Source: Bacteroides sp. (GTDB lineage: Bacteria; Bacteroidota; Bacteroidia; Bacteroidales; Bacteroidaceae). Taken from it: 64,000 nucleotides of DNA. How positions within the stretch are numbered: the first letter of the stretch is position 1; every line of letters begins with the position of its first letter. Positions 1 through 64,000 of this stretch are shown one piece after another. The stretch covers positions 1 through 64,000 of the forward strand of contig JAMPDJ010000006.1 in the NCBI GenBank assembly GCA_023665805.1, read 5' to 3'. The notes under the pieces are model-generated. The model saw nothing but the letters and a program-made list of their open reading frames with translations. It was not told the DNA's origin and ran no database searches. A program made the position numbers and the translations under genes.

Positions 1-3000
1 GCAACCAGAATGTAAGGAGTGCCGGCCTTGATGGTCTCGGCCTCGATCTTCTTCAGTACGACAGCGGTGTCGCCATTCTCGTTGCCAACTACCAACTGTG
101 CACCGTAAGCGGTAGCTTCGGTACCTACGAGGGTAACGTCCACAGGAGTGGTGTAAGCGTAAACGCTACCGGGCCACAACTTGATGGTGTACTCGGTAGA
201 AGGCTCCTCGGTAACTTCCTCTGCCTCCTCAATCAACAGTGCGGAGTTGGAAGCGATGGTGTGTGCGTTCCAGCAAACCAGACGGTTGTCGCTGCGCTGG
301 CCGTGGAGAGCATTGTGCTGAACCTCCTCGCCCAATACGTTGGTGTAGGTTATGATGTTTGCACCTGCACCTACGGCGTTGGTGTAGAAGTAAGATGGAA
401 CTGCGCTCAGGCTTGCGGGATGGCCGCCGCGGAGGAACAGGCCGGTAGCCTTGTTCTGGATGATGTAGCTGCTGTCGGTAGCCTGGATGAAGCGGAAGAG
501 ATCCTCACCGTTGGTGATTTCCTCCATCTGTTCTTCGTCGAAGAAATACATACCGCTACCCTCGGCAAACTCCTCGGCGGGTTCGGTGTGATATGTAGCC
601 AAGGTGTCTACATTGCCTGTTTCTGCGTTTTCGTAGGTTTCATATACGACAGTGCCCTTGCCGGCGGCAATGGTCTTGCCGAACAATGCGGGAGAAACCT
701 CTATGCCGGAAGCTGCGTTCTCGGTGTTCTTGGCACCTGTCTTGTCCCACTCGTAGGCTTCGTACATTTCCTCTGCGGGGAACTTGAAGCGGTACCACTT
801 GCCGGTCTCCACCTTGTTGGCGGCATCAAATGCCTCGGCGGTAACGTCGGCGATAGCCTTGATCCACTTCTCGCTCTCTGCGGGAGTGTAGGCACCGGTC
901 TCGTCATAAGCCTGTGCACCGTTTACGGTAGCCACGGGAGTAACTGAACCTTCCTTCCACTGGCCGGGGTTGTTGCCGACAACGAAGAGGTTCTCGGCAG
1001 GAGCTGCCGCTACAGCAGCACGCAGGTCTGCGGGATTTACGTATACGGCCTTCCAAGCCTCGCTTGCCTCAACGAGGGCGGTGTATGCGGCGTTGAAAGC
1101 TGCATCGTTGATCAGCTCGCCGTTTTCTGCATCGTACTCGGCAGCGGTCCATGCGTCCATGGCAGCCTGGAGCTTGCCGATGATTTCTGAGCGAACCTCG
1201 TACTGGGTCTTCGCGTAACGTGTAGACTGCTCGGCCTTGAATACGTTGAACTCAGAGCAATGCCAGTAGCCACGGTTTTGAGCGCTACCTGCAGAGTTTA
1301 CGGTAGATACTGCATAGAAGCGCAGGTAGTTGCAGCCGGTTGCATCGAATGTGGTAGAGTTGAGAGTCTCGTTGTTTGAGCCGAAAGGCAGATTGATGAT
1401 GCCCAGATCCTTGCCATCCTCGAAGGTGGTCTCGTCTGTAGGCTCGTCCTCATAACCCTTTACAGCGAGTGAGGTGACGAGGTCGGCAGCTACGGGACGA
1501 CGTGTCATCTTCACGGCATACAGACCCTCAAGAGTCTCGTCGGCATTGATCTGCAGATAGTGCAGGTTCATGGCAACGCTACCGTCCTCCCAGCGAGAGT
1601 GCCAGTATGTAGACTGGTTGCCGTCGATGAGGAAGTCATACACGGTCTTGCCGTCGGGGATAGTCTGCGCGTCATTGGTGGAATACTGGCTGTAGAACTG
1701 GTCGGCACTTACCACAACGGAATCGTTGTCAAAGATAGTGGTCACGATATCCTTGGCCACCTCGAACTGTGCGGGAACAGTTCTGACGATTTCGTTGGCC
1801 TCGGTAATCATCTTGCGAACCTTGGCTGCGTCACCGTTCACCCACTGGTCTACGGTCTCGTCGTCCACGGGAGCAAGATACCATCTTGAGGCCTCGGGAG
1901 CTCCGCCCCATCCTACTACCCATCCTTCTACACCGGCACCGTTGGCGTGTCTGCCACAGTGTACGTGGTGTTGACCGCCTTCGCCACCGTCGGCATAAGT
2001 GTTGCGGATACTGTAGGTGAGCACCTTCTCGTTGATTACGGGGGCTACGATAGAGTCTCTGTAGTCAAATACCACAGTTACGGTGTCGTCTTCTACCAAT
2101 TTTGCGTTGGTGCTGGTACCAAGGTTGTTGAAAGTATGTCCTCTGTACATGTTGATGAGACGATACTGGGCCTCGCGACCTTCCACCTTCTCAATCTTCC
2201 ACAGGAATTCGCTCTTGGGCTGCTGTGTGCCCCAGGCGAGCCATCCTTCGCCATTGAAGTCTTTTGAGCATAAAGACTTGATGGGAGCGGGAACCTGGCT
2301 TGACTGAACCTCCTTGACGCTGTCGGGTGTGAGGTAACCCTCATTACCTACAACATAACCATTCTCGTTGTTGAGCTCGTCGCACTCGTCCTGAGTATAG
2401 TAAACGGTGTCTCTCTTGGTCTCATACCAGTTCAGGACGTTGCTGATGGTGTAGTAGCCGGGAGCGATGTTGGATACGGCCAGAGGAATCTTGTTGGCGC
2501 GTACCTTTTCTTCGGCAGCCTTGTATGCCTCGTGGTATGCCTTAAAGTTATCCACGGTCTCGAAGATGCTCTCCAGGTAGTCCATGCCTGCACCACCGTC
2601 AACCTCACCGATGATTTCCTCTATCTTGTCCTCATACTCCAGGAATGCCTGTACGTCCTCGGTACGGTAGTTGCCGTAGCTGTTGCCTACGTTGATACCG
2701 GCACGAAGGTTGCTAACATAGCTGTACTCATCACGCTCGTTGATTGAGGTCATGGTGTTGATCAGGGCGTTGAGCGCGCTGTCCCATGGATCCTCGGTGC
2801 CGCAGTCCTCGACTTCGTAGATCTGCCAGATCTTGTTGCCCGTAATCAGGCTGCCGTCAGCGGCGTTGAGCTGGTCGCCTTCAGCCACGGTCTCGCCCTT
2901 GGTCCAGAATACGATGCCATTGCCTGCGCCGTTGTTGTCCACACGGTTGGCCATGTTGTACTTGTTCCATCCGAAACGTCCTGCCTCGTTGGGTTCGCCA

Positions 3001-3488
3001 TTGATGGTGACGAGATAGAAGTTGTACTGACCGGCCTGACCGGCAATGTACTGGTTGTTGGTCACGGTACCGCTGCCCGGTGCGTCTGCCAGCCAGTTGC
3101 CTGTGCCGAACTGGATGTTGTAGGCACCGTCTACGCCGTCTACTGCCACGAAACGGACGAGCTTGTCCATGTGGTCGTTTGCGCTGACGCCTTCTTCTGC
3201 AGTCAGTTGGTCAATCACGCTGGTCGGAGTTACCAGCAATGCCGACCCCACGCCCTTGTCGATGGCAAGACCGCCGGCTGACTGGATGGTCTCGCCGGGC
3301 ATCGCAAACGCAGTGGCGTTCTGATTCGGAATACGTGGAGTGTGCAGGAAGTACCATTTGCCAGGAACCATTTCGGCCTGGGCGGCACCTATCCTGATGA
3401 GCTTGTCAGCCCATTCTGTGGCGGCCTGTGCAAAGGCACCGACACAGCACAACACCAACATCATCATAAGAGATGTAATCTTCTTCAT
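1..3488 (-). CDS. Large secreted multidomain protein, probable T9SS substrate (3' end outside window)
   Basis: The reading frame is open from an ATG at 3488 to the window edge, giving about 1162 codons with no stop, so the C-terminus is missing. It begins with a signal peptide (MKKITSLMMM..., cleavage near AFAQA). It aligns along its whole length with the complete neighbour at 3860-7843, sharing blocks such as AYNIQFGTGNW near the N-terminus and RFIQATDSSYIIQNK further on. A discoidin-like (F5/8 type C) segment with FLIDGNQSTYW lies near the middle, which suggests carbohydrate or surface binding. Function is unknown. By analogy with its paralog it is probably exported by the type IX system and kept at the cell surface; the sorting tail itself cannot be seen here. 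It is transcribed in the same direction as the paralog, but 370 bases separate them and a separate promoter is likely. Confidence 0.8.
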   Translation of the reverse strand, partial: MKKITSLMMMLVLCCVGAFAQAATEWADKLIRIGAAQAEMVPGKWYFLHTPRIPNQNATAFAMPGETIQSAGGLAIDKGVGSALLVTPTSVIDQLTAEEGVSANDHMDKLVRFVAVDGVDGAYNIQFGTGNWLADAPGSGTVTNNQYIAGQAGQYNFYLVTINGEPNEAGRFGWNKYNMANRVDNNGAGNGIVFWTKGETVAEGDQLNAADGSLITGNKIWQIYEVEDCGTEDPWDSALNALINTMTSINERDEYSYVSNLRAGINVGNSYGNYRTEDVQAFLEYEDKIEEIIGEVDGGAGMDYLESIFETVDNFKAYHEAYKAAEEKVRANKIPLAVSNIAPGYYTISNVLNWYETKRDTVYYTQDECDELNNENGYVVGNEGYLTPDSVKEVQSSQVPAPIKSLCSKDFNGEGWLAWGTQQPKSEFLWKIEKVEGREAQYRLINMYRGHTFNNLGTSTNAKLVEDDTVTVVFDYRDSIVAPVINEKVLTYSIRNTYADGGEGGQHHVHCGRHANGAGVEGWVVGWGGAPEASRWYLAPVDDETVDQWVNGDAAKVRKMITEANEIVRTVPAQFEVAKDIVTTIFDNDSVVVSADQFYSQYSTNDAQTIPDGKTVYDFLIDGNQSTYWHSRWEDGSVAMNLHYLQINADETLEGLYAVKMTRRPVAADLVTSLAVKGYEDEPTDETTFEDGKDLGIINLPFGSNNETLNSTTFDATGCNYLRFYAVSTVNSAGSAQNRGYWHCSEFNVFKAEQSTRYAKTQYEVRSEIIGKLQAAMDAWTAAEYDAENGELINDAAFNAAYTALVEASEAWKAVYVNPADLRAAVAAAPAENLFVVGNNPGQWKEGSVTPVATVNGAQAYDETGAYTPAESEKWIKAIADVTAEAFDAANKVETGKWYRFKFPAEEMYEAYEWDKTGAKNTENAASGIEVSPALFGKTIAAGKGTVVYETYENAETGNVDTLATYHTEPAEEFAEGSGMYFFDEEQMEEITNGEDLFRFIQATDSSYIIQNKATGLFLRGGHPASLSAVPSYFYTNAVGAGANIITYTNVLGEEVQHNALHGQRSDNRLVCWNAHTIASNSALLIEEAEEVTEEPSTEYTIKLWPGSVYAYTTPVDVTLVGTEATAYGAQLVVGNENGDTAVVLKKIEAETIKAGTPYILV

Positions 3489-3632
3489 AAATGTTTGTTG
3501 TTTTGTTTGTTAATAAATAGGTTAGTTAATAAAAATAGGTTGTTTCACGTATATATATTATGGTGTATGCATTCCGAATGTGTTGCACGACAGGCTCGCT
3601 TGCAACGGATGCCGGGCATGCCTTGTGCGTTG

Positions 3633-3640
3633 CAAATGTA
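3633..3640 (-). promoter_or_regulatory. Possible Bacteroidetes -7 box for the 1-3488 gene
   Basis: The minus strand reads TACATTTG, matching TAnnTTTG. It would give a leader of about 140 bases. No TTTG lies at the usual 19-21 base distance upstream, so support is partial. Confidence 0.4.
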
Positions 3641-3773
3641 CCTTTTATTCTCAAATTAGTTCGTGTTTATACTCAAAGAAGATACTGCATTTAACCAAAT
3701 TTAACTCAATTAAGCAAAAATACATTGGAAGCAAAGGTCAAAAACGTCTTTCCAAGGTGTGGAAATGATACAA

Positions 3774-3800
3774 GCTCCTCGCCTTTGGGGGGCGGGGAGC
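3774..3800 (-). terminator. Hairpin just past the end of the 3860-7843 gene
   Basis: The arms at 3774-3783 and 3791-3800 pair almost fully (GCTCCTCGCC with GGCGGGGAGC). On the minus strand the hairpin is followed by TTGTAT, a weak T-rich stretch. It lies 60 bases past the stop codon of the upstream gene and probably ends its transcript. Confidence 0.4.
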
Positions 3801-3859
3801 CTGTCTGTCGTCTCGGTGAGAGGTGGTCGGGTATTGCTGTCTTTCCGGTGAACGGCGGC

Positions 3860-6800
3860 TTACTTCCTTATGACCTTCACGCCGTTGACTATGTAGACGC
3901 CTGCGGGCAGATGGTTGACTGTGTTGATGTTGCCCTTGCCTGCCAGCTTGCCGTCCACGGTGTAGATGTTGCCGGGCCTGGCCACCTTGTCGAGCACCGT
4001 GCCGATGCCGGTCTCGATGGAGCCGTTGAACTCCACGATGATGCCGCAGAGCACGTCCTCGGTTTCCGCGTCGAAATCGCAGGCTATGTATGCGCCGTAT
4101 TCATCGGTGTAGGTGTCCACGAGTGCATGCTTGAAGCCGTTTTCGTTGACCAGGATGCCCTTTCCTGCTTTCACCTCCTCGCTGCGGAGCGTGCCTGTCA
4201 GATGGCCGTTGCCCTTCTGTAGGGTGTCCACTGCCATGCCGTGGTCGAGGGTGACGTCGACATAGTAGCTGTTCAGTTCGAGACCGGCTTCGTACTGCTC
4301 CTGTATGCCGTACTGTCCGGTAGCCTGCATGAGGTCATGTGCTATTTGCTTGAGGACATCGTCCGAGGAGACATACTCCTCGCCTGGATCGGCAATGAGA
4401 ATGTACGGAGTGCCTGCCTTGATGACCTGCGCCTCGATGTTCTTGAGGACGATGACGGTGTCGGCCTCGCTGACAACCAGTTCGGCACCGTAGGCCGTGG
4501 CGCCTGCGTCGGGGGCTATGGTGATGTCCACCGGCATAGTGAGAGCATAGAACTTTCCGGGCCACAACTTTTGGACATACTTTGTAGCGGGTTCTTCGGT
4601 GACATCCTCTACCTCCTCGATGATAATCATGGAGTTGGTGCCGGGTGCGTCGTCCTGCCATGTTACCAGGAGATTCTGCGAGAGCTGGCCGCAGAGGTTG
4701 CCGTGCCGGCCGGGGTTGTCGCCCAGCACGTTGGTGTAGCTGAGCAGGTTGGCTCCCGCGCCGATGGCATGCTGGGAGAAGTAGGACGGCACTGCGCTGA
4801 GCGTGGATCCGGAGAATCCGGCACGGAGGAAGAGCCCCGTGGTCTTGTTCTGGATCATGTAGCTCGTGTCTGTGGCTTGGATGAAGCGGAAGAGGTCTTC
4901 GTCCTGGGAGAATTCGGTCTCTGCGTCGTGATAGAACAGCAGGCTGCCGTCGGTCAGTTCCTCGGCCAGGGCTATGGTCCTGATGTCGAGGGTGTCCACT
5001 CTCTCGGCCTCGGTGTTGTCGAAGGTTTCGAAGGTCCTCTCCAGCACGCCCGGGGCTATGGTCTTGCCGAAGAGAGAGGGAGACAGTTGCACGTCTGCGG
5101 CGCGGTTGACGATTGCCGCGGCCGGTTCCTTGCTCCAGCCGAAGTCTTCGTAGGCCTGTTCCTGCGGGAATTTGAGTCGGTACCACTTGCCTGTCTTCAC
5201 CCGGTTGGCTGAAGCGAAAGCCCTTTCCACGGCCTCGTTTACGGCACGGATGTGAGCCTCGCTCTCGGCTGGAGTGTAGGCGCCGGCCTCGTCATAGGCC
5301 TGAGCCTTGTCCACGGTGGCCTGGGGCAGCGTGGAGAGGTCCTTCCACTGTCCGGGATCGGTGCCTATGGCGAAGAGTTCCTTGGCAGGAACGGAGGCTA
5401 TGGCGGCACGCAATGCCGCGGGATCCACGAAGACATCCTTCCATGCCTTTCCTGCAGCTACGATGGCGTCGTATGCGGCGAGGAAACCGGGGTCGGTCAG
5501 GAGTCCGGTGTTCTTGGACGAGTAGCCGGCCTCCTGCCATGCCTCTATGGCTGCGGCGAGCCTGTCGGCAATCTCCTTGCGGACGGCGTACTGGGTGGTT
5601 TCGTATCTTGTGCCTGTCTCGGCGCGGAACATGTTGAACTCGGATGCCTGCCACCAGCCGTTCTGGAGAGAGCCGTTGGACTCTTCCCAATAGAAGCGGA
5701 ATGCCTTGCAGCCCTTGGCGTCGAAGAGCTCGTTGGAAATCTCCGTGGTGGCGGCGCCGTTGAAGGGGAACGTGATGACGCCGAGGTCCATGCCATCCTC
5801 GAATGCGAGGCTCTCGTCGTGCCCTGCATAGCCGCGCACGGCCAGTTTGACGGGATGGTCGTTGGAGGTGTTGCGTCGGCTGAGCTTGACAAGATAGTCG
5901 CCCTCGAGTTCCTGATAGGCCGTTATCTCCAGATAGTAGGCGTGCTTGGGCTGCTGGCCGTCGTGCCAGCTGGTTACCCAGTAGGTGTTTACGTCGCCGT
6001 CGATGAGGAAACCGAGAGTCTCTTCCTCGGTAACGTCCCGTCCGTCGGCATCGAAGGAGTTGCCGTAGAACTGCGTGGCGTCGGTCACCACCGGCTCGTC
6101 CTCGTAGACGGTGGTGTGAATGTCCTTGGCTGTCTCCATTTGTGCCGGAGCTGCCGCGGCTATGCTGTCGCCGGTGCCGATGAGCTTGGCCAGACGGGCT
6201 TCATCGCCGTTGAGCCATTCCTGGGCCGTCTCCTCGTCTATCCGGCTGATAAACCACTGGCATGCCCTCTCGGCATTGTTCCATGCTGTGAGCTTGCCCT
6301 TTTCCCCGGCTCCGCTTTTGTGTCCGTCGCAGGCAAGGTACTTGTATCCGCCTTGGGGCTGATGGGAGTTGCGTATGGCGTAGAATGTCACCTTGTCCCC
6401 GGTGACGGGAGCCTGGCCTTGTTCCACAAAGTCGAAGCATACGGTGGCGGTGTCGTTGTCGAACATTTCCACGACTCCGTCTATGCCGTTGAAGGTGAGA
6501 CTGGTCCCTGCGTTTGTCAGGCGGTATCTGGTGGGTTGGCCGTCTACGGTCTCCAGCTTCCAGAGGAATTCGCCCAGAGGCTTGGTGTCGTTCCACCAGC
6601 CATAGTACTTGCCGTCCTGGTCGGGAGCGCAGTACATGCCCTTGACAGGGGTGTTTACCTTGGTCACGGTCACTTCCTTGAGGCTGTCGGTGGTAACCCA
6701 GTCCTTGCTGTCGGGGATGTTGCCGTCGGCTTGGTTGATGGAGTCGGCCTCGTGCCGGGTATAGAATATGGTGTCCTTGCGGTTGATGAAGTACTGCTGT

Positions 6801-7843
6801 GCGCTGTTGATGGTGTAGTAGCCGGGCTTGAGGTCGGTGACGGCTATGGGCACGCGGTTGTCCGTCATGACCTGCAGGGCCTTGGTGTAACTGTCTCGCA
6901 GGGCCTGCAGCGATTCGATGGTGGGATACAGCTCCCGGAAAGCCTCTATGCTTTCTGTGTCCGCTATGAGGATGGCCTCCGAGAGCGTGTCATAGGCGTG
7001 CAGGAAGGCCTCTACGTCGGCCGGCAGGTAGTTGCCGTAACCGGTGCCCACGTTAGTGCCGTTGCGCAGCTCCTCTATCCATGTGATGTCCGCATTGTTC
7101 ATTTCCTCTATCAAGGTTTCGAACTCCACCATCCAGAGGTCGATGTCGCCGGTGATTTCCACATCGTAGATTTGCCAGATGCGGCTGTCCTGTATGCCTC
7201 CGCCCAAGGGGTCGTTCTGGATTTCATCCTCGGTGGCCACGCGTTCGCCGGTGAGCCAGTAGGTGAGGTTGCCTCCGGAGCCGAACTGGTCCATGCGGTC
7301 CTGCATGTTGTACAGGTTCCATGCGAAACGTCCTGCCTGATTGGGCTTGCCGTCCATGGTGACGAGATAGAAGTTGAACCTGCCCGCCAGCCCGCCGAGG
7401 TAGCCTATCTTGTTGACCGTGCCGTCCTCGGGAACGTCCTTCATCCAGTTGCCTGTGCCGAACTGGATGTTGTAGGCCCCCTCTACGCCCTCCACCGGAA
7501 CGAAGCGCACGAGGCTGCCCATGTGGGAGTTGGCGTCTGCGCCATCCTCGCCGGCCAGTTTTTCCAGAGTGGCCTTGGTGCTCATTTTGACGGGTTGCCC
7601 CGTCCCCATGTCCGTGGCCAGGCCGCCTTCGGTGGTGATGTAGTCGCCCGGCATGGCGAAGGCATCTAAACGGTCGGCCGAACCCTCGTTGCGTGTCTGG
7701 TGCAGGAAGTACCACGTGTTGGGAACCATCTCGGCCTGGGCCTTGCCGATTCTAATCAGTTTGTCTGCGTATTCCGTGGCCTGTGCAAAGGCACCGGAGC
7801 AGTACAACACTGCCATTATCAGAAAGGATGTGACTTTTCTCAT
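3860..7843 (-). CDS. 1327-residue secreted protein with discoidin-like domain and T9SS C-terminal tail
   Basis: A signal peptide (MRKVTSFLIMAVLYCSGAFA) is followed by a long N-terminal region. A discoidin-like segment (LIDGDVNTYW, then HAYYLEI) lies near residues 590-730, followed by repeated helical spacer regions. The last 50 residues (NIYTVDGKLAGKGN... LPAGVYIVNGVKVIRK) have the pattern of type A T9SS sorting domains: an IYTVDG strand, a GVYIVNG strand and a basic end. This suggests export by the PorKLMN system encoded about 8 kb away. It is a full-length paralog of the partial gene at 1-3488, so the pair arose by tandem duplication. The ATG at 7843 is preceded by an A/T-rich leader with direct repeats and no Shine-Dalgarno sequence, as usual in this phylum. 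No catalytic motif was recognised. Long open frames on the opposite strand here are shadows of this GC-biased gene. Confidence 0.85.
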   Translation of the reverse strand: MRKVTSFLIMAVLYCSGAFAQATEYADKLIRIGKAQAEMVPNTWYFLHQTRNEGSADRLDAFAMPGDYITTEGGLATDMGTGQPVKMSTKATLEKLAGEDGADANSHMGSLVRFVPVEGVEGAYNIQFGTGNWMKDVPEDGTVNKIGYLGGLAGRFNFYLVTMDGKPNQAGRFAWNLYNMQDRMDQFGSGGNLTYWLTGERVATEDEIQNDPLGGGIQDSRIWQIYDVEITGDIDLWMVEFETLIEEMNNADITWIEELRNGTNVGTGYGNYLPADVEAFLHAYDTLSEAILIADTESIEAFRELYPTIESLQALRDSYTKALQVMTDNRVPIAVTDLKPGYYTINSAQQYFINRKDTIFYTRHEADSINQADGNIPDSKDWVTTDSLKEVTVTKVNTPVKGMYCAPDQDGKYYGWWNDTKPLGEFLWKLETVDGQPTRYRLTNAGTSLTFNGIDGVVEMFDNDTATVCFDFVEQGQAPVTGDKVTFYAIRNSHQPQGGYKYLACDGHKSGAGEKGKLTAWNNAERACQWFISRIDEETAQEWLNGDEARLAKLIGTGDSIAAAAPAQMETAKDIHTTVYEDEPVVTDATQFYGNSFDADGRDVTEEETLGFLIDGDVNTYWVTSWHDGQQPKHAYYLEITAYQELEGDYLVKLSRRNTSNDHPVKLAVRGYAGHDESLAFEDGMDLGVITFPFNGAATTEISNELFDAKGCKAFRFYWEESNGSLQNGWWQASEFNMFRAETGTRYETTQYAVRKEIADRLAAAIEAWQEAGYSSKNTGLLTDPGFLAAYDAIVAAGKAWKDVFVDPAALRAAIASVPAKELFAIGTDPGQWKDLSTLPQATVDKAQAYDEAGAYTPAESEAHIRAVNEAVERAFASANRVKTGKWYRLKFPQEQAYEDFGWSKEPAAAIVNRAADVQLSPSLFGKTIAPGVLERTFETFDNTEAERVDTLDIRTIALAEELTDGSLLFYHDAETEFSQDEDLFRFIQATDTSYMIQNKTTGLFLRAGFSGSTLSAVPSYFSQHAIGAGANLLSYTNVLGDNPGRHGNLCGQLSQNLLVTWQDDAPGTNSMIIIEEVEDVTEEPATKYVQKLWPGKFYALTMPVDITIAPDAGATAYGAELVVSEADTVIVLKNIEAQVIKAGTPYILIADPGEEYVSSDDVLKQIAHDLMQATGQYGIQEQYEAGLELNSYYVDVTLDHGMAVDTLQKGNGHLTGTLRSEEVKAGKGILVNENGFKHALVDTYTDEYGAYIACDFDAETEDVLCGIIVEFNGSIETGIGTVLDKVARPGNIYTVDGKLAGKGNINTVNHLPAGVYIVNGVKVIRK

Positions 7844-7944
7844 AGCTGTAGTTGTTTTTGGTTAATGATTTAGGTTTATGTTAATGTTTAGGTTTGTATG
7901 GCATTGGGAACAAGTACCTGCGGCATGCGGTTTGAGTACGGACA

Positions 7945-8048
7945 ATAGTGTGGCCGGTGGCATGACAATAGTATTGTCGGGGTCGCGTTCATAGTATTGT
8001 CGAGGTCGTGTTCATAGTATTGTCGTGGTGCCGACCATACGTGGACCG
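7945..8048. repeat. Array of five degenerate 23-base direct repeats
   Basis: A 12-base core recurs at 7945 (ATAGTGTGGCCG), 7968, 7991 and 8014 (ATAGTATTGTCG, three identical) and in weaker form at 8037 (ATACGTGGACCG), always exactly 23 bases apart. The 11 bases between cores are also similar (for example GGGTCGCGTTC and AGGTCGTGTTC). The array lies 100-205 bases upstream of the 3860-7843 gene in a 637-base gap with no convincing gene. A related array lies at 52034-52112. Confidence 0.8.
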
Positions 8049-8170
8049 AATTGCGTTTCACAAAGGCCGCATTTTGTCCTCCGCATTGGGCATTCCGGTG
8101 TAGCTTTGCCTCCCCTCGGGAACGGCATGATCGCAGGAGAACATAAATGAATTTTGTGCTGACTGCATCG

Positions 8171-8178
8171 CAAAAATA
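8171..8178 (-). promoter_or_regulatory. Candidate -7 box upstream of the 3860-7843 gene
   Basis: The minus strand reads TATTTTTG, fitting TAnnTTTG. If used, the leader would be about 320 bases long and would contain the 23-base repeat array. No clear -33 element was found, so this is a weak call. Confidence 0.3.
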
Positions 8179-8465
8179 TAGTTTTGGCGCGGAAAGGCCT
8201 TGAACTTTATTTGCTTAACATGACACTATATTTGCAACATCGGCTTTGTGTGCTGAAAAGCATGTTTTTTGTTGCGTATGACGGGGGGACGATGGTCGTA
8301 TTCCGGGCAAGACGGGAGTGTGTTTGGTTTATAGGCATGAGCGTTTGTCCTTGCTTGGGAGCCGGTGGGTGTACAGGAATGTTTTCCGGTGGGCCGTTAA
8401 CCAACATTAACATGCCGTGCCGGCAAATAAATCATGCTCCTATGCAGGCCGCAGGCTTTTTTTAG

Positions 8466-8473
8466 TACCTTTG
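8466..8473 (+). promoter_or_regulatory. -7 box for the 8490-9571 gene pair
   Basis: TACCTTTG matches TAnnTTTG. Transcription would start near 8480, leaving almost no leader before the ATGs at 8481 and 8490. The upstream -33 element is only a TG at 8443-8444. Confidence 0.5.
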
Positions 8474-8489
8474 TACGGAGATGATGCTG

Positions 8490-9023
8490 ATGAGGAACCC
8501 CATAATATGGCTTTGGCGCGTGAGGCACCGTAACGGATACGGGGTGCATTCGCCCTTTGCCTTCGACTTTGTCACCAACGTGCTGTACAATGGCGAACAC
8601 TATTATGCTTACGAGGAAATGGACCGCGCATTGTGCTGGTGGCAAAGGGGCAGGGTGAGGAGCCTGAGGCGCCTTCTCTTCAGAATGGCCAATTACCGCA
8701 GGCCGAGGACACTGTGCTGCCATGGAATGGACGAGGATACGGCCATGGCGGTGTATCGTGGCAGTAGAGGGGTGACGGTCATGGGCATGGAAGAAGAGGG
8801 GGAGGTTGCCGACATGATATTGACAGGACGGTCCGACGGACGCGTCTTGCGGCATCTGGGGGAGGGCAGCATGGTGGTGCTATGGAACCTGCAGGGGCAA
8901 CGGCAATTGTGGCGGCAGCTGCAGGAGGACGAACGCGTGACCGTGACATTCGACCTCTATGACGTGGGGGTGGCATTTGCGCGCAAGGACTTGAACAAAC
9001 AACGCTATATCATAAACTGGTGA
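8490..9023 (+). CDS. Short methyltransferase-like protein of a Bacteroidetes family
   Basis: The N-terminus carries RHRNGYGVHSPFAFDFVTNVLY. I recognise this HG-VHSPFAF-type signature from Bacteroidetes proteins annotated as class I SAM-dependent methyltransferases. The C-terminus (FDLYDVGVAFARKDLNKQRY) also resembles that family. At about 177 residues it is short, and I cannot see a clear glycine-rich SAM-binding loop, so the catalytic function may be lost or the assignment may hold only at family level. The start is uncertain: ATGs at 8481, 8484 and 8490 are in frame, and 8490 is preferred because the -7 box at 8466-8473 leaves no leader for 8481. The stop overlaps the GTG start of the adenosyltransferase by 4 bases, which points to translational coupling. 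Confidence 0.6.
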   Translation: MRNPIIWLWRVRHRNGYGVHSPFAFDFVTNVLYNGEHYYAYEEMDRALCWWQRGRVRSLRRLLFRMANYRRPRTLCCHGMDEDTAMAVYRGSRGVTVMGMEEEGEVADMILTGRSDGRVLRHLGEGSMVVLWNLQGQRQLWRQLQEDERVTVTFDLYDVGVAFARKDLNKQRYIINW

Positions 9024-9571
9024 AAATCTATACACGAACAGGAGACGAGGGCATGACCGACCTGGTGGGCGGATGCCGTGTGAGAAAGGATTGCATGCGT
9101 CTGGAGGCCTATGGCACGGTTGACGAACTGAACAGCCACATGGGCTTGCTGGTGGCTGCGATGGACGATGAAACCGCCATAAATTGCATTCACGGGTGCC
9201 AGTCGGTGTTGTTGGCGATGGGTGCCGTGCTGGCAACTGACAAGGAGGCCGGAGGGCATACCGGACAGGCTGTGACCGACGGGGATATTGCCGGACTGGA
9301 GCGCACGATAGATGCGTGGAGCGAGGACCTTCCGCCATGGAGGGGCTTCGTGCTTCCCGGGGGAACCGAGGCGGCGGCTCGGGCGCACGTATGCCGGACG
9401 GTCTGCCGTAGGGCGGAAAGGTGTATCCTGGCATTGGCCAGGGAGGCCGATGTGCCGGGGGAGGTGCTGAGGTATGTCAACAGGTTGAGCGATTTGTTCT
9501 TCGTGTTGGCCCAACGGTTGAACTTTTTGGCAGGGAAAGAGGAAATTTTGTGGCAAAAGCGCATGCCGTGA
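9020..9571 (+). CDS. cobO: Cob(I)alamin adenosyltransferase, PduO type
   Basis: Transfers the adenosyl group of ATP to cob(I)alamin, making adenosylcobalamin in the cytoplasm. The N-terminus KIYTRTGDEGMTDL is the ATP-binding signature of the PduO/MMAB family, and RLEAYGTVDELNSHMGL follows as expected. The C-terminal part contains the conserved helix with NRLSDLFFVLAQ. The length of 183 residues is normal. The start is GTG at 9020 within GTGA, overlapping the stop of the preceding gene, so the two are one transcription unit. The family symbol is a choice among cobO, pduO and mmaB-like names; the sequence belongs to the PduO fold, not the CobA/BtuR one. No cobalamin riboswitch was seen upstream. 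Confidence 0.9.
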   Translation: MKIYTRTGDEGMTDLVGGCRVRKDCMRLEAYGTVDELNSHMGLLVAAMDDETAINCIHGCQSVLLAMGAVLATDKEAGGHTGQAVTDGDIAGLERTIDAWSEDLPPWRGFVLPGGTEAAARAHVCRTVCRRAERCILALAREADVPGEVLRYVNRLSDLFFVLAQRLNFLAGKEEILWQKRMP

Positions 9572-9584
9572 ATGATAATAATAC

Positions 9585-9592
9585 TATCTTTG
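9585..9592 (+). promoter_or_regulatory. -7 box for the DUF2795 gene
   Basis: TATCTTTG fits TAnnTTTG and lies 57 bases before the start codon at 9649, just after the stop of the adenosyltransferase gene. A TG 20 bases upstream could serve as the -33 element. Confidence 0.5.
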
Positions 9593-9648
9593 CAGCCAAA
9601 AATGTGCGCAGGTCGTGCATGAGACTAATAATAAAGCAGATATAGAAT

Positions 9649-9870
9649 ATGTATTGGACATTGGAATTGGCCTCCAAGCTGGAGGACGCGCCTTGGCCGG
9701 CAACCAAGGAGGAGTTGATTGACTATGCCGTGAGAAGCGGTGCTCCGCTGGAGGTGATAGAGAACCTGGAGGAGATAGAGGACGAAGGCGACGTGTACGA
9801 GACCATCGAGGATATCTGGCCGGACTACCCGCAGAAGGAGGACTTCTTGTGGGATGAAGATGAATACTGA
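9649..9870 (+). CDS. DUF2795 small acidic protein
   Basis: A 73-residue protein beginning MYWTLELASKLEDAPWPATKEELIDYA, with an internal GAPLEVIENLEEIEDEGD stretch and a very acidic tail (WDEDEY). This matches the conserved DUF2795 family found as short stand-alone proteins in Bacteroidetes. Its function is unknown. It has its own -7 box. The last 13 bases of the gene are homologous to sequence at 11729-11741 and, less closely, at 13623-13635, because the boundary of a duplicated downstream cassette falls inside its 3' end. Confidence 0.85.
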   Translation: MYWTLELASKLEDAPWPATKEELIDYAVRSGAPLEVIENLEEIEDEGDVYETIEDIWPDYPQKEDFLWDEDEY

Positions 9871-9917
9871 CACATAATAGAAGTTCATCTGTTTGATTTA
9901 CAACGGGTTGGCTTTCA

Positions 9918-10071
9918 CACTGCGCGACAGTCATCCCGTTTTTCTGTCCCTTTCAGTGCCTTTTATAGCAAAATAAACTGACGTAAAACTTACGTACCGG
10001 CATTTTAGGAATATAACACTGTCGCCAAACTATTGTATCTTCGTGTGATATAACATAGGAATAATATATAA
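9918..10071. repeat. 154-base cassette repeat A, copy 1
   Basis: By eye this is base-for-base identical to 11791-11944. It contains the inverted repeat ACGTAA-AAC-TTACGT in the middle and GCGACAGT near the left end paired with ACTGTCGC about 90 bases on, so it may fold or bind protein. Weaker homology extends on both sides, to the end of the DUF2795 gene on the left and, after a diverged stretch, to a shared promoter segment on the right. No coding frame is evident. Confidence 0.9.
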
Positions 10072-10177
10072 CGCACATGAAGATTTCTATTCATTCTTTG
10101 GCTCACAGTTTTCTTTATAGAAGTGTCTATGTTTCAGTGTTCTTATGATTATACATAAAGAAGTTTGTTTCGCATCT

Positions 10178-10209
10178 TTTGGGTCTTTGGAAGAAATAAT
10201 CTATCTTTG
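10178..10209 (+). promoter_or_regulatory. Consensus promoter of the first cassette ATPase
   Basis: TTTG (10178-10181), 20 bases, then TATCTTTG (10202-10209), a full match to the Bacteroidetes sigma consensus. Transcription would start near 10215, inside the adjoining hairpin. The segment before the -7 box is shared with the second cassette. Confidence 0.75.
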
Positions 10210-10210
10210 C

Positions 10211-10248
10211 ACTGACGAAACGGTCGCATTTGCAACCATTTCGTCAGT
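10211..10248 (+). promoter_or_regulatory. 38-base leader hairpin before the first ATPase
   Basis: The arms ACTGACGAAA (10211-10220) and TTTCGTCAGT (10239-10248) are perfectly complementary. Inside, GGT pairs with ACC and GC with GC around an ATTT loop. It begins one base after the -7 box and ends 25 bases before the ATG, so it overlaps the transcription start and could be an operator or an RNA structure. Confidence 0.75.
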
Positions 10249-10273
10249 AAGAGCCACAGCATAGGATATAATT

Positions 10274-11599
10274 ATGATCATAGAAAGAAACGAATACATT
10301 GAGCAGTTGTTTGCTAAACGCTGGAACGGGAAGGTGAAAATCATAACCGGTATAAGGCGTTGTGGCAAATCGTTCCTGCTCTCAACTCTCTTCAAGAACC
10401 GTTTGATTTCGGAAGGAGCACAGGAAGAGGAGTTCATAGAAGTGGCTCTTGATAGAAAGTCTGACATCAAATATCGTAATCCGAATCTCTTATACGATTA
10501 TGTAATGGAGCGTACAAGGAACACGAGTCGGAAATATTATGTGATGATTGACGAGATTCAGCTGTCATATAAGGTGAAGAATGAAGATGTGGACGAAGCC
10601 TTGGTGCCCGAAGAGGATAGAGAAATGCTTTATACAACGTTCTATGATATTTTGAATGATATGATGGCACGTCCTAATCTTGATGTGTACGTTACTGGTT
10701 CAAACTCAAAGATGCTGTCGAAAGATATAGTGACGAATTTTCGTGACAGGGGTTCGGAAATAAGGATTTATCCGTTGTCCTTTGCAGAATATCTGTCGAT
10801 ATCCGGAATGGAGAAGGCCGATGCACTGGAGGAGTATCTGATGTATGGCGGTATGCCTTTGGCGGTTCTTGAACCGGATGAGAAAGAAAAACGCAAGTAT
10901 CTGCAAGGTCTCTTTTTCAATGTCTATATCAAAGATATTGTAGAGCGTTACAGCCTGAAAGACGATAACATCTTAAGTGCTTTGGTCGATGCTCTCTCGT
11001 CATCAGTCGGTTCTCTTACCAATCCCAGTAAACTTGCCAACACAGCCGGTTCCGTGATGGGGAAGTCGCCTTCTCGCAATACCATCAAGAATTATCTTGA
11101 CTACGTAGAAGATGCTTATCTTTTTCAGAGTGCAAGACGATGGAACGTGAAAGGCAGGAAGTATTTCGATAAGATTCAGAAATATTATGCAATGGATTTG
11201 GGATTGAGAAACGCCTGGTTGAATTTTCGTCAGCAAGAGCGTTCTCACCTGATGGAGAACATGATATATAACGAACTCATTCGCAGAGGATATTCTGTGG
11301 ATGTCGGTATTGTAGAAGTGACACGCGTGATAGACGGTCAGCGCAAGACGTCTCAATATGAGATAGACTTCGTGGTTAACATCGGCAATGATAAAGTATA
11401 TATCCAGTCCGCCTTGAATGTTGACACTCCGGAAAAGAAATACCAGGAGACATTCTCACTGAGAAATACAGGTGACTTTTTCCGTAAGATAGTCGTACTG
11501 GACGGTAGCCGCAAACTATGGACAGACGAAGATGGCGTGATGTATGTAGGGGTGATTCCATTTATGCTGGAGGATATTGTAAAAGAAGTTCTTGGGTAA
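10274..11599 (+). CDS. AAA ATPase with C-terminal DUF4143 (cassette 1)
   Basis: An N-terminal P-loop domain (AAA_14) shows Walker A GIRRCGKS near residue 27, Walker B YVMIDEIQ near residue 95 and a sensor-like VYVTGSNS near residue 145. The C-terminal half (MENMIYNELIRRGY, then YEIDFVVN and VYIQ) is the DUF4143 domain, whose core resembles a PD-(D/E)XK nuclease fold but with a degraded active site (IQS where a catalytic ExK would be). The length of 441 residues is usual. The family is multi-copy in Bacteroidales genomes; its cellular role is not established. Relative to the second cassette ATPase it has an extra stretch of roughly 25 residues after Walker B (KNEDVDEALVPEEDRE). It has its own promoter and leader hairpin and lies between repeats A and B of its cassette. 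Confidence 0.9.
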   Translation: MIIERNEYIEQLFAKRWNGKVKIITGIRRCGKSFLLSTLFKNRLISEGAQEEEFIEVALDRKSDIKYRNPNLLYDYVMERTRNTSRKYYVMIDEIQLSYKVKNEDVDEALVPEEDREMLYTTFYDILNDMMARPNLDVYVTGSNSKMLSKDIVTNFRDRGSEIRIYPLSFAEYLSISGMEKADALEEYLMYGGMPLAVLEPDEKEKRKYLQGLFFNVYIKDIVERYSLKDDNILSALVDALSSSVGSLTNPSKLANTAGSVMGKSPSRNTIKNYLDYVEDAYLFQSARRWNVKGRKYFDKIQKYYAMDLGLRNAWLNFRQQERSHLMENMIYNELIRRGYSVDVGIVEVTRVIDGQRKTSQYEIDFVVNIGNDKVYIQSALNVDTPEKKYQETFSLRNTGDFFRKIVVLDGSRKLWTDEDGVMYVGVIPFMLEDIVKEVLG

Positions 11600-11610
11600 T
11601 TGACAATTCT

Positions 11611-11709
11611 CGACTGTCGCAAAGTGCATTTGAGTGCATACGGCAGCAAAATAAACTATCGTAAAACGTATGCGACTAAATTATGCTGTTTAATACCAAT
11701 AGGTTATGA
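11611..11709. repeat. Cassette repeat B, copy 1
   Basis: About 99 bases directly after the first ATPase gene, matching 13506-13605 with about five substitutions. It includes a GCAAAATAAACTATCGTAAA block that resembles the centre of repeat A, so the ATPase gene lies between related flanking elements. The frame through it stays open, but most differences between the two copies would change amino acids, which argues against a coding role. Confidence 0.8.
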
Positions 11710-11790
11710 ACATTGCCGCCTTTTCAACGAAGATGAATACTAACACACAGTAGAAGTTTATCTATTTGATTTGCAATTGGTTGGCTTTCG

Positions 11791-11944
11791 CACTGCGCGA
11801 CAGTCATCCCGTTTTTCTGTCCCTTTCAGTGCCTTTTATAGCAAAATAAACTGACGTAAAACTTACGTACCGGCATTTTAGGAATATAACACTGTCGCCA
11901 AACTATTGTATCTTCGTGTGATATAACATAGGAATAATATATAA
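11791..11944. repeat. 154-base cassette repeat A, copy 2
   Basis: Identical to 9918-10071. It is preceded by a further block of about 60 bases homologous to the tail of the DUF2795 gene and its downstream bases, including GAAGATGAATACT at 11729-11741. This shows that the two cassettes are tandem copies of one unit of about 1.87 kb. Confidence 0.9.
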
Positions 11945-12045
11945 ATCACATGAATGTTTCCGTCCGTTCTTCAGCAAACTGTTTTCTTTAATGTCCATGT
12001 TTCTATGCTTTCATGTTCGTATATAAAGAAGTTTGTTTCGCATCT

Positions 12046-12077
12046 TTTGGGTCTTTTAAAGAAATAAACCAGCTTTG
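12046..12077 (+). promoter_or_regulatory. Promoter of the second cassette, first site
   Basis: TTTG (12046-12049), 20 bases, then CAGCTTTG (12070-12077), one base off consensus. It is homologous to the promoter at 10178-10209 and, like it, is followed by ACTGACGAAA. Confidence 0.55.
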
Positions 12078-12108
12078 TACTGACGAAACCATATCTTGAG
12101 TGTATGTT

Positions 12109-12146
12109 ATTATCAAAAGTTGGCATGATTGCCATTTTTTGATAAT
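12109..12146 (+). promoter_or_regulatory. 38-base hairpin in the second cassette leader
   Basis: The arms ATTATCAAAA (12109-12118) and TTTTGATAAT (12137-12146) pair perfectly; TGGCA and TGCCA pair inside around a TGAT loop. Length, arm length and loop size equal those of the hairpin at 10211-10248, while the sequence is different. Confidence 0.75.
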
Positions 12147-12175
12147 AGAAAATCGCTGATATCAATCATTCTTTG

Positions 12176-12215
12176 TAGTTTTGTAGTGACGAAATATGGT
12201 AATAACACCATATTT
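12176..12215 (+). promoter_or_regulatory. Second promoter and 24-base hairpin before the second ATPase
   Basis: TAGTTTTG (12176-12183) fits TAnnTTTG and is followed by AGTGACGAAA, echoing the ACTGACGAAA that follows the other two -7 boxes. A perfect inverted repeat AAATATGGT / ACCATATTT (12192-12200 and 12207-12215) ends 16 bases before the ATG at 12232. No -33 element was found at the right distance. Confidence 0.5.
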
Positions 12216-12231
12216 TGATAATAGAAGCGAT

Positions 12232-13485
12232 ATGCAGATAAAAAGAGACCAGTATTTGAATCAGCTGATAGCCGGCAGAAAGAACGGGTTGATAAAGATA
12301 ATTACAGGTATCTGGAGGTGTGGAAAGTCTTATTTGCTTTTTACTCTCTTTCATGAATATCTGAAATTACAGGGTGTTGATGAAGGACATATCATCGAAA
12401 TAGCCTTAGATGATCGCATGAACATTGCACTGCGCAATCCGGATGCAATCCTTAAACATATCAAGGAACGGATTGTCGATAATGAATTGTATTATATTCT
12501 GTTGGATGAAGTACAGTTGATTCCTGAATTTGAAGATGTGCTGAATAGCTTGCTCCATATCCGTAATGCTGATGTATATGTAACGGGAAGTAACTCCCGA
12601 TTTCTGTCCTCCGACATCGTAACTGAGTTCAGGGGACGTGGAGATGAGATTCGTCTTTATCCCTTGTCTTTCTCAGAGTTTTGCGAGGGCTACCGTGGTG
12701 ATAGGAATAAAGCATGGAAAGAGTATTATACTTATGGCGGATTGCCACTGATACTCTCTCTCGAAACAGAAAAGAAGAAGACGGACTATTTGGAGAATCT
12801 GTACAAGAGTGTGTATCTGGCAGATATACAGGAGCGTAATAACGTAAGGAATAAGGTGGAGCTTGATGAACTTGTCAGGATTATAGCATCTTCTATCGGT
12901 TCACCGGTCAATCCAACCAAGCTCTCCAATACATTCAAAAGTGTCAAGAACGTTGATATACACCATCAGACCATTTCAAACTATCTTTCGTACTTGGAGG
13001 ATGCTTTTCTTGTAGAGAAGTCCATTCGCTACGACATCAAGGGGAAAAGATACATCAACACTTTATCTAAATATTATTTCTCAGACCTCGGCATGAGAAA
13101 CTCGCTCCTCGTGTTCCGCCAACAGGAAGAGAATCATATCATGGAGAACATCATTTACAATGAACTAAGAATAAGAGGCTGCCATGTAGACGTGGGCATG
13201 GTTGAACAGCGCACATTGGACAAGAATGGAAAGTATGTAAGAAAGCAATTGGAAGTGGACTTTGTTGTGAATCAGGGGAATAAACGATATTACATACAGT
13301 CGGCGTTTGCTATGCCTGATGAAGAGAAACTGAGACAAGAAACAGCGTCTCTGCTAAGAATCGATGATTCTTTTAAGAAGATTATCATCGTAAAAGACGA
13401 CATTATGCCCAAACGAGATGATAACGGTATCATGACAATAGGTATTATGGATTTCCTGCTAAATCCCGAGAGTCTTGATTACTAA
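12232..13485 (+). CDS. AAA ATPase with C-terminal DUF4143 (cassette 2)
   Basis: Same architecture as the first cassette ATPase: Walker A GIWRCGKS near residue 27, Walker B YILLDEVQ near residue 91, sensor-like VYVTGSNS, and a C-terminal DUF4143 region with MENIIYNELRIRG, LEVDFVVN and YYIQ. The protein has 417 residues from ATG 12232. An in-frame ATG at 12196 would add 12 residues but lies inside the 12192-12215 inverted repeat; 12232 is preferred because MQIKRDQYLNQL aligns with the start of the paralog. The two proteins align end to end but with many substitutions, in contrast to the nearly identical DNA on either side. Substrate and partner are unknown. Confidence 0.9.
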   Translation: MQIKRDQYLNQLIAGRKNGLIKIITGIWRCGKSYLLFTLFHEYLKLQGVDEGHIIEIALDDRMNIALRNPDAILKHIKERIVDNELYYILLDEVQLIPEFEDVLNSLLHIRNADVYVTGSNSRFLSSDIVTEFRGRGDEIRLYPLSFSEFCEGYRGDRNKAWKEYYTYGGLPLILSLETEKKKTDYLENLYKSVYLADIQERNNVRNKVELDELVRIIASSIGSPVNPTKLSNTFKSVKNVDIHHQTISNYLSYLEDAFLVEKSIRYDIKGKRYINTLSKYYFSDLGMRNSLLVFRQQEENHIMENIIYNELRIRGCHVDVGMVEQRTLDKNGKYVRKQLEVDFVVNQGNKRYYIQSAFAMPDEEKLRQETASLLRIDDSFKKIIIVKDDIMPKRDDNGIMTIGIMDFLLNPESLDY

Positions 13486-13505
13486 AAAGAATCTGATGAC
13501 ATGAA

Positions 13506-13605
13506 CGACTGTCGCAAACTGCATTTGAGTGCATATGGCAGCGAAATAAACTGTCGTAAAACGTATGCGACTAAATTATGCTGTTTAATACCAACAGGTT
13601 ATGAA
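13506..13605. repeat. Cassette repeat B, copy 2
   Basis: Matches 11611-11709 with about five substitutions. Weaker homology continues to about 13638, where a third degraded version of the cassette boundary (GAGGAGGAGTATTGAC) marks the end of the tandem unit. Confidence 0.8.
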
Positions 13606-13678
13606 TATGCCGCTTCTTCAATGAGGAGGAGTATTGACGGCAGGCGATGGAAATCGGCCCGATGGGAGGCTTGGCGGG

Positions 13679-13735
13679 TTGCTGGTGCTGGAACTGGTTG
13701 TTGGTGCTGAAGCATGTTGCTGGTGCTGAAGCACT
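13679..13735. repeat. Three tandem 19-base repeats
   Basis: TTG(C/T)TGGTGCTG starts at 13679, 13698 and 13717, exactly 19 bases apart, and the remaining seven bases of each unit are similar. The gap of about 440 bases between the second ATPase and the transposase otherwise holds repeat B and a run of nine C (13877-13885) and nine A (13893-13901). No gene is seen in it. Confidence 0.7.
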
Positions 13736-13928
13736 GAGCAGTATCGGATGATGTCTTCTCATTGGCCGGGGAATTTGGTGAGGCGGGTTCCTTGGATAGC
13801 CGGTGGCTTTCGGCCCACCTGTCGCCTGCCGCAGGATTATGTTCTGTTACTGCTCATGGCTTTAGCCGCTTTCCCTCCCCCCCCCAACACACAAAAAAAA
13901 ACGAACATTATTCAACCATTGCAATGAT

Positions 13929-14837
13929 ATGAACAAGATCGGTAGATGCTGGAAGCATGACTATCGCTCTCCCGGAATATATCTGATAACTATACGGAAA
14001 CACCCTTCTCTTCCGGACTTCGGATATATTGTGGGGGATTGTCGTATACCGCCGGGAGTGCCGGGGTGCGCTGAAGTGAGGTATACCCGGATGGGCAGTG
14101 ATGTGAATCGCGAAATCTGGCGGCTTCCCATGATAGATGGCCGGTTGAAGGTGTTGCAGCATAGGGTGATGCCGGACCATGTACATATCGTGCTGAGGGT
14201 GTTGGGGCGACTGGATGAGCACGTGGGTAAGTATATTGCGCGTTTTGAGAGCCGCCTGAAAGGTTATTTTGAGGCTGGATACAACGACCAGATACTCACT
14301 AAGGACAGAAGTCTGGCGGTCATGATAAACTACGTGAGGGAAAATCCCCACCGGCTCGCTGTCATGCGCTGTCATCCCGAATTTTTCCGGCGGGTGAGGA
14401 ACATCACTACCGCCGACATGCAACTTGAGGGCTATGGCAATTTTTTCCTGTTGAAGTATCCTTTGATTGAGCCTGTCATCGTCCATCGCGCCTGGAGCGA
14501 CCTGGAGTTGGAGCGGAAACGTGCCTATTGGCACCATGTGGCATCCAACCATGGCGTGCTTGTTTCCCCTTTTATCAGCAAGGCGGAGAAGGTTGTCCGC
14601 GATGAAGTCCTGGAACTTGGCGGACGCATAATACACATCAATCCCGAACCATTCGGAGATGGTTTCACCAAACCCCAGGGGCACGACTTCAGCCTCTGTG
14701 CCGAAGGTCGCCAATTGATTCTCGCACCGCGTGTCTCGAGGTCTCCTGTCCTGACACGCGGCTTGTGTCTGGACCTTAACGCTGTTGCCACGGCCATTGC
14801 AGCCAATCCTGCCATCCTGCTTCGCTCTTCGTGCTGA
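13929..14837 (+). CDS. IS200/REP-associated-type HUH transposase with C-terminal extension
   Basis: Single-strand DNA transposases of the Y1 (IS200) superfamily nick with one tyrosine. Here RVMPDHVHIVL holds the HUH motif (HVH, near residue 90) and MINYVRENPHR (near residue 140) the tyrosine-containing helix, both as in REP-associated tyrosine transposases. The N-terminus (HDYRSPGIYLITIRKHPSLPDFG) fits the Bacteroidetes branch. After residue 195 a further 100 residues (GVLVSPFISKAEKVVRDEVLELGG, then a segment with SLCAEGRQLILAP) form an extra domain absent from minimal IS200 transposases. No insertion-sequence ends were identified around it, so it may be a domesticated enzyme acting on dispersed hairpins. 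It lies directly upstream of the T9SS operon, but a functional link is not implied. Confidence 0.8.
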   Translation: MNKIGRCWKHDYRSPGIYLITIRKHPSLPDFGYIVGDCRIPPGVPGCAEVRYTRMGSDVNREIWRLPMIDGRLKVLQHRVMPDHVHIVLRVLGRLDEHVGKYIARFESRLKGYFEAGYNDQILTKDRSLAVMINYVRENPHRLAVMRCHPEFFRRVRNITTADMQLEGYGNFFLLKYPLIEPVIVHRAWSDLELERKRAYWHHVASNHGVLVSPFISKAEKVVRDEVLELGGRIIHINPEPFGDGFTKPQGHDFSLCAEGRQLILAPRVSRSPVLTRGLCLDLNAVATAIAANPAILLRSSC

Positions 14838-14973
14838 AAGTAGGTTCCGGTGCATTGGCCGGTTCGCATTGCTCTTGCAGGTGATATGCCGGCATGTGGC
14901 GGAGTCGGGAAAGTTCTTGGTAAAATAATAAGGTGTGTGGGCAATAAACATGTGGCACGGTGCGTTGTAATAT

Positions 14974-15930
14974 ATGATGAAGAGGCTATTGTTGATATTG
15001 GCATGGATGCTTGCTCCATTGTGGGCTATGTGTCAGGACGATGTGGCCTTCACCAATTTCTGGTCGTTCCAGAGCTTCTATAATCCTGCGGCGGCAGGAC
15101 GTTCGGCATTGTTGGACGTTAAGGGAGCCTATAGGATGGAGATGCTGGGATTCGAGGATGCCGGTCAGACCATGTTGGTGCAGGGAGACTTGCCTATGTT
15201 CTTCATGCCCAAGGCCGAGAGACATGGCATTGGGGCCGGCTTTATGAACGATAAAATCGGCCTTTTTTCCAACAAGCGCATGTGGTTGCAGTATGCATAC
15301 CATCAACCGTTGGGCAAGAAATACATCCTGAGTGCAGGGTTGCGGCTGGCCTTTGTCGCCAACTCGTTCAATGGCAGTGACGTGGAACTGGGAGAGGGCA
15401 CCTCGGACGAATATGTGCCCACGACGGATGTCAATGGCACGGGTTTCGATATGGACTTCGGTATGAGGTTCGAGCGCAGAAACATCTGGTATGCCGGTGT
15501 TTCGGTGACACATCTGTTGAGTCCTTCCGTGTCCATGGGCACGGACAAGCAATTTCAGATGAAGACGTCGCCCACCATATATGCCACAGGCGGGTATGAT
15601 GTGAAGATGCGCCGTCCGGAATTCGTGCTGAGGACCGCCGCCATGTTTCGCACGGATATGCAGAACTGGAGGGCGGACGTTGCCGCGCGCTTGTGTTATG
15701 ACGGTGAAAAGGGCAAAATGTATGTCGGTCTCGGTTATAGTCCGACCGTCAGCGTGGCGTTGCTTCTGGGCATGGACTTCCATGGAGTGAACATAGGTTA
15801 CAGCTACGAGATGTACACCGGAGGCATAGCCGTGCAGAACGGTACGCATGAGATACATCTGGGTTATCAGATGGAAATGAACCTGGCCAAGAAAGGCAAG
15901 AACAGGCATCAGTCCGTGCGATGGCTTTGA
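14974..15930 (+). CDS. porP: Type IX secretion system outer-membrane protein PorP/SprF
   Basis: A signal peptide (MMKRLLLILAWMLAPLWAMC) precedes the conserved PorP/SprF opening (DVAFTNFWSFQSFYNPAAAGR), and the rest is a beta-barrel pattern of alternating strands ending in a basic tail. The length of 318 residues is usual. PorP is an outer-membrane protein of T9SS that works with the PorK-PorN ring and with the type B substrate sorting machinery. It is the first gene of the cluster followed by porK, L, M and N, the order known from Porphyromonas and Flavobacterium. Two adjacent ATGs (14974, 14977) are possible starts. Confidence 0.9.
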   Translation: MMKRLLLILAWMLAPLWAMCQDDVAFTNFWSFQSFYNPAAAGRSALLDVKGAYRMEMLGFEDAGQTMLVQGDLPMFFMPKAERHGIGAGFMNDKIGLFSNKRMWLQYAYHQPLGKKYILSAGLRLAFVANSFNGSDVELGEGTSDEYVPTTDVNGTGFDMDFGMRFERRNIWYAGVSVTHLLSPSVSMGTDKQFQMKTSPTIYATGGYDVKMRRPEFVLRTAAMFRTDMQNWRADVAARLCYDGEKGKMYVGLGYSPTVSVALLLGMDFHGVNIGYSYEMYTGGIAVQNGTHEIHLGYQMEMNLAKKGKNRHQSVRWL

Positions 15931-15987
15931 GGTAGGCGAAGTTGCCGGACACGCATTATATGAAAAAAGAGACAAAAGGAACAACAT

Positions 15988-17442
15988 ATGATAGAGACAA
16001 AGAAATTACTGATGGCCTTGGGCATGCCTATGTTAATCGGCATGGTCATGACCTCTTGCATGGGTTCCCGCAGCAATGCCATGGCCAACGGAGGCGAATT
16101 GGTGGGCGTGAGAGGCGCGTCTGCCGGTGAAACCGTACCTTTTGGCATGGTTGCTGTGAACAAAGGCAGCCTGAAGATAGGTTTGGAGGAGAACGATACG
16201 CTGTGGGGCGTGGCCTTTCCGCGACGGGACATCAGCGTGGACGGTTTCTGGATGGACCAACACGAGGTAAGCAATGCCAAGTACAGGCAATTTGTCTTTT
16301 GGGTACGTGACAGTATTATCCGCGAACGTTTGGCCGATCCTGCCTATGGAGGCGATGAAACCTATAAAATCGAAGAGGACCGGTATGGCGAGCCGGTGAC
16401 ACCGCATCTCAATTGGAACAAACCTATCCCCACGCAGCGCAAGGCTACGGAGGACGAACTTCGCGCCATAGAGAGCGTCTATGTCACTCATCCCATAGAC
16501 GGTACGCGCATGCTGGACGCCTCGCAGATGAACTACCGTTACGAAATATACGACTATGCCATGGCGGCAAAGCGCAAGTATCGCCTTAATCCCGGAGAGC
16601 GCGACCTTAATACCGACATAGTTCCGGACGAGAATGAAGTGGTGATGATTTCCAAGGATACGGCCTGGATAGACGATGACGGCAAGATAGTCCGTCAGAC
16701 CATAACTCGTCCATTAAGCGGTCCGTGGGATTTCCTCAACACTTACATCGTGAACATATATCCCGACACCACCTGCTGGGTCAATGATTTTGACAATGCC
16801 GACAACGAGCGTTACATGAAGCTGTATTTTTCGCATTCGGCATATGATGATTATCCCGTGGTTGGGGTCACTTGGGAACAGGCCAACGCTTTCTGTGCGT
16901 GGCGCACGGAGATGATGAACGTCGGCATGGGAGCGTATGCCAAGCATTTGCAGCGTTATCGCTTGCCTTCAGAGGTGGAGTGGGAGTATGCTGCCAGAGG
17001 CAAGGAAGGTACGCCCTTTCCTTGGGAGGCCAAGGAGGTCAAAAGCGACAAGGGGTGTTTCTATGCCAACTTCAAACCGGACCGTGGCAACTATACAAAG
17101 GATGGCAGCCTGATAACGTCGCGTTGCGGCATATTCAGTGCCAACAGCAACGGCCTGTATGACATGGCGGGTAACGTGGCCGAGTGGACCAGTACCGTGT
17201 ATACTGAAGCGGGAGTGGAGGCTATGAGCGACATGAATCCTGAACTCAAGTACAATGCCGCCATAGAGGATCCGTACCGTTTGAAAAAGAAGTCTGTCCG
17301 CGGAGGTTCCTGGAAGGATCCGGAAAGCATGATACGGTCGGCATGGCGCAGCTATGAGTACCAGAACCAGCCTCGCAGCTTCATAGGTTTCCGTTGTGTC
17401 AGAAGCATGGTGGTTGACAATGTGCGCCAAAAGACAAAGTAG
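15988..17442 (+). CDS. gldK: T9SS ring lipoprotein GldK/PorK
   Basis: PorK is an outer-membrane lipoprotein that forms, with PorN, the large periplasmic ring of the type IX translocon. An N-terminal lipobox (VMTSC near residue 22) fits a lipoprotein. The body is the formylglycine-generating-enzyme-like (SUMF1) fold of this family: DGFWMDQHEVSNAKYRQF, VVGVTWEQANAFCAWR, RLPSEVEWEYAARG, GLYDMAGNVAEW and SVRGGSWKD in the standard order. The length of 484 residues is normal. It lies 57 bases after porP and 72 bases before gldL in one operon. Confidence 0.95.
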   Translation: MIETKKLLMALGMPMLIGMVMTSCMGSRSNAMANGGELVGVRGASAGETVPFGMVAVNKGSLKIGLEENDTLWGVAFPRRDISVDGFWMDQHEVSNAKYRQFVFWVRDSIIRERLADPAYGGDETYKIEEDRYGEPVTPHLNWNKPIPTQRKATEDELRAIESVYVTHPIDGTRMLDASQMNYRYEIYDYAMAAKRKYRLNPGERDLNTDIVPDENEVVMISKDTAWIDDDGKIVRQTITRPLSGPWDFLNTYIVNIYPDTTCWVNDFDNADNERYMKLYFSHSAYDDYPVVGVTWEQANAFCAWRTEMMNVGMGAYAKHLQRYRLPSEVEWEYAARGKEGTPFPWEAKEVKSDKGCFYANFKPDRGNYTKDGSLITSRCGIFSANSNGLYDMAGNVAEWTSTVYTEAGVEAMSDMNPELKYNAAIEDPYRLKKKSVRGGSWKDPESMIRSAWRSYEYQNQPRSFIGFRCVRSMVVDNVRQKTK

Positions 17443-17514
17443 CTGTCATCATCACTTTCTATACCTTAATATATATTATAATACGTAATCTAATAACAAA
17501 AACATATCACGATC

Positions 17515-18336
17515 ATGTTTATCATAAACAAAATACAGAAGTGGATGGACACGATGGCAGGGCAGACCTTCATGCAATATGCATACAGTTGGGGCGCAGC
17601 CATAGTAATCTTGGGTTCATTGTTCAAGCTTACCCACATGGACGGAGCCGATGTCATGCTGTTTGTCGGCATGGGCACAGAGGTGCTGGTGTTCTTCCTG
17701 GCGGGTTTTGAGAGAGTGACCGAAAAGGTTCCCGAGACATCTGCGGAGCACAACACGGCCTCTACTGGCCAGGTATCTGTTCCTGCCGGTTCCGTGACGG
17801 TGGTCCAGGGGCTGGCTCCGGTTGCAGGCAAGGAACTTGATTCCGATGCCTTGGCCCATGGTGCCGCCCTCAGTGCCGCGGCCGCCAACCTCGCAAGTGC
17901 CGGACAAGCCGCTGCCGAAGCGCAGCTGGCACTGTCACAGCTGAAAGGCGGAGCAGGCATGGCCATGCCGGACTCCGGCCAAATACGCGCCACCGACCCG
18001 GCGGCCATAGAAGAGGCCGTGAAGAACTACGCTGCCGAGCTGACCGAGTTGACCGAAGTATTGTCCAGGGTCAAGGATCAGGCTGCGCGCATGAGCACTG
18101 ACAGCGAAGAGATGGAAAACCTTAACCGTACGCTCACCGGCATAGCCACCGTCTATGAACTGCAACTGCGCAATATAAGCAAGCAGGTCAGCACCATAGA
18201 GCAGATTGATGAACAGACACGCCGCATGGCCGACCAGATAGCCGAGTTGAACAGTGTCTATGCCCGCATGATACAGGCTTTGACCGTGAATATGGGCGGA
18301 GCGTCCGGCAACGTCCAGAACGTAAACAAAGACTAA
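17515..18336 (+). CDS. gldL: T9SS motor protein GldL/PorL
   Basis: GldL is the inner-membrane component which, with GldM, converts proton-motive force into motion to energise T9SS. Two transmembrane helices are visible near residues 20-60 (AAIVILGSLFKLTHM and VMLFVGMGTEVLVFFLAGFE). The glutamate in the second helix (GTEVLVFF) is the conserved charged membrane residue of the family. The remaining 200 residues are a helical cytoplasmic region with alanine-rich and coiled-coil segments (ELTEVLSRVKDQAARM, then QVSTIEQIDEQTRRMADQI). The start context MFIINKIQKWMDT is typical. It is followed 27 bases later by gldM. Confidence 0.95.
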   Translation: MFIINKIQKWMDTMAGQTFMQYAYSWGAAIVILGSLFKLTHMDGADVMLFVGMGTEVLVFFLAGFERVTEKVPETSAEHNTASTGQVSVPAGSVTVVQGLAPVAGKELDSDALAHGAALSAAAANLASAGQAAAEAQLALSQLKGGAGMAMPDSGQIRATDPAAIEEAVKNYAAELTELTEVLSRVKDQAARMSTDSEEMENLNRTLTGIATVYELQLRNISKQVSTIEQIDEQTRRMADQIAELNSVYARMIQALTVNMGGASGNVQNVNKD

Positions 18337-18363
18337 GTCGGGGTTAACCGTATAGATGATGTC

Positions 18364-19917
18364 ATGGGAAAGATAAAGAAGAAAAAGCTTTCGCCCCGTC
18401 AGAAGATGATAAACCTGATGTACGTGGTGCTGATGGCCATGTTGGCCTTGAATGTCAGCAGCGATGTGCTGAAGGGCTTCGTGATGGTGAATGAAAAGCT
18501 TACCCTAAGCACGGAGAACTCGGCTTTGGTGAACGAGGAAGTCTACAAGCGCTTCGAACAGCAGTATAAAGACAATCCCGCCAAGGTGAAGGCTTGGTAT
18601 GAGATGGCCATGGAGGTCAGGCGGATGACTGATGCTCTGTATGCCAAGCTGGATGAACTCAAACTGGAAATCGTTCGCGAGAGCGATGGCAAGAATGCCG
18701 ATGTGCGCAATATCCGCAATATGGAAAACCTGGAGGCCGCCACACATGTGATGCTTGCTCCGGGAACCGGTAGGGGCCAGGAACTGCACGATGCCATCGT
18801 GGACTATCGCGAACGCATCACCGGCATGCTCGACAACGAGGCGCAGCGTCATTTGGTCAGTACCAATCTCGGTACCGATGTCCCCGACAAGGCTAAGGGT
18901 ATGGGCAAGAATTGGCAAGAGTATATGTTTGAATCCATGCCTGTGGCAGCCGCAGTCACCATGCTGACGAAACTGCAAAACGACATACGCTATGCCGAGG
19001 GCCAGGTGATACGCGGCCTGGAGACAAACATTGATGTCAAGGACGTGAGGGTGAACCAGCTGAACGCCTATGTCATTCCAGGCAGCCGCACCGTGGTGCA
19101 GGGAGGCAAGTTCTCGGCACAAATCATCATGGCTGCCGTTGACACTACCCGACGTCCCACCATATACATCGGCGGTCAAGAGGTGAAAAACGCCAACGGC
19201 ATATATGAGACGGTTTGCACAAAGACGGGTGATTTCACCTTGAAAGGGTTCATAGAGACACTCAATGGCGAGGGAGAGAAAGTCCGTCGTGACTTTGAAC
19301 AGAAATACACCGTCGTAGCCCCAAGTGCGACGCTGAGTGCGGACATCATGAATGTCCTCTATGCAGGATACGACAATCCTGTCAGTGTGAGTGTGCCAGG
19401 GGTCTCCACGAGTCAGGTAGGGCTGTCCATGACGGGCGGCACGTTGAAGCAGACTGCTCCCGGACGCTATGTCGCCGTACCCGCTAACGTGGGTGGCGAG
19501 GCTGAGTTTACCGTTACTGCCAGCCAGGAAGGCAGGAGCCAGGTGATGGGCAAGTTCAAGTATCGTGTCCGCAAGTTGCCTGACCCCACGGCATACATTC
19601 CTGCCGGTGAAAGTCGTTTTATGGGCGGCAAGATATCCAAGCAGCAACTTATGGCGGCCGAAGGTATCGGCGCAGCCATAGATGACGGCTTGCTGAATAT
19701 TCCTTTTACTGTGCGCGGCTTTGAAACGGTATTCTTTGACAATCTCGGTAATGCCGTGCCTGAGGTGAGCGGAGGAGCTAACTTTACGGAAAGGCAGAAG
19801 AACATGATACGAAGCCTTTCCCGCGGCAAGCGTTTCTTCATCACCAAGATACGTGCGCAAGGTCCGGATGGCATAGAACGTACGCTCAATGGTGCTTTGG
19901 AGGTGATAGTGAACTGA
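18364..19917 (+). CDS. gldM: T9SS motor/stator protein GldM/PorM
   Basis: GldM spans the inner membrane once and reaches through the periplasm to contact the GldK/GldN ring, passing on torque or strain from the GldL motor. The N-terminus KKKLSPRQKMINLMYVVLMAML with the single transmembrane helix and NVSSDVLKGF is the family hallmark. The rest is four periplasmic domains, ending with the GldM C-terminal domain (FFDNLGNAV... GKRFFITKIRAQGPDG). The length of 517 residues is typical. It stands between gldL and gldN in the operon. Confidence 0.95.
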   Translation: MGKIKKKKLSPRQKMINLMYVVLMAMLALNVSSDVLKGFVMVNEKLTLSTENSALVNEEVYKRFEQQYKDNPAKVKAWYEMAMEVRRMTDALYAKLDELKLEIVRESDGKNADVRNIRNMENLEAATHVMLAPGTGRGQELHDAIVDYRERITGMLDNEAQRHLVSTNLGTDVPDKAKGMGKNWQEYMFESMPVAAAVTMLTKLQNDIRYAEGQVIRGLETNIDVKDVRVNQLNAYVIPGSRTVVQGGKFSAQIIMAAVDTTRRPTIYIGGQEVKNANGIYETVCTKTGDFTLKGFIETLNGEGEKVRRDFEQKYTVVAPSATLSADIMNVLYAGYDNPVSVSVPGVSTSQVGLSMTGGTLKQTAPGRYVAVPANVGGEAEFTVTASQEGRSQVMGKFKYRVRKLPDPTAYIPAGESRFMGGKISKQQLMAAEGIGAAIDDGLLNIPFTVRGFETVFFDNLGNAVPEVSGGANFTERQKNMIRSLSRGKRFFITKIRAQGPDGIERTLNGALEVIVN

Positions 19918-20005
19918 CACCAAGCCGGCATGGGAATACCTTTTACGGCCTTTGTCGGGCCGATGGCGGTTAGAATAGAGTAATACACATATATAAGCGA
20001 AATAC

Positions 20006-21079
20006 ATGATGAAACGATTGTTTCTGATACTGATGATGGCAGGCTTGGCAACCGGTATGTGTGCCCAGCCCGCAAAGCGTCGTGCTACAACAAGCAATGC
20101 GGTCGTCCAGCGTGGTACGACCAGAACACAGCCAAAGGCACAGACTGACCGCGCATCGCTGATGTTTCCGGTAAAGCAGAATATGCCTGACGACGTGGTA
20201 TGGAAACGCGATGTCTACCGCACATTGGATCTTATGAAGGATGCCAATTCTCCGTTATATTATCCGGTGGAGCCTCGCGGACGTCAGGTCAATCTCTTCA
20301 CATACGTTTTTCATCTGATTCTTACGGGGCGTTTGGATGCTTACACTTATAAGTTGGACGGTGTGGAAAGTTTCGATAAGAAGGACCGTATGGAGGTGCG
20401 TGACCTGTTGGACAGATACAGCATATATTACGAGGAGAAGGACGGCAAACTGAATGTGGAGAACAATGATATCCCATCTGCCGAAGTCACACGTTATTAT
20501 ATAAAGGAGAGCGTTTATCTGGATCAGCGTACTGGCTCTTTCACCACACGTGTCACTGCCGTTTGTCCCGTGCTCATGCGTGGTGCCGATGATTTTGGCG
20601 GCGAGGCCACGCCTTATCCTCTCTTTTGGCTCAATTATGACGATATGTCTCCATGGCTGGCCCGTTTGCCAATCATGGCCAGCAACCTCAATAATGTCAG
20701 CAATATGACTGCCGAGGACTATTTCGCCATGAACCGTTATGACGGTAAAATATACAAGACCAATAACCTGCAGGGCCGTGCTCTGGCCAATTATTGTCCT
20801 ACGGATTCCGCCATGGTCAAGGAACAGAACAGGATAGAAAAGGAAATCACGGACTTCGAAGAAAGCGTATGGGGACACATGACCCCGGAGGACAGCATCC
20901 GCGAGGCACGCGAGGACAGTATTCAGGCTTCCAAGGAATCTCCCCGCGAACGCAAGACATCCGTCCGGCAACCGGCTTCACGGCGTTCATCCACGGTCAA
21001 GGCTCCAAAGCAGAAGCGTAGTAGCGGTTCCGGAACATCAGGCGTTGCACGTGTGAGTGTTCGCCGTCAGAGAAGATAA
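20006..21079 (+). CDS. gldN: T9SS ring protein GldN/PorN
   Basis: GldN binds GldK to build the periplasmic ring of T9SS and contacts GldM. A signal peptide (MMKRLFLILMMAGLATGMCAQ) is followed by the family core: VVWKRDVYRTLDL, SPLYYPVEP, LFTYVFHLILTGRLDAY and YYIKESVYLDQRTGSF, and later FWLNYDD. The last 80 residues are a low-complexity basic tail rich in R, K, S and T. The length of 357 residues is usual. It lies 88 bases after gldM; the A/T-rich spacer shows no terminator. Confidence 0.95.
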   Translation: MMKRLFLILMMAGLATGMCAQPAKRRATTSNAVVQRGTTRTQPKAQTDRASLMFPVKQNMPDDVVWKRDVYRTLDLMKDANSPLYYPVEPRGRQVNLFTYVFHLILTGRLDAYTYKLDGVESFDKKDRMEVRDLLDRYSIYYEEKDGKLNVENNDIPSAEVTRYYIKESVYLDQRTGSFTTRVTAVCPVLMRGADDFGGEATPYPLFWLNYDDMSPWLARLPIMASNLNNVSNMTAEDYFAMNRYDGKIYKTNNLQGRALANYCPTDSAMVKEQNRIEKEITDFEESVWGHMTPEDSIREAREDSIQASKESPRERKTSVRQPASRRSSTVKAPKQKRSSGSGTSGVARVSVRRQRR

Positions 21080-21108
21080 ACTGTCATTTAAATAAAAACC
21101 GCCTTATT

Positions 21109-21741
21109 ATGATTAAGAGACTATTCGTGGTGCTTCTGGTAGCACTTACCGTTTTGGGAACATCGGCCCAGAAAACCAAGTATTTTGCCTGGGGTGTGGA
21201 GGCAGGCATGAACTTCAACAAGTTGTCGTTTGCACGTTCCGACTTTGAAAGCAGCAACCGCTTGGGCTTCTTTGTCGGCCCAAAGGTGAGAGTGAAGGTT
21301 CCTATTCTTGGATTCGGTGCAGATGCAGCCCTGCTCTATAGTTTGAACAGTGCCAAGGTTGTCAACGAAAATCCCGACGGTGAAGTATTGTCATCGGTAA
21401 ATCGCAGCCTTTCCTACTTTGAGATTCCTCTGAACCTGCGATACACCTTCGACCTCCGTATCCTTTCGCTTTATCTTGCCACAGGTCCGCAGTACAATTA
21501 TTGTCTCAGTACCAATGGTACCATTGAGAATCTATATGGTACTCATCTGGATGATTTTTCGCGTTCTACATGGGGATGGAACGTGGGTGCAGGCATAGAG
21601 ATTGTCGATCGGTTGCAGATTGGCATTACTTACACCATACCCATAAGTGAGAGCGGCAAGTTGGAAACAAGTGACATAAGCAGAGTATTGACCAACTTCA
21701 AGCAAAAAACGGTGAAGGTACGCCTTGCTTACTACTTCTGA
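21109..21741 (+). CDS. PorT-like outer-membrane beta-barrel protein
   Basis: A signal peptide (MIKRLFVVLLVALTVLGTSA) is followed by a 190-residue barrel of the OMP_b-brl_2 (PorT-type) family: GVEAGMNFNKLSF, RLGFFVGPKVRVK, FEIPLNLRYTF, LATGPQYNY and NVGAGIEI, ending in an aromatic C-terminal residue (VRLAYYF). This fits an eight-strand outer-membrane barrel. It starts 29 bases after gldN and is probably in the same transcript, so a role in T9SS assembly is plausible, but this family is large and many members have no known function. Confidence 0.8.
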   Translation: MIKRLFVVLLVALTVLGTSAQKTKYFAWGVEAGMNFNKLSFARSDFESSNRLGFFVGPKVRVKVPILGFGADAALLYSLNSAKVVNENPDGEVLSSVNRSLSYFEIPLNLRYTFDLRILSLYLATGPQYNYCLSTNGTIENLYGTHLDDFSRSTWGWNVGAGIEIVDRLQIGITYTIPISESGKLETSDISRVLTNFKQKTVKVRLAYYF

Positions 21742-21783
21742 TATCGTTTTTACATTGTTGGTTGATACCCCGCATTATTTAAC

Positions 21784-24075
21784 ATGTATGCAGATTGTAT
21801 AGTACCTCTTCCTTTGGAGGGCGTTTTTACTTACAACATACCTGCCCACCTCGACCATAAGGTCAAGGTGGGTAGCCGTGTTAATGTACCCTTTGGCCAA
21901 AAGAAGCAATATACAGCCCTTGTCACCGAATTGCATGACCGTCGTCCGGATTATGCCGTCAAGGATATTCTGGATGTGCCTGATGATGAAATCATGCTGT
22001 TGCCAGGCCAATTGCGCCTATGGCACTGGGTTGCCGAATACTATATGTGTACTTTGGGCGAGGTTTATAAGGCCGCCATCCCTTCGGGGCTGAAGGAAAA
22101 GGATGGTGTCGTGCGCTATCGTCCCAAGACAGTGAACTGCGTGCGCATAGGCAAGGATTGTTTCGACGCCATCCGCCTTAATGCTATCCTTGCCACGTTG
22201 CGCTCTGCGCCCAAACAGCAGTTGGTCATGACGCGTTACATTGAGCTGTCCGGCCTTAGCGCGGCACTCACGTTGCACAATCCTTCTTTGCTGAAGGAGA
22301 TAACGCGTGAAGAGCTTCTCAAGGCCGCCTCTTGTTCCGCCTCCGTGTTGAAGGCCGTCTATGACCGTGGCTTCCTTGTTGAATACGAGAAGACGGTGGA
22401 CCGTATTCCCACGGAGTCCATTCCGACATCCCTCCTGCTTCAGCCGCTTTCGGTGGCACAGCAGCAAGCTCATGACGATATCGTCAGGCAATGGACGCGA
22501 CATGACGTATGTCTGTTGCATGGTGTGACCTCAAGCGGAAAGACAGAGATATACATACATCTTATCAGCCAGGCCTTGGCCGAGGGCAAGCAGGTGCTTT
22601 ACATGTTGCCGGAGATAGTCCTCACAAGTCAGCTGACAGACCGACTGCGTCGCGTCTTTGGCGACCGTCTGGGAGTATATCATAGCAGGTATACGGATGC
22701 CGAGCGTGTCGAGGTATATCGTAAACAGGTTTCCGCTCATCCATATGACATCATCGTGGGTGTACGTAGCAGTGTGCTGTTGCCGTTTCGCAACCTTGGA
22801 CTGGTCATAATCGACGAGGAACATGAATCCAGCTTCAAACAGGCAGAGCCTGCTCCACGCTATCACGGACGCAGTGTGGCTTTGGTGATGGCGCGTATGT
22901 CCGGTGCCAAGGCCCTGTTAGGTACCGCTACTCCGTCCGTAGAAACTTATCATAACGCCATTACCGACAAATACGGTTATGTGGCTCTCGCTACACGCTA
23001 TGGTAACGTATGCATGCCGGAAATCATTCCTGTCGACATAGCCGAGGTGAAGCGCAAAAAGATGATGACCGGTCCTTTTTCGCCACTTCTTCTCAGCGAG
23101 ATGCGCACTGCCTTGGAACGTGGGGAGCAGATTATCCTTTTCCAAAACCGCCGTGGTTTTGCTCCGGTGATGGAGTGTGACGTCTGCGGATGGGTGCCGA
23201 GGTGTCCTCACTGCGATGTGGGACTTACTTTGCATCAACGTTCGGCTCAACTCGTTTGCCACTACTGCGGTTTCTCCACACCGATGCCCTTGCGCTGTCC
23301 GCAATGCGAGAGTGACAGACTGGGTGGCAAGGGGTATGGTACGGAACGCGTAGAGGACGAACTGTCCAATATATTTCCCGAGGCTCGTGTGTCCAGGATG
23401 GATCTTGATACAACGCGTAGCCGTACGGCATACGAAAGCATTATCCGTGATTTTCATTTTGGACGTACTGACATCCTCATAGGTACCCAGATGGTTACCA
23501 AGGGGCTGGATTTCCGCAAGGTCACTCTCGTGGGCGTGCTCAATGCCAGTACTTTGTTGAACCAGCCGGACTTCCGCAGTTACGAACGTGCCTACCAGAT
23601 GCTTACCCAGGTTGCCGGGCGTGCAGGTCGCTCGTCGCAAACGGCAGACGGTACAGTCGCTCGTGGACGTGTCGTTCTGCAAGTGCATGATGCGACCCAG
23701 CCAACCATAGCTCAAGTGGTCAACGGAGACTATACGTCCATGTTTCGCATGCAGATGGAGGAGAGGCGTATGTTTGTATTCCCGCCCTGTTGCCGGTTGA
23801 TTTACGTTTATATGAAACACCGTCAGGAACCGGTATTGGAACACTTGGCGGATGAGATGGCGCAAATGCTTCGTCAGGTTTTCGCTCATCGTGTCCTTGG
23901 GCCGGACCTTCCTCCTGTGGCCCGCGTGCAATCCATGTACATACGCAAGGTATTGGTCAAGTTGGAACCTGATGCCAACATGGCGGAGGCCCGTCGTCGC
24001 CTGCATGACATACAGGCTTACATGCTGGCCAAACCTGAGTATCGTGCGGCTCTGCTTTACTATGACGTTGACTGA
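21784..24075 (+). CDS. priA: Primosomal replication-restart helicase PriA
   Basis: PriA recognises stalled forks and D-loops and reloads the replicative helicase. The N-terminal 3' DNA-binding domain (YADCIVPLPLEGVFTYNIP) is followed by the helicase core with Walker A GVTSSGKTEIY near residue 247, the DEEH box (IIDEEHESSFKQ) and the motif VAGRAGR. Between the two halves lies the zinc region with eight cysteines in CxxC pairs (CDVCGW, CPHC, CHYCGF, CPQC). The length of 763 residues is slightly over the average. It starts 42 bases after the barrel gene; a strong terminator follows. Confidence 0.95.
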   Translation: MYADCIVPLPLEGVFTYNIPAHLDHKVKVGSRVNVPFGQKKQYTALVTELHDRRPDYAVKDILDVPDDEIMLLPGQLRLWHWVAEYYMCTLGEVYKAAIPSGLKEKDGVVRYRPKTVNCVRIGKDCFDAIRLNAILATLRSAPKQQLVMTRYIELSGLSAALTLHNPSLLKEITREELLKAASCSASVLKAVYDRGFLVEYEKTVDRIPTESIPTSLLLQPLSVAQQQAHDDIVRQWTRHDVCLLHGVTSSGKTEIYIHLISQALAEGKQVLYMLPEIVLTSQLTDRLRRVFGDRLGVYHSRYTDAERVEVYRKQVSAHPYDIIVGVRSSVLLPFRNLGLVIIDEEHESSFKQAEPAPRYHGRSVALVMARMSGAKALLGTATPSVETYHNAITDKYGYVALATRYGNVCMPEIIPVDIAEVKRKKMMTGPFSPLLLSEMRTALERGEQIILFQNRRGFAPVMECDVCGWVPRCPHCDVGLTLHQRSAQLVCHYCGFSTPMPLRCPQCESDRLGGKGYGTERVEDELSNIFPEARVSRMDLDTTRSRTAYESIIRDFHFGRTDILIGTQMVTKGLDFRKVTLVGVLNASTLLNQPDFRSYERAYQMLTQVAGRAGRSSQTADGTVARGRVVLQVHDATQPTIAQVVNGDYTSMFRMQMEERRMFVFPPCCRLIYVYMKHRQEPVLEHLADEMAQMLRQVFAHRVLGPDLPPVARVQSMYIRKVLVKLEPDANMAEARRRLHDIQAYMLAKPEYRAALLYYDVD

Positions 24076-24088
24076 CAAGCAGTATGTC

Positions 24089-24146
24089 ATACGCCATGCC
24101 CCCTCGGCCATAAACATTCGGGTCGAGGGGGCATGGCGTATTTTTA
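24089..24146 (+). terminator. Strong terminator after priA
   Basis: Perfect 18-base arms (24089-24106 and 24124-24141) are followed by TTTTATT. It lies between the converging priA and HD-phosphodiesterase genes; the minus-strand direction lacks a T-run. Confidence 0.9.
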
Positions 24147-24176
24147 TTCCAAAGGAAGTCGCTCTTTTGGCGGAAG

Positions 24177-26240
24177 TTATTTCTTCAGCTCTGGATATTG
24201 TACACGTGTGTGATAGATTATGCGCAACTTGTCTTTCAGCACTTCTTTGGCGTTTTCTATGTCCAGAAAAGTAATGGGAGCCTCGCGGAAATGTCCGTTG
24301 GCCACCTGACTGTCCACGACTTTGTTTACCAGATCCGAAATGCTCTCCTCGGTAATCTCCTTCAGGCTTCGGCTTGCCGCTTCCACGGCATCGCACATCA
24401 TCAGGATGGCCTGTTCGATAGTCTGCGGGTCGGGACCGTCGTATGTGAAGTTTTCCGGGTTTACTTCCGTTCCGGGGCACTTGTTGCAGGCCTGGATATA
24501 GAAGTATTTTGTCATGCTGCGTCCATGGTGGGTTGCGATGAAGTCACGTATGACCTGTGGCAGTTTGTATTTCTCGGCCAAGGCCACACCCTCACGTACG
24601 TGGCTGATGATGATTTGTGCCGATTGTACATCGGTAAGCCTGTCGTGCGGGTTCATGCCTTTCTGATTTTCGGTGAAGAAGGCCGCATGCCGTATCTTGC
24701 CGATGTCGTGGTATAGGGCGCCTGTGCGCACCAACTGGCTCTTGGCTCCCAGTTTTTCAGCCACGGCTGCAGCCAGGTTGGCCACCTGCATGCTGTGCTG
24801 GAACGTGCCAGGAGCCTGTTCGGACATGCTACGCAGGAGAGGTGTGTTGGTATTGGAGAGTTCTATGAGGGTGACGTTGCTGGTGAAACCGAAAATGCGC
24901 TCTATGGGTATGAGCAACAGGTAGGAAATCATCAACAGCAGGCTGCTGGCTATGATGCTGTATAGGTCAGTGTAATCTATCTCCTCCACGAACAAGGCCC
25001 TGTTGTTAATGAATTGCAGGCAGATGTATGTCAGCACCGATACGCTCAGCACAGCCAAGACGGCACTGAAGAGTTCCGACCTCTGGGTCAGTTCCCTCAG
25101 CGTGATGATGGCTGTCAGTCCGGCCAAGGCCTCTATGATGATAAAGTCCGCAGGGTGGGGCACCGCAACGGCACAAAGCAAAATCATCATCAGATGTGTG
25201 ATGAAGGCCGTGCGGCTGTCCATGAAGATACGGATGAAGATGGGCGTGATGCAATAAGGCAGTACGTATGGACTGCCGGCGTTGTGGCCGACCAAGGCAA
25301 AGGTCAGTAGCGGAAAGAGAATGAACAACGTACATGTCAGCGACATGCTGCGGGCACTGGCAAGGTAGTCGTTGCGGAACTGTTGGAAATACAGTACCAG
25401 TAGAATTACCGTCAGCCCGGTGTATATCGTCTGCCATGACAATGCCAGAAGGATTTCTCCCGTGGATTTTTCTTTTTCCCCCATGTGCAACATCATGCTT
25501 TCCAGGATACAGAAAGTGTTGGGACTGATTATTTCGCCACGGTCAACTATCTTCTGTCCCACTATTACCTGTCCTATGTACGGGGTTACCATGCTTTTCA
25601 GTTCCTGTAGCTGCTGTTCGCTCTTCTTGCTGTCGTATGCAAGGTTGGCTGTCAGGAAGTCGTTGAGGTTGCATTTCAGCAGGTCTTCCCTCAGGTATTT
25701 AGTGCTGTCGGCCATCAGCATCAGTTCCTCGTATGCCGTCTTTGGCGAGTAAACCTCTGCCGTGGGGCGTATGGCCGAAACATTCCCCTTGATTACACGT
25801 ATGGCGTTGGCCTGCTGGCTACTGATGAGGTTGTAGTCTTCTCCGGAGACGATGCCATGGTCGTATATTTCCATCAAGCGCGTGGTGATATGCTTCTCGA
25901 AGTATGCGGGCACGTTGCCTGCCAGCGATGACTTGAAGGCCTTGTGCCATTCCGCTATCATGCTGTCTGCCTTGTGCGCGTTGTAGATGAAGTATGGCTC
26001 ATAGTAGTTGACTATGCTGTCCATTTCCTTTTGCAGCTGTGCCTCGCTTTTCAGAATGGGAAAACTGTCCTCGGCTATCAGCGTGGCATAGTCCCACACT
26101 CCGCCTTCGTGGTAGTAGTATGTCCGTACGCTCTCACGAGGCATGAAGGCCACCAATACGGCTATGATGGCCGTGACTGATAGGTAACGCACGATGTAGT
26201 CGCGTTGTGTCCACTTGTTGCGATGGTTGAATCTGCTCAT
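24177..26240 (-). CDS. 7TM-HD family phosphodiesterase, PgpH-like (c-di-AMP hydrolase)
   Basis: The architecture is a short cytosolic start, a transmembrane helix near residues 16-33, an extracytoplasmic 7TMR-HDED region (to about residue 270), a bundle of about seven transmembrane helices (about residues 280-460) and a cytosolic HD domain. In the HD domain HSMQVANL, LYHDIGK, ISHVREG and IATHHG supply the metal-binding histidines and aspartate. This is the layout of PgpH from Listeria, which hydrolyses cyclic di-AMP; the same activity is inferred here, not shown. The length of 687 residues is typical for Bacteroidetes members. It is convergent with priA. Confidence 0.85.
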   Translation of the reverse strand: MSRFNHRNKWTQRDYIVRYLSVTAIIAVLVAFMPRESVRTYYYHEGGVWDYATLIAEDSFPILKSEAQLQKEMDSIVNYYEPYFIYNAHKADSMIAEWHKAFKSSLAGNVPAYFEKHITTRLMEIYDHGIVSGEDYNLISSQQANAIRVIKGNVSAIRPTAEVYSPKTAYEELMLMADSTKYLREDLLKCNLNDFLTANLAYDSKKSEQQLQELKSMVTPYIGQVIVGQKIVDRGEIISPNTFCILESMMLHMGEKEKSTGEILLALSWQTIYTGLTVILLVLYFQQFRNDYLASARSMSLTCTLFILFPLLTFALVGHNAGSPYVLPYCITPIFIRIFMDSRTAFITHLMMILLCAVAVPHPADFIIIEALAGLTAIITLRELTQRSELFSAVLAVLSVSVLTYICLQFINNRALFVEEIDYTDLYSIIASSLLLMISYLLLIPIERIFGFTSNVTLIELSNTNTPLLRSMSEQAPGTFQHSMQVANLAAAVAEKLGAKSQLVRTGALYHDIGKIRHAAFFTENQKGMNPHDRLTDVQSAQIIISHVREGVALAEKYKLPQVIRDFIATHHGRSMTKYFYIQACNKCPGTEVNPENFTYDGPDPQTIEQAILMMCDAVEAASRSLKEITEESISDLVNKVVDSQVANGHFREAPITFLDIENAKEVLKDKLRIIYHTRVQYPELKK

Positions 26241-26400
26241 CTTCTTGCTTTTTTACGGTCGCGAATTTACAAAAAAACTCTGGAATAAATGCATAAAACC
26301 CGTGGAAAAGGAATCGTCTGCTCCCGGCTTCATGCATGGTATAGATGCAAATAGAGAACGGTTTCTTTGTCTTGCAGGCGTGTAACTCGCAAATTTTGCA

Positions 26401-26408
26401 TACATTTG
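26401..26408 (+). promoter_or_regulatory. -7 box for the Crp-family gene
   Basis: TACATTTG matches TAnnTTTG; transcription would start near 26414. This excludes the in-frame ATG at 26367 as the start codon. The -33 element is weak. Confidence 0.55.
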
Positions 26409-26447
26409 TGCTGCCTGAACCATAATGTATTATTGAAGAAAACTATA

Positions 26448-27038
26448 GTGGAAAACGTAATTGCAAAGATTTTGTCCACCTGTCCCCTTTCGGAAGGTAC
26501 CATAAAATTGTTGAAAGAACTGACCGTCCCCGTATCCGTGCCCAGAAAGACAGTGATGATTGAGGCTGGCAAGACAAACGGGTACGCTTATTTTGTCGAG
26601 CAAGGGATTACCAGATCGTTCTGGAGGATAGGAGGGGAGGAGTTCACGACATCTTTCTCCACTTCCGGTGACATAGTCTTCAGCATGGACGAATTGTATT
26701 ATGGGAAGGAAAGTGAGGAATTCGTGGAAACCATCGAGCAGTCATCCTGTTTCAGGATAGCCATCGCTGACCTCCGACACCTGTTCGAGAACAATTTTGA
26801 ACTATGCAACTGGGGAAGAATCATTCATCAGAACGAGTACCGGCGTATCCACCACTCCCACCGCGACAGGTTGGCCCTGTCTGCCAAGGAAAGGCTGGAG
26901 GCATTCGAGAAGCAGTTCCCGTATATTGTCAACAGCGTCAATCTGGGATATATCGCCTCGTATCTTGGCATGACCCAGCCTACTCTGAGCAGGCTGAGGT
27001 CTGCCAAATGCAGGAAAGTTACAAAAAATGTCTGGTGA
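26448..27038 (+). CDS. Crp/Fnr-family transcription regulator
   Basis: A cyclic-nucleotide-binding-type beta roll (VPRKTVMIEAGKTNGYAYFVEQGITRSFW, with FSTSGDIVFSM following) is followed by a C-terminal helix-turn-helix (NLGYIASYLGMTQPTLSRLR). This matches the short Bacteroidetes branch of the Crp family, whose ligands are mostly unknown. The frame is open from an ATG at 26367, but the -7 box at 26401-26408 lies downstream of it, so translation should start at GTG 26448 (VENVIAKILSTCPLS) or TTG 26433. Chosen here: 26448, giving 196 residues. Its 3' end overlaps the convergent acyltransferase gene by 20 bases, so the two transcripts overlap in antisense. Confidence 0.8.
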   Translation: MENVIAKILSTCPLSEGTIKLLKELTVPVSVPRKTVMIEAGKTNGYAYFVEQGITRSFWRIGGEEFTTSFSTSGDIVFSMDELYYGKESEEFVETIEQSSCFRIAIADLRHLFENNFELCNWGRIIHQNEYRRIHHSHRDRLALSAKERLEAFEKQFPYIVNSVNLGYIASYLGMTQPTLSRLRSAKCRKVTKNVW

Positions 27039-28170
27039 GCCAGCGTCGCAAAGGTATGTCATATAATTTCAGGGACGCCCAGGCAATCAGTATGCTGAGC
27101 ATGACCACGCCTACGGACATGGGCCAGGTGTCGGAGAAGGTGTAGACCTGTTCCTCCATCATCCAGGCATAGAAGAGATACATCAGCGGATAGTGTATGA
27201 TGTATACAGGGAACGAGATGTCGCCCAGGAATTTGCAGATGCCGGAACTCCATTTGCCTGCGACATGCCCGTTTGCACCGAGCCACACCACTACAGGGAA
27301 TACGAGCAGTACCACGCAGCTTTCAAAGATTCCGTTGAGACTGATGCCCTCGTTGCTTGGAATGTAGGGGACAAGGAATACGGCTACAAGCAGGAGGGAG
27401 CAAGGCCAGAACGTGTGTTTCGTGGGGGTAGGACTGATTGTGCGGCTGAGGAACAGACCGATGGTGAACGGGCAAAGCATGCGCAGGCCGCCAGTGAAAA
27501 AGCCATAATCACTCATGGTCCATCCGACACCGAGCATGTCAGCCCCTGACAGGTTGAGCCACGTCATCGCGCACAGCCCTGCACTCAGTGCTGCGGCCAG
27601 TACACCGACAAGCCATGTCGGGAATCGCCGGATGAACACGGCATAAAGTATGTTGCCTATGTACTCGAAGAAGAGGGACCAGCTTGGCCCGTTGAGAGGA
27701 AAGGCCTCTCCGTTGCCTCGTACCTCGTAGTACCCGCCTTTCAGGGCCGGAATGAACAGCATGCCGCACACGAGGGCCGCCATCACACGGGTCATCCCTA
27801 TCTTCTCTCCCTCCCAAGTGACGCTGCCCTGCAACAGATAGCATGCCAGGCCTATGAGCGTACCCATGATGACCATGGGGTGAAGGCGTATCAGGCGGCG
27901 TTTGATGTAGCTGCCCGTGGTGAAGGTCTTGCTCCAACGGTCATCGTAGGCGTAGCCTATGACGAAACCGGAGAGCATGAAGAAAAAGTCCACGGCAAGA
28001 TAACCATGATTGATGGAGTCGATAGTCTCTGACCCCGAAGCGAATGCAAATCCTTCGCATACATGGTACATGATTACAAGGAGCGCAGCTACGCCGCGCA
28101 ATCCATCTAAAATCTCGTAATGAGGTTTGGTGTCCGAGAAGACGGAAGATGAATTGTTTAAGATGTTCAT
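27019..28170 (-). CDS. Acyltransferase 3 family membrane protein (OafA/YrhL-like)
   Basis: Integral membrane acyltransferases of this family O-acylate extracellular sugars. The signature LDGLRGVAALLVIMYH near residue 20 contains the catalytic histidine, and FFFMLSGFVIGY and RRLIRLHPM follow as in the family. About ten hydrophobic helices are visible across 383 residues, and SFPVYIIHYPLMYLF marks the usual late helix. The start at 28170 (MNILNNSSSV) is preferred over the ATG at 28209, because the promoter at 28207-28237 would start transcription near 28201. The substrate is unknown; there are no polysaccharide genes nearby. It is an isolated gene, tail to tail with the Crp-family regulator. 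Confidence 0.85.
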   Translation of the reverse strand: MNILNNSSSVFSDTKPHYEILDGLRGVAALLVIMYHVCEGFAFASGSETIDSINHGYLAVDFFFMLSGFVIGYAYDDRWSKTFTTGSYIKRRLIRLHPMVIMGTLIGLACYLLQGSVTWEGEKIGMTRVMAALVCGMLFIPALKGGYYEVRGNGEAFPLNGPSWSLFFEYIGNILYAVFIRRFPTWLVGVLAAALSAGLCAMTWLNLSGADMLGVGWTMSDYGFFTGGLRMLCPFTIGLFLSRTISPTPTKHTFWPCSLLLVAVFLVPYIPSNEGISLNGIFESCVVLLVFPVVVWLGANGHVAGKWSSGICKFLGDISFPVYIIHYPLMYLFYAWMMEEQVYTFSDTWPMSVGVVMLSILIAWASLKLYDIPLRRWLTRHFL

Positions 28171-28206
28171 TGTCGTTTTTAGCGTTTTTTTGAATCGTTT
28201 TCGCCA

Positions 28207-28237
28207 CAAAGTTAGCCTTATTGAGGCATAAACGCAA
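28207..28237 (-). promoter_or_regulatory. Promoter of the acyltransferase gene
   Basis: On the minus strand TTG (28235-28237), 20 bases, then TAACTTTG (28207-28214), a full -33/-7 match with standard spacing. It sets the start codon at 28170. Confidence 0.7.
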
Positions 28238-28451
28238 TGACGAGGATATATAATTGTCTGCAGGTGGCGACTGTTTTTGTTTTAGGGCAAAAAAAGACCT
28301 CGATATTCTTGTCATGGCACCTCTTTGGCATGTTTGTCTCTTCTCGTATGTCTTAACATCCTTTTTATGAATGCTTGGCAGAAAGGCGACAAAATGCTCT
28401 CATAGCTGATATAATAAAGGCTGATATGGGGCATGCATGGAAAAAAAGTTA

Positions 28452-28459
28452 TAATTTTG
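28452..28459 (+). promoter_or_regulatory. -7 box of gltX
   Basis: TAATTTTG fits TAnnTTTG and lies 24 bases before the ATG. No convincing -33 element. Confidence 0.55.
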
Positions 28460-28482
28460 CAGCAAATCAGTAATAATATATA

Positions 28483-30051
28483 ATGTATATGACAGAAAGA
28501 CGCGTTAGAGTGCGCTTTGCACCCAGCCCGACGGGTCCATTGCACATCGGTGGTGTGCGCACGGCCTTGTATAATTATCTGTTCGCACGTCAGCATGGTG
28601 GCGATTTCATTTTCCGAATCGAGGATACGGACTCCGGCCGTTTCGTTCCTGGAGCCGAGGAGTATATAGCAGAATCTTTTCGCTGGCTCGGTCTGGAGTT
28701 TGATGAAGGTGTGGGCGTAGGCGGAGAGCATGGCCCTTATCGTCAGAGTGAACGCCGGGATATTTATCGCAAGTATGTCAAGGTGCTTTTGGAGACAGGC
28801 AAGGCCTATATTGCTTTTGACACTCCGGAGGAATTGGATGCCAAGCGTGCCGAGATAGAGAATTTCCAGTATGATGCCCGTACCCGTGGTACGATGCGCA
28901 ATTCCTTGACCATGCCACGCGAGCAGGTTGATGCCCTCATTGCCGATGGACACCCTTATGTCGTGCGCTTCCTGGTGGAACCGGGCGAGGACGTGCATGT
29001 GGACGACCTCATCCGTGGTGATGTCGTCATCAATTCCAGCATCCTGGATGACAAGGTCCTTTACAAGAGTGCCGATGATCTTCCCACTTATCATTTGGCC
29101 AATATCGTTGACGACCATCTGATGGAGGTCACTCATGTCATACGCGGCGAGGAATGGCTGCCAAGCGCACCGTTGCATGTCCTGCTTTACCGTGCTTTTG
29201 GCTGGCAGGACACTATGCCGCGATTTGCACACCTGTCCTTGCTGCTCAAGCCCGTGGGCAATGGCAAGCTGTCCAAGCGCGACGGTGACAAGCTGGGATT
29301 TCCCGTATTTCCCTTGGAGTGGCACGACCCCAAGAGCGGGGAGGTCAGCAGCGGTTATCGCGAGAAAGGCTATTTGCCCGAGGCCGTGCTGAATTTCCTT
29401 GCCCTGTTGGGCTGGAATCCGGGCGAGGAGGGTTCCGAGATGATGTCTTTGGAGGAGATGGTACGCCTGTTTGACCTCGGCAAGTGTTCCAAGAACGGTG
29501 CCAAGTTCGACTATGTAAAGGCTGCGTGGTTCAACCATCAGTACATGGTGCGTCGCGAGGATGTGGAGTGGGCGCCGGAATTCGGAAAAGTCCTGGAAGC
29601 ACAGGGTATTTCGGCCACTCCCGGACAGATGGCGGAGGTGGTCCGTATGATGAAGATGAAGGTGGTGGAGTACACTGATGGACAGGGTAATAAGAAAAAG
29701 CGCAACATAAGTTTCCCGTCCGACCTGTGGCCTCTGACCCGTTTCTTCTTTGTGGCTCCTACTGAGTTCAACCGCGAGGACAAGTTCGTGCGCAAGAATT
29801 GGCTGGACGGCACGGCTGCGGAGATGGAACGCTTCGCTTCCGTTCTGGACACCGTGGAGGATTGGACAGCCGACGGTATCAAGGCGGTTTGTGACCCATG
29901 GGTGGCCGAGAACGGGCTGAAGCCTTGGAATGCATGGCGCGTATGCCTCGTAGGCGAGGGACAGGGACCGGACATGTACGAACTGGCAGCCTTCCTGGGC
30001 AAGGAGGAAACTCTGCGTCGTATGCGCTTTGCCATAGATACGTTGCGGTAG
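28483..30051 (+). CDS. gltX: Glutamyl-tRNA synthetase
   Basis: Charges tRNA-Glu with glutamate in the cytoplasm. It is a class I enzyme: [22 protein letters not shown] near the start holds the HIGH-like motif, and [11 protein letters not shown] near residue 265 is the KMSKS-like loop. A C-terminal anticodon-binding region follows. The 522 residues match Bacteroidetes homologs. ATGs at 28483 and 28489 are both possible starts. The downstream gamma-carbonic anhydrase-like gene begins 58 bases later. Confidence 0.97.
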
Positions 30052-30109
30052 GCATCTTGTCTTTCAGCGACATCCGTTTATCTTCATACCTTATATATAT
30101 AATACAATT

Positions 30110-30691
30110 ATGGCTATCATTAAAACCCTCAAGGGCATGCCCGCCCCGCGATTTGGCAAGCACTGCTATTTTTCCGAGGGCGCAGTTATCGCCGGTGATG
30201 TGCAGATGGGAGACGACTGCACGGTATGGTTCAATGCCGTGGTCCGCGGTGACGTACATTATATCCGCATAGGCAACCGTACTAACATTCAGGATAATTC
30301 CTGCCTGCATACGCTCAATGGCAAGGCACCATGCATTTTGGGCGATGATGTGACTATCGGGCACTGTGTCACCTTGCACGGCTGCGAGGTGCAGGATGGT
30401 GCTTTGGTTGGCATGGGGGCCACGGTGCTTGATCATGCCGTTGTGGGAAGAGGAGCCATAGTGGCAGCCGGCGCACTGGTTCTGAGCAATACCGTCATAG
30501 GCGATGGTGAATTGTGGGCCGGTGTACCTGCCAAGTTCGTAAAGAAGGTAGACCCCGAGCAGGCTCAGGCCTTGAACAAGACCTATGCCCGACATTACAT
30601 AGAGTACAGTGATTGGTATCGTCAGGCCGATGCCGATCCTGAAAATACGCAAATCGTAACCACCGGAGAGGAATATGTCAACAGAGGATAA
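30110..30691 (+). CDS. Gamma-carbonic anhydrase-like hexapeptide-repeat protein
   Basis: A left-handed beta-helix protein of the YrdA/PaaY type: repeated hexapeptides (VIAGDVQMGDDCTVWFNAVVRGD, then TNIQDNSCLHTLNG and VTIGHCVTLHGCEV) followed by a C-terminal helix. The histidines in CLHTLNG and IGHCVTLHG sit where the family binds zinc between subunits of a trimer. Some relatives have carbonic anhydrase activity, others act on acyl-CoA; the activity here is not determined. The 193-residue length is slightly longer than average. The gene overlaps the start of pepP by 17 bases, suggesting a shared transcript. Confidence 0.85.
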   Translation: MAIIKTLKGMPAPRFGKHCYFSEGAVIAGDVQMGDDCTVWFNAVVRGDVHYIRIGNRTNIQDNSCLHTLNGKAPCILGDDVTIGHCVTLHGCEVQDGALVGMGATVLDHAVVGRGAIVAAGALVLSNTVIGDGELWAGVPAKFVKKVDPEQAQALNKTYARHYIEYSDWYRQADADPENTQIVTTGEEYVNRG

Positions 30692-32285
30692 GTTGCGGTT
30701 GGTGCGCGAATGGCTTCTGGCCAAGCAGCTGGATGCCCTGGTTGTCCCTACGGATGACCCTCATGGTTCGGAGTATCCGGCGGATCATTGGCAGTGTCGC
30801 CGTTGGCTGACAGGTTTTACGGGCAGTGCCGGCACTGCTGTGGTAACTGCCACGGAGGCACTTTTGTGGACCGACTCCCGTTACTGGCTTCAGGCCGAGG
30901 CACAGTTGGCCGGAACAGAATTTCGCCTCATGCGTGACGGGGAAGATGTGGACATACAGACATGGCTTGATAGTCATGCGTCCAATGTGTTGTGGAGCTA
31001 CAATGAACCTTTCAGCACCATTTGGAGCGACCGTCCCCCCCTGCCGCTGACTCCCGCATGGGTCATGCCTGACGATATTGCCGGAGAAAGTGCGGTTGCC
31101 AAGTTGCAACGGCTTGTACTTTATCTCATGGAGCATGATTTGGCCGGAATTTTTGTCTCCGACCTTGCCGAGATAGCATGGCTTCTGAATATCCGTGGCA
31201 ACGACATCGCCTATAATCCGTTCGTCATATCCTTTCTGTATGTCAGTGCCGACGGGGCGCATGTACTTTATGTCCACGAAGAGCAGGTGGACGGCATCCG
31301 GGAATATCTTTCCTCATTGGGCGTATCCATAGAGCCTTATGACGAGAGTATCGCACAGTATTGCCATGGCACTCCGGTGTCCGGTTGGAAGGCTGTGAAG
31401 AATCCTGTCGAACAGGACGGTTTTCGCCGTGCTCATCTTCGAGATGGCGTGGCCATGGTGCGCTTCCTCATGCGTTTGCAGCAGGAGGTGGGGCAAGGTG
31501 GCAATGTTACGGAGTTGTGGGTGGATCGTGAACTTACAGCCCTGCGTGCAGCACAGGAAGGTTTCCTGTCTCCCAGTTTCGAGACCATTGCCGGTTATGC
31601 CGGCCATGGCGCCATTGTCCACTATGAGGCTACGCCTGAGACGGATGCCAAGTTGCACGCCCATGGTCTCTTGCTTTTGGACAGCGGCGCACACTATGAT
31701 TGCGGCACTACGGACATTACCCGTACAATATCCTTGGGTGTTCCCACAGAGGAAGAGAAACGTGTATATACTCTGGTCTTGAAAGGCCATTTGCAACTGC
31801 AGGCCATGCACTTTCCGGAGGGAACAACAGGCCTGCAACTGGATACTGTTGCCCGTGCCTCCATGTGGCGTGAAGGGTATGATTTCGGTCATGGCACCGG
31901 TCATGGGGTAGGGCATGTGCTGGGGGTGCACGAAGGGCCTGTGCAAATACGCAAGAACTATCGCGCTGATACCGTCCTGCCGATACGGGCCGGACAGGTG
32001 GTCACGGACGAACCGGGAATCTATGTCGCCGGCAAGTTTGGCGTGAGAATAGAGAACTGTCTGTTGTGCGTACCCTCGCGCAATACGGATTTTGGCAAGT
32101 TCCTTGCATTTGAATCCCTGACGCTATGTCCCTACGACCGCACTCTTGTCGTTCCTGAAATGCTGACCTTCGAAGAACGCTCATGGATTGATACCTACCA
32201 TGCCATGGTATGTGACCGTCTGATGCCGTTTCTTGCCGATGAGGCAGAAAAGTCATGGTTACGCATGGCTACGCGTCCCTTGTGA
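30675..32285 (+). CDS. pepP: Xaa-Pro aminopeptidase (M24B)
   Basis: Removes N-terminal residues from peptides with proline in second position. N-terminal creatinase-like domains (LDALVVPTDDPHGSEYPADHW, GFTGSAGTAVV) precede a pita-bread catalytic domain. The five metal ligands are visible: D in LLLLDSGAHY, D in TTDITRT, H in GTGHGVGH, E in VTDEPGIY and E in VRIENCL. At 536 residues it is somewhat shorter than the roughly 590-residue members that I recall from Bacteroidetes; the shortening seems to lie in the middle domain. It overlaps the preceding gene by 17 bases. No signal peptide is seen, so it should act in the cytoplasm. Confidence 0.9.
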   Translation: MSTEDKLRLVREWLLAKQLDALVVPTDDPHGSEYPADHWQCRRWLTGFTGSAGTAVVTATEALLWTDSRYWLQAEAQLAGTEFRLMRDGEDVDIQTWLDSHASNVLWSYNEPFSTIWSDRPPLPLTPAWVMPDDIAGESAVAKLQRLVLYLMEHDLAGIFVSDLAEIAWLLNIRGNDIAYNPFVISFLYVSADGAHVLYVHEEQVDGIREYLSSLGVSIEPYDESIAQYCHGTPVSGWKAVKNPVEQDGFRRAHLRDGVAMVRFLMRLQQEVGQGGNVTELWVDRELTALRAAQEGFLSPSFETIAGYAGHGAIVHYEATPETDAKLHAHGLLLLDSGAHYDCGTTDITRTISLGVPTEEEKRVYTLVLKGHLQLQAMHFPEGTTGLQLDTVARASMWREGYDFGHGTGHGVGHVLGVHEGPVQIRKNYRADTVLPIRAGQVVTDEPGIYVAGKFGVRIENCLLCVPSRNTDFGKFLAFESLTLCPYDRTLVVPEMLTFEERSWIDTYHAMVCDRLMPFLADEAEKSWLRMATRPL

Positions 32286-32346
32286 TTTGGCTTTTGCAAT
32301 ACTGACATGTCAAAAGAGGATGCCATGTCGAAAAAATATCGCTTCC

Positions 32347-32379
32347 TTTGCATCAAGTGGCAAAAAAGCTTTATCTTTG
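32347..32379 (+). promoter_or_regulatory. Promoter of mdh
   Basis: TTTG (32347-32350), 21 bases, TATCTTTG (32372-32379): full consensus. The leader to the ATG is about 120 bases. Confidence 0.75.
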
Positions 32380-32501
32380 TTTAGGGGAAATCAGCGTGGG
32401 ATGCAAATCCGGCATCGTATGCGTGTTGACATGCATCACCTGTCTGGTGCTCTAAGTATGAATGCTGCTATTATTTAGTCAAACATTAAAAATATACAAT
32501 T

Positions 32502-33494
32502 ATGGCTTTTTTAACTGACGAGAAACTTCTTATCGTAGGTGCCGGTGGTATGATCGGCTCAAACATGGTACAGAGCGCTTTGATGCTCGGCCTCACTCCC
32601 AACATCTGTTTGTATGACATCTTTGAGCCTGGCGTGCACGGCGTGGCGGAAGAGATGGCCCATTGCGCATTCCCCGGTGCCAACATCAGTTGGACTACCA
32701 ACCCCGAGGAAGCTTTCACCGGTGCCAAGTATATCGTTTCCTCTGGCGGTGCTCCCCGCAAGGATGGTATGACCAGAGAGGATTTGTTAAAGGGCAACTG
32801 TAAGATTGCTGCCGAGTTCGGTGACTTCATCAAGAAGTATTGTCCCGATGTAAAGCATGTTGTCGTTATCTTCAATCCTGCTGACGTTACTGCTCTTACC
32901 GCTCTTATCCACTCCGGACTTAAGCCCAACCAGCTGACATCTTTGGCAGCTTTGGATTCTACTCGTCTGCAGCAGGCTCTGGCCAACGAGTTTGGTGTGC
33001 AGCAGGACAAGGTTACCGGTGCACATACCTATGGCGGTCATGGCGAGCAGATGGCGGTGTTTGCTTCTAAAGTGAAAATAGACGGAAAGCCTTTGGCTGA
33101 GATGGGACTTTCCGAGGATCGTTGGGCGGAAATCAAACACAGAACTGTTCAGGGCGGTTCAAACATAATCAAGTTGCGTGGCCGTAGCTCATTCCAGAGT
33201 CCCGCCTATTGCTCTATCAAGATGATTGAGGCTGCCATGGGTGGCGAACCATACACCTTGCCCGCGGGTTGCTATGTAAACAATGAGGAATTGGGCTACA
33301 AGAATGTGATGATGGCCATGCCTACCACTATCGACGCCAGTGGCGTACACTATGTCGCTCCTCAGGGTACTGCCGAGGAAATGGCTGCTCTTCAGGCTTC
33401 TGTGGAACACTTGGGCAAGATGCGTGACGAAATCATATCTCTGGGCATTATCCCTGCTGTGGAGGATTGGAATAAAGAGAATCCCAATCTTTGA
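32502..33494 (+). CDS. mdh: Malate dehydrogenase
   Basis: NAD-dependent interconversion of malate and oxaloacetate. The N-terminus (LLIVGAGGMIGSNM) is a Rossmann GxGGxxG dinucleotide site; VSSGGAPRKDGMTREDLL is the active-site loop with substrate arginines; GAHTYGGHGEQM carries the catalytic histidine. The 330-residue form with these signatures is the one conserved in Bacteroides and Prevotella. It is a single-gene unit with its own promoter and terminator. Confidence 0.95.
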   Translation: MAFLTDEKLLIVGAGGMIGSNMVQSALMLGLTPNICLYDIFEPGVHGVAEEMAHCAFPGANISWTTNPEEAFTGAKYIVSSGGAPRKDGMTREDLLKGNCKIAAEFGDFIKKYCPDVKHVVVIFNPADVTALTALIHSGLKPNQLTSLAALDSTRLQQALANEFGVQQDKVTGAHTYGGHGEQMAVFASKVKIDGKPLAEMGLSEDRWAEIKHRTVQGGSNIIKLRGRSSFQSPAYCSIKMIEAAMGGEPYTLPAGCYVNNEELGYKNVMMAMPTTIDASGVHYVAPQGTAEEMAALQASVEHLGKMRDEIISLGIIPAVEDWNKENPNL

Positions 33495-33525
33495 TTTGAT
33501 TGCGGCTTGTAAGCAACATATATCT

Positions 33526-33564
33526 AACGTATGCGGCAACATCATTTGCTGCATACGTTTTTTG
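33526..33564 (+). terminator. Terminator of mdh
   Basis: Arms at 33526-33539 and 33546-33559 pair with one mismatch (AACGTATGCGGCAA with TTGCTGCATACGTT), followed by a T-run. Confidence 0.9.
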
Positions 33565-33850
33565 TGCATTCATGGTGGAACTTGTGGATGTCCTCATCGG
33601 CTTTCTCTGTCTGCTATCTTTCTGTGTCAACAAATGTCAGAACTATTTCAACCGATGTTTGTGTTGGTCTCGTGCGGCGTTTTTCCCGGAAGTTTATTCA
33701 AACTTTGCGGATGTCTGTACTGTTCATGGAGTTGTTGGCCGGACTATGGTGCTTGCGGTTCTTTTTCGGTAGTTCGTGGTAATAAGTGTAAAATGTGGTG
33801 TCCGCATGGTTGGCACCACTAAGTATAAGTGTGATTTTTGGCGAAAATTC
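33565..33850. other. Intergenic stretch without recognised features
   Basis: Between the mdh terminator and the rpsU promoter. Several overlapping open frames exist, but none has a family resemblance, a promoter or a plausible protein composition. I see nothing in it. Confidence 0.5.
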
Positions 33851-33881
33851 TTTGCAACTTCATAAAAAGGTCGTACCTTTG
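33851..33881 (+). promoter_or_regulatory. Promoter of rpsU
   Basis: TTTG (33851-33854), 19 bases, TACCTTTG (33874-33881): full consensus. The leader before the rpsU ATG is about 48 bases and A/T rich. Confidence 0.8.
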
Positions 33882-33935
33882 CGTCGCAAAATGCATGTTT
33901 TGCATAACATTAACCAATTTATATTAACACACACA

Positions 33936-34127
33936 ATGATTGTAGTACCTGTAAAAGAAGGTGAGAACATTGAACGCGCATTGAAGAAGTTCAAGCGTAA
34001 GTTTGAAAAGACCGGTGTCATCAAGGAGTTGCGTGCTCGTCAGCAGTTTGACAAGCCTTCCGTGAAGAACCGCTTGAAAATGGAGCGCGCTATTTATGTT
34101 CAGCAGCTCCATCGCGCGGAAGATTAA
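33936..34127 (+). CDS. rpsU: 30S ribosomal protein S21
   Basis: A 63-residue basic protein of the small ribosomal subunit; MIVVPVKEGENIERALKKF is the S21 signature and a basic region follows (KFKRKFEKTGV). The ATG at 33936 is chosen because S21 begins exactly here; an upstream in-frame ATG at 33795 precedes the promoter and cannot be used. It is the first gene of the conserved rpsU-xerC-hpf-tuf neighbourhood. Confidence 0.97.
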   Translation: MIVVPVKEGENIERALKKFKRKFEKTGVIKELRARQQFDKPSVKNRLKMERAIYVQQLHRAED

Positions 34128-34177
34128 GTATCCGTGCGAGTAGAGTATTAAAGAAGTTTAATTTTCGAGGCGGCTGC

Positions 34178-34208
34178 TTGTGTGGTGCTGAGAAAATGTC
34201 TATCTTTG
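34178..34208 (+). promoter_or_regulatory. Promoter of xerC
   Basis: TTG (34178-34180), 20 bases, TATCTTTG (34201-34208). The leader is about 25 bases. Confidence 0.75.
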
Positions 34209-34236
34209 ACCTCAGAAAAGTATTTGAGGAATCGAA

Positions 34237-35133
34237 ATGAATACTTGGTTGGAGGATTTCTTTGCCTATCTTAGGTATGAACGCAACTATAGCGAACGTA
34301 CTGTGGTGGCATACGATGGCAGCTTGAGAGCGTTTGGGCTGTACATGAAATCCTTGGACGAAGACTTGACGTGGAAGACCGTATCGTTTGATGTCGTACG
34401 CTCGTGGATAGTGAGTCTGTTGGAAAAAGGAGCAAAAGCATCAAGCGTCTGTCTTAGATTAAGCGCAGTGAAATCCTATTACCGTTTCCTGTTGAAGAGG
34501 GGATTGGTCGAGGTGGATCCGGCCTATGGGGTAAATGCCCCGAGGAAAGCGCGGCCGCTACCTTATTTTATACGCGAAAAGGATATGGATTGTCTTTTGG
34601 ACGAGACGACTTTTCCGGACTCATATGAAGGTAAGCGGAATCGGACGATAGTGAGTATGCTTTATTCCACCGGCATGCGTGCTACAGAGCTTATAACCTT
34701 GGATTTGTCCTCGGTGGACATGCGGGAGGCCGTGGTTTCGGTGGTGGGAAAGCGCAACAAGCAGCGACTCATACCAATGGTGCCGGAACTTGTGAATGAC
34801 ATGCGGGATTACCTGTCGGTTAGGGAACAGTTTCTGGAAGACAAGGAACCTACTGATGCTCTCTTCCTGGATGCCGTCAAGGGAAAAAGGATAACGTATG
34901 AAAAGTTGAGATTGGCTGTTAGAGATGCCCTTTCCAACGTAACCATGCAATCCAAACGAAGTCCGCATGTCCTGCGGCATAGTTTCGCTACCTCAATGCT
35001 GAATCATTCTGCGGACCTCCAGTCTGTGAAGGAGTTGTTGGGACATCAAAGTCTGAGTACGACAGCCATATATACGCACACGACTTTCGAGGAACTGAAG
35101 AAATTGTATAACCAAGCTCACCCCAGGGCTTAA
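34237..35133 (+). CDS. xerC: Tyrosine recombinase XerC/XerD
   Basis: Site-specific recombinase that resolves chromosome dimers at dif. The N-terminal SAM-like core-binding domain (MNTWLEDFFAYLRYERNYSE) is followed by the catalytic domain with R in STGMRATEL (near residue 150), the HxxR box in SPHVLRHSFATSML, the second H in LGHQSLSTT and the nucleophilic Y in AIYTHTTFEEL. The length of 298 residues is standard. The position between rpsU and hpf is conserved in Bacteroidetes, supporting a housekeeping Xer rather than a mobile-element integrase. Confidence 0.93.
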   Translation: MNTWLEDFFAYLRYERNYSERTVVAYDGSLRAFGLYMKSLDEDLTWKTVSFDVVRSWIVSLLEKGAKASSVCLRLSAVKSYYRFLLKRGLVEVDPAYGVNAPRKARPLPYFIREKDMDCLLDETTFPDSYEGKRNRTIVSMLYSTGMRATELITLDLSSVDMREAVVSVVGKRNKQRLIPMVPELVNDMRDYLSVREQFLEDKEPTDALFLDAVKGKRITYEKLRLAVRDALSNVTMQSKRSPHVLRHSFATSMLNHSADLQSVKELLGHQSLSTTAIYTHTTFEELKKLYNQAHPRA

Positions 35134-35151
35134 AACAAAAAAGGAGGTATT

Positions 35152-35439
35152 ATGGACATTAGAATCAAAGCCATTCACTTTGATGTGAACGAAAGACTTC
35201 AGGATTTTATACAAAAGAAAGTCGGCAAGTTGGGGCGTTTCGGAGTTGAAATAGGAAAGGTAGAGGTGTCATTGAAAGTCGTAAAGCCCGAGGTCGCCAT
35301 GAATAAGCAGGTGGACTTGAAGGCTGATGTTCCGGGCAAGAGTCTTTTTGCCAGTGAAACATGCGACACATTTGAAGAAGCGATTGACAAAACGTGCGAA
35401 ATTCTGGAGCGTCAGATAGAAAAGCACAAAAATAAATAA
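35152..35439 (+). CDS. hpf: Ribosome hibernation promoting factor, short form
   Basis: The 95-residue S30AE/YfiA-type protein binds the small ribosomal subunit and promotes inactive ribosome dimers or monomers in slow growth. DIRIKAIHFDVNERLQDFIQKK is the family start and the conserved beta strands follow; only the short form is present, without the C-terminal dimerisation domain of long HPF. It starts 18 bases after xerC, so they form one transcript. Confidence 0.9.
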   Translation: MDIRIKAIHFDVNERLQDFIQKKVGKLGRFGVEIGKVEVSLKVVKPEVAMNKQVDLKADVPGKSLFASETCDTFEEAIDKTCEILERQIEKHKNK

Positions 35440-35466
35440 GACATTACGCTAAAAACAGGCAAAAGT

Positions 35467-35498
35467 TTTGGCGGTTTCAAAAAATATGCCTAATTTTG
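35467..35498 (+). promoter_or_regulatory. Promoter of the tRNA-tuf-secE-nusG-rpl-rpoBC superoperon
   Basis: TTTG (35467-35470), 20 bases, TAATTTTG (35491-35498): full consensus 20 bases before tRNA-Tyr. Confidence 0.8.
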
Positions 35499-35517
35499 CA
35501 CCTGCAAATAGGCATAC

Positions 35518-35600
35518 GGGTGGTTACCAGAGTGGCCAAATGGGGCAGACTGTAAATCTGCTGGCTTTCGCCTTCGGTGGTTCGAATCCATCACCACCCA
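35518..35600 (+). tRNA. tRNA-Tyr (GTA)
   Basis: The acceptor arms GGGTGGT (35518-35524) and ACCACCC (35593-35599) pair; the anticodon loop holds GTA; a long variable arm and the TTCGAATCC T-loop are present. CCA is not encoded. Confidence 0.97.
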
Positions 35601-35634
35601 CTCCTCTTTTAGAGTCGTATATTAAATTAGGTAT

Positions 35635-35707
35635 GCGGAAGTAGCTCAGTCGATAGAGCACTAGCCTTCCAAGCTGGGGGTCGCGGGTTTGAGCCCCGTC
35701 TTCCGCT
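35635..35707 (+). tRNA. tRNA-Gly (TCC)
   Basis: GCGGAAG pairs with CTTCCGC at the acceptor; the anticodon loop CTTCCAA gives TCC; the T-arm is present. CCA is not encoded. Confidence 0.97.
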
Positions 35708-35728
35708 CTAAGAAAGAAGAAAGTGATT

Positions 35729-35800
<72 letters not shown>

Positions 35801-35847
35801 CATTTTTGTGTTTGAGTACAAAAATAACATAAATATTAACTACCGCT

Positions 35848-37029
35848 ATGGCAAAAGAAAAATTTGAACGTACCAAACCCCATGTGAATATTGGTACTAT
35901 CGGTCATGTAGACCATGGTAAGACTACTTTGACTGCTGCCATTACCACTGTATTGGCTAAGAAGGGTCTGTCTGAGCAGAAGAGCTTTGATCAGATTGAT
36001 AACGCTCCCGAGGAGAAAGAGCGTGGTATCACCATCAATACTGCACACGTAGAGTATGAGACTGCAAATCGTCACTATGCTCACGTTGACTGCCCGGGTC
36101 ATGCTGACTATGTAAAGAACATGGTTACCGGTGCCGCTCAGATGGATGGTGCTATCATCGTATGTGCTGCTACTGATGGTCCTATGCCTCAGACACGTGA
36201 GCACATCCTGTTGGCTCGTCAGGTGAACGTTCCTCGTTTGGTCGTGTTCTTGAACAAGTGCGACATGGTTGACGATGAGGAGATGTTGGAGCTCGTAGAA
36301 ATGGAAATGCGCGAGTTGCTTGACCAGTACGAGTTTGAGGAGGATACTCCTATTATCCGTGGTTCTGCCTTGGGTGCCTTGAACGGTGTTGCCCAGTGGG
36401 AAGAGAAGGTAATGGAGTTGATGGATGCTTGTGACACTTGGATTCAGGAGCCTGAGCGTGATATCGACAAGCCTTTCTTGATGCCCGTTGAGGACGTGTT
36501 CTCTATCACAGGTCGTGGTACCGTTGCTACTGGTCGTATTGAGACTGGTGTCGTAAAGGTAGGCGATGAGGTTCAGATTTTGGGTCTCGGTGAGGACAAG
36601 AAGTCTGTTATCACTGGTGTTGAGATGTTCCGCAAGCTTCTTGACCAGGGTGAGGCAGGTGACAACGTGGGTCTGTTGCTTCGTGGTATTGACAAGCAGG
36701 ATGTTAAGCGTGGTATGGTTATCACTCATCCTGGTGTTATCAAACCTCACAAGAGCTTCAAGGCTTCTATCTACGTTTTGAAGAAGGAAGAGGGTGGCCG
36801 TCATACTCCTTTCGGTAACAAGTACCGTCCTCAGTTCTATCTCCGTACCATGGACTGCACCGGTGAGATTCATCTGCCCGAGGGTATTGAGATGGTAATG
36901 CCTGGTGATAACGTAGAGATTCGCGTAGACTTGATTTACGCAGTTGCTCTGAACGTTGGTCTGCGTTTCGCTATCCGTGAGGGTGGTCGTACCGTAGGTT
37001 CAGGTCAGATTACTGAGATTCTTGACTAA
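35848..37029 (+). CDS. tuf: Elongation factor Tu
   Basis: GTPase that delivers aminoacyl-tRNA to the ribosome. [10 protein letters not shown] (G1, near residue 20), [14 protein letters not shown] (switch region), [12 protein letters not shown] (G3) and NKCD (G4) are all intact, followed by domains 2 and 3 ([14 protein letters not shown], and later [13 protein letters not shown]). The length of 393 residues is standard. The gene stands between tRNA-Thr and tRNA-Trp, and shows the strong codon bias expected of a highly expressed protein (almost only GGT, CGT and GTT/GTA). Confidence 0.98.
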
Positions 37030-37050
37030 TTCTGGTCGTATAGAATAAAA

Positions 37051-37076
37051 GAGTCCTGCCAGTAATGGTGGGACTC
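37051..37076 (+). other. Small hairpin between tuf and tRNA-Trp
   Basis: GAGTCC and GGACTC (37051-37056 and 37071-37076) pair, with CCA/TGG inside. There is no T-run, so it is more likely an RNA-processing or partial pausing site than a terminator. Confidence 0.4.
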
Positions 37077-37081
37077 TATCT

Positions 37082-37154
37082 ACGGGAATAGCTCAGTTGG
37101 TAGAGCACTGGTCTCCAAAACCAGGTGTCGGGAGTTCGAGCCTCTCTTCCCGTG
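37082..37154 (+). tRNA. tRNA-Trp (CCA)
   Basis: ACGGGAA pairs with TTCCCGT at the acceptor; the anticodon loop TCTCCAAAA holds CCA; the T-arm is normal. It lies directly before secE, as is usual in many bacteria. Confidence 0.97.
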
Positions 37155-37171
37155 CTATAATAAAATAAAGT

Positions 37172-37366
37172 ATGCATAGCATAATTAAATATTGCAAGGA
37201 TTCATACGAAGAACTTGTGTATAAGACCACTTGGCCTTCGCGTTCGGAACTTACAAGTAGCGCTGTTGTTGTTTTAATTGCTTCCCTCTGCATCGCGCTG
37301 GTTGTGTTTGTCATGGACTCGGCTTTCCAAAACGGAATGGAGTTCATATATGGATTGATGCGTTAA
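37172..37366 (+). CDS. secE: Preprotein translocase subunit SecE
   Basis: A 64-residue single-span membrane protein that clamps SecY in the Sec translocon. SYEELVYKTTWPSRSEL is the conserved amphipathic helix and WPSR motif, followed by the transmembrane helix (AVVVLIASLCIALVVFVMDSAF). The short form with one helix is normal outside Proteobacteria. It lies 17 bases after tRNA-Trp and 16 bases before nusG. Confidence 0.95.
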   Translation: MHSIIKYCKDSYEELVYKTTWPSRSELTSSAVVVLIASLCIALVVFVMDSAFQNGMEFIYGLMR

Positions 37367-37382
37367 TCTTAAATTCTCAGGA

Positions 37383-37937
37383 ATGGCTGAAATTGAAAAG
37401 AGATGGTACGTGATGCGTGCCATCAGTGGCAAGGAAGGCAAGGTAAAGGAGTATATTGATGCCATGATTGCTCAGCATAGCGATTTTGCGTATAATGTAT
37501 CTCAGGTACTGATTCCTACAGAGAAGATTGTTACGGTCCGTAATGGTAAACGCGTTGTGAAAGAGAAATGCCGCTTCAGTGGCTATGTCTTTGTTGAGGC
37601 TGCCTTGGTGGGCGAGACTCAGTCACAACTGCGAAACGTTCCAAACGTACTTGGTTTCCTTTCCGCGACCAAGACAAGTGATACTCCCATGCCTATGTCT
37701 GCTGCCGAGGTTAGTCATATGCTTGGTACTGTGGATGAGATTCAGGATGTCCCGGAGGATGTCGTGTTCCCTTATGAGGTCGGTGAGAGTATAAAGGTTA
37801 CCGATGGTCCTTTCAGCGGATTTGATGCCGTAATTGAAGACATAAATACGGAAAAGAAAAAGCTGAAGGTTATGGTCAAGATCTTTGGACGTAAAACACC
37901 CTTGGAACTTGGTTTTATGCAGGTTGAGAAGCTGTAA
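37383..37937 (+). CDS. nusG: Transcription termination/antitermination factor NusG
   Basis: NusG binds RNA polymerase and couples it to ribosome or Rho. The N-terminal NGN domain (EKRWYVMRAISGKEGKVKEY and later FSGYVFVEA) and the C-terminal KOW domain (GESIKVTDGPFSGFDAVIED) are complete, within 184 residues. Compared with the shorter E. coli protein there are a few extra residues between the domains. It is followed 102 bases later by rplK. Confidence 0.97.
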   Translation: MAEIEKRWYVMRAISGKEGKVKEYIDAMIAQHSDFAYNVSQVLIPTEKIVTVRNGKRVVKEKCRFSGYVFVEAALVGETQSQLRNVPNVLGFLSATKTSDTPMPMSAAEVSHMLGTVDEIQDVPEDVVFPYEVGESIKVTDGPFSGFDAVIEDINTEKKKLKVMVKIFGRKTPLELGFMQVEKL

Positions 37938-38039
37938 GGTACAGAGCCTATGAGCAGGCTTGGTTTCCATGTAGTTACGTACAGTGGAGTGTTCCCTAAG
38001 GTGTCTCACAAACTTAAATAATTAAAGAGAAGTAAGAAA

Positions 38040-38480
38040 ATGGCTAAAGAAGTTGCTGGATTTATCAAATTGCAGATTAAAGGCGGTGCAGCAAATCCTT
38101 CTCCCCCAGTAGGACCTGCTTTGGGTTCTAAGGGTATCAATATCATGGATTTCTGCAAGGCTTTCAATGCCCGCACTCAGGACAAGGCCGGTAAGGTTCT
38201 ACCCGTAGTGATTACCTACTACACCGACAAGTCTTATGATTTTGTCGTGAAGACTCCTCCTGTTGCTGTTCAGCTGATGGAAGTCGCAAAGGTGAAGAGT
38301 GGTTCTGCTGAGCCTAATCGTAAGAAAGTTGCCGAAATCACTTGGGATCAGGTTCGCACTATTGCCGAAGACAAGATGCCGGATCTTAATTGTTTCACAG
38401 TTGAGGCTGCGATGACTTTGGTTGCCGGTACTGCTAGAAGTATGGGTATTACTGTGAAGGGTGAATTCCCTGGTAAATAA
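38040..38480 (+). CDS. rplK: 50S ribosomal protein L11
   Basis: L11 forms the GTPase-associated stalk base with 23S r[29 protein letters not shown] is the conserved start and the C-terminal RNA-binding half ends [12 protein letters not shown]. The length of 146 residues is normal. It begins the rplKAJL block. Confidence 0.98.
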
Positions 38481-38501
38481 TAATAAAAACTTCAATTAAC
38501 A

Positions 38502-39200
38502 ATGAGTAAACTGACAAAAAACCAGAAGTTGGTAGCAGAGAAGATTGAAGCAGGGAAAGCATATTCACTGAAAGAGGCTACTGCCTTGGTAAAGGAAATC
38601 ACTACTACCAAGTTTGATGCTTCTGTAGATATCGATGTACGTTTGGGCGTAGATCCCCGTAAGGCTAACCAGATGGTACGTGGCGTGGTATCTCTCCCTA
38701 ACGGTACTGGTAAGGTAACTCGTGTGCTTTGCTTGTGTACTCCCGATCAGGAGGCTGCTGCTAAGGAGGCCGGTGCTGATTATGTAGGTCTTGATGAGTA
38801 TATTGAAAAAATCAAGGGAGGCTGGACCGATGTTGATGTGATTATCACCATGCCTGCAATCATGGGCAAGATTGGCGCACTGGGTCGCGTATTGGGTCCC
38901 CGTGGCTTGATGCCCAACCCCAAGAGCGGTACCGTTACCATGGATGTGGCCAAGGCTGTCCGTGAGGTAAAGCAGGGTAAGATAGACTTCAAGGTTGACA
39001 AAACCGGTATTGTGCATGCATCTATAGGTAAGGTGAGCTTCACTCCCGAGATGTTGGCTCAGAATGCCAAGGAGTTCATGTCTACCATCATGAAGTTGAA
39101 GCCTGCTACTGCCAAGGGTACATATGTTTTGAGTGTTTATCTTTCAAGTACAATGAGCCGTGGTATAAAGGTTGATCCTAAGACCACTGACGAAATCTAA
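38502..39200 (+). CDS. rplA: 50S ribosomal protein L1
   Basis: L1 forms the mobile stalk that helps release deacylated tRNA. The two-domain pattern is intact, with the family block [19 protein letters not shown] near residue 130 and [17 protein letters not shown]. The length of 232 residues is standard. It starts 21 bases after rplK. No copy of a 23S-like L1 operator was searched for in the leader. Confidence 0.98.
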
Positions 39201-39219
39201 TTCAAATAGTACATAGATC

Positions 39220-39744
39220 ATGAGAAAGGAAGATAAAGGCTTAATTATAGCACAGCTTGGCGAAATGCTGAAGCAGTATCCTCATTTCTACGTAGTGGAT
39301 GTCGAGGGTATGAATGCAGGTCAGACAAGTACTCTGCGTCGCATGTGTTTCAAGAACAACCTGAAAATGGTTGTCGTGAAGAACACTTTGTTACAGAAAG
39401 CACTTGAGGCCAATGAGATTGATTTCGAGGCTTTGTATCCTGTATTGGTAGGTACGACTGCAGTCCTCTTTAGCGAGGTGGCAAATGCTCCTGCCAAGAT
39501 GTTGAAGGAACTGAAGGGCAAGAAGGTAGAGAAGCCTGTTCTGAAGGCTGCCTATGCCGAGGAAGGCATATATGTGGGTGCAGAACAGTTGGACGCTCTC
39601 TGCTCTATCAAGAGCAAGAACGAGGTTATCGCAGATATCGTTGCCTTGTTGCAGTCTCCGGCCAAGAATGTACTTTCTGCACTGCAGAGTGGCCAGAACA
39701 CTATTCATGGTGTCCTCAAGACATTGGGCGAGCGTCCCGAGTAA
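39220..39744 (+). CDS. rplJ: 50S ribosomal protein L10
   Basis: L10 anchors the L7/L12 dimers to the ribosome. MRKEDKGLIIAQLGEMLKQYP, the LRRMCFKNNLKMVVVKNTLL block and a C-terminal helix that binds L7/L12 are present in 174 residues. It starts 19 bases after rplA, so there is no room for the long leader seen upstream of rplJ in E. coli. Confidence 0.96.
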   Translation: MRKEDKGLIIAQLGEMLKQYPHFYVVDVEGMNAGQTSTLRRMCFKNNLKMVVVKNTLLQKALEANEIDFEALYPVLVGTTAVLFSEVANAPAKMLKELKGKKVEKPVLKAAYAEEGIYVGAEQLDALCSIKSKNEVIADIVALLQSPAKNVLSALQSGQNTIHGVLKTLGERPE

Positions 39745-39812
39745 TTGTCGGAAACATCGCCGCATAATAATATCACGCAAAGTAAAAACAAACAATAAAT
39801 AAAGTAAATAAC

Positions 39813-40190
39813 ATGGCAGATTTGAAAGCTATCGCTGAAGAGTTGGTAAACTTGACAGTAAAGGAAGTGAATGAGTTGGCAACCATCTTGAAGGATGAGT
39901 ATGGTATCGAACCCGCTGCTGCAGCAGTTGCAGTTGCTGCTCCCGCTGCTGGTGGTGCAGAGGCCGCTGCAGAGGAGAAGACCGATTTCGATGTAGTATT
40001 GGTTGACGCAGGTGCGGCTAAGCTTCAGGTTGTAAAGGCCGTTAAGGAGGCTTGCGGTCTTGGCTTGAAGGAGGCTAAGGAGATGGTAGACGGTGCTCCC
40101 AGCACTCTGAAGGAAGGTATGCCCAAGGCTGACGCCGAGGCTTTGAAGAAGACCCTCGAGGAGGCTGGTGCCAAGATTGAACTGAAGTAA
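39813..40190 (+). CDS. rplL: 50S ribosomal protein L7/L12
   Basis: The acidic stalk protein that recruits translation GTPases. The N-terminal dimerisation helix, the alanine-rich hinge ([19 protein letters not shown]) and the C-terminal domain ([27 protein letters not shown]) are all present in 125 residues. It lies 68 bases after rplJ. Confidence 0.98.
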
Positions 40191-40217
40191 TTCGGAACTT
40201 CCTGTAAAGGGAATTAT

Positions 40218-40255
40218 GGTAAAGGATCCTCTGGTAGAGGGTTCTTTACCTTTTT
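40218..40255 (+). terminator. Attenuator-like hairpin between rplL and rpoB
   Basis: The arms GGTAAAGGATCCTC (40218-40231) and GAGGGTTCTTTACC (40237-40250) pair with one or two mismatches around a short loop, followed by TTTTT. Partial termination here would lower rpoBC expression relative to the ribosomal proteins, as known for this junction in E. coli. Confidence 0.85.
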
Positions 40256-40296
40256 GTGTCTATACATTCCAAAAGTCATCAATAACGACCGATTAG

Positions 40297-43200
40297 ATGT
40301 CTAATATTATTAACAACAGAGTAAATTTCGCAACCGTCAAGGCTCCTTATGCTTATCCGGATTTCCTTGATGTGCAGTTGAAGTCATTTAAGGACTTCCT
40401 CCAGTTGGATACTCCTCCTGAGCTTCGCAAGAACGATGGTCTGTACAAGGTGTTCAGTGAGAATTTCCCTATTGCAGACACGCGTAATAATTATGTATTG
40501 GAGTTCTTGGACTATTATATAGATCCACCCCGTTATTCCATCGAAGAGTGTCTCGAACGCGGTTTGACGTATAGCGTGCCCTTGAAGGCCAAGCTGAAAC
40601 TGTATTGCAACGATCCGGATCATGAGGATTTTGATACCGTTATTGAAGACGTTTTCTTAGGGCCGATTCCTTATATGACAGACAATGGTACTTTTGTAAT
40701 CAATGGTGCCGAACGTGTCGTAGTGAGTCAGTTGCATCGCTCTCCGGGTGTATTCTTTGGCAGCAGTGTACATAGCAACGGTACTCAATTGTATTCTGCC
40801 CGTATTATTCCTTTCAAAGGGAGTTGGATAGAGTTCGCAACTGACATACAGAATGTTATGTATGCCTACATCGATCGTAAGAAGAAGTTGCCTGTAACTA
40901 CTCTGTTGCGTGCTATCGGATTCGAGAATGACCGTGACATTCTGGAAATTTTCAACCTTGCCGAGGAGGTTAAGGTAACAAGAGAGAACCTGAAGGCTCA
41001 TTTGGGACAGAAGTTGGCCGCCCGTGTATTGAAAAGCTGGGTAGAGGACTTTGTGGATGAGGATACCGGTGAGGTTGTCAGCAACGAGCGCAATGAGGTG
41101 CTGTTGGATCGTGAAAGCGAATTGACGGAGGAGAACATAGGACAGATACTGGAAAGTGGCGAAAGTACTATTCTGCTTCACAAAGAAGAAAACCAAGGCA
41201 CTGATTATAGTATCATATTCAATACTCTGCAAAAGGATATTACCAATAGCGAGAAGGAAGCCATCACATATATCTATCGTCAGTTGCGTAATGCAGATCC
41301 TGTTGATGACGCCAGTGCGAAGGAGGTGATATTCAACCTGTTCTTCTCTGACAAACGTTATGACTTGGGAGAAGTTGGACGTTACCGTATCAACAAAAAA
41401 TTGAATCTCAGCACAGATACTGATGTACGTGTCCTGACCAAGGAAGACATTATTAAGATTATCAAGTATCTTGTTGAACTCATCAACAGTAAGGCTCAGG
41501 TGGATGATATTGACCATTTGAGCAACCGTCGTGTACGTACTGTTGGCGAACAACTGGCAAACCAGTTTGCTATTGGTCTGGCACGTATGAGCCGTACCAT
41601 TCGCGAACGTATGAATGTTCGTGACAACGAGGTGTTCAGTCCTACGGATTTGATAAACGCCAAAACTATTTCAGGTGTAATCAATACGTTCTTTGGCACA
41701 AATGCCTTGAGCCAGTTCATGGATCAGACCAACCCATTGGCCGAGGTGACACACAAGCGCCGCCTCTCTGCCTTGGGTCCTGGTGGTCTGTCTCGTGAGC
41801 GTGCAGGTTTCGAGGTGCGTGACGTGCATTATACGCATTATGGACGTCTCTGTCCCATTGAGTCTCCTGAAGGACCTAATATCGGTCTTATCAGTAGTCT
41901 GTGTGTATATGCTAAGATTAACGACCTTGGTTTCATCGAAACACCCTATCGAAAGGTAGAGAATGGCGTAGTGGACCTTTCTCCCAACGGTATCAAGTAT
42001 TATAGCGCAGAAGAGGAGGAAAACTTGATTATAGGTCAGGGTAATGCTCCATTGCGCGATGACGGTACCTTTATCCGCAAGGTGGTAAAGTGTCGCCAGG
42101 ACGATGATTATCCTGTAGTGCCGCCCGAACAGGTGAATCTGATGGATGTGGCTCCTCAGCAGATTGCATCTATAGCCGCAGGTTTGATTCCTTTCTTGGA
42201 ACATGATGATGCTCACCGTGCATTGATGGGCAGTAACATGATGCGTCAAGCGGTGCCTTTGGTACGTACGGAGGCTCCTATTGTTGGTACTGGTATAGAA
42301 AAACAGGTGTGTGAGGACAGCCGCACAATGATTACGGCCGAGGGTGACGGGATAGTGGATTATGTAGATGCCACAACCATCCGTATCCTGTATGATCGTA
42401 CCGAGGAGGAGGATTTCGTAAGTTTCGAGCCGGCAATGAAGGAATACCGTATTCCCAAGTTCCGTCGTACAAACCAGAACATGACCATCGACTTGCGTCC
42501 GATTTGTGAGAAAGGACAACGTGTGAAGGCTGGTGACATTCTCACTGAGGGTTATTCTACCGAAGCCGGTGAATTGGCCTTGGGCAAGAATCTGTTGGTA
42601 GCATACATGCCATGGAAAGGTTACAACTATGAGGATGCTATCGTTTTGAACGAGCGTATTGTCCGTGAAGATGTTCTTACCAGTATTCATGTAGAGGAGT
42701 TCAGTTTGGAGGTCCGCGAGACAAAGCGTGGCATGGAGGAATTGACAAGTGATATTCCCAACGTTAGCGAAGAGGCAACCAAGGACCTGGACGAGAATGG
42801 CATCATTCGCATCGGTGCTAATGTTGTGCCCGGTGACATCATGATAGGTAAGATCACTCCCAAGGGAGAAAGCGATCCTAGTCCTGAAGAAAAGTTGCTG
42901 CGTGCAATCTTTGGCGACAAGGCAGGTGACGTGAAGGATGCTTCGTTGAAGGCCAGTCCGTCATTGAAGGGTGTGGTTATAGACAAGAAACTATTCTCAA
43001 AGGCTATTAAGACACGTTCTGCCAAGGCAGAGGACAGAAAGCGCATTGCTGCTATAGATGAAGAATTTGACTGTAAGGTTGCTGACCTCAAGGCTATTCT
43101 GGTAGATAAGTTGCTGGAGCTGACCGAAGGCAAGTTGAGCGCAGGTGTGAAGGATTATATGGGTGCGGAGTTGATTCCTGCCGGTGTTCCTATCACGGCT

Positions 43201-44106
43201 CCTGTGCTGGAAACTTTCGATTATACTGCCGTTCAGCTGAGTGGATGGACCGATGACGAGCATACAAACGAGCTGATAAAGGCTTTGGTCATCAACTTCT
43301 TGAAGAAGTATAAGGTGCTGGACGCTGAAATTAAGCGTGCCAAGATTGCTATCACCATCGGTGACGAACTGCCCAGCGGTATCATCCAGATGGCAAAGGT
43401 ATATATTGCCAAGAAGCGAAAGATAGGCGTAGGCGATAAGATGGCAGGTAGACATGGTAACAAGGGTATTGTTTCCAAAGTGGTTCGTCAAGAGGACATG
43501 CCATTCTTGGCAGACGGCACTCCCGTTGATATCGTGCTGAATCCTCTGGGTGTGCCCAGCCGTATGAATATCGGTCAGATATTCGAGACTGTTTTGGGTG
43601 CCGCAGGTAAGAAACTTGGCGTTAAGTTTGCCACTCCCATTTTTGACGGTGCTCATCTTGAGGACCTGAATGAATGGACGGACAAGGCCGGATTGCCGCG
43701 CTATTGCTCTACACAGCTGTACGATGGTGCTACCGGTGAACCGTTTGACCAATTGGCTACCGTCGGTATAGCATATATGCTGAAACTGGGCCACATGGTA
43801 GAGGACAAGATGCATGCTCGTAGCATTGGCCCGTACAGTCTCATTACTCAGCAGCCTCTTGGCGGTAAGGCACAGTTCGGTGGTCAGCGTTTTGGTGAGA
43901 TGGAGGTCTGGGCTATCGAGGCATTCGGTGCCAGCCACGTGTTGCAGGAGATTCTGACCATTAAGAGTGATGATGTAACTGGCAGAAGCAAGGCATATGA
44001 GGCTATAGTCAAGGGCGACTCCATGCCGGCAGCCGGTATTCCTGAATCATTGAACGTGTTGTTGCACGAGTTGCGCGGCTTGGGCTTGAGAATTACGTTG
44101 GATTAA
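40297..44106 (+). CDS. rpoB: RNA polymerase beta subunit
   Basis: Catalytic half of RNA polymerase, 1269 residues as in other Bacteroidetes. Recognisable blocks in order: the N-terminal lobe with [22 protein letters not shown]; the rifampicin-binding region with [46 protein letters not shown] and [35 protein letters not shown]; and the C-terminal [15 protein letters not shown] and [24 protein letters not shown]. The rifampicin pocket residues look wild type (Q in FMDQTN, H and R in THKRRL, S in RRLSAL), predicting sensitivity. It begins 41 bases after the attenuator hairpin and is followed 18 bases later by rpoC. Confidence 0.98.
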
Positions 44107-44124
44107 AATATACAGAAACAAGAT

Positions 44125-47100
44125 ATGGCTTTCAAGAAAGAAACCAAGGTGAAAAATAACTTCACCAAGATAACCATCGGACTGGCATCCCCGGAGGAGA
44201 TTCTCGAAAACTCCTACGGCGAGGTGCTTAAGCCCGAAACCATCAACTACCGTACTTATAAGCCTGAGCGTGACGGCCTGTTCTGTGAACGTATTTTTGG
44301 CCCCACAAAGGACTATGAGTGCCATTGCGGAAAGTACAAGCGCATACGTTACAAGGGTATCGTTTGTGACCGCTGTGGTGTAGAGGTTACGGAAAAGAAG
44401 GTTCGCCGCGAGAGAAGCGGTCACATCCAGCTTGTTGTTCCTGTAGCGCATAATTGGTATTTCCGTTCTCTGCCCAATAAGATAGGCTACCTTTTGGGCA
44501 TGCCCACCAAGAAGCTTGACAGTATTATCTATTACGAACGTTACGTTGTTATTCAAGCCGGTGTCTTGGGGCCTCGTGATGAAAAGGATGAACGCACTGT
44601 TCAGGATGGTGTGGCCCATAATGGTGATTTGCTGACCGAGGAAGAATATATCTCTTTGATAGATCGGTTGCCTCGCGACAATCAGTATCTTGACGATACC
44701 GATAGCACTAAGTTCATTGCCAAGATGGGTGCAGAGGCTATTTTGGACTTGTTACAGCGTGTAGACCTTGATAAGTTGAGCTATGACCTCCGTGATACAG
44801 CCAACACGGAGGGAGCACAGCAGCGCAAGAATGAGGCCTTGAAACGTTTGCAGGTCGTGGAGAGCTTCCGTGCAAGTCGGGACATCAACAAGCCGGAGTG
44901 GATGATTTTGCGTATCCTGCCGGTCATTCCACCAGAGTTGCGTCCATTGGTGCCTTTGGATGGCGGACGTTTTGCCACCAGTGACCTGAATGATTTGTAC
45001 CGCCGTGTGATTATCCGTAACAATCGCTTGAAGCGTTTGTTGGAAATCAAGGCTCCCGAAGTGATTCTGCGTAATGAGAAGCGCATGTTGCAGGAGGCCG
45101 TGGACAGCCTGTTCGACAATAGTCGTCGTGCCAGCGCAGTGAAGTCCGAGAGCAATCGACCTCTCAAGTCTTTGAGTGACTCGCTCAAGGGCAAGCAGGG
45201 ACGTTTCCGTCAGAACTTGCTGGGTAAGCGTGTAGACTATAGTGCGCGTTCCGTAATTGTTGTAGGTCCGGAGCTGAAGATGGGCGAGTGTGGCCTACCA
45301 AAGCTGATGGCAGCTGAACTGTACAAGCCGTTCATCATCCGCAAGCTCATTGAACGTGGTATAGTCAAGACGGTTAAGAGTGCCAAGAAGATTGTGGACC
45401 GCAAGGATCCTGTAATTTGGGACATTCTGGAGAATGTAATGAAAGGTCATCCTGTGCTCTTGAACCGTGCACCTACACTGCACCGTCTGGGTATTCAGGC
45501 ATTCCAGCCCAAAATGATTGAGGGCAAGGCTATTCAGTTGCATCCATTGGCATGTACTGCGTTCAATGCCGACTTTGATGGTGACCAAATGGCTGTTCAT
45601 TTGCCATTGTCAAATGAGGCTATCCTGGAGGCGCAATTGTTGATGCTCCAGAGCCACAATATTCTCAATCCCGCCAATGGCGAGCCTATCACCGTTCCTT
45701 CTCAGGATATGGTTTTGGGTCTGTATTATATTACAAAGTTGCGTCCTGGTGCCAAGGGTTCCGGCATGAGTTTCTATGCTCCAGAGGAGGCTATCGTGGC
45801 TTTCAATCAGAAGCGTGTGGAAATCCATGCTCCAATCAAGGTTGTAGTGGACGACATTTTGGAGGATGGCAAGTTGGGCAAACGCCAGGTGGAAACCTCG
45901 GTGGGTCGACTTATTGCCAATGAGATTATACCATCTGAGATTGGTTATTTCAATGATGTCATCGCCAAGAAGAGCCTTCGTGGTTTGATTACCAAGGTTA
46001 TCAAGAGTGTGGGTGTGGCTCGTGCTTGTGAGTTCTTGGACGGTATCAAGAACCTTGGCTACAAGATGGCATACGAGGGCGGTCTGTCCTTCAACTTGGG
46101 CGATATCATCGTACCGGAGGAAAAGGCTGAACTTGTACAGCGTGGTAATGATGAGATCGAACGTATCACCATGGACTATGGTATGGGTTTCATTACTGAC
46201 AAGGAGCGTTACAATCAAGTCATAGAGACTTGGACCAAAGTCAATAACGACTTGTCTCAGATATTGATGAAGACCATGCGCGAGGCCGAGGAAGGCTTTA
46301 ACGCAGTATACATGATGCTGGATTCCGGTGCCCGTGGTAGTGCCGGTCAGATCAGTCAGTTGTCAGGTATGCGTGGTTTGATGGCCAAGCCCCAGAAGGC
46401 TGGTGCCGAGCCTCTCACCATCGAGAACCCCATTTTGTCCAACTTTAAGGAGGGCATGAGTGTGCTGGAGTACTTCATCTCTACTCATGGTGCCCGTAAG
46501 GGTCTTGCCGATACCGCCTTGAAGACCGCCGATGCCGGTTATTTGACACGTCGTCTTGTAGACGTATCTCACGATGTCATCGTTACAGAGGAAGACTGTG
46601 GTACGTTGCGTGGTCTTGAGTGCACGGCACTGAAGAATGGTGACGAGGTGGTAAGTTCTCTTTACGACCGTATCTTGGGTCGTGTGAGCGTGCATGATGT
46701 AATTCATCCCACTACGGGTAAGATGATAGTGGCGGCCGGTGACGAAATCACCGAGGCTAAGGCACAGGAAATAGAGAACAGCCCCATAGAGATGGTGGAA
46801 ATACGTTCCGTCTTGACTTGCGAAAGCCACAAGGGCGTTTGTGTCAAGTGCTATGGTCGCAATCTGGCCTCCAGCCGCATGGTCCATATAGGTGAGGCTG
46901 TCGGTGTCATTGCCGCGCAGTCCATCGGTGAACCAGGTACCCAGTTGACATTGCGTACTTTCCATGCTGGTGGTGTGGCCGGTAATGCCGTTGCAAATGC
47001 ACAGATTAAAGCCAAATATGAGGCTCGTCTGGAATTTGAGGAGTTGCGTACTGTAGATGCACAGACCGACAATGGCACTTCCAAGGTTGTTGTAAGCCGT

Positions 47101-48432
47101 TTGGCCGAGGTTCGTTTCGTAGAGCCCAAGACCGGTATCGTGCTGCTCAGCCAGGATGTTCCCTATGGTAGCACCCTGTTCAAGCAGGAGGGTGATATTG
47201 TTCAGAAGGGTGATATTATTGCTCAATGGGATCCGTTCAACTCTGTTATCGTTACCGAGTCTGCGGGTAAGGTCAAGTTCGAGGACGTTATAGAGAATGT
47301 GACTTACCGCGTGGAAACTGATGAGGCTACCAAGCAGAGCGAGTTCATTATCATCGAGTCCAAGGATCGCAACAAGATTCCTGCTTGTCACATCTTGGAC
47401 GAGAATGGCGAGCTGTTGCGTACCTACAATTTCCCCATTGGCGGCCATATTGCCATCAGTGATGGTGCCGATGCGCGTGTTGGTGAAATCTTGATTAAGA
47501 TACCTCGTGTTGTAGGCGGCGGTGGTGATATTACCGGTGGTCTGCCTCGTGTTACCGAGTTGTTCGAGGCTCGTAATCCCAGCAATCCCGCAGTCGTTGC
47601 CGAGATTGACGGTGTTGTTACAATGGGACGACTTAAGCGAGGTAACCGCGAAATCACCATCACATCCAAGGTGGGTGATGTTCGCAAGTACCTGGTACCC
47701 ATCTCCAAGCAGATTCTGGTACAGGACAACGACAATGTGCGTGCAGGCACTCCTCTCTCCGACGGTGCCATCACTCCAGCCGACATCCTGGCCATCAAGG
47801 GTCCCACTGCCGTACAGGAATATATAGTCAACGAGATTCAGGACGTGTACCGCCTGCAGGGTGTTAAAATTAACGATAAGCACTTCGAGGTCATCGTACG
47901 TCAGATGATGCGCAAGGTTCAGATTATGGAACCAGGTGACACCCGTTTCCTTGAAACCCAGATTGTGGACAAACTCGACTTTGCCGAGGAGAACGATCGC
48001 ATTTGGGGCAAGAAGGTGGTGGTCAATGCCGGTGACAGTGAAACCATGTATCCCGGCCAGATTGTTACATCACGTCGTCTGCGTGACGAGAACTCTCTGT
48101 TGAAGCGTCAAGACAAGAAGATTGTGGAGGTGCGTGATGCCATGCCCGCAACTTCAACCCAGATTCTTCAGGGTATCACCCGTGCATCGTTGGCTACAGG
48201 CTCATTCATGAGTGCCGCATCCTTCCAGGAAACTACCAAGGTGCTGAATGAGGCCGCCATCAATGGCAAGAGCGATTACTTGGAGGGCATGAAGGAGAAC
48301 GTTATTTGCGGTCACCTGATTCCTGCCGGTACTGGTATGCGTGATTACGAGAAGATTGTGGTGGGTTCACGTGAAGACTACGAACGTACACTTGCCAACC
48401 GTAAGGCGCGTCTTGATTTTGATGACTTTTGA
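44125..48432 (+). CDS. rpoC: RNA polymerase beta' subunit
   Basis: The 1435-residue catalytic subunit. The N-terminal zinc ribbon ([20 protein letters not shown]), the [14 protein letters not shown]-type bridge region here as [13 protein letters not shown], and the active-site loop [13 protein letters not shown], which holds the three aspartates for magnesium, are intact. The trigger loop ([19 protein letters not shown]) and the second zinc site ([13 protein letters not shown]) follow. It is the last gene of the superoperon; a strong terminator starts 26 bases later. Confidence 0.98.
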
Positions 48433-48458
48433 TTAGTTACTCATAAATCCTTTATTAA

Positions 48459-48504
48459 CAAGAACGCTCTGCGAAATGACATTGGCAGAGCGTTCTTGTT
48501 TTTG
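48459..48504 (+). terminator. Terminator of rpoC
   Basis: Perfect 14-base arms (48459-48472 and 48485-48498) followed by TTTTTG, ending the superoperon. Confidence 0.95.
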
Positions 48505-48711
48505 TATCGATGTCGCAAACGCCTAACCATTTCATTCGCTCCCGTCTGCCTGAATCCTGCACGTCAGCCATGACGCCGTGCAGGACAAAATGCAAAGATA
48601 CATTGGCTCTATAAATGTGTTTGCCTTTTCGTTTTGACAGGCTTTATGTTTCTACAAGCTTCCTGTTCCAATGGACATGCCGGTTGTTGGGAAAAAAAGT
48701 ATCTTTAGCAT

Positions 48712-48913
48712 TTAACCCGAATCGGTCATTAGATTTCCAATCCGTTTTGCCTTTATGTTCGTTCGTATTGCAACCGTTTTGTTGAAGGCATAGCGAGCAT
48801 GGCGAGACGAAACGGAAAGCAAGACGGCGAAGAGAAGGGCAAAATGGAGGAAAAGGCAATATAAAGCAGATGATTTATACAAATTGACGTTCTAATGACC
48901 GATTTGGTTTTAA
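48712..48913. mobile_element. 200-base foldback element (MITE-like), copy 1
   Basis: Perfect terminal inverted repeats of at least 14 bases (AATCGGTCATTAGA at 48720-48733 and its complement at 48891-48904), extending imperfectly to about 20. It matches the copies at 55959-56160 and 59612-59813 along its length. Internal segments pair in nested order, so the whole element could form one long stem. It encodes no protein of recognised family, although short open frames on either strand recur in all three copies. Confidence 0.8.
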
Positions 48914-49416
48914 GTTTTATCGGTCACCAATGCAAATACTTCATGCATTACCTATGATATAAGTAAGCATCGGGAATTAGTTCATACCATTCTTCAAGAT
49001 TCTCAATCCGATTCTCGTGCTTGCTCATAAGTCATTATACTACATCCAGGCATGCCTGTTCATGCGGACAAACATAACGGGGGATGTACCTATGACATAC
49101 CCATGAGCATCATCGTTGCGTGGTTTCAGAGCTGACCATGAAGTGTTCGATGTTTCACAATGTCATAAACCAAGCGTCAATAACGCCTTTCTTATGTGCG
49201 CCCCTTTCCTGCCCCCCCCCTCCGTCTTGGAATCACGTTTTTGTTTCAATGGCTCGTTAAAAATAATATGGCGTGCCGAAATTGACGGAAAAATGGATTT
49301 GAGTCACGACAGTTTCGAACGCCGTGGACGGGTATTGTACGCTAAGATTAGAGGGTAGGGGTGAGGTGATTTCAAGACATTTATTGTTGGATTGAACTGC
49401 GATTATTGGAAAATTT
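48914..49416. other. Intergenic stretch with no gene recognised
   Basis: It holds a run of nine C (49212-49220). A 26-codon minus-strand open frame at 48948-49028 reads MSKHENRIENLEEWYELI..., has a protein-like composition and might be a gene remnant; too short to call. Nothing else was seen. Confidence 0.4.
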
Positions 49417-49424
49417 CCTATATT
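49417..49424 (+). promoter_or_regulatory. Candidate -7 box for the thioesterase operon
   Basis: TATATTTG matches TAnnTTTG. The leader to 49597 would be about 165 bases, holding no obvious structure. The -33 element is not clear. Confidence 0.45.
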
Positions 49425-49596
49425 TGCAAATAAGAAGGCCATTGCGGCTATTACAGGAATACTTTGCCTGTACAAAGCAGACAAAAGGCGTTATAGTATA
49501 GCTTTCGTTACAGAGAAGAACGATTGTGTTAGTTGACGGATCGATGTCAGTGTCGGTCGCGTCCAACAGGGAATAAAAATAAAGAACGGAGACATC

Positions 49597-49983
49597 ATGT
49601 ATGAATTGAGAATGAAGGTCCGCGACTACGAGTGCGACTTGCAGGGCATAGTCAATAATGCCAATTATCAACATTACCTCGAACATGCACGCCATGAATT
49701 TCTTATTGAGCACGGCATCAGTTTTGCCGAGATGCATGCACGTGGCATAGATGCCGTGGTGGCACGCATCAAGATGGAGTTCAAGATACCGTTGCGTAGC
49801 GGAGACGAGTTTGTGTGTCGCCTGAATGTCAAGAAAGAGAATGTACGTTATATCTTCATGCAGGAGATTTATCGTGCCAGCGACGGCAAGCTCTCTCTCA
49901 AGGCCCGGGTGGATTCCGTCTGCGTGCAGGATGGACGTCTGCTTCCGTCCTGCAAGGAATTGGACGAAAAGCTCTTTGGATGA
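49597..49983 (+). CDS. Hotdog-fold acyl-CoA thioesterase (YbgC/FadM type)
   Basis: A 128-residue single hotdog domain. VRDYECDLQGIVNNANYQHYLEHAR is the 4HBT signature, with an aspartate and a tyrosine/asparagine pair at the active site as in 4-hydroxybenzoyl-CoA and YbgC-type thioesterases. It should hydrolyse acyl-CoA thioesters in the cytoplasm; the substrate is unknown. Its stop overlaps the ATG of the MATE transporter by 4 bases (ATGA), so the two are translated together. Confidence 0.88.
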   Translation: MYELRMKVRDYECDLQGIVNNANYQHYLEHARHEFLIEHGISFAEMHARGIDAVVARIKMEFKIPLRSGDEFVCRLNVKKENVRYIFMQEIYRASDGKLSLKARVDSVCVQDGRLLPSCKELDEKLFG

Positions 49984-51368
49984 CAACTACGGATAGCTCT
50001 CTTGACCGCCGCATCCTTGGTATTGCCATTCCCAGCATAGTCAGCAATATCACCGTGCCTTTGTTGGGATTGGTGGATGTGTCTGTCACCGGGCACATGG
50101 GCGCGGAGACGTCGGATTCCTGTCCCTTGCCGGCATCCTCTTATGTCGGAGCCATTGCCGTGGGCGGCATGTTGTTCAACGTCATTTATTGGATGTTCGC
50201 CTTTCTCAGGATGGGGACGGGTGGTGAAACGGCGCAGGCTTTGGGACGGCGCGACCTTGGCTCGGTCTTGCTTCTGCTTGTACGTGGCCTGCTGTTGGCG
50301 TTGGTCTTGGCAGTGCTGCTGATGGCGATGTCTCCATTTGTGCGCGATGCTGCCCTTCTCTACATAGCTCCGGAGGCCAGCGTGGCTGCTCTTGCGCGTA
50401 CATATTATAATATATGTATTTGGGGAGCGGTGCCTGCGCTGAGTCTGTTTGTGCTGAACGGTTGGTACATTGGCATGCAGAACTCGCGTATTCCGATGCT
50501 GGTAGCCATAGCGCAGAATGTGCTGAATGTATGTGCCAGCCTCTTTTGTGTCTATGTCATGCGGATGCGCATAGAGGGTGTAGCCCTCGGTTCTGTCTTG
50601 GCACAATGGATGGCTTTGGGCATGGCCCTGCTGCTATGGGTCCGGTATTATGGCAGATTGTGGACAGCGTGGCACAATGGATTGCCATCATTGGGAGGAT
50701 TGTTTCGTCAGGCATTTAGTCCTGTCAGTGTTTCCAATCGTCAGAACGTGGCCCTCTTCCTGCGTACCATCTGTCTCGTAGTCGTACACTTCATGTTCGT
50801 GGCTGCCGGAGCATCGCAGGGGACCGTGGAGTTGGCTGTCAACACTTTGCTGATGCAGTCCTTCACCATATTCAGTTATTTCATGGACGGTTTTGCCTAC
50901 GCCGGAGAGGCTCTTGTGGGCAAGAGCATAGGTGGTGGCAACTATGCCATATACCGTGTCGTGGTGGAGAGGTTGTTCGTATGGGGAGGGGGACTGGCAT
51001 TGCTGTTTGCTCTGTTGTATTATGTCGCAGGAGCAGCTTTCATGTCCGTGCTCACGGACGATGCCATGGTGCTCTCTCATGCAACCGCTTACCGTTATTG
51101 GATTATGATTCTGCCCCTGTGCGGAGTGGCTTCTTTTTTGTGGGACGGCATCTACATCGGTGCCACTGCTCCGCGCCTAATGCTCCTGTCCATGGCTTCC
51201 AGCATGGTGCTGTTTCTTGTGGGTTACTGTTGGCTCGTGCCTGTCTACGGCAATCATGGACTTTGGTTCTCGTTCCTTTCCTATCTGGCATGCCGCGGGT
51301 TCATGCAGACATGGATGCGCAATAAGATTTTGCCGGAAACATTTGGCCGCCTCGCCCAAAAGCAGTAA
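49980..51368 (+). CDS. MATE-family multidrug/sodium exporter
   Basis: An integral membrane protein with about 12 hydrophobic helices in two homologous halves. The first helix (RILGIAIPSIVSNITVPLLGLVDVSVTGHMG) and the start of the second half (VALFLRTICLVVVHFMFVAAGA) have the MATE/DinF pattern. It would expel drugs or other organic compounds with sodium or protons. The frame is open further upstream, but the ATG at 49980 is chosen because it gives MTTTDSSLDRRILGIAIP, overlaps the preceding stop by 4 bases and avoids reading through the thioesterase. This gives 462 residues, the normal length. Confidence 0.9.
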   Translation: MTTTDSSLDRRILGIAIPSIVSNITVPLLGLVDVSVTGHMGAETSDSCPLPASSYVGAIAVGGMLFNVIYWMFAFLRMGTGGETAQALGRRDLGSVLLLLVRGLLLALVLAVLLMAMSPFVRDAALLYIAPEASVAALARTYYNICIWGAVPALSLFVLNGWYIGMQNSRIPMLVAIAQNVLNVCASLFCVYVMRMRIEGVALGSVLAQWMALGMALLLWVRYYGRLWTAWHNGLPSLGGLFRQAFSPVSVSNRQNVALFLRTICLVVVHFMFVAAGASQGTVELAVNTLLMQSFTIFSYFMDGFAYAGEALVGKSIGGGNYAIYRVVVERLFVWGGGLALLFALLYYVAGAAFMSVLTDDAMVLSHATAYRYWIMILPLCGVASFLWDGIYIGATAPRLMLLSMASSMVLFLVGYCWLVPVYGNHGLWFSFLSYLACRGFMQTWMRNKILPETFGRLAQKQ

Positions 51369-51417
51369 TTTTGGATAGTCAATCCGTTATTAACCATATT
51401 ATATATACACACAAATT

Positions 51418-51864
51418 ATGTTGTTTGAACAGATTAGCAAGGACATAGTCCAGGCAATGAAGGCAAAGGACAAAGTTCGCCTTATGGCATTGCGCAATGC
51501 CAAGAAGTATTTCCTGGAGGCACAGACGGCTCCGGGTGCGGATGTGGAACTTTCCGACGAGCAAGCGTTGAAGATTCTTTCCAAGTTGGTAAAGCAGGGA
51601 CGCGACACTGCTCAGTTGTATGTGGACCAGAACCGTCCCGATTTGGCCGAGGAGGAGATAGGACAGGTGATAGCCTTGGAGGCATATCTCCCCAAGGCTC
51701 TCACGCCAGAGGAACTGGAGGCTGAACTGCGTGCAATCATTGCCGAGGTGGGTGCCACCTGTGCCAAGGATATGGGCAAGGTGATGGGCACGGCCTCAAA
51801 GAAACTTGCAGGCCGTGCCGACGGCAAGGCAATATCCGCCAAGGTGAAGGAACTGTTGGCATAA
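51418..51864 (+). CDS. GatB/YqeY domain protein
   Basis: A 148-residue all-helical YqeY-type protein: ISKDIVQAMKAKDKVRLMALRNAKK at the start, SKLVKQGRDTAQLY in the middle and GKVMGTASKKLAGRADGKAISAKVKELL at the end, the last block matching the tail domain of GatB that contacts tRNA. Stand-alone YqeY proteins are widespread and their role, possibly in tRNA-dependent amidation, is not settled. It begins 50 bases after the MATE gene and a strong terminator follows, closing the three-gene unit. Confidence 0.9.
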   Translation: MLFEQISKDIVQAMKAKDKVRLMALRNAKKYFLEAQTAPGADVELSDEQALKILSKLVKQGRDTAQLYVDQNRPDLAEEEIGQVIALEAYLPKALTPEELEAELRAIIAEVGATCAKDMGKVMGTASKKLAGRADGKAISAKVKELLA

Positions 51865-51898
51865 GCTGATTGAGTCAAGGTGGAGGGGGAACTAACTG

Positions 51899-51961
51899 GA
51901 CAGTCCCAATAGATCAGAAGTGCCGCTTGGTGGCACGTTCCGTCTATTGGGACTGTCTTTT
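51899..51961 (+). terminator. Terminator after the YqeY gene
   Basis: Perfect 15-base arms (51899-51913 and 51943-51957) with an inner GTGCC/GGCAC stem, followed by TTTTG. Confidence 0.9.
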
Positions 51962-52033
51962 GTGCGGCCTTGCCGAAACTGTCGACTCATCCTTGTTGCG
52001 GATGCAAGTCAGCGTATCTTACCTGTTCTGCCA

Positions 52034-52112
52034 ATACTATTGTCGCGCCTTTGTTCATGGTATGACCGTGTGTGTTCATAGTATGGCCGGGATGGATTCC
52101 ATGGTATGGCCG
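52034..52112. repeat. Second array of degenerate 21-23-base repeats
   Basis: Cores at 52034 (ATACTATTGTCG), 52057 (ATGGTATGACCG), 52078 (ATAGTATGGCCG) and 52101 (ATGGTATGGCCG), spaced 23, 21 and 23 bases. They share the ATRGTATKGYCG pattern and the preceding TTC with the array at 7945-8048. The gap from the YqeY terminator to the next gene holds this array, a terminator and no gene. Confidence 0.65.
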
Positions 52113-52152
52113 TGTGTGGGCGACTATGCGTGTTGGTACATGATGGCCGCTG

Positions 52153-52198
52153 ATAAAACATAGGCAGTGGTCATACCTCTCGGGTGCGCCCACTGCCT
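52153..52198 (-). terminator. Terminator of the TlpA-like gene
   Basis: On the minus strand AGGCAGTGG (rc of 52190-52198) pairs with CCACTGCCT, followed by ATGTTTTATC. It lies about 40 bases past the stop codon at 52240. Confidence 0.7.
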
Positions 52199-52239
52199 TG
52201 TGTGTTCGTTTATTTAATTTGTGTGTGCTGGATGCCGTC

Positions 52240-53310
52240 TTACTTCTGCACCGTATCTGCCACGAAATTCTTCATCTCCTCTCCGCGGAGGTTACGCTTT
52301 ACGATGGTGCCGTCAGGGGCAAAGAGGATAATCTGTGGAATGCCCTGTATGCCATACAGTTCTGTAGCATTGTCCTTGTTGTCGCGCGGAACGAAGATTT
52401 GGGGATAGTTGATGCCTTCGCTCTCCAGTGCGGCCTTGAACTTGCTCTCCTCGTCCCATACGTTCACGCCGAGGACTGTGAAGTTGTCGCCGTTGAAACG
52501 ATTGTGCAGATCCACCAGGTTGGGAATCTCGCCCTTGCATGGACCGCACCATGAAGCCCAGAAGTCCACCAGGACGTACTTGCCCTTGCCTACGTAGTCA
52601 GACAACTTGGATGCACTGCCATCCACGGACAGGCCGGTGAAATCCACAAACATCTTGCCCTCCTTGGTGGTTTCGGCCGACTCATAGGAAGCGCGCAACT
52701 CCTGCAATGCCTTGATGTCCTTGGCATACTTCACCTCTGCCATGGCGGAGTCCAAGGAGGCCAGTTCCTGATAGAACTCTCTGGCTACCGTGCTCATGAT
52801 GAGTGCGCCAACGTAGTTATCCTTGTTTTCTTTTATGCCGGTGCGGTAGATGTCCATTATGGTGTCAATGTGCGATGCAACTGAATCATGAATTGCCGTA
52901 TATGGCACTCCGGCTGCCATCAGTTTCTGCACCTCCTCATTCAGGATTTTGCCAGCCTTGCCTACTTTGTCCGTCACTTCGGCATAGATATCGTTCAGTC
53001 CGCCATTGTCTTTTACGGCGGCCGGTGCCTCGTTCAAGTCAATGCTTACGTGTGCGCCGTTCTGCAGAAATACGGGAAACTGGGTTTCCTGTTCCACAGT
53101 GAGAATGTACATGGCCTGGTCGTCCACCGTGCCGGTGAAGGTGAATGCTCCATCGGTGATGATACAGGAATTCACGGTGTCCATGTCGTTTGTCAGGCAA
53201 ACCTTTTTGCCCTCCATGCCTTCACCGGCCTTGCCGCTGATAGTGTACTTCTCCGGGCCACAACTTGCCAGCAACATTGCGGGAATGGCAAGGAACATAA
53301 GTCTTTTCAT
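52240..53310 (-). CDS. TlpA-like thiol-disulfide lipoprotein with DUF4369
   Basis: An N-terminal lipobox (MLLASCGPEK) marks a lipoprotein. Residues 20-100 form a DUF4369-type beta domain (YTISGKAGEGMEGKKVCLTN), a helical middle follows, and the last 140 residues are a thioredoxin fold with the active site WASWCGPCKGE (CxxC). Such proteins are attached to the periplasmic side of the membrane and reduce disulfides, for example in cytochrome maturation; the partner is unknown. The 356-residue layout is a common Bacteroidetes type. It is on the minus strand, divergent from the BlaI/M56 pair. The best upstream -7 candidate is TACCTTTA (minus, 53358-53365), one base off consensus. Confidence 0.9.
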   Translation of the reverse strand: MKRLMFLAIPAMLLASCGPEKYTISGKAGEGMEGKKVCLTNDMDTVNSCIITDGAFTFTGTVDDQAMYILTVEQETQFPVFLQNGAHVSIDLNEAPAAVKDNGGLNDIYAEVTDKVGKAGKILNEEVQKLMAAGVPYTAIHDSVASHIDTIMDIYRTGIKENKDNYVGALIMSTVAREFYQELASLDSAMAEVKYAKDIKALQELRASYESAETTKEGKMFVDFTGLSVDGSASKLSDYVGKGKYVLVDFWASWCGPCKGEIPNLVDLHNRFNGDNFTVLGVNVWDEESKFKAALESEGINYPQIFVPRDNKDNATELYGIQGIPQIILFAPDGTIVKRNLRGEEMKNFVADTVQK

Positions 53311-53640
53311 GTTGATAAGTGTTTGTAGTTAATTGAGTTATTACGCTTATATTGGCGTAAAGGTAGTATAAATTACCGAAATACGCTAATGTCATCACCT
53401 TTAATTATGTATATATGCTCATAATTGCAAATAAGCATGGAAATTACCTGCAAGCGTATACTCCGTTTCCATGTCCGGTATTTCGTTTCCGTTTCTTTTA
53501 CGGGGACGCCATGGTTGCAGGAATGCCGTATTTGGGGATAATACGATGACATCTTGCCTTCCATACAGTAGTCGTGCGGTCTATTACTACGAATAAAGGT
53601 TAAATACGTTCCTATATCGAAAACTTTCAATATCTAAGCC

Positions 53641-53671
53641 TTGCGATATTCGTTTGTAATGTTGAACTTTG
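53641..53671 (+). promoter_or_regulatory. Candidate promoter of the blaI-type gene
   Basis: TTG (53641-53643), 20 bases, GAACTTTG (53664-53671): the -7 box deviates in its first base but spacing is ideal. A BlaI operator may overlap it; none could be assigned with confidence. Confidence 0.4.
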
Positions 53672-53699
53672 CGGCATCAGACAAAAAACAGAGACGCAA

Positions 53700-54086
53700 A
53701 TGAAACGCAAGGAAAACATACTTACCAAGGTGGAGTTCGAGGTGATGAGCATCCTTTGGGACCTGGACAGACCGTCCTGTGCATGGGATGTGCTCAACAG
53801 CTGGTCGGAACCTCGTCCGGCCTATACTACCGTGGCAACATACCTTAAAGTTCTATACGAGAAAGGTTATCTGGACTATTTCAAGACCAAGGGTGAGGGC
53901 AAGACCCACATGTACGTGGCATTGGTTTCCCGTGCCGAATACACGCGACGTACCATGCAGGATGTGAAGAAGAATTGCTTTGGCGGCAGCCTGAAGTCCA
54001 TGTTCAGCTATTTCGTGCGCGAGGAGAAACTTACCCCTGAGGAGATACGCGAACTGCTGGCCTCCATAGACGAAGAGCAGGCCTGA
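53700..54086 (+). CDS. BlaI/MecI/CopY-family transcription repressor
   Basis: A 128-residue winged-helix repressor: LTKVEFEVMSILWDLDRPSCAWDVLN and AYTTVATYLKVLYEKGYLDYFKTKGEGKTHMY are the DNA-binding wing and recognition helix of the BlaI family. The C-terminal dimerisation helix (LKSMFSYFVREEKLTPEEIRELL) follows. In the classical system the repressor is cleaved when the membrane metalloprotease partner senses a ligand. Here the next gene is an M56 family membrane peptidase 47 bases downstream, the expected partner. No beta-lactamase gene is nearby, so the signal is unknown. Confidence 0.92.
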   Translation: MKRKENILTKVEFEVMSILWDLDRPSCAWDVLNSWSEPRPAYTTVATYLKVLYEKGYLDYFKTKGEGKTHMYVALVSRAEYTRRTMQDVKKNCFGGSLKSMFSYFVREEKLTPEEIRELLASIDEEQA

Positions 54087-54133
54087 TACTCTGCCCCGTT
54101 GTCTTGAATACCACCTATTTACCCGCTCGTACC

Positions 54134-55834
54134 ATGATAGAATCCATCTTCACATATTCCCTTCGTTCCTCCCTTGTACTGGCCATGCTGTATGTCCCGT
54201 ACATGCTCATGCTCAGGCAGGAGAGTTTCTTCCGCCTGAACCGCATGGTGCTCCTCCTCATCCTTCTCCTGTCTTTGACGTTGCCGATGCTGGACGTTCA
54301 TTCTTTGGCATGGGAAGGCTTTGCGCCTGTGCAAACGGTGCTCAGGCCGGCATCGTCCGAGAATGGGGCATCGGTTCATGCCATCCTTTTGCCGGAGGTG
54401 GCCGTGCGTGCTACTGGCGACACGTCTTCCGCCTTTGGCTCCAGGCATTACGTGTCCGTGTCGTATGTCGTGATGATGTTGTCCGTGTTTCTGTGGCACG
54501 TGTACCAAGTTGTGCAGATGAGGGTGGTGATGAGGCGTGGCAGCCTGTGGCAACAGACGCGTGACGGGGTACGTATATATTGCCATGCCGATGAGGTGTC
54601 GCCCTACAGCTGGATGAATCGTGTGGTAATCAGCGAACGGGACTATCGCGAGAACGGCAGGGAGATACTCCTGCACGAGATGGCCCATGTCCGTGCCAGG
54701 CATTCCTGGGACCTGCTTGTACTCGCACTTGTCCAGACGTTGCAGTGGTGGAATCCGCTGGTGTACATATTGGGCGGTAGCATGCGTGACGTGCACGAGT
54801 ATCAGGCCGACGAAAGTGTCCTGCGCCACGGTGTCTCTGCCAGAGAGTATAAATTACTGTTAATAAAGAAAGTTGTTGGCTCCAGTTCCTACGCCTTTGC
54901 CAACAACTTCGACCATAGTTTAATTATAAAACGTATCACTATGATGCAGAAATCAAAATCCGCTAAGTGGATGTGCGGCAAGGTGCTGTATATCCTGCCG
55001 ATGGCAACCTTGGCACTCAGTGCCTTTGCCTCAGTCCAGTCTGTTACTTCCACAGATTCCGTTGCTATAGGCAAAGTTACAAAAAAAATGCCGGTAGAGA
55101 CATCGAAATCCGTGAAAATTAAGGGTGCGACATCCAAAAACTTCTCCGTGAACTTCTCCCCTGACACCGATTCGCTTATCATGTACGAAGTAGATGGCCG
55201 CAAGTTCTCTGCCGACGAGTTCGCTCAGTTGTCAGTTTCCGACGTAAAGTCCGTAACCGTGCTCCGTGGTGCCAAGGCTGCGCCGGATGGCACACGTATC
55301 ATAATCGCCACCGCTAATGGTAAGGAGGATGATGCAGTGTACGAAGCCGGCTATACATCCACGATTGTACGGACCAAGGTAAGTTTCTGCAATACTCCGG
55401 CCCATTTGCCTCAGTTTCCGGGTGGTGAATCCGCGATGCAAGAATTTCTCCGGAACACGCTGCGTTATCCGGCCGAGGCCATGTCGGCAGGCGTGCAAGG
55501 CAGGGTGACAGTGGAGTTCTTCGTGAAGGATGACGGCAGCATTGGTACTGTAGGACTTATCCGTCCCGTAAGTTTTGCCGGCTGTCGTCCCAAGGGCGAT
55601 GCTTCCTTGGGCGATGTGGTCGTGGCGGACTATGTGGAGAAATGCCGTGCTCAGGGCAAAGAACTCTCCGCAGAGGAAGAGGCCGCATATCGTGCCGGGG
55701 TTGAGGCCATGCTCAACGAGGCTGTGAGGGTCGTGAGCAAGATGCCAGACTGGACTCCTGGCTATGTGGACAAGGAAAAGACCAAGCCTTGCAACACGCG
55801 CTTTGTACTCCCTGTTTCATTCCGTCTGGAGTAG
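54134..55834 (+). CDS. M56 (BlaR1-like) membrane metallopeptidase with TonB C-terminal domain
   Basis: N-terminal transmembrane helices (SSLVLAMLYVPYMLML, MVLLLILLLSLTLP and others) lead to a cytosolic zinc protease domain with LLHEMAHVRARHSWD (HExxH, near residue 190) and EYQADESVLRHG. After another membrane segment (GKVLYILPMATLALSAF) come about 260 periplasmic residues. These end with a TonB-like C-terminal domain (LPQFPGGESAMQEFLRNTLRYPAEAMSAGVQGRVTVEFFV). There is no penicillin-binding sensor domain as in BlaR1; a TonB-type domain replaces it, as is common in Bacteroidetes. Start: the ATG at 54134 (MIESIFTYSLRSS) fits family starts better than the ATG at 54104. Confidence 0.88.
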   Translation: MIESIFTYSLRSSLVLAMLYVPYMLMLRQESFFRLNRMVLLLILLLSLTLPMLDVHSLAWEGFAPVQTVLRPASSENGASVHAILLPEVAVRATGDTSSAFGSRHYVSVSYVVMMLSVFLWHVYQVVQMRVVMRRGSLWQQTRDGVRIYCHADEVSPYSWMNRVVISERDYRENGREILLHEMAHVRARHSWDLLVLALVQTLQWWNPLVYILGGSMRDVHEYQADESVLRHGVSAREYKLLLIKKVVGSSSYAFANNFDHSLIIKRITMMQKSKSAKWMCGKVLYILPMATLALSAFASVQSVTSTDSVAIGKVTKKMPVETSKSVKIKGATSKNFSVNFSPDTDSLIMYEVDGRKFSADEFAQLSVSDVKSVTVLRGAKAAPDGTRIIIATANGKEDDAVYEAGYTSTIVRTKVSFCNTPAHLPQFPGGESAMQEFLRNTLRYPAEAMSAGVQGRVTVEFFVKDDGSIGTVGLIRPVSFAGCRPKGDASLGDVVVADYVEKCRAQGKELSAEEEAAYRAGVEAMLNEAVRVVSKMPDWTPGYVDKEKTKPCNTRFVLPVSFRLE

Positions 55835-55892
55835 GATATTCTGGAGTAGTTGCAAGAATGTTCTGTCGGTGGCTGAAAAATGCTTGATTAAC

Positions 55893-55951
55893 GTGAGTTC
55901 GACGAGATATAATCACTGAATTTGCATGTGATTATATCTCGTCGAACTCAC
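55893..55951. repeat. Perfect inverted repeat with 24-base arms
   Basis: The left arm GTGAGTTCGACGAGATATAA plus TCAC (55893-55916) is exactly complementary to the right arm 55928-55951, separated by an 11-base loop. It lies 59 bases past the stop of the M56 gene. No T-run follows on either strand, so it is not a standard terminator. It ends 8 bases before foldback-element copy 2. Confidence 0.9.
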
Positions 55952-55958
55952 ATTATGT

Positions 55959-56160
55959 TTACCCCAATCGCTCATTAGATTTCCAATCCGTCATGCCTTT
56001 GTGTTCGTTCGTATTGCAACCGTTTTGTCAAGGCATAGCGGGCTATGGCGAGACGAAACTGGAAGCAAGACGGCTAAGAGAAGGGCAAAACGGATGGGAA
56101 AGGCAATACCAATCAGCAGATTTATACAAATTGACGCTCTAATGACCGATTTGGGATTAA
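55959..56160. mobile_element. 200-base foldback element (MITE-like), copy 2
   Basis: The terminal inverted repeats (AATCGCTCATTAGA at 55966-55979, TCTAATGACCGATT at 56138-56151) have one mismatch. Nested internal pairs: GTATTGC (56011-56017) with GCAATAC (56103-56109), CCGTTTTG (56020-56027) with CAAAACGG (56086-56093), CATAGC (56034-56039) with GCTATG (56042-56047). It lies between the converging M56 and beta-propeller genes, in the same orientation as the other copies. Confidence 0.85.
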
Positions 56161-56197
56161 CGGACAGGAATAATATCAATATGGTATAAATTAATTT

Positions 56198-57349
56198 TCA
56201 ATTCCTACTTAAGTTTGATTTCATATATAGTTTTACCAAACAAAACGTTGCGCCATGCTGTTTTGATTCAAACAATAATTCATCAGGAACACACTCAATA
56301 GGAGCAACACAGTATAGTATTCCATCTGAAACCGCTTGTGGAATTATCGGGATACTGGGATAAATGTCATTGACAAACGGCAAGCCTTTTTGCGAGGATG
56401 CTTCAATAGAGGAGCCGCTCTTCAAATCGTGAAGGACATAATACATCCAACCGTCATTTACAATAAAACTGAAATAATAATTCCCGCAATCAAAGAATGA
56501 AACAATTTCAGGGAACGGGAAAGATGATTTCCATTCCTCATAATCAACAGCCTTTAGGTTTTCTTTTTCCGCACGGTCTATAAATTCCGTCAAATTACCA
56601 ATGTATCTTTTAGGCACATCATATATTGCCAATAAATGAGAACCTTTCTCGGTGACATCATATATACTAAAATCCAATGGCTGTCTAAAATAAGGATTCA
56701 AGTTGTCAACAAGGACCGGAAACGCTTCTGGAGAACGAGATACGTTAAAATACATATCCCCTTCCACTTCATTCGTCTCAAAGTCATAGATAAACAGGTT
56801 GGGGGCAGAGGCACCTTTTACAAGAGACTCATTTGATGTGAAATCACTCGTGAATGCAAATTTCATATCCGAAAGATATTTAAAGAAATGGGCCGCATAC
56901 GGCATATCAAACGCTTGTATGAACTTCCCATCCACAGAATAGCTTCGAACTTTATTGGAATAAGAATCCAATATGTATATGTGACAACCATCCGTTGCGA
57001 CATCGGTCAACTCGATATGTTCATTCGCGGCATGTCCTTTCCGGCCGACCGTTCCACAAAACAGACCGTTCTTATCAAAAACATACACAGAAGAAGCCCC
57101 CTCCCTATCAGCAATAATATAGTGTTTGTCAGTAATTATAATCTTATCAACATTCCCGATAATTGAACCGTCATTTGGTTCAATGGGAACCACTACCATC
57201 GAATCAACAATTTCTGAAACATTGATTGGTGCTTCCTCCTGAGTTACAGAAAGGGGAAGCGACCTGTATGTATCGTTTATTTTCTCATTACTGTTGCATG
57301 AAAATAAATAAAATGTAATGCTTATATATAATAGGGCTTTTGATTTCAT
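56198..57349 (-). CDS. 6-bladed beta-propeller lipoprotein
   Basis: A lipobox near residue 18 (YLFSCNSNEK) is followed by about 365 residues with the repeats of Bacteroidetes 6-bladed beta-propellers (PF17170-type): VVVPIEPNDGSIIGNVDKIIITDKHYIIADRE, VYVFDKNGLFCGTVGRKG and VRSYSVDGKFIQAF. The family is anchored outside the membrane, and its role is not defined. It is the first of three tandem relatives on this strand (56198-59609). Base composition is richer in A/T than the flanking housekeeping genes, suggesting horizontal origin or relaxed constraint. Foldback element copy 2 lies directly after its stop codon. Confidence 0.85.
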   Translation of the reverse strand: MKSKALLYISITFYLFSCNSNEKINDTYRSLPLSVTQEEAPINVSEIVDSMVVVPIEPNDGSIIGNVDKIIITDKHYIIADREGASSVYVFDKNGLFCGTVGRKGHAANEHIELTDVATDGCHIYILDSYSNKVRSYSVDGKFIQAFDMPYAAHFFKYLSDMKFAFTSDFTSNESLVKGASAPNLFIYDFETNEVEGDMYFNVSRSPEAFPVLVDNLNPYFRQPLDFSIYDVTEKGSHLLAIYDVPKRYIGNLTEFIDRAEKENLKAVDYEEWKSSFPFPEIVSFFDCGNYYFSFIVNDGWMYYVLHDLKSGSSIEASSQKGLPFVNDIYPSIPIIPQAVSDGILYCVAPIECVPDELLFESKQHGATFCLVKLYMKSNLSRN

Positions 57350-57471
57350 AAAAAATACTCTCCTGTTTTTATATGGTGTGGCGGAACCACCATGTTTCTG
57401 CTAATGTATAAGGTTCTATAAGTAAGGCGTGAAAATTGATTTTCAACATCTACTTAACCATTTCCTATTCA

Positions 57472-58683
57472 TCATAGTTTGATTTTGTAAAGCACGATTA
57501 CGGGGTTGTCGCCCTCTTCCATATCGGTTATGATATTAAATGTCTCAGCAGAGAACAGATCATTTTGTTTGATTTGCTTCTCGTGTCCGTCGTGGTCGTG
57601 CAGAGCGACAAAGAAATCACCATAAGCTGCAATTGGCAAAGACATGCAGGGAAGTGTGTTTCCATCGTACGTCCAACTGCAGGAGCCCAAAGTTTCATGT
57701 GTGCTCTTGTTGTAGTAGGCCATGCACGTGTTTTGTCTATGCCAGTTTTCCACGCAGACAAAACTATGAGTGCTTGTGCTTATATAGGAACCTATGAAAA
57801 AGAAGCAATCCGTGTTTCTTGTTTTGGTCTCAAACTCATTCCAACTTCTGTCCAACAAGTTGCTGTTGAAGTGTTTGTCTGAATAATCAATGTAATACTT
57901 GGCTTGGATGGCGTTGTTTCGATATTCATATATGGTATCCGAGAAAGCGTGGGCAATAGAGATGGTGCCACTGTTGTTGTACATGTTGTGCTGCAAGCCA
58001 TAGTTGATTTTTGTGGCCTTGAATGGCAGGGCAGCCTGTTTGATGGCAAATTCATTGTCTATTGCAAATAATGTGAATGGCATGAACTTTCCAAGATGCT
58101 TGTTGCCTTGTCCATCAAGGCATTTGATTAAGAATCCATTGTCTGTCACAGCAATGTCGTGACATACCAAAGGCAGACGCTTAGATTCGACAAATTGTCC
58201 GTCCTCGGTGTAAAATATTAAAAATGAATGCTGATAGGCAATCAGTTGGCGTTTATTGCTATCATAGTCCATGTCATACAAATGGAACAGCTCTCCATGG
58301 CCTTTACCCTGGGGCAGCCGCCTGATGAACTTGCCGTCTTTGCCAAATATCGCTATGCTGTTGCTCATATAGTTGTCCATTATGTATATATAGGCATCGC
58401 CAATGATAATCTTGGAAATTTGATCCAGGTAACTGTTCTCGTTTGTTTCCAATGGAATCACATACATGGTGTCTATCAACTGTTCCAGTCCAAAAGCCGG
58501 AGCGTCCAGGCAATGGTTCAAATCAACGGTTTGAACTTCTTTGCAGGATGGGACTCTTTGTGTTTGTTCCAACTTCAACGAGTCGATTTGTCCCTCGGTA
58601 AAGGATTGTGTGTTTTCATTTCTGGATGTGCAACCAAACAACGCAATGAACAGTAGCGCAGTCGCAAAACCTAAATACTTCAT
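57472..58683 (-). CDS. 6-bladed beta-propeller lipoprotein (second paralog)
   Basis: A lipobox (FIALFGCTSR) near residue 20 and the same blade pattern (MYVIPLETNENSYLDQISKIIIGDAYIYIMD, NSIAIFGKDGKFIRRLPQGKGHGE) place it with its neighbour at 56198-57349, but sequence identity to that neighbour is low. The start at 58683 (MKYLGFATALLF) is chosen because a consensus promoter (58726-58756) excludes the in-frame ATG at 58728. The C-terminal NPVIVLYKIK motif is also seen in the decayed copy at 58948-59609. The function is unknown. Confidence 0.85.
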   Translation of the reverse strand: MKYLGFATALLFIALFGCTSRNENTQSFTEGQIDSLKLEQTQRVPSCKEVQTVDLNHCLDAPAFGLEQLIDTMYVIPLETNENSYLDQISKIIIGDAYIYIMDNYMSNSIAIFGKDGKFIRRLPQGKGHGELFHLYDMDYDSNKRQLIAYQHSFLIFYTEDGQFVESKRLPLVCHDIAVTDNGFLIKCLDGQGNKHLGKFMPFTLFAIDNEFAIKQAALPFKATKINYGLQHNMYNNSGTISIAHAFSDTIYEYRNNAIQAKYYIDYSDKHFNSNLLDRSWNEFETKTRNTDCFFFIGSYISTSTHSFVCVENWHRQNTCMAYYNKSTHETLGSCSWTYDGNTLPCMSLPIAAYGDFFVALHDHDGHEKQIKQNDLFSAETFNIITDMEEGDNPVIVLYKIKL

Positions 58684-58725
58684 GAGTTCTTTGACATTTG
58701 TTATTATAGAGAATGATTTCGGGAA

Positions 58726-58756
58726 CAAATGTACATACTTTTATCTATACTTGCAA
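58726..58756 (-). promoter_or_regulatory. Promoter of the second beta-propeller gene
   Basis: On the minus strand TTG (58754-58756), 20 bases, TACATTTG (58726-58733): a complete -33/-7 pair. Transcription would start near 58720. Confidence 0.75.
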
Positions 58757-58947
58757 CATGTATTTATTAAAAAACCGATTTTAAATAGCAATTATAATGC
58801 AGTGACTTTACATTATGTCACTGCCGACACTATGAACACAGTACCAAGCAATATGCTCAGCGTGCTGTGTATGATAGTTCTTGTGTGTTCATTATTGCAG
58901 ATGTCTATTGGAATTTTGGACAATGGGTTATGTGCCGTTAGTCTTTG

Positions 58948-59609
58948 TCATTTCAACTTATATCTGACAATAACAGGATTGTCCTCGTTTTGTATACACA
59001 TCAGTTTTTGGCGATTATTTTCGCTTGTGTTTATGTCGTTCTGTAATTTGTCTGTTCCCACAATACTTCTTGTCAGACATATTTCAAAAGCTGGCATGGC
59101 GCTATAGAAATACAAGTTGTCACTTGCGACAATTGATAGAGGACTGATTTGTGCCGGAGACGAAATCACTGTCTTGAAGAGTAATCCTTTATTTGAAAAC
59201 TTGTTATACGTTATATATGCCGGCATTCTATCATACACGCATTCCCCCCAAATAGTGGAGTCTGTCTCATGTACATTCCTTAAACCAATAATTTTTCCAT
59301 TGTCAGATTTATTCTTCAACGATATGGTTTTAGTTGCTATCATGCCGTCTATGTCATGCTGTGCAAATCTTCACCGTCAACGATAATGTTAGAGATTTCT
59401 CCCAGTGTGGCCTCTGGAACAGTTTCCAACGGTATATATTCAAAGTTCCCGACAATGCAGTCAAAGGACACAGAATCTGCTATGTCATCGGCAGAAAAAC
59501 AATACTTGAAAGTGTTGGCGTCAAGAACGTCAGATGTGTTACATGCAACTAAGATAGAAGCAGACAGAACTATAGATAATGTTTGTTTCATAAGTTTATC
59601 AATGAACAT
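58948..59609 (-). pseudogene. Decayed 6-bladed beta-propeller lipoprotein gene
   Basis: The 59349-59609 part encodes a lipoprotein start (LSIVLSASILVACNTSD) and the first blade (FEYIPLETVPEATLGEISNIIVDGEDLH), then stops. In another frame, 58948-59343 continues with blade-like sequence and ends NEDNPVIVRYKLK, matching the C-terminal motif of the paralog at 57472. Together they total only about 215 codons against roughly 400 in intact relatives, so about half the gene (its middle) is deleted and the frame is shifted near 59348. Foldback element copy 3 lies immediately upstream of the start codon. Confidence 0.75.
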
Positions 59610-59611
59610 AA

Positions 59612-59813
59612 TTGAACCGAATCGGTCATTGGATTTCCCATCCGTTTTGCCTTCACATTCTCTCGTATTGCAACCGTTTTGTCGAAGTCATAGCGAGCTA
59701 TGGCGAGACCAAACTGGAAGCAAGACGGAGAAGAGAAGGGCAAAACGTAGGAAAAGGCAATACAAATAAATTGATTTGTACAGATTGACGCTCTAATGAC
59801 TGATTTGGGTTAA
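59612..59813. mobile_element. 200-base foldback element (MITE-like), copy 3
   Basis: Terminal inverted repeats AATCGGTCATTGGA (59620-59633) and TCTAATGACTGATT (59792-59805), with one or two differences between them. The internal GTATTGC/GCAATAC and CATAGC/GCTATG pairs are kept. It starts three bases upstream of the pseudogene's ATG, in the same orientation as copy 2. Confidence 0.85.
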
Positions 59814-59852
59814 ATTACTGAGGGTGTCTGACATGTCTCCGAATATGAAAGG

Positions 59853-59936
59853 TCACCCCTGCCAGAGCGCATTTGAACTGTATCCCAAAAGTTTTGTGTC
59901 CAACTTTTGGCGTCACTTCAATTCTGGCAGGGGTGA
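59853..59936. other. Nested hairpin element after trpA
   Basis: The outer arms TCACCCCTGCCAGA (59853-59866) and TCTGGCAGGGGTGA (59923-59936) are perfectly complementary; inside them CCAAAAGTT (59885-59893) pairs with AACTTTTGG (59902-59910). It lies 59 bases past the trpA stop on the minus strand. It may serve as the trp operon terminator, though only a TTT follows it on that strand, or it may be an inserted element. Confidence 0.6.
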
Positions 59937-59994
59937 AAGCATTGAAATAGGACTTGTTGGATAGCCTCAATGCTTGTTGTGCATGGTCTCAGGC

Positions 59995-60768
59995 TCACTT
60001 TTCCAGAGCCTCGTATAGCATGTCCATGGCCCGGGTGGCATCCTGTGTTTCTTCCAGAAGGCTTACGAACTTGCTGCCTATGATGGCACCGGCGGCATTG
60101 CTGTTGGCCGAGTCGAGGGTTTGCTTGTTGCTGATGCCGAAACCTATCATGCGCGGATGCTTAAGGTTCATGCCGTTGATGCGTGAGAAGTATTGTTGCT
60201 TGGCCGCGTTGAATTCCTTTTGTGCACCAGTAGTGGCGGCTGAACTTACCATATATATGAACCCGTCGGTATTGTCATCTATAAAGCGTATGCGCTCGTC
60301 ACTGGTTTCCGGGGTGATGAGCATGATAATCTTGAGGTCGAACTTGTCGGCTACAGGTTTGTACTCCTCCATATAGTCTTTGAAAGGGAGGTCGGGGATG
60401 ATAATCCCGTCTATGCCTGTCTCCTGGCAACGTTGGCAAAATCTCTCGAACCCGAATTGCATGATGGGGTTGAGATAGCCCATGAGTATGAGCGGAATGC
60501 CGACATCCCTGCGAATGTCGCCCAATTGGTCGAAGAGTGTGCGCAAGGACATTCCGTTGCGGAGAGCCTTGGTGGCGGCATCCTGTATTACCGGCCCGTC
60601 TGCCATGGGGTCGGAGAATGGAATCCCGACCTCTATCATGTCCACGCCTTTGCGCTCCAAGGTACGGATGACATCGGTAGTACCCTCCAAGGTGGGATGG
60701 CCTGCACAGAAATAGATGGACAGGATGTTCCTGTCCGCAGTCTTGAAAAGTTGATTTATTCTGTTCAT
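59995..60768 (-). CDS. trpA: Tryptophan synthase alpha subunit
   Basis: Cleaves indole-3-glycerol phosphate to indole and glyceraldehyde 3-phosphate. The TIM-barrel motifs are intact: VDMIEVGIPFSDPMADGPVIQ (catalytic Glu and Asp), GYLNPIMQFGFERF and FIYMVSSAATTGAQ, then GFGISN for phosphate binding. The protein has 257 residues from the ATG at 60768; longer in-frame ATGs up to 60933 run into the trpF gene and are not credible. It is the last gene of the operon. Confidence 0.96.
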   Translation of the reverse strand: MNRINQLFKTADRNILSIYFCAGHPTLEGTTDVIRTLERKGVDMIEVGIPFSDPMADGPVIQDAATKALRNGMSLRTLFDQLGDIRRDVGIPLILMGYLNPIMQFGFERFCQRCQETGIDGIIIPDLPFKDYMEEYKPVADKFDLKIIMLITPETSDERIRFIDDNTDGFIYMVSSAATTGAQKEFNAAKQQYFSRINGMNLKHPRMIGFGISNKQTLDSANSNAAGAIIGSKFVSLLEETQDATRAMDMLYEALEK

Positions 60769-60862
60769 AGTAGTGTAGTATGTGTTATGTATATATAAAT
60801 AAGGTGTATGTTTATTCAAGTGCCCGTCGACGAGGGATAGGCCATGTCCATGCTTTTGTGTG

Positions 60863-61492
60863 CTATGCTTGCCGGTTTGCCAGGTTCCGTGCAAACGTCC
60901 GTATGGAATCGACATCCTTGATGGCAGGAGCAAGTTCGAATCTGGAGTTGAGGTCTATGCCGGCAAACTTCGGATGGCGGAATCCGGCAATATCCCTGAA
61001 GTCTTCCGCCCCTATGCCTCCGGTTATGAGGAATGGGGTGGTGCCATGGTAGGCATGCAGCAGGTGCCAGTCAAACTTTCTGCCGCTACCGCCAAAGTCG
61101 GGACTTTTGGTCTCGAATAGCAGATAATCGGCCACCTCCTCGTAAGCAAGAGCCTTGGCGATATCGGCTTCTCCTTCCACTGCAATCATCTTTATGATTC
61201 GTGTTCCGGCCGGCAAGGCCTGCCTCAATGTCCTGCACTGCGTGCAACTCTCGTCTCCATGAAGTTGTATAAGGTCCAGGGCAAAAACTTTCTGCCGGCT
61301 TACGATTTCCTCAGTTCCGGCATTCACGAACACTCCCACGCGCTTGCAGTGTCTTGGCAGGTAGGATGGAACATCGTGCACATGCCTTGGGGATTTTTCA
61401 TGGAAGATGAAGCCCATCCAATCGACGTCTCCGCTCTCGTCCAGACGGCGAATGTTGTCGTCGTCTCTCATCCCGCAAACTTTTATAATCAT
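60863..61492 (-). CDS. trpF: Phosphoribosylanthranilate isomerase
   Basis: Amadori rearrangement of phosphoribosylanthranilate in tryptophan synthesis. The start IIKVCGMRDDDNI has the catalytic cysteine, LIQLHGDES the TIM-barrel strand 5 motif, and FLITGGIGAEDF and GIDLNSRFE the phosphate-binding end. The length of 209 residues is standard. Its ATG overlaps the trpC stop by 4 bases (61489-61492), indicating translational coupling; trpA begins 94 bases downstream. Confidence 0.95.
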   Translation of the reverse strand: MIIKVCGMRDDDNIRRLDESGDVDWMGFIFHEKSPRHVHDVPSYLPRHCKRVGVFVNAGTEEIVSRQKVFALDLIQLHGDESCTQCRTLRQALPAGTRIIKMIAVEGEADIAKALAYEEVADYLLFETKSPDFGGSGRKFDWHLLHAYHGTTPFLITGGIGAEDFRDIAGFRHPKFAGIDLNSRFELAPAIKDVDSIRTFARNLANRQA

Positions 61493-62295
61493 GCTTCAAT
61501 CATCTCCACCCATTGCCGCAATGTCTCTCCCGGATTGGCTGTTCTCATGAACGTTTCCCCTATAAGGAACCCTCTGAAGCCTGCCTGCCTCAGCCGTTTT
61601 ATCGTTTCCGCGTCGCGTATGCCGCTTTCGCTCACCAGTGGGAATTCATCGGGCAGACGGGAAGCCAGCTTGAACGAGGTGGCCACGTCCGTATGGAAAC
61701 TGCCAAGATGCCTGTTGTTTACCCCTATCATATCTATGTTCTCGCCTATGTAGTCCAGTTCCGCCTCGGAATGTATCTCCAGCAGGGTTTCCAGTTGCAG
61801 GTCGTGAGCCGTCCGGGCAAGACTTCTGCATTCCTTGGTGGTGAGGTCTGCGGCAATCAGGAGCACTGCATCCGCGCCTATGGCCTTGGCTTGGAACAGT
61901 TGATACTCGTCCACGATAAAGTCTTTTCGCAGGATGGGGCAGGATACCAACGGGCGTGCCGTGCTGATGAACTCCATCTTTCCTCCGAAATATTTTTCAT
62001 CCGTCAGTATTGATATTGCCGAGGCGCCGTTCCTGCAATACTCCAGTGGAATGGTCTCCGCCGTTCCATCTTCTCTTATCCAACCTTTGGAAGGGCTTTT
62101 CCGCTTGAATTCCGCTATTATTCCCGTTTTGCTTTCTGTCAGGCTTCTGCTCATGCTAAGTGCGTTCCTGCCACTGTCGGCCATGATGCGTTCCACCAGC
62201 CTGTACAGGTCGGAAGGGGGGCAGGCCTCTTTCTGCCTTTCCAGCTCCTTCCTCTTGTATGCCACAATCTCTTCCAGTATGTCCATCTTGTTCAT
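61489..62295 (-). CDS. trpC: Indole-3-glycerol phosphate synthase
   Basis: Converts carboxyphenylamino-deoxyribulose phosphate to indole-3-glycerol phosphate. GIIAEFKRKSPSKG near residue 55 holds the catalytic lysines, ISILTDEKYFGG the second block, and LRKDFIVDEYQ and IGVNNRHL the rest of the active site. It is a separate protein here, not fused to trpF. The length is 268 residues from ATG 62295; the second ATG at 62286 (MDILEEIVAYKR) is an equally good start. The 103-base spacer to trpD contains GCCATGGC palindromes. Confidence 0.96.
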   Translation of the reverse strand: MNKMDILEEIVAYKRKELERQKEACPPSDLYRLVERIMADSGRNALSMSRSLTESKTGIIAEFKRKSPSKGWIREDGTAETIPLEYCRNGASAISILTDEKYFGGKMEFISTARPLVSCPILRKDFIVDEYQLFQAKAIGADAVLLIAADLTTKECRSLARTAHDLQLETLLEIHSEAELDYIGENIDMIGVNNRHLGSFHTDVATSFKLASRLPDEFPLVSESGIRDAETIKRLRQAGFRGFLIGETFMRTANPGETLRQWVEMIEA

Positions 62296-62398
62296 TGTTT
62301 GTGCATGTTTTTGTCATTCATCGTTTTCTTGCCATGGCATGGTCCGTACACGCCATGGCCTGTCTCGTTTGGCTTGAATAAAAACGCCAGTCTGCGTT

Positions 62399-63394
62399 TT
62401 ATCCGTTCAGTTCCACGAACTTCTTGAACACCTGCATGGCCTTGCCGCTTTCCAGCGACTCCCTGGCAATGTTTATGGAATCGTGCATGGAGAGGTTCTT
62501 GTCCATTATGCTTATGCCGCAGGCCGCATTTGCTATCACCACATTCTTCTGGGCCTCCGAAGCCGTTCCTTCCAGCACATTGTCGAAGATGCGCATGGTC
62601 TGTTCCGGGGTGTCGCCTCCATATATGTCCTGTTGTTCCACATAGGATAGCCCGAGGTCTACCGGTGTAAGGACCTTCTCGAAGTAATTTGTGCAAATCT
62701 TGAAACCGCTTGTCAGTGAGATTTCGTCATAACCGTCATATGAGGTCACTATGCCGAAGTTGTCCCCAAGGCGACGGTGTATGCTTGTATATAGTCTCAG
62801 CTGGGCCTGGTTGGCAGTTCCATGGAGAGTGTTTCCCGGGCTGCAAGGGTTCACGAGAGGGCCGAGTAGATTGAAGCAAGTCGGTATGCCCAAAGCCTTG
62901 CGCACCGGGCCTGCCGGTTTCATCCCGTAGGCAAAGAGTGGAGCATGCAGGTAGCATATTCCTGCCTTGTCGAGAGAGTATCGCAAGCGGTCGGCATCAT
63001 CGGTGAACTTTACTCCGTGCCGCTGCAACACATTGCTGGCTCCGCTCACTGAGGAACTGGCTCCGTTGCCATGCTTGCTCACCTTGTATCCGGCCCCTGT
63101 TATCACAAAGGCGGCACATGTGGAGATGTTGAACGTGTTCTTGCCGTCGCCTCCCGTACCCACGATGTCCAGGGTGTCGTATCCGCCCAGGTCTATGGTC
63201 TTGCCGCTTTCCTTTAGTCCTTGGCGGAAGCCAAGGAGTTCGTCCACGCTGACTCCTCTCATTTGCATTGCCATGAGCAGGGCCGCTATTTCGCTGTCGG
63301 TGTATTTCCCTGCCACCATTTCCAGCATTATGGCATGTGTGTCGTCCTGCGATAGGGTCTCGCCGTTTGTCAGTCTAAGGAGATATTGTTTCAT
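62399..63394 (-). CDS. trpD: Anthranilate phosphoribosyltransferase
   Basis: Joins anthranilate to PRPP. DIVGTGGDGKNTFNIST (PRPP pyrophosphate loop), KHGNGASSSVSGASNVL (magnesium and PRPP site) and LLGPLVNPC are all intact, followed by GYDEISLTS. From the ATG at 63394 the protein has 331 residues; the frame is open further upstream, but MKQYLLRLTNGETLS is the natural start. It is a stand-alone trpD, unfused to trpG. Confidence 0.96.
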   Translation of the reverse strand: MKQYLLRLTNGETLSQDDTHAIMLEMVAGKYTDSEIAALLMAMQMRGVSVDELLGFRQGLKESGKTIDLGGYDTLDIVGTGGDGKNTFNISTCAAFVITGAGYKVSKHGNGASSSVSGASNVLQRHGVKFTDDADRLRYSLDKAGICYLHAPLFAYGMKPAGPVRKALGIPTCFNLLGPLVNPCSPGNTLHGTANQAQLRLYTSIHRRLGDNFGIVTSYDGYDEISLTSGFKICTNYFEKVLTPVDLGLSYVEQQDIYGGDTPEQTMRIFDNVLEGTASEAQKNVVIANAACGISIMDKNLSMHDSINIARESLESGKAMQVFKKFVELNG

Positions 63395-63507
63395 AGTCTT
63401 ATGTTGGTTTTGTCCTGCGTTTTCTCGCCATGGCACAGCACAAGCAGGCTTGATTCTGTTCGTCAGGCTTGACGGGAACGTCTCTTTTGTCAATGAATGA
63501 GATCGTT

Positions 63508-64000
63508 TCAGGTGTGTTTCAGCCAATTGTCCATGATGGTCCTTCCGCAAGGGGTGAGCACGCTTTCCGGATGGTATTGGATACCTCGTATGTCATAGTC
63601 CCTGTGTCTCAGCGACATGATGTAGCCCTCGTCGGAGACACTTGTCGGCTCCATGCAGTCAGGCAGCGTTTCGTAGTCCACTATCCAGGAATGGTATCTC
63701 CCTACCTCGAAGTTCTTTTCCAGCCCTTTGAACAGGTAATCCTCGGAGGTGAGATGCACCTGGGTGGCTACACCATGGTACACTGTACCTATGTTGCATA
63801 GTTTTCCCCCGAAGAACTCTCCTATGGCCTGATGTCCCAGACAGACGCCCAGAATGGGCTTCTGGCCGGCATAGTTGCCGATGACTTCAAGCAGTTTGCC
63901 TGCCTCTCTTGGTATTCCGGGTCCGGGAGACAGGATAATCTTGTCGGACTCTTCCAGTTGTTCCATGCGGAACTTGTCGTTTCTGTAAACGGTGACCTCC
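63508..64000 (-). CDS. trpG: Anthranilate synthase component II (glutamine amidotransferase), 5' end outside window
   Basis: The amidotransferase that supplies ammonia to TrpE. The visible part begins EVTVYRNDKF, and includes ILSPGPGIPREAG, the nucleophile elbow GVCLGHQAIGEFFGG (Cys) and the catalytic His-Glu in GIQYHPESVL. About the first 25-30 residues lie beyond the window. It is separate from trpE, which in this phylum usually precedes trpG. The spacer to trpD is 113 bases. Confidence 0.95.
   Translation of the reverse strand, partial: EVTVYRNDKFRMEQLEESDKIILSPGPGIPREAGKLLEVIGNYAGQKPILGVCLGHQAIGEFFGGKLCNIGTVYHGVATQVHLTSEDYLFKGLEKNFEVGRYHSWIVDYETLPDCMEPTSVSDEGYIMSLRHRDYDIRGIQYHPESVLTPCGRTIMDNWLKHT

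Follow-up and report, generated by a model that had tools for sequence, protein, structure and literature searches.

Autorepression of a promoter through paired inverted repeats is known from the AbiEi antitoxin of type IV toxin-antitoxin systems, which is a winged-helix protein. Orc1/Cdc6, a protein composed of an AAA+ module plus a winged helix, likewise binds paired inverted DNA sites.

One group of ATPases is known from surveys of defence genes. PDC-S01 (PADLOC), an ATPase fused to a PD-(D/E)XK domain, is reported to rank fourth in frequency among defence candidates across prokaryotes, with most PDCs awaiting validation (PMC12988326), and to be the commonest individual locus in rumen genomes (PMC13356809). 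The available portions of these two accounts make no mention of cognate DNA sites, autoregulation or palindrome-bounded gain and loss. The open literature searched gave no account of PDC-S01 regulation or of a binding target, and named DUF4143 in one paper only, within a table of Thermus genes.

Both ATPases described here, which are encoded in tandem in the window (the whole 64,000-nucleotide stretch of Bacteroides DNA that was analysed), fall in PDC-S01. We propose that each ATPase is probably the repressor of its own promoter and reads palindromes private to it, which act as double-stranded DNA operators.

The two ATPases and their palindromes

The window proteins scored 95.9 and 106.5 bits against AAA_14 (Pfam cut-off 27) and 71.6 and 71.7 bits against DUF4143 (cut-off 28.1), and most of each protein was matched by the PADLOC model for PDC-S01, PDLC04787 (E 6.9e-101 for gene 1 and 4.5e-119 for gene 2). 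They are candidate anti-phage genes with a presumed role in defence. No match for the ATPases was obtained in a PDB sequence search or in PHROGs and NCBIfam, no relative of gene 1 was found on viral contigs, and a phylum-wide search returned no close relative outside the order.

The AlphaFold2 model of the gene 1 product (pLDDT 91.6, pTM 0.90) predicts an AAA+ module, a lid, a winged helix (about residues 228-306) and a C-terminal alpha-beta domain. The best structural matches to the AAA and winged-helix part of the model were the archaeal AAA+ ATPases SSO1545 (PDB 2fna; Z 18.2, rmsd 3.4 over 266 residues) and PABY2304 (2qen; Z 18.0, rmsd 3.2 over 267 residues). These differ from the window proteins in that identity is 14-17% and the alignment stops at about residue 316, with the nuclease-like domain outside it. 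STAND NTPases and Orc1/Cdc6 followed at Z 13-15; for Orc1/Cdc6 bound to origin DNA (2qby, Z 13.4) the rmsd of 10.1 over 260 residues indicates a domain-wise likeness. The folds predicted with confidence here are thus of a DNA-binding type, which speaks for the operator reading.

Modelled alone (pLDDT 89), the C-terminal domain matched PD-(D/E)XK nucleases, namely McrC (Z 9.2, rmsd 3.8 over 133 residues), Can2 (Z 8.4, 3.7, 121), Bax1 (Z 7.5, 3.2, 102) and Hjc (Z 6.1, 2.9, 86). The predicted core fold is shared with McrC, Can2/Card1, Bax1 and Hjc, the difference being the motif III lysine. Across 60 sequences the lysine of motif III, (E/Q)xK, is replaced by alanine in an invariant Q378-S-A380, which makes nuclease catalysis doubtful. 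Residue K388, one helix further on and also invariant in these 60 sequences, could stand in for it.

The initial annotation had described a 38-base leader hairpin before each ATPase, with perfect 10-base outer arms, an inner stem and a 4-base loop. This geometry was borne out by the sequences and by their RNA folds. Site 1 (10211-10248) reads ACTGACGAAA-CGGTCGCATTTGCAACCA-TTTCGTCAGT and folds at -19.5 kcal/mol (z -5.92); site 2a reads ATTATCAAAA-GTTGGCATGATTGCCATT-TTTTGATAAT at 12109-12146 and folds at -17.0 kcal/mol (z -6.16), with 0/200 shuffles equalling the fold in either case. The features of the locus are as follows.

9856-10221, + strand: left flank of unit 1, with its tandem duplicate at 11729-12089
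10202-10209, + strand: predicted -7 promoter element of gene 1, TATCTTTG, which fits the Bacteroidales consensus TAnnTTTG
10211-10248, no strand: site 1, the 38-bp palindrome of gene 1, in a downstream-type position overlapping the predicted transcription start
10274-11599, + strand: ATPase gene 1, AAA_14, winged helix and DUF4143 (PD-(D/E)XK-like); PDC-S01
11611-11713, + strand: trailer of unit 1, which recurs at 13506-13608 with 94% identity
12070-12089, + strand: relic in unit 2 of a gene-1-type promoter and left palindrome arm (..CTTTGTACTGACGAAAC)
12108-12147, no strand: site 2a, upstream palindrome of gene 2, arms ATTATCAAAA/TTTTGATAAT
12176-12183, + strand: predicted -7 promoter element of gene 2, TAGTTTTG (TAgtTTTG), between sites 2a and 2b
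12184-12223, no strand: site 2b, the downstream site of gene 2, a chimeric palindrome at a distance of 76 bp from site 2a
12232-13485, + strand: ATPase gene 2, AAA_14 and DUF4143, 47% identical to gene 1; PDC-S01
13506-13608, + strand: trailer repeat of unit 2

Transcription of gene 1 is expected to start at about 10216, within the left arm of site 1. The hairpin at 12109 is not adjacent to gene 2: it ends 85 nt before the ATG at 12232 and lies upstream of the likely promoter. It is therefore an upstream site, and would belong to a leader only if the relic promoter were still active.

The downstream copy, site 2b, had not been noticed in the earlier reading of the window. Its left part, TAGTGACGAAA, resembles site 1, matching the gene 1 arm at 13/16 positions including the promoter TTTG (3/5000 shuffles were as good), and its right part, TTTTGATAATA, resembles site 2a. 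Within the window, then, a twin layout around a promoter is seen for gene 2 only, with one copy chimeric, and gene 1 has a single clear copy; that neither gene has a perfect twin layout counts against the operator reading.

The ATPase leader is present at just two places in its own genome, where no other copy of site 1 was found above background and no second complete palindrome was seen for site 2. The sole exact match to the outer arms, on a phage-like contig with no such ATPase nearby (L159), was rejected as an unrelated palindrome. The leader of a homologue about 40% identical (L293) has the outer arms of site 1 (ACTGACGAAA..TTTCGTCAGT) around a different inner part, and judging by this case palindrome arms seem to be reused.

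The upstream repeat A, which had been reported as identical between the units, was confirmed by flank and trailer alignments as part of a tandem duplication. In the left flank, 9856-10117 matches 11729-11990 at 92% and 10124-10221 matches 11992-12089 at 84%. This repeat starts in the 3' end of a small conserved upstream gene and stops inside the left arm of site 1. The trailer of unit 1 may hold a decayed third site, GACTGTCGCAAAGTGCATTTGAGTGCATACGGCAG, an assignment that is uncertain. Left flank and trailer also share a degenerate 47-nt direct repeat (9945-9992 and 11623-11669; ..AGTGC..AGCAAAATAAACT..CGTAAAAC..), perhaps the remains of an older site pair. In close relatives with aligned flanks (L191, L192, L196 and L197) 67-300 nt separate the upstream gene from the downstream porP-like gene, which indicates that the intervening 5-kb block was acquired in the window species.

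Just past the ATPase units lies a REP-associated-transposase-like gene (13929-14837) with an MPDHVHIVL motif, which matches NF047646 (REP_Tyr_transpos) weakly at 20.2 bits, below the cut-off of 80. A similar gene occupies the corresponding spot in L188.

Twin palindromes in homologous leaders and co-variation with the protein

Leaders of 106 homologous genes were picked by protein similarity (>=45%), leader sequence being ignored in the choice, and scored for a direct repeat at p<=0.01 against dinucleotide shuffles, with 128 leaders of other genes at the same loci as controls. A significant twin repeat was present in 46/106 homologous leaders versus 6/128 control leaders (Fisher p = 5e-13), with a spacing of 73-78 bp in 40 of the 46; the roughly half of homologous leaders without one are a point against the operator reading. 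A strict-stem palindrome scan gave few matches because inner mismatches are common, and centre-based and twin-repeat scores were used instead. By the former, a palindrome centre score of at least 8 was reached in 56/107 leaders versus 6/107 shuffled ones.

Since the twin test had been shaped after inspection of leaders, a hold-out run was made on 27 fresh leaders, mostly of proteins 27-43% identical, counting as a pass a twin repeat at p<=0.01 or a palindrome at p<=0.05. Thirteen of the 27 passed, against about 2 expected, and in distant subfamilies the twin palindromes were spaced 40 bp apart instead of 76. Both sets show that these elements are neither absent from the leaders of homologous genes nor just as frequent as in random A/T-rich leaders.

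The common order was palindrome, promoter, repeated palindrome at the transcription start and gene. A promoter-like element stood directly 5' of the downstream copy in 60/73 curated cases versus 40% in shuffles. The typical arrangement is therefore two palindromes flanking the promoter, occasionally with a third after the gene, and not the one hairpin per ATPase that was first proposed.

Thirty leaders from other DUF4143 subfamilies included 11 with significant palindromes and 6 with significant direct repeats, and the third DUF4143 gene of the same genome (L003 2653-2776; also PDC-S01) is preceded by 3.8 copies of a 32-bp tandem repeat abutting the start codon. Taken with the distant hold-out leaders, this makes private leader repeats look like a recurrent trait of the family.

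Co-variation between site and protein, which the initial annotation had suggested looking for in homologous leaders, was found among 68 curated sites. Where proteins were 40-50% identical, site identity was 0.43; it climbed to 0.74 for proteins more than 80% identical. The Mantel correlation between site and protein was r 0.328, a value reached in 0/2000 permutations (maximum 0.141), compared with r 0.05 for the adjoining promoter segment. The value depends on how the sites are defined, being r 0.33 with curated centring and only 0.18 for auto-centred sites, and even with the promoter control it may come partly from shared ancestry.

Partial correlations with the site were 0.167 for the winged helix (0/300), 0.210 for the nuclease-like domain (0/300) and 0.073 for the AAA domain (24/300). 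The winged helix and nuclease-like domain may thus predict site similarity better than the AAA domain, a ranking that is suggestive because ancestry was only partly removed. The idea that the recognition helix alone sets specificity was unsupported (partial r 0.08).

Likeness between sites was highest within leaders. The two copies in one leader are 75% identical, compared with 46% against other leaders and 63% against the site of the nearest protein relative, and a leader's own copies were each other's best match in 25/43 cases. Some columns hardly change over the 68 sites (A at -12 in 62/68, AA at +8/+9, TT at +11/+12), with variable positions between them. The sequences of the two window hairpins had been called unrelated, a term that is too strong given the near-fixed columns. 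The suggestion that a kept architecture with changing sequence marks a specificity element is, by contrast, backed by the common size and place of the sites, their co-variation with the protein and the within-leader likeness.

Gain and loss of the gene at the palindrome

The related genus g84 was scanned in 26 genomes, in which a reversed control pattern yielded no hits. Six genomes hold the unit with exactly three copies of the palindrome, at spacings of 75-76 and 1316-1363 bp, and single (solo) copies occur at other places, giving 1-5 site copies per genome where counted. Several species have one palindrome precisely where other species hold the gene. Between L245 (gene present) and L241 (gene absent) the left flank is 95% identical through site 1 and the right flank 95.8% identical over 2665 nt from site 3, exactly one palindrome staying in L241; L179 and L186 form a second such pair. 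The solo sites at the L245/L241 locus are identical over 37 nt amid flanks that differ by 5-15%. By these alignments the palindromes evidently mark, in this one genus, where the gene came or went; at the window locus no such precise presence and absence was seen.

These loci bring in the main rival to the operator reading, which is that the palindromes are primarily the ends or target of a very small mobile gene. Either the ATPase-nuclease itself or a host recombinase that it guides would move a site-promoter-site-ORF-site unit that leaves or uses a single palindrome, and autoregulation would be a by-product of the protein binding its own ends. We hold this to be a rather doubtful but serious possibility, and it may be true together with the operator reading. 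The three-copy units, the clean filled and solo pairs and the conservation of the solo sites are what it would predict, and autorepression leaves both the solo copies and the third copy after the gene unexplained. The full three-site layout recurs in L039, the closest relative of gene 1 (81%), and the window itself shows both a recombination junction within site 1, in its left arm, and the chimeric make-up of site 2b.

The filled state is found on two separate branches of the flank tree, implying that a pre-existing site was filled twice or that the gene was lost several times. Two gains would suit a mobile gene, but the two filled copies at this locus (locus A) have diverged (82%) much as their flanks have (about 85%), which fits better with a gene that is old at this place and has been lost repeatedly. 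Plain homologous recombination across the 37-bp direct repeats could, moreover, remove the gene with no need for a dedicated enzyme. The unit also has no transposase, its only protein being an ATPase-nuclease whose motif III lysine is replaced. Further points against mobility are that only 8/104 homologues have a significant third site after the gene, and that relatives of the window species have no solo site at the window locus. The stronger claim that PDC-S01-type ATPases are one-gene mobile elements, each with a private palindrome that is both operator and exact gain/loss junction and that stays behind as a solo copy, is slightly more doubtful. If it were true, the co-diversification of palindrome and protein would represent a large natural set of orthogonal DNA-recognition pairs.

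Directly beside g84 solo palindromes in L183 (1312-4272) and L182 (4619-6016) are AbiEii genes and another ATPase; in L183 an AbiEi-like partner accompanies AbiEii, so that an AbiE pair adjoins the solo palindrome. These neighbours are a circumstantial hint at a defence context.

In Prevotella nigrescens (L149 and L150) an ATPase of the family lies amid Eco57I-type methylase fragments near an Mpi-type recombinase, and one strain record of this species places the ATPase on a 2630-bp circle. The circle was considered as an excised ATPase unit and set aside, as it probably reflects the neighbouring restriction-gene and Mpi-recombinase locus instead.

Proposed mechanism and comparison with known systems

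Three further readings of the sites are unlikely. The first is that they are operators of a separate host or neighbouring regulator. The recognising protein could indeed be another than the ATPase, as binding by the ATPase is what we infer and promoter-flanking palindromes are typical of dimeric repressors; the site sequence, on the other hand, follows the ATPase across species, paralogues in one genome differ in their sites, and in the loci examined no regulator gene stands consistently beside the ATPase, as befits a single-gene system.

A similarly small chance attaches to the palindromes working at the mRNA level, whether as a stabiliser of the 5' end, an attenuator or a translational operator. 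Site 1 begins at the predicted transcription start and has a strong RNA fold, but in most twin leaders the upstream copy precedes the promoter and is not part of the predicted transcript. Among mismatches within the palindromes there is no preference for wobble pairs (G-T/T-G 59 versus A-C/C-A 52), solo copies occur without any such gene, and an Rfam search of 8000-15000 gave no match up to E = 1. The position of the upstream copy and the lack of an excess of G-T over A-C mismatches make the palindromes look like DNA sites and not RNA hairpins, contrary to the leader hairpins of the initial annotation.

Least likely is debris of a REP/RAYT-type or other repeat family with no link to the ATPase, given that the weak REP_Tyr_transpos match of the neighbouring gene is set against a leader at only two genome places, the low copy numbers in g84 and the presence of the sites with homologues in other phyla.

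In the operator reading, the AAA_14/DUF4143 ATPase, with its modelled AAA+ module, winged helix and PD-(D/E)XK-like domain, would recognise its own palindrome of about 38 bp. The two copies, 75-78 bp apart, would present one site abutting the upstream promoter element and the other at the transcription start, and since this distance is about seven helical turns they would lie roughly on the same face. A protein oligomer on both copies would cover and bridge the promoter and keep expression of its own gene low until released by a trigger, plausibly phage infection. The fixed scaffold columns would set the geometry and the variable columns the specificity, so that paralogues in one cell would be insulated from each other.

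Should every such protein prove to read a palindrome of its own, matched protein-site pairs are on hand in thousands of genomes, which would make the specificity, regulation and trigger of the PDC-S01 family directly testable by gel-shift and reporter assays. A twin or solo palindrome would likewise be a sequence signature for tracking PDC-S01 gain and loss, and the sites offer a first handle on a very common, uncharacterised candidate anti-phage gene.

Promoter-flanking operators and autorepression are known kinds of regulation. As far as the open literature was searched, three things are new: the private twin palindromes found across the family of PDC-S01/DUF4143 ATPases, the way in which these co-vary with the protein, and the palindrome-bounded presence and absence of the gene, the last in one genus. 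Orc1/Cdc6 serves as a works-like comparison for how such a fold could read DNA; it is without the PD-(D/E)XK domain, and the window ATPases give no sign of its origin function. AbiEi is the product of a separate antitoxin gene, whereas here the ATPase, winged helix and nuclease-like domain would be combined in one protein.
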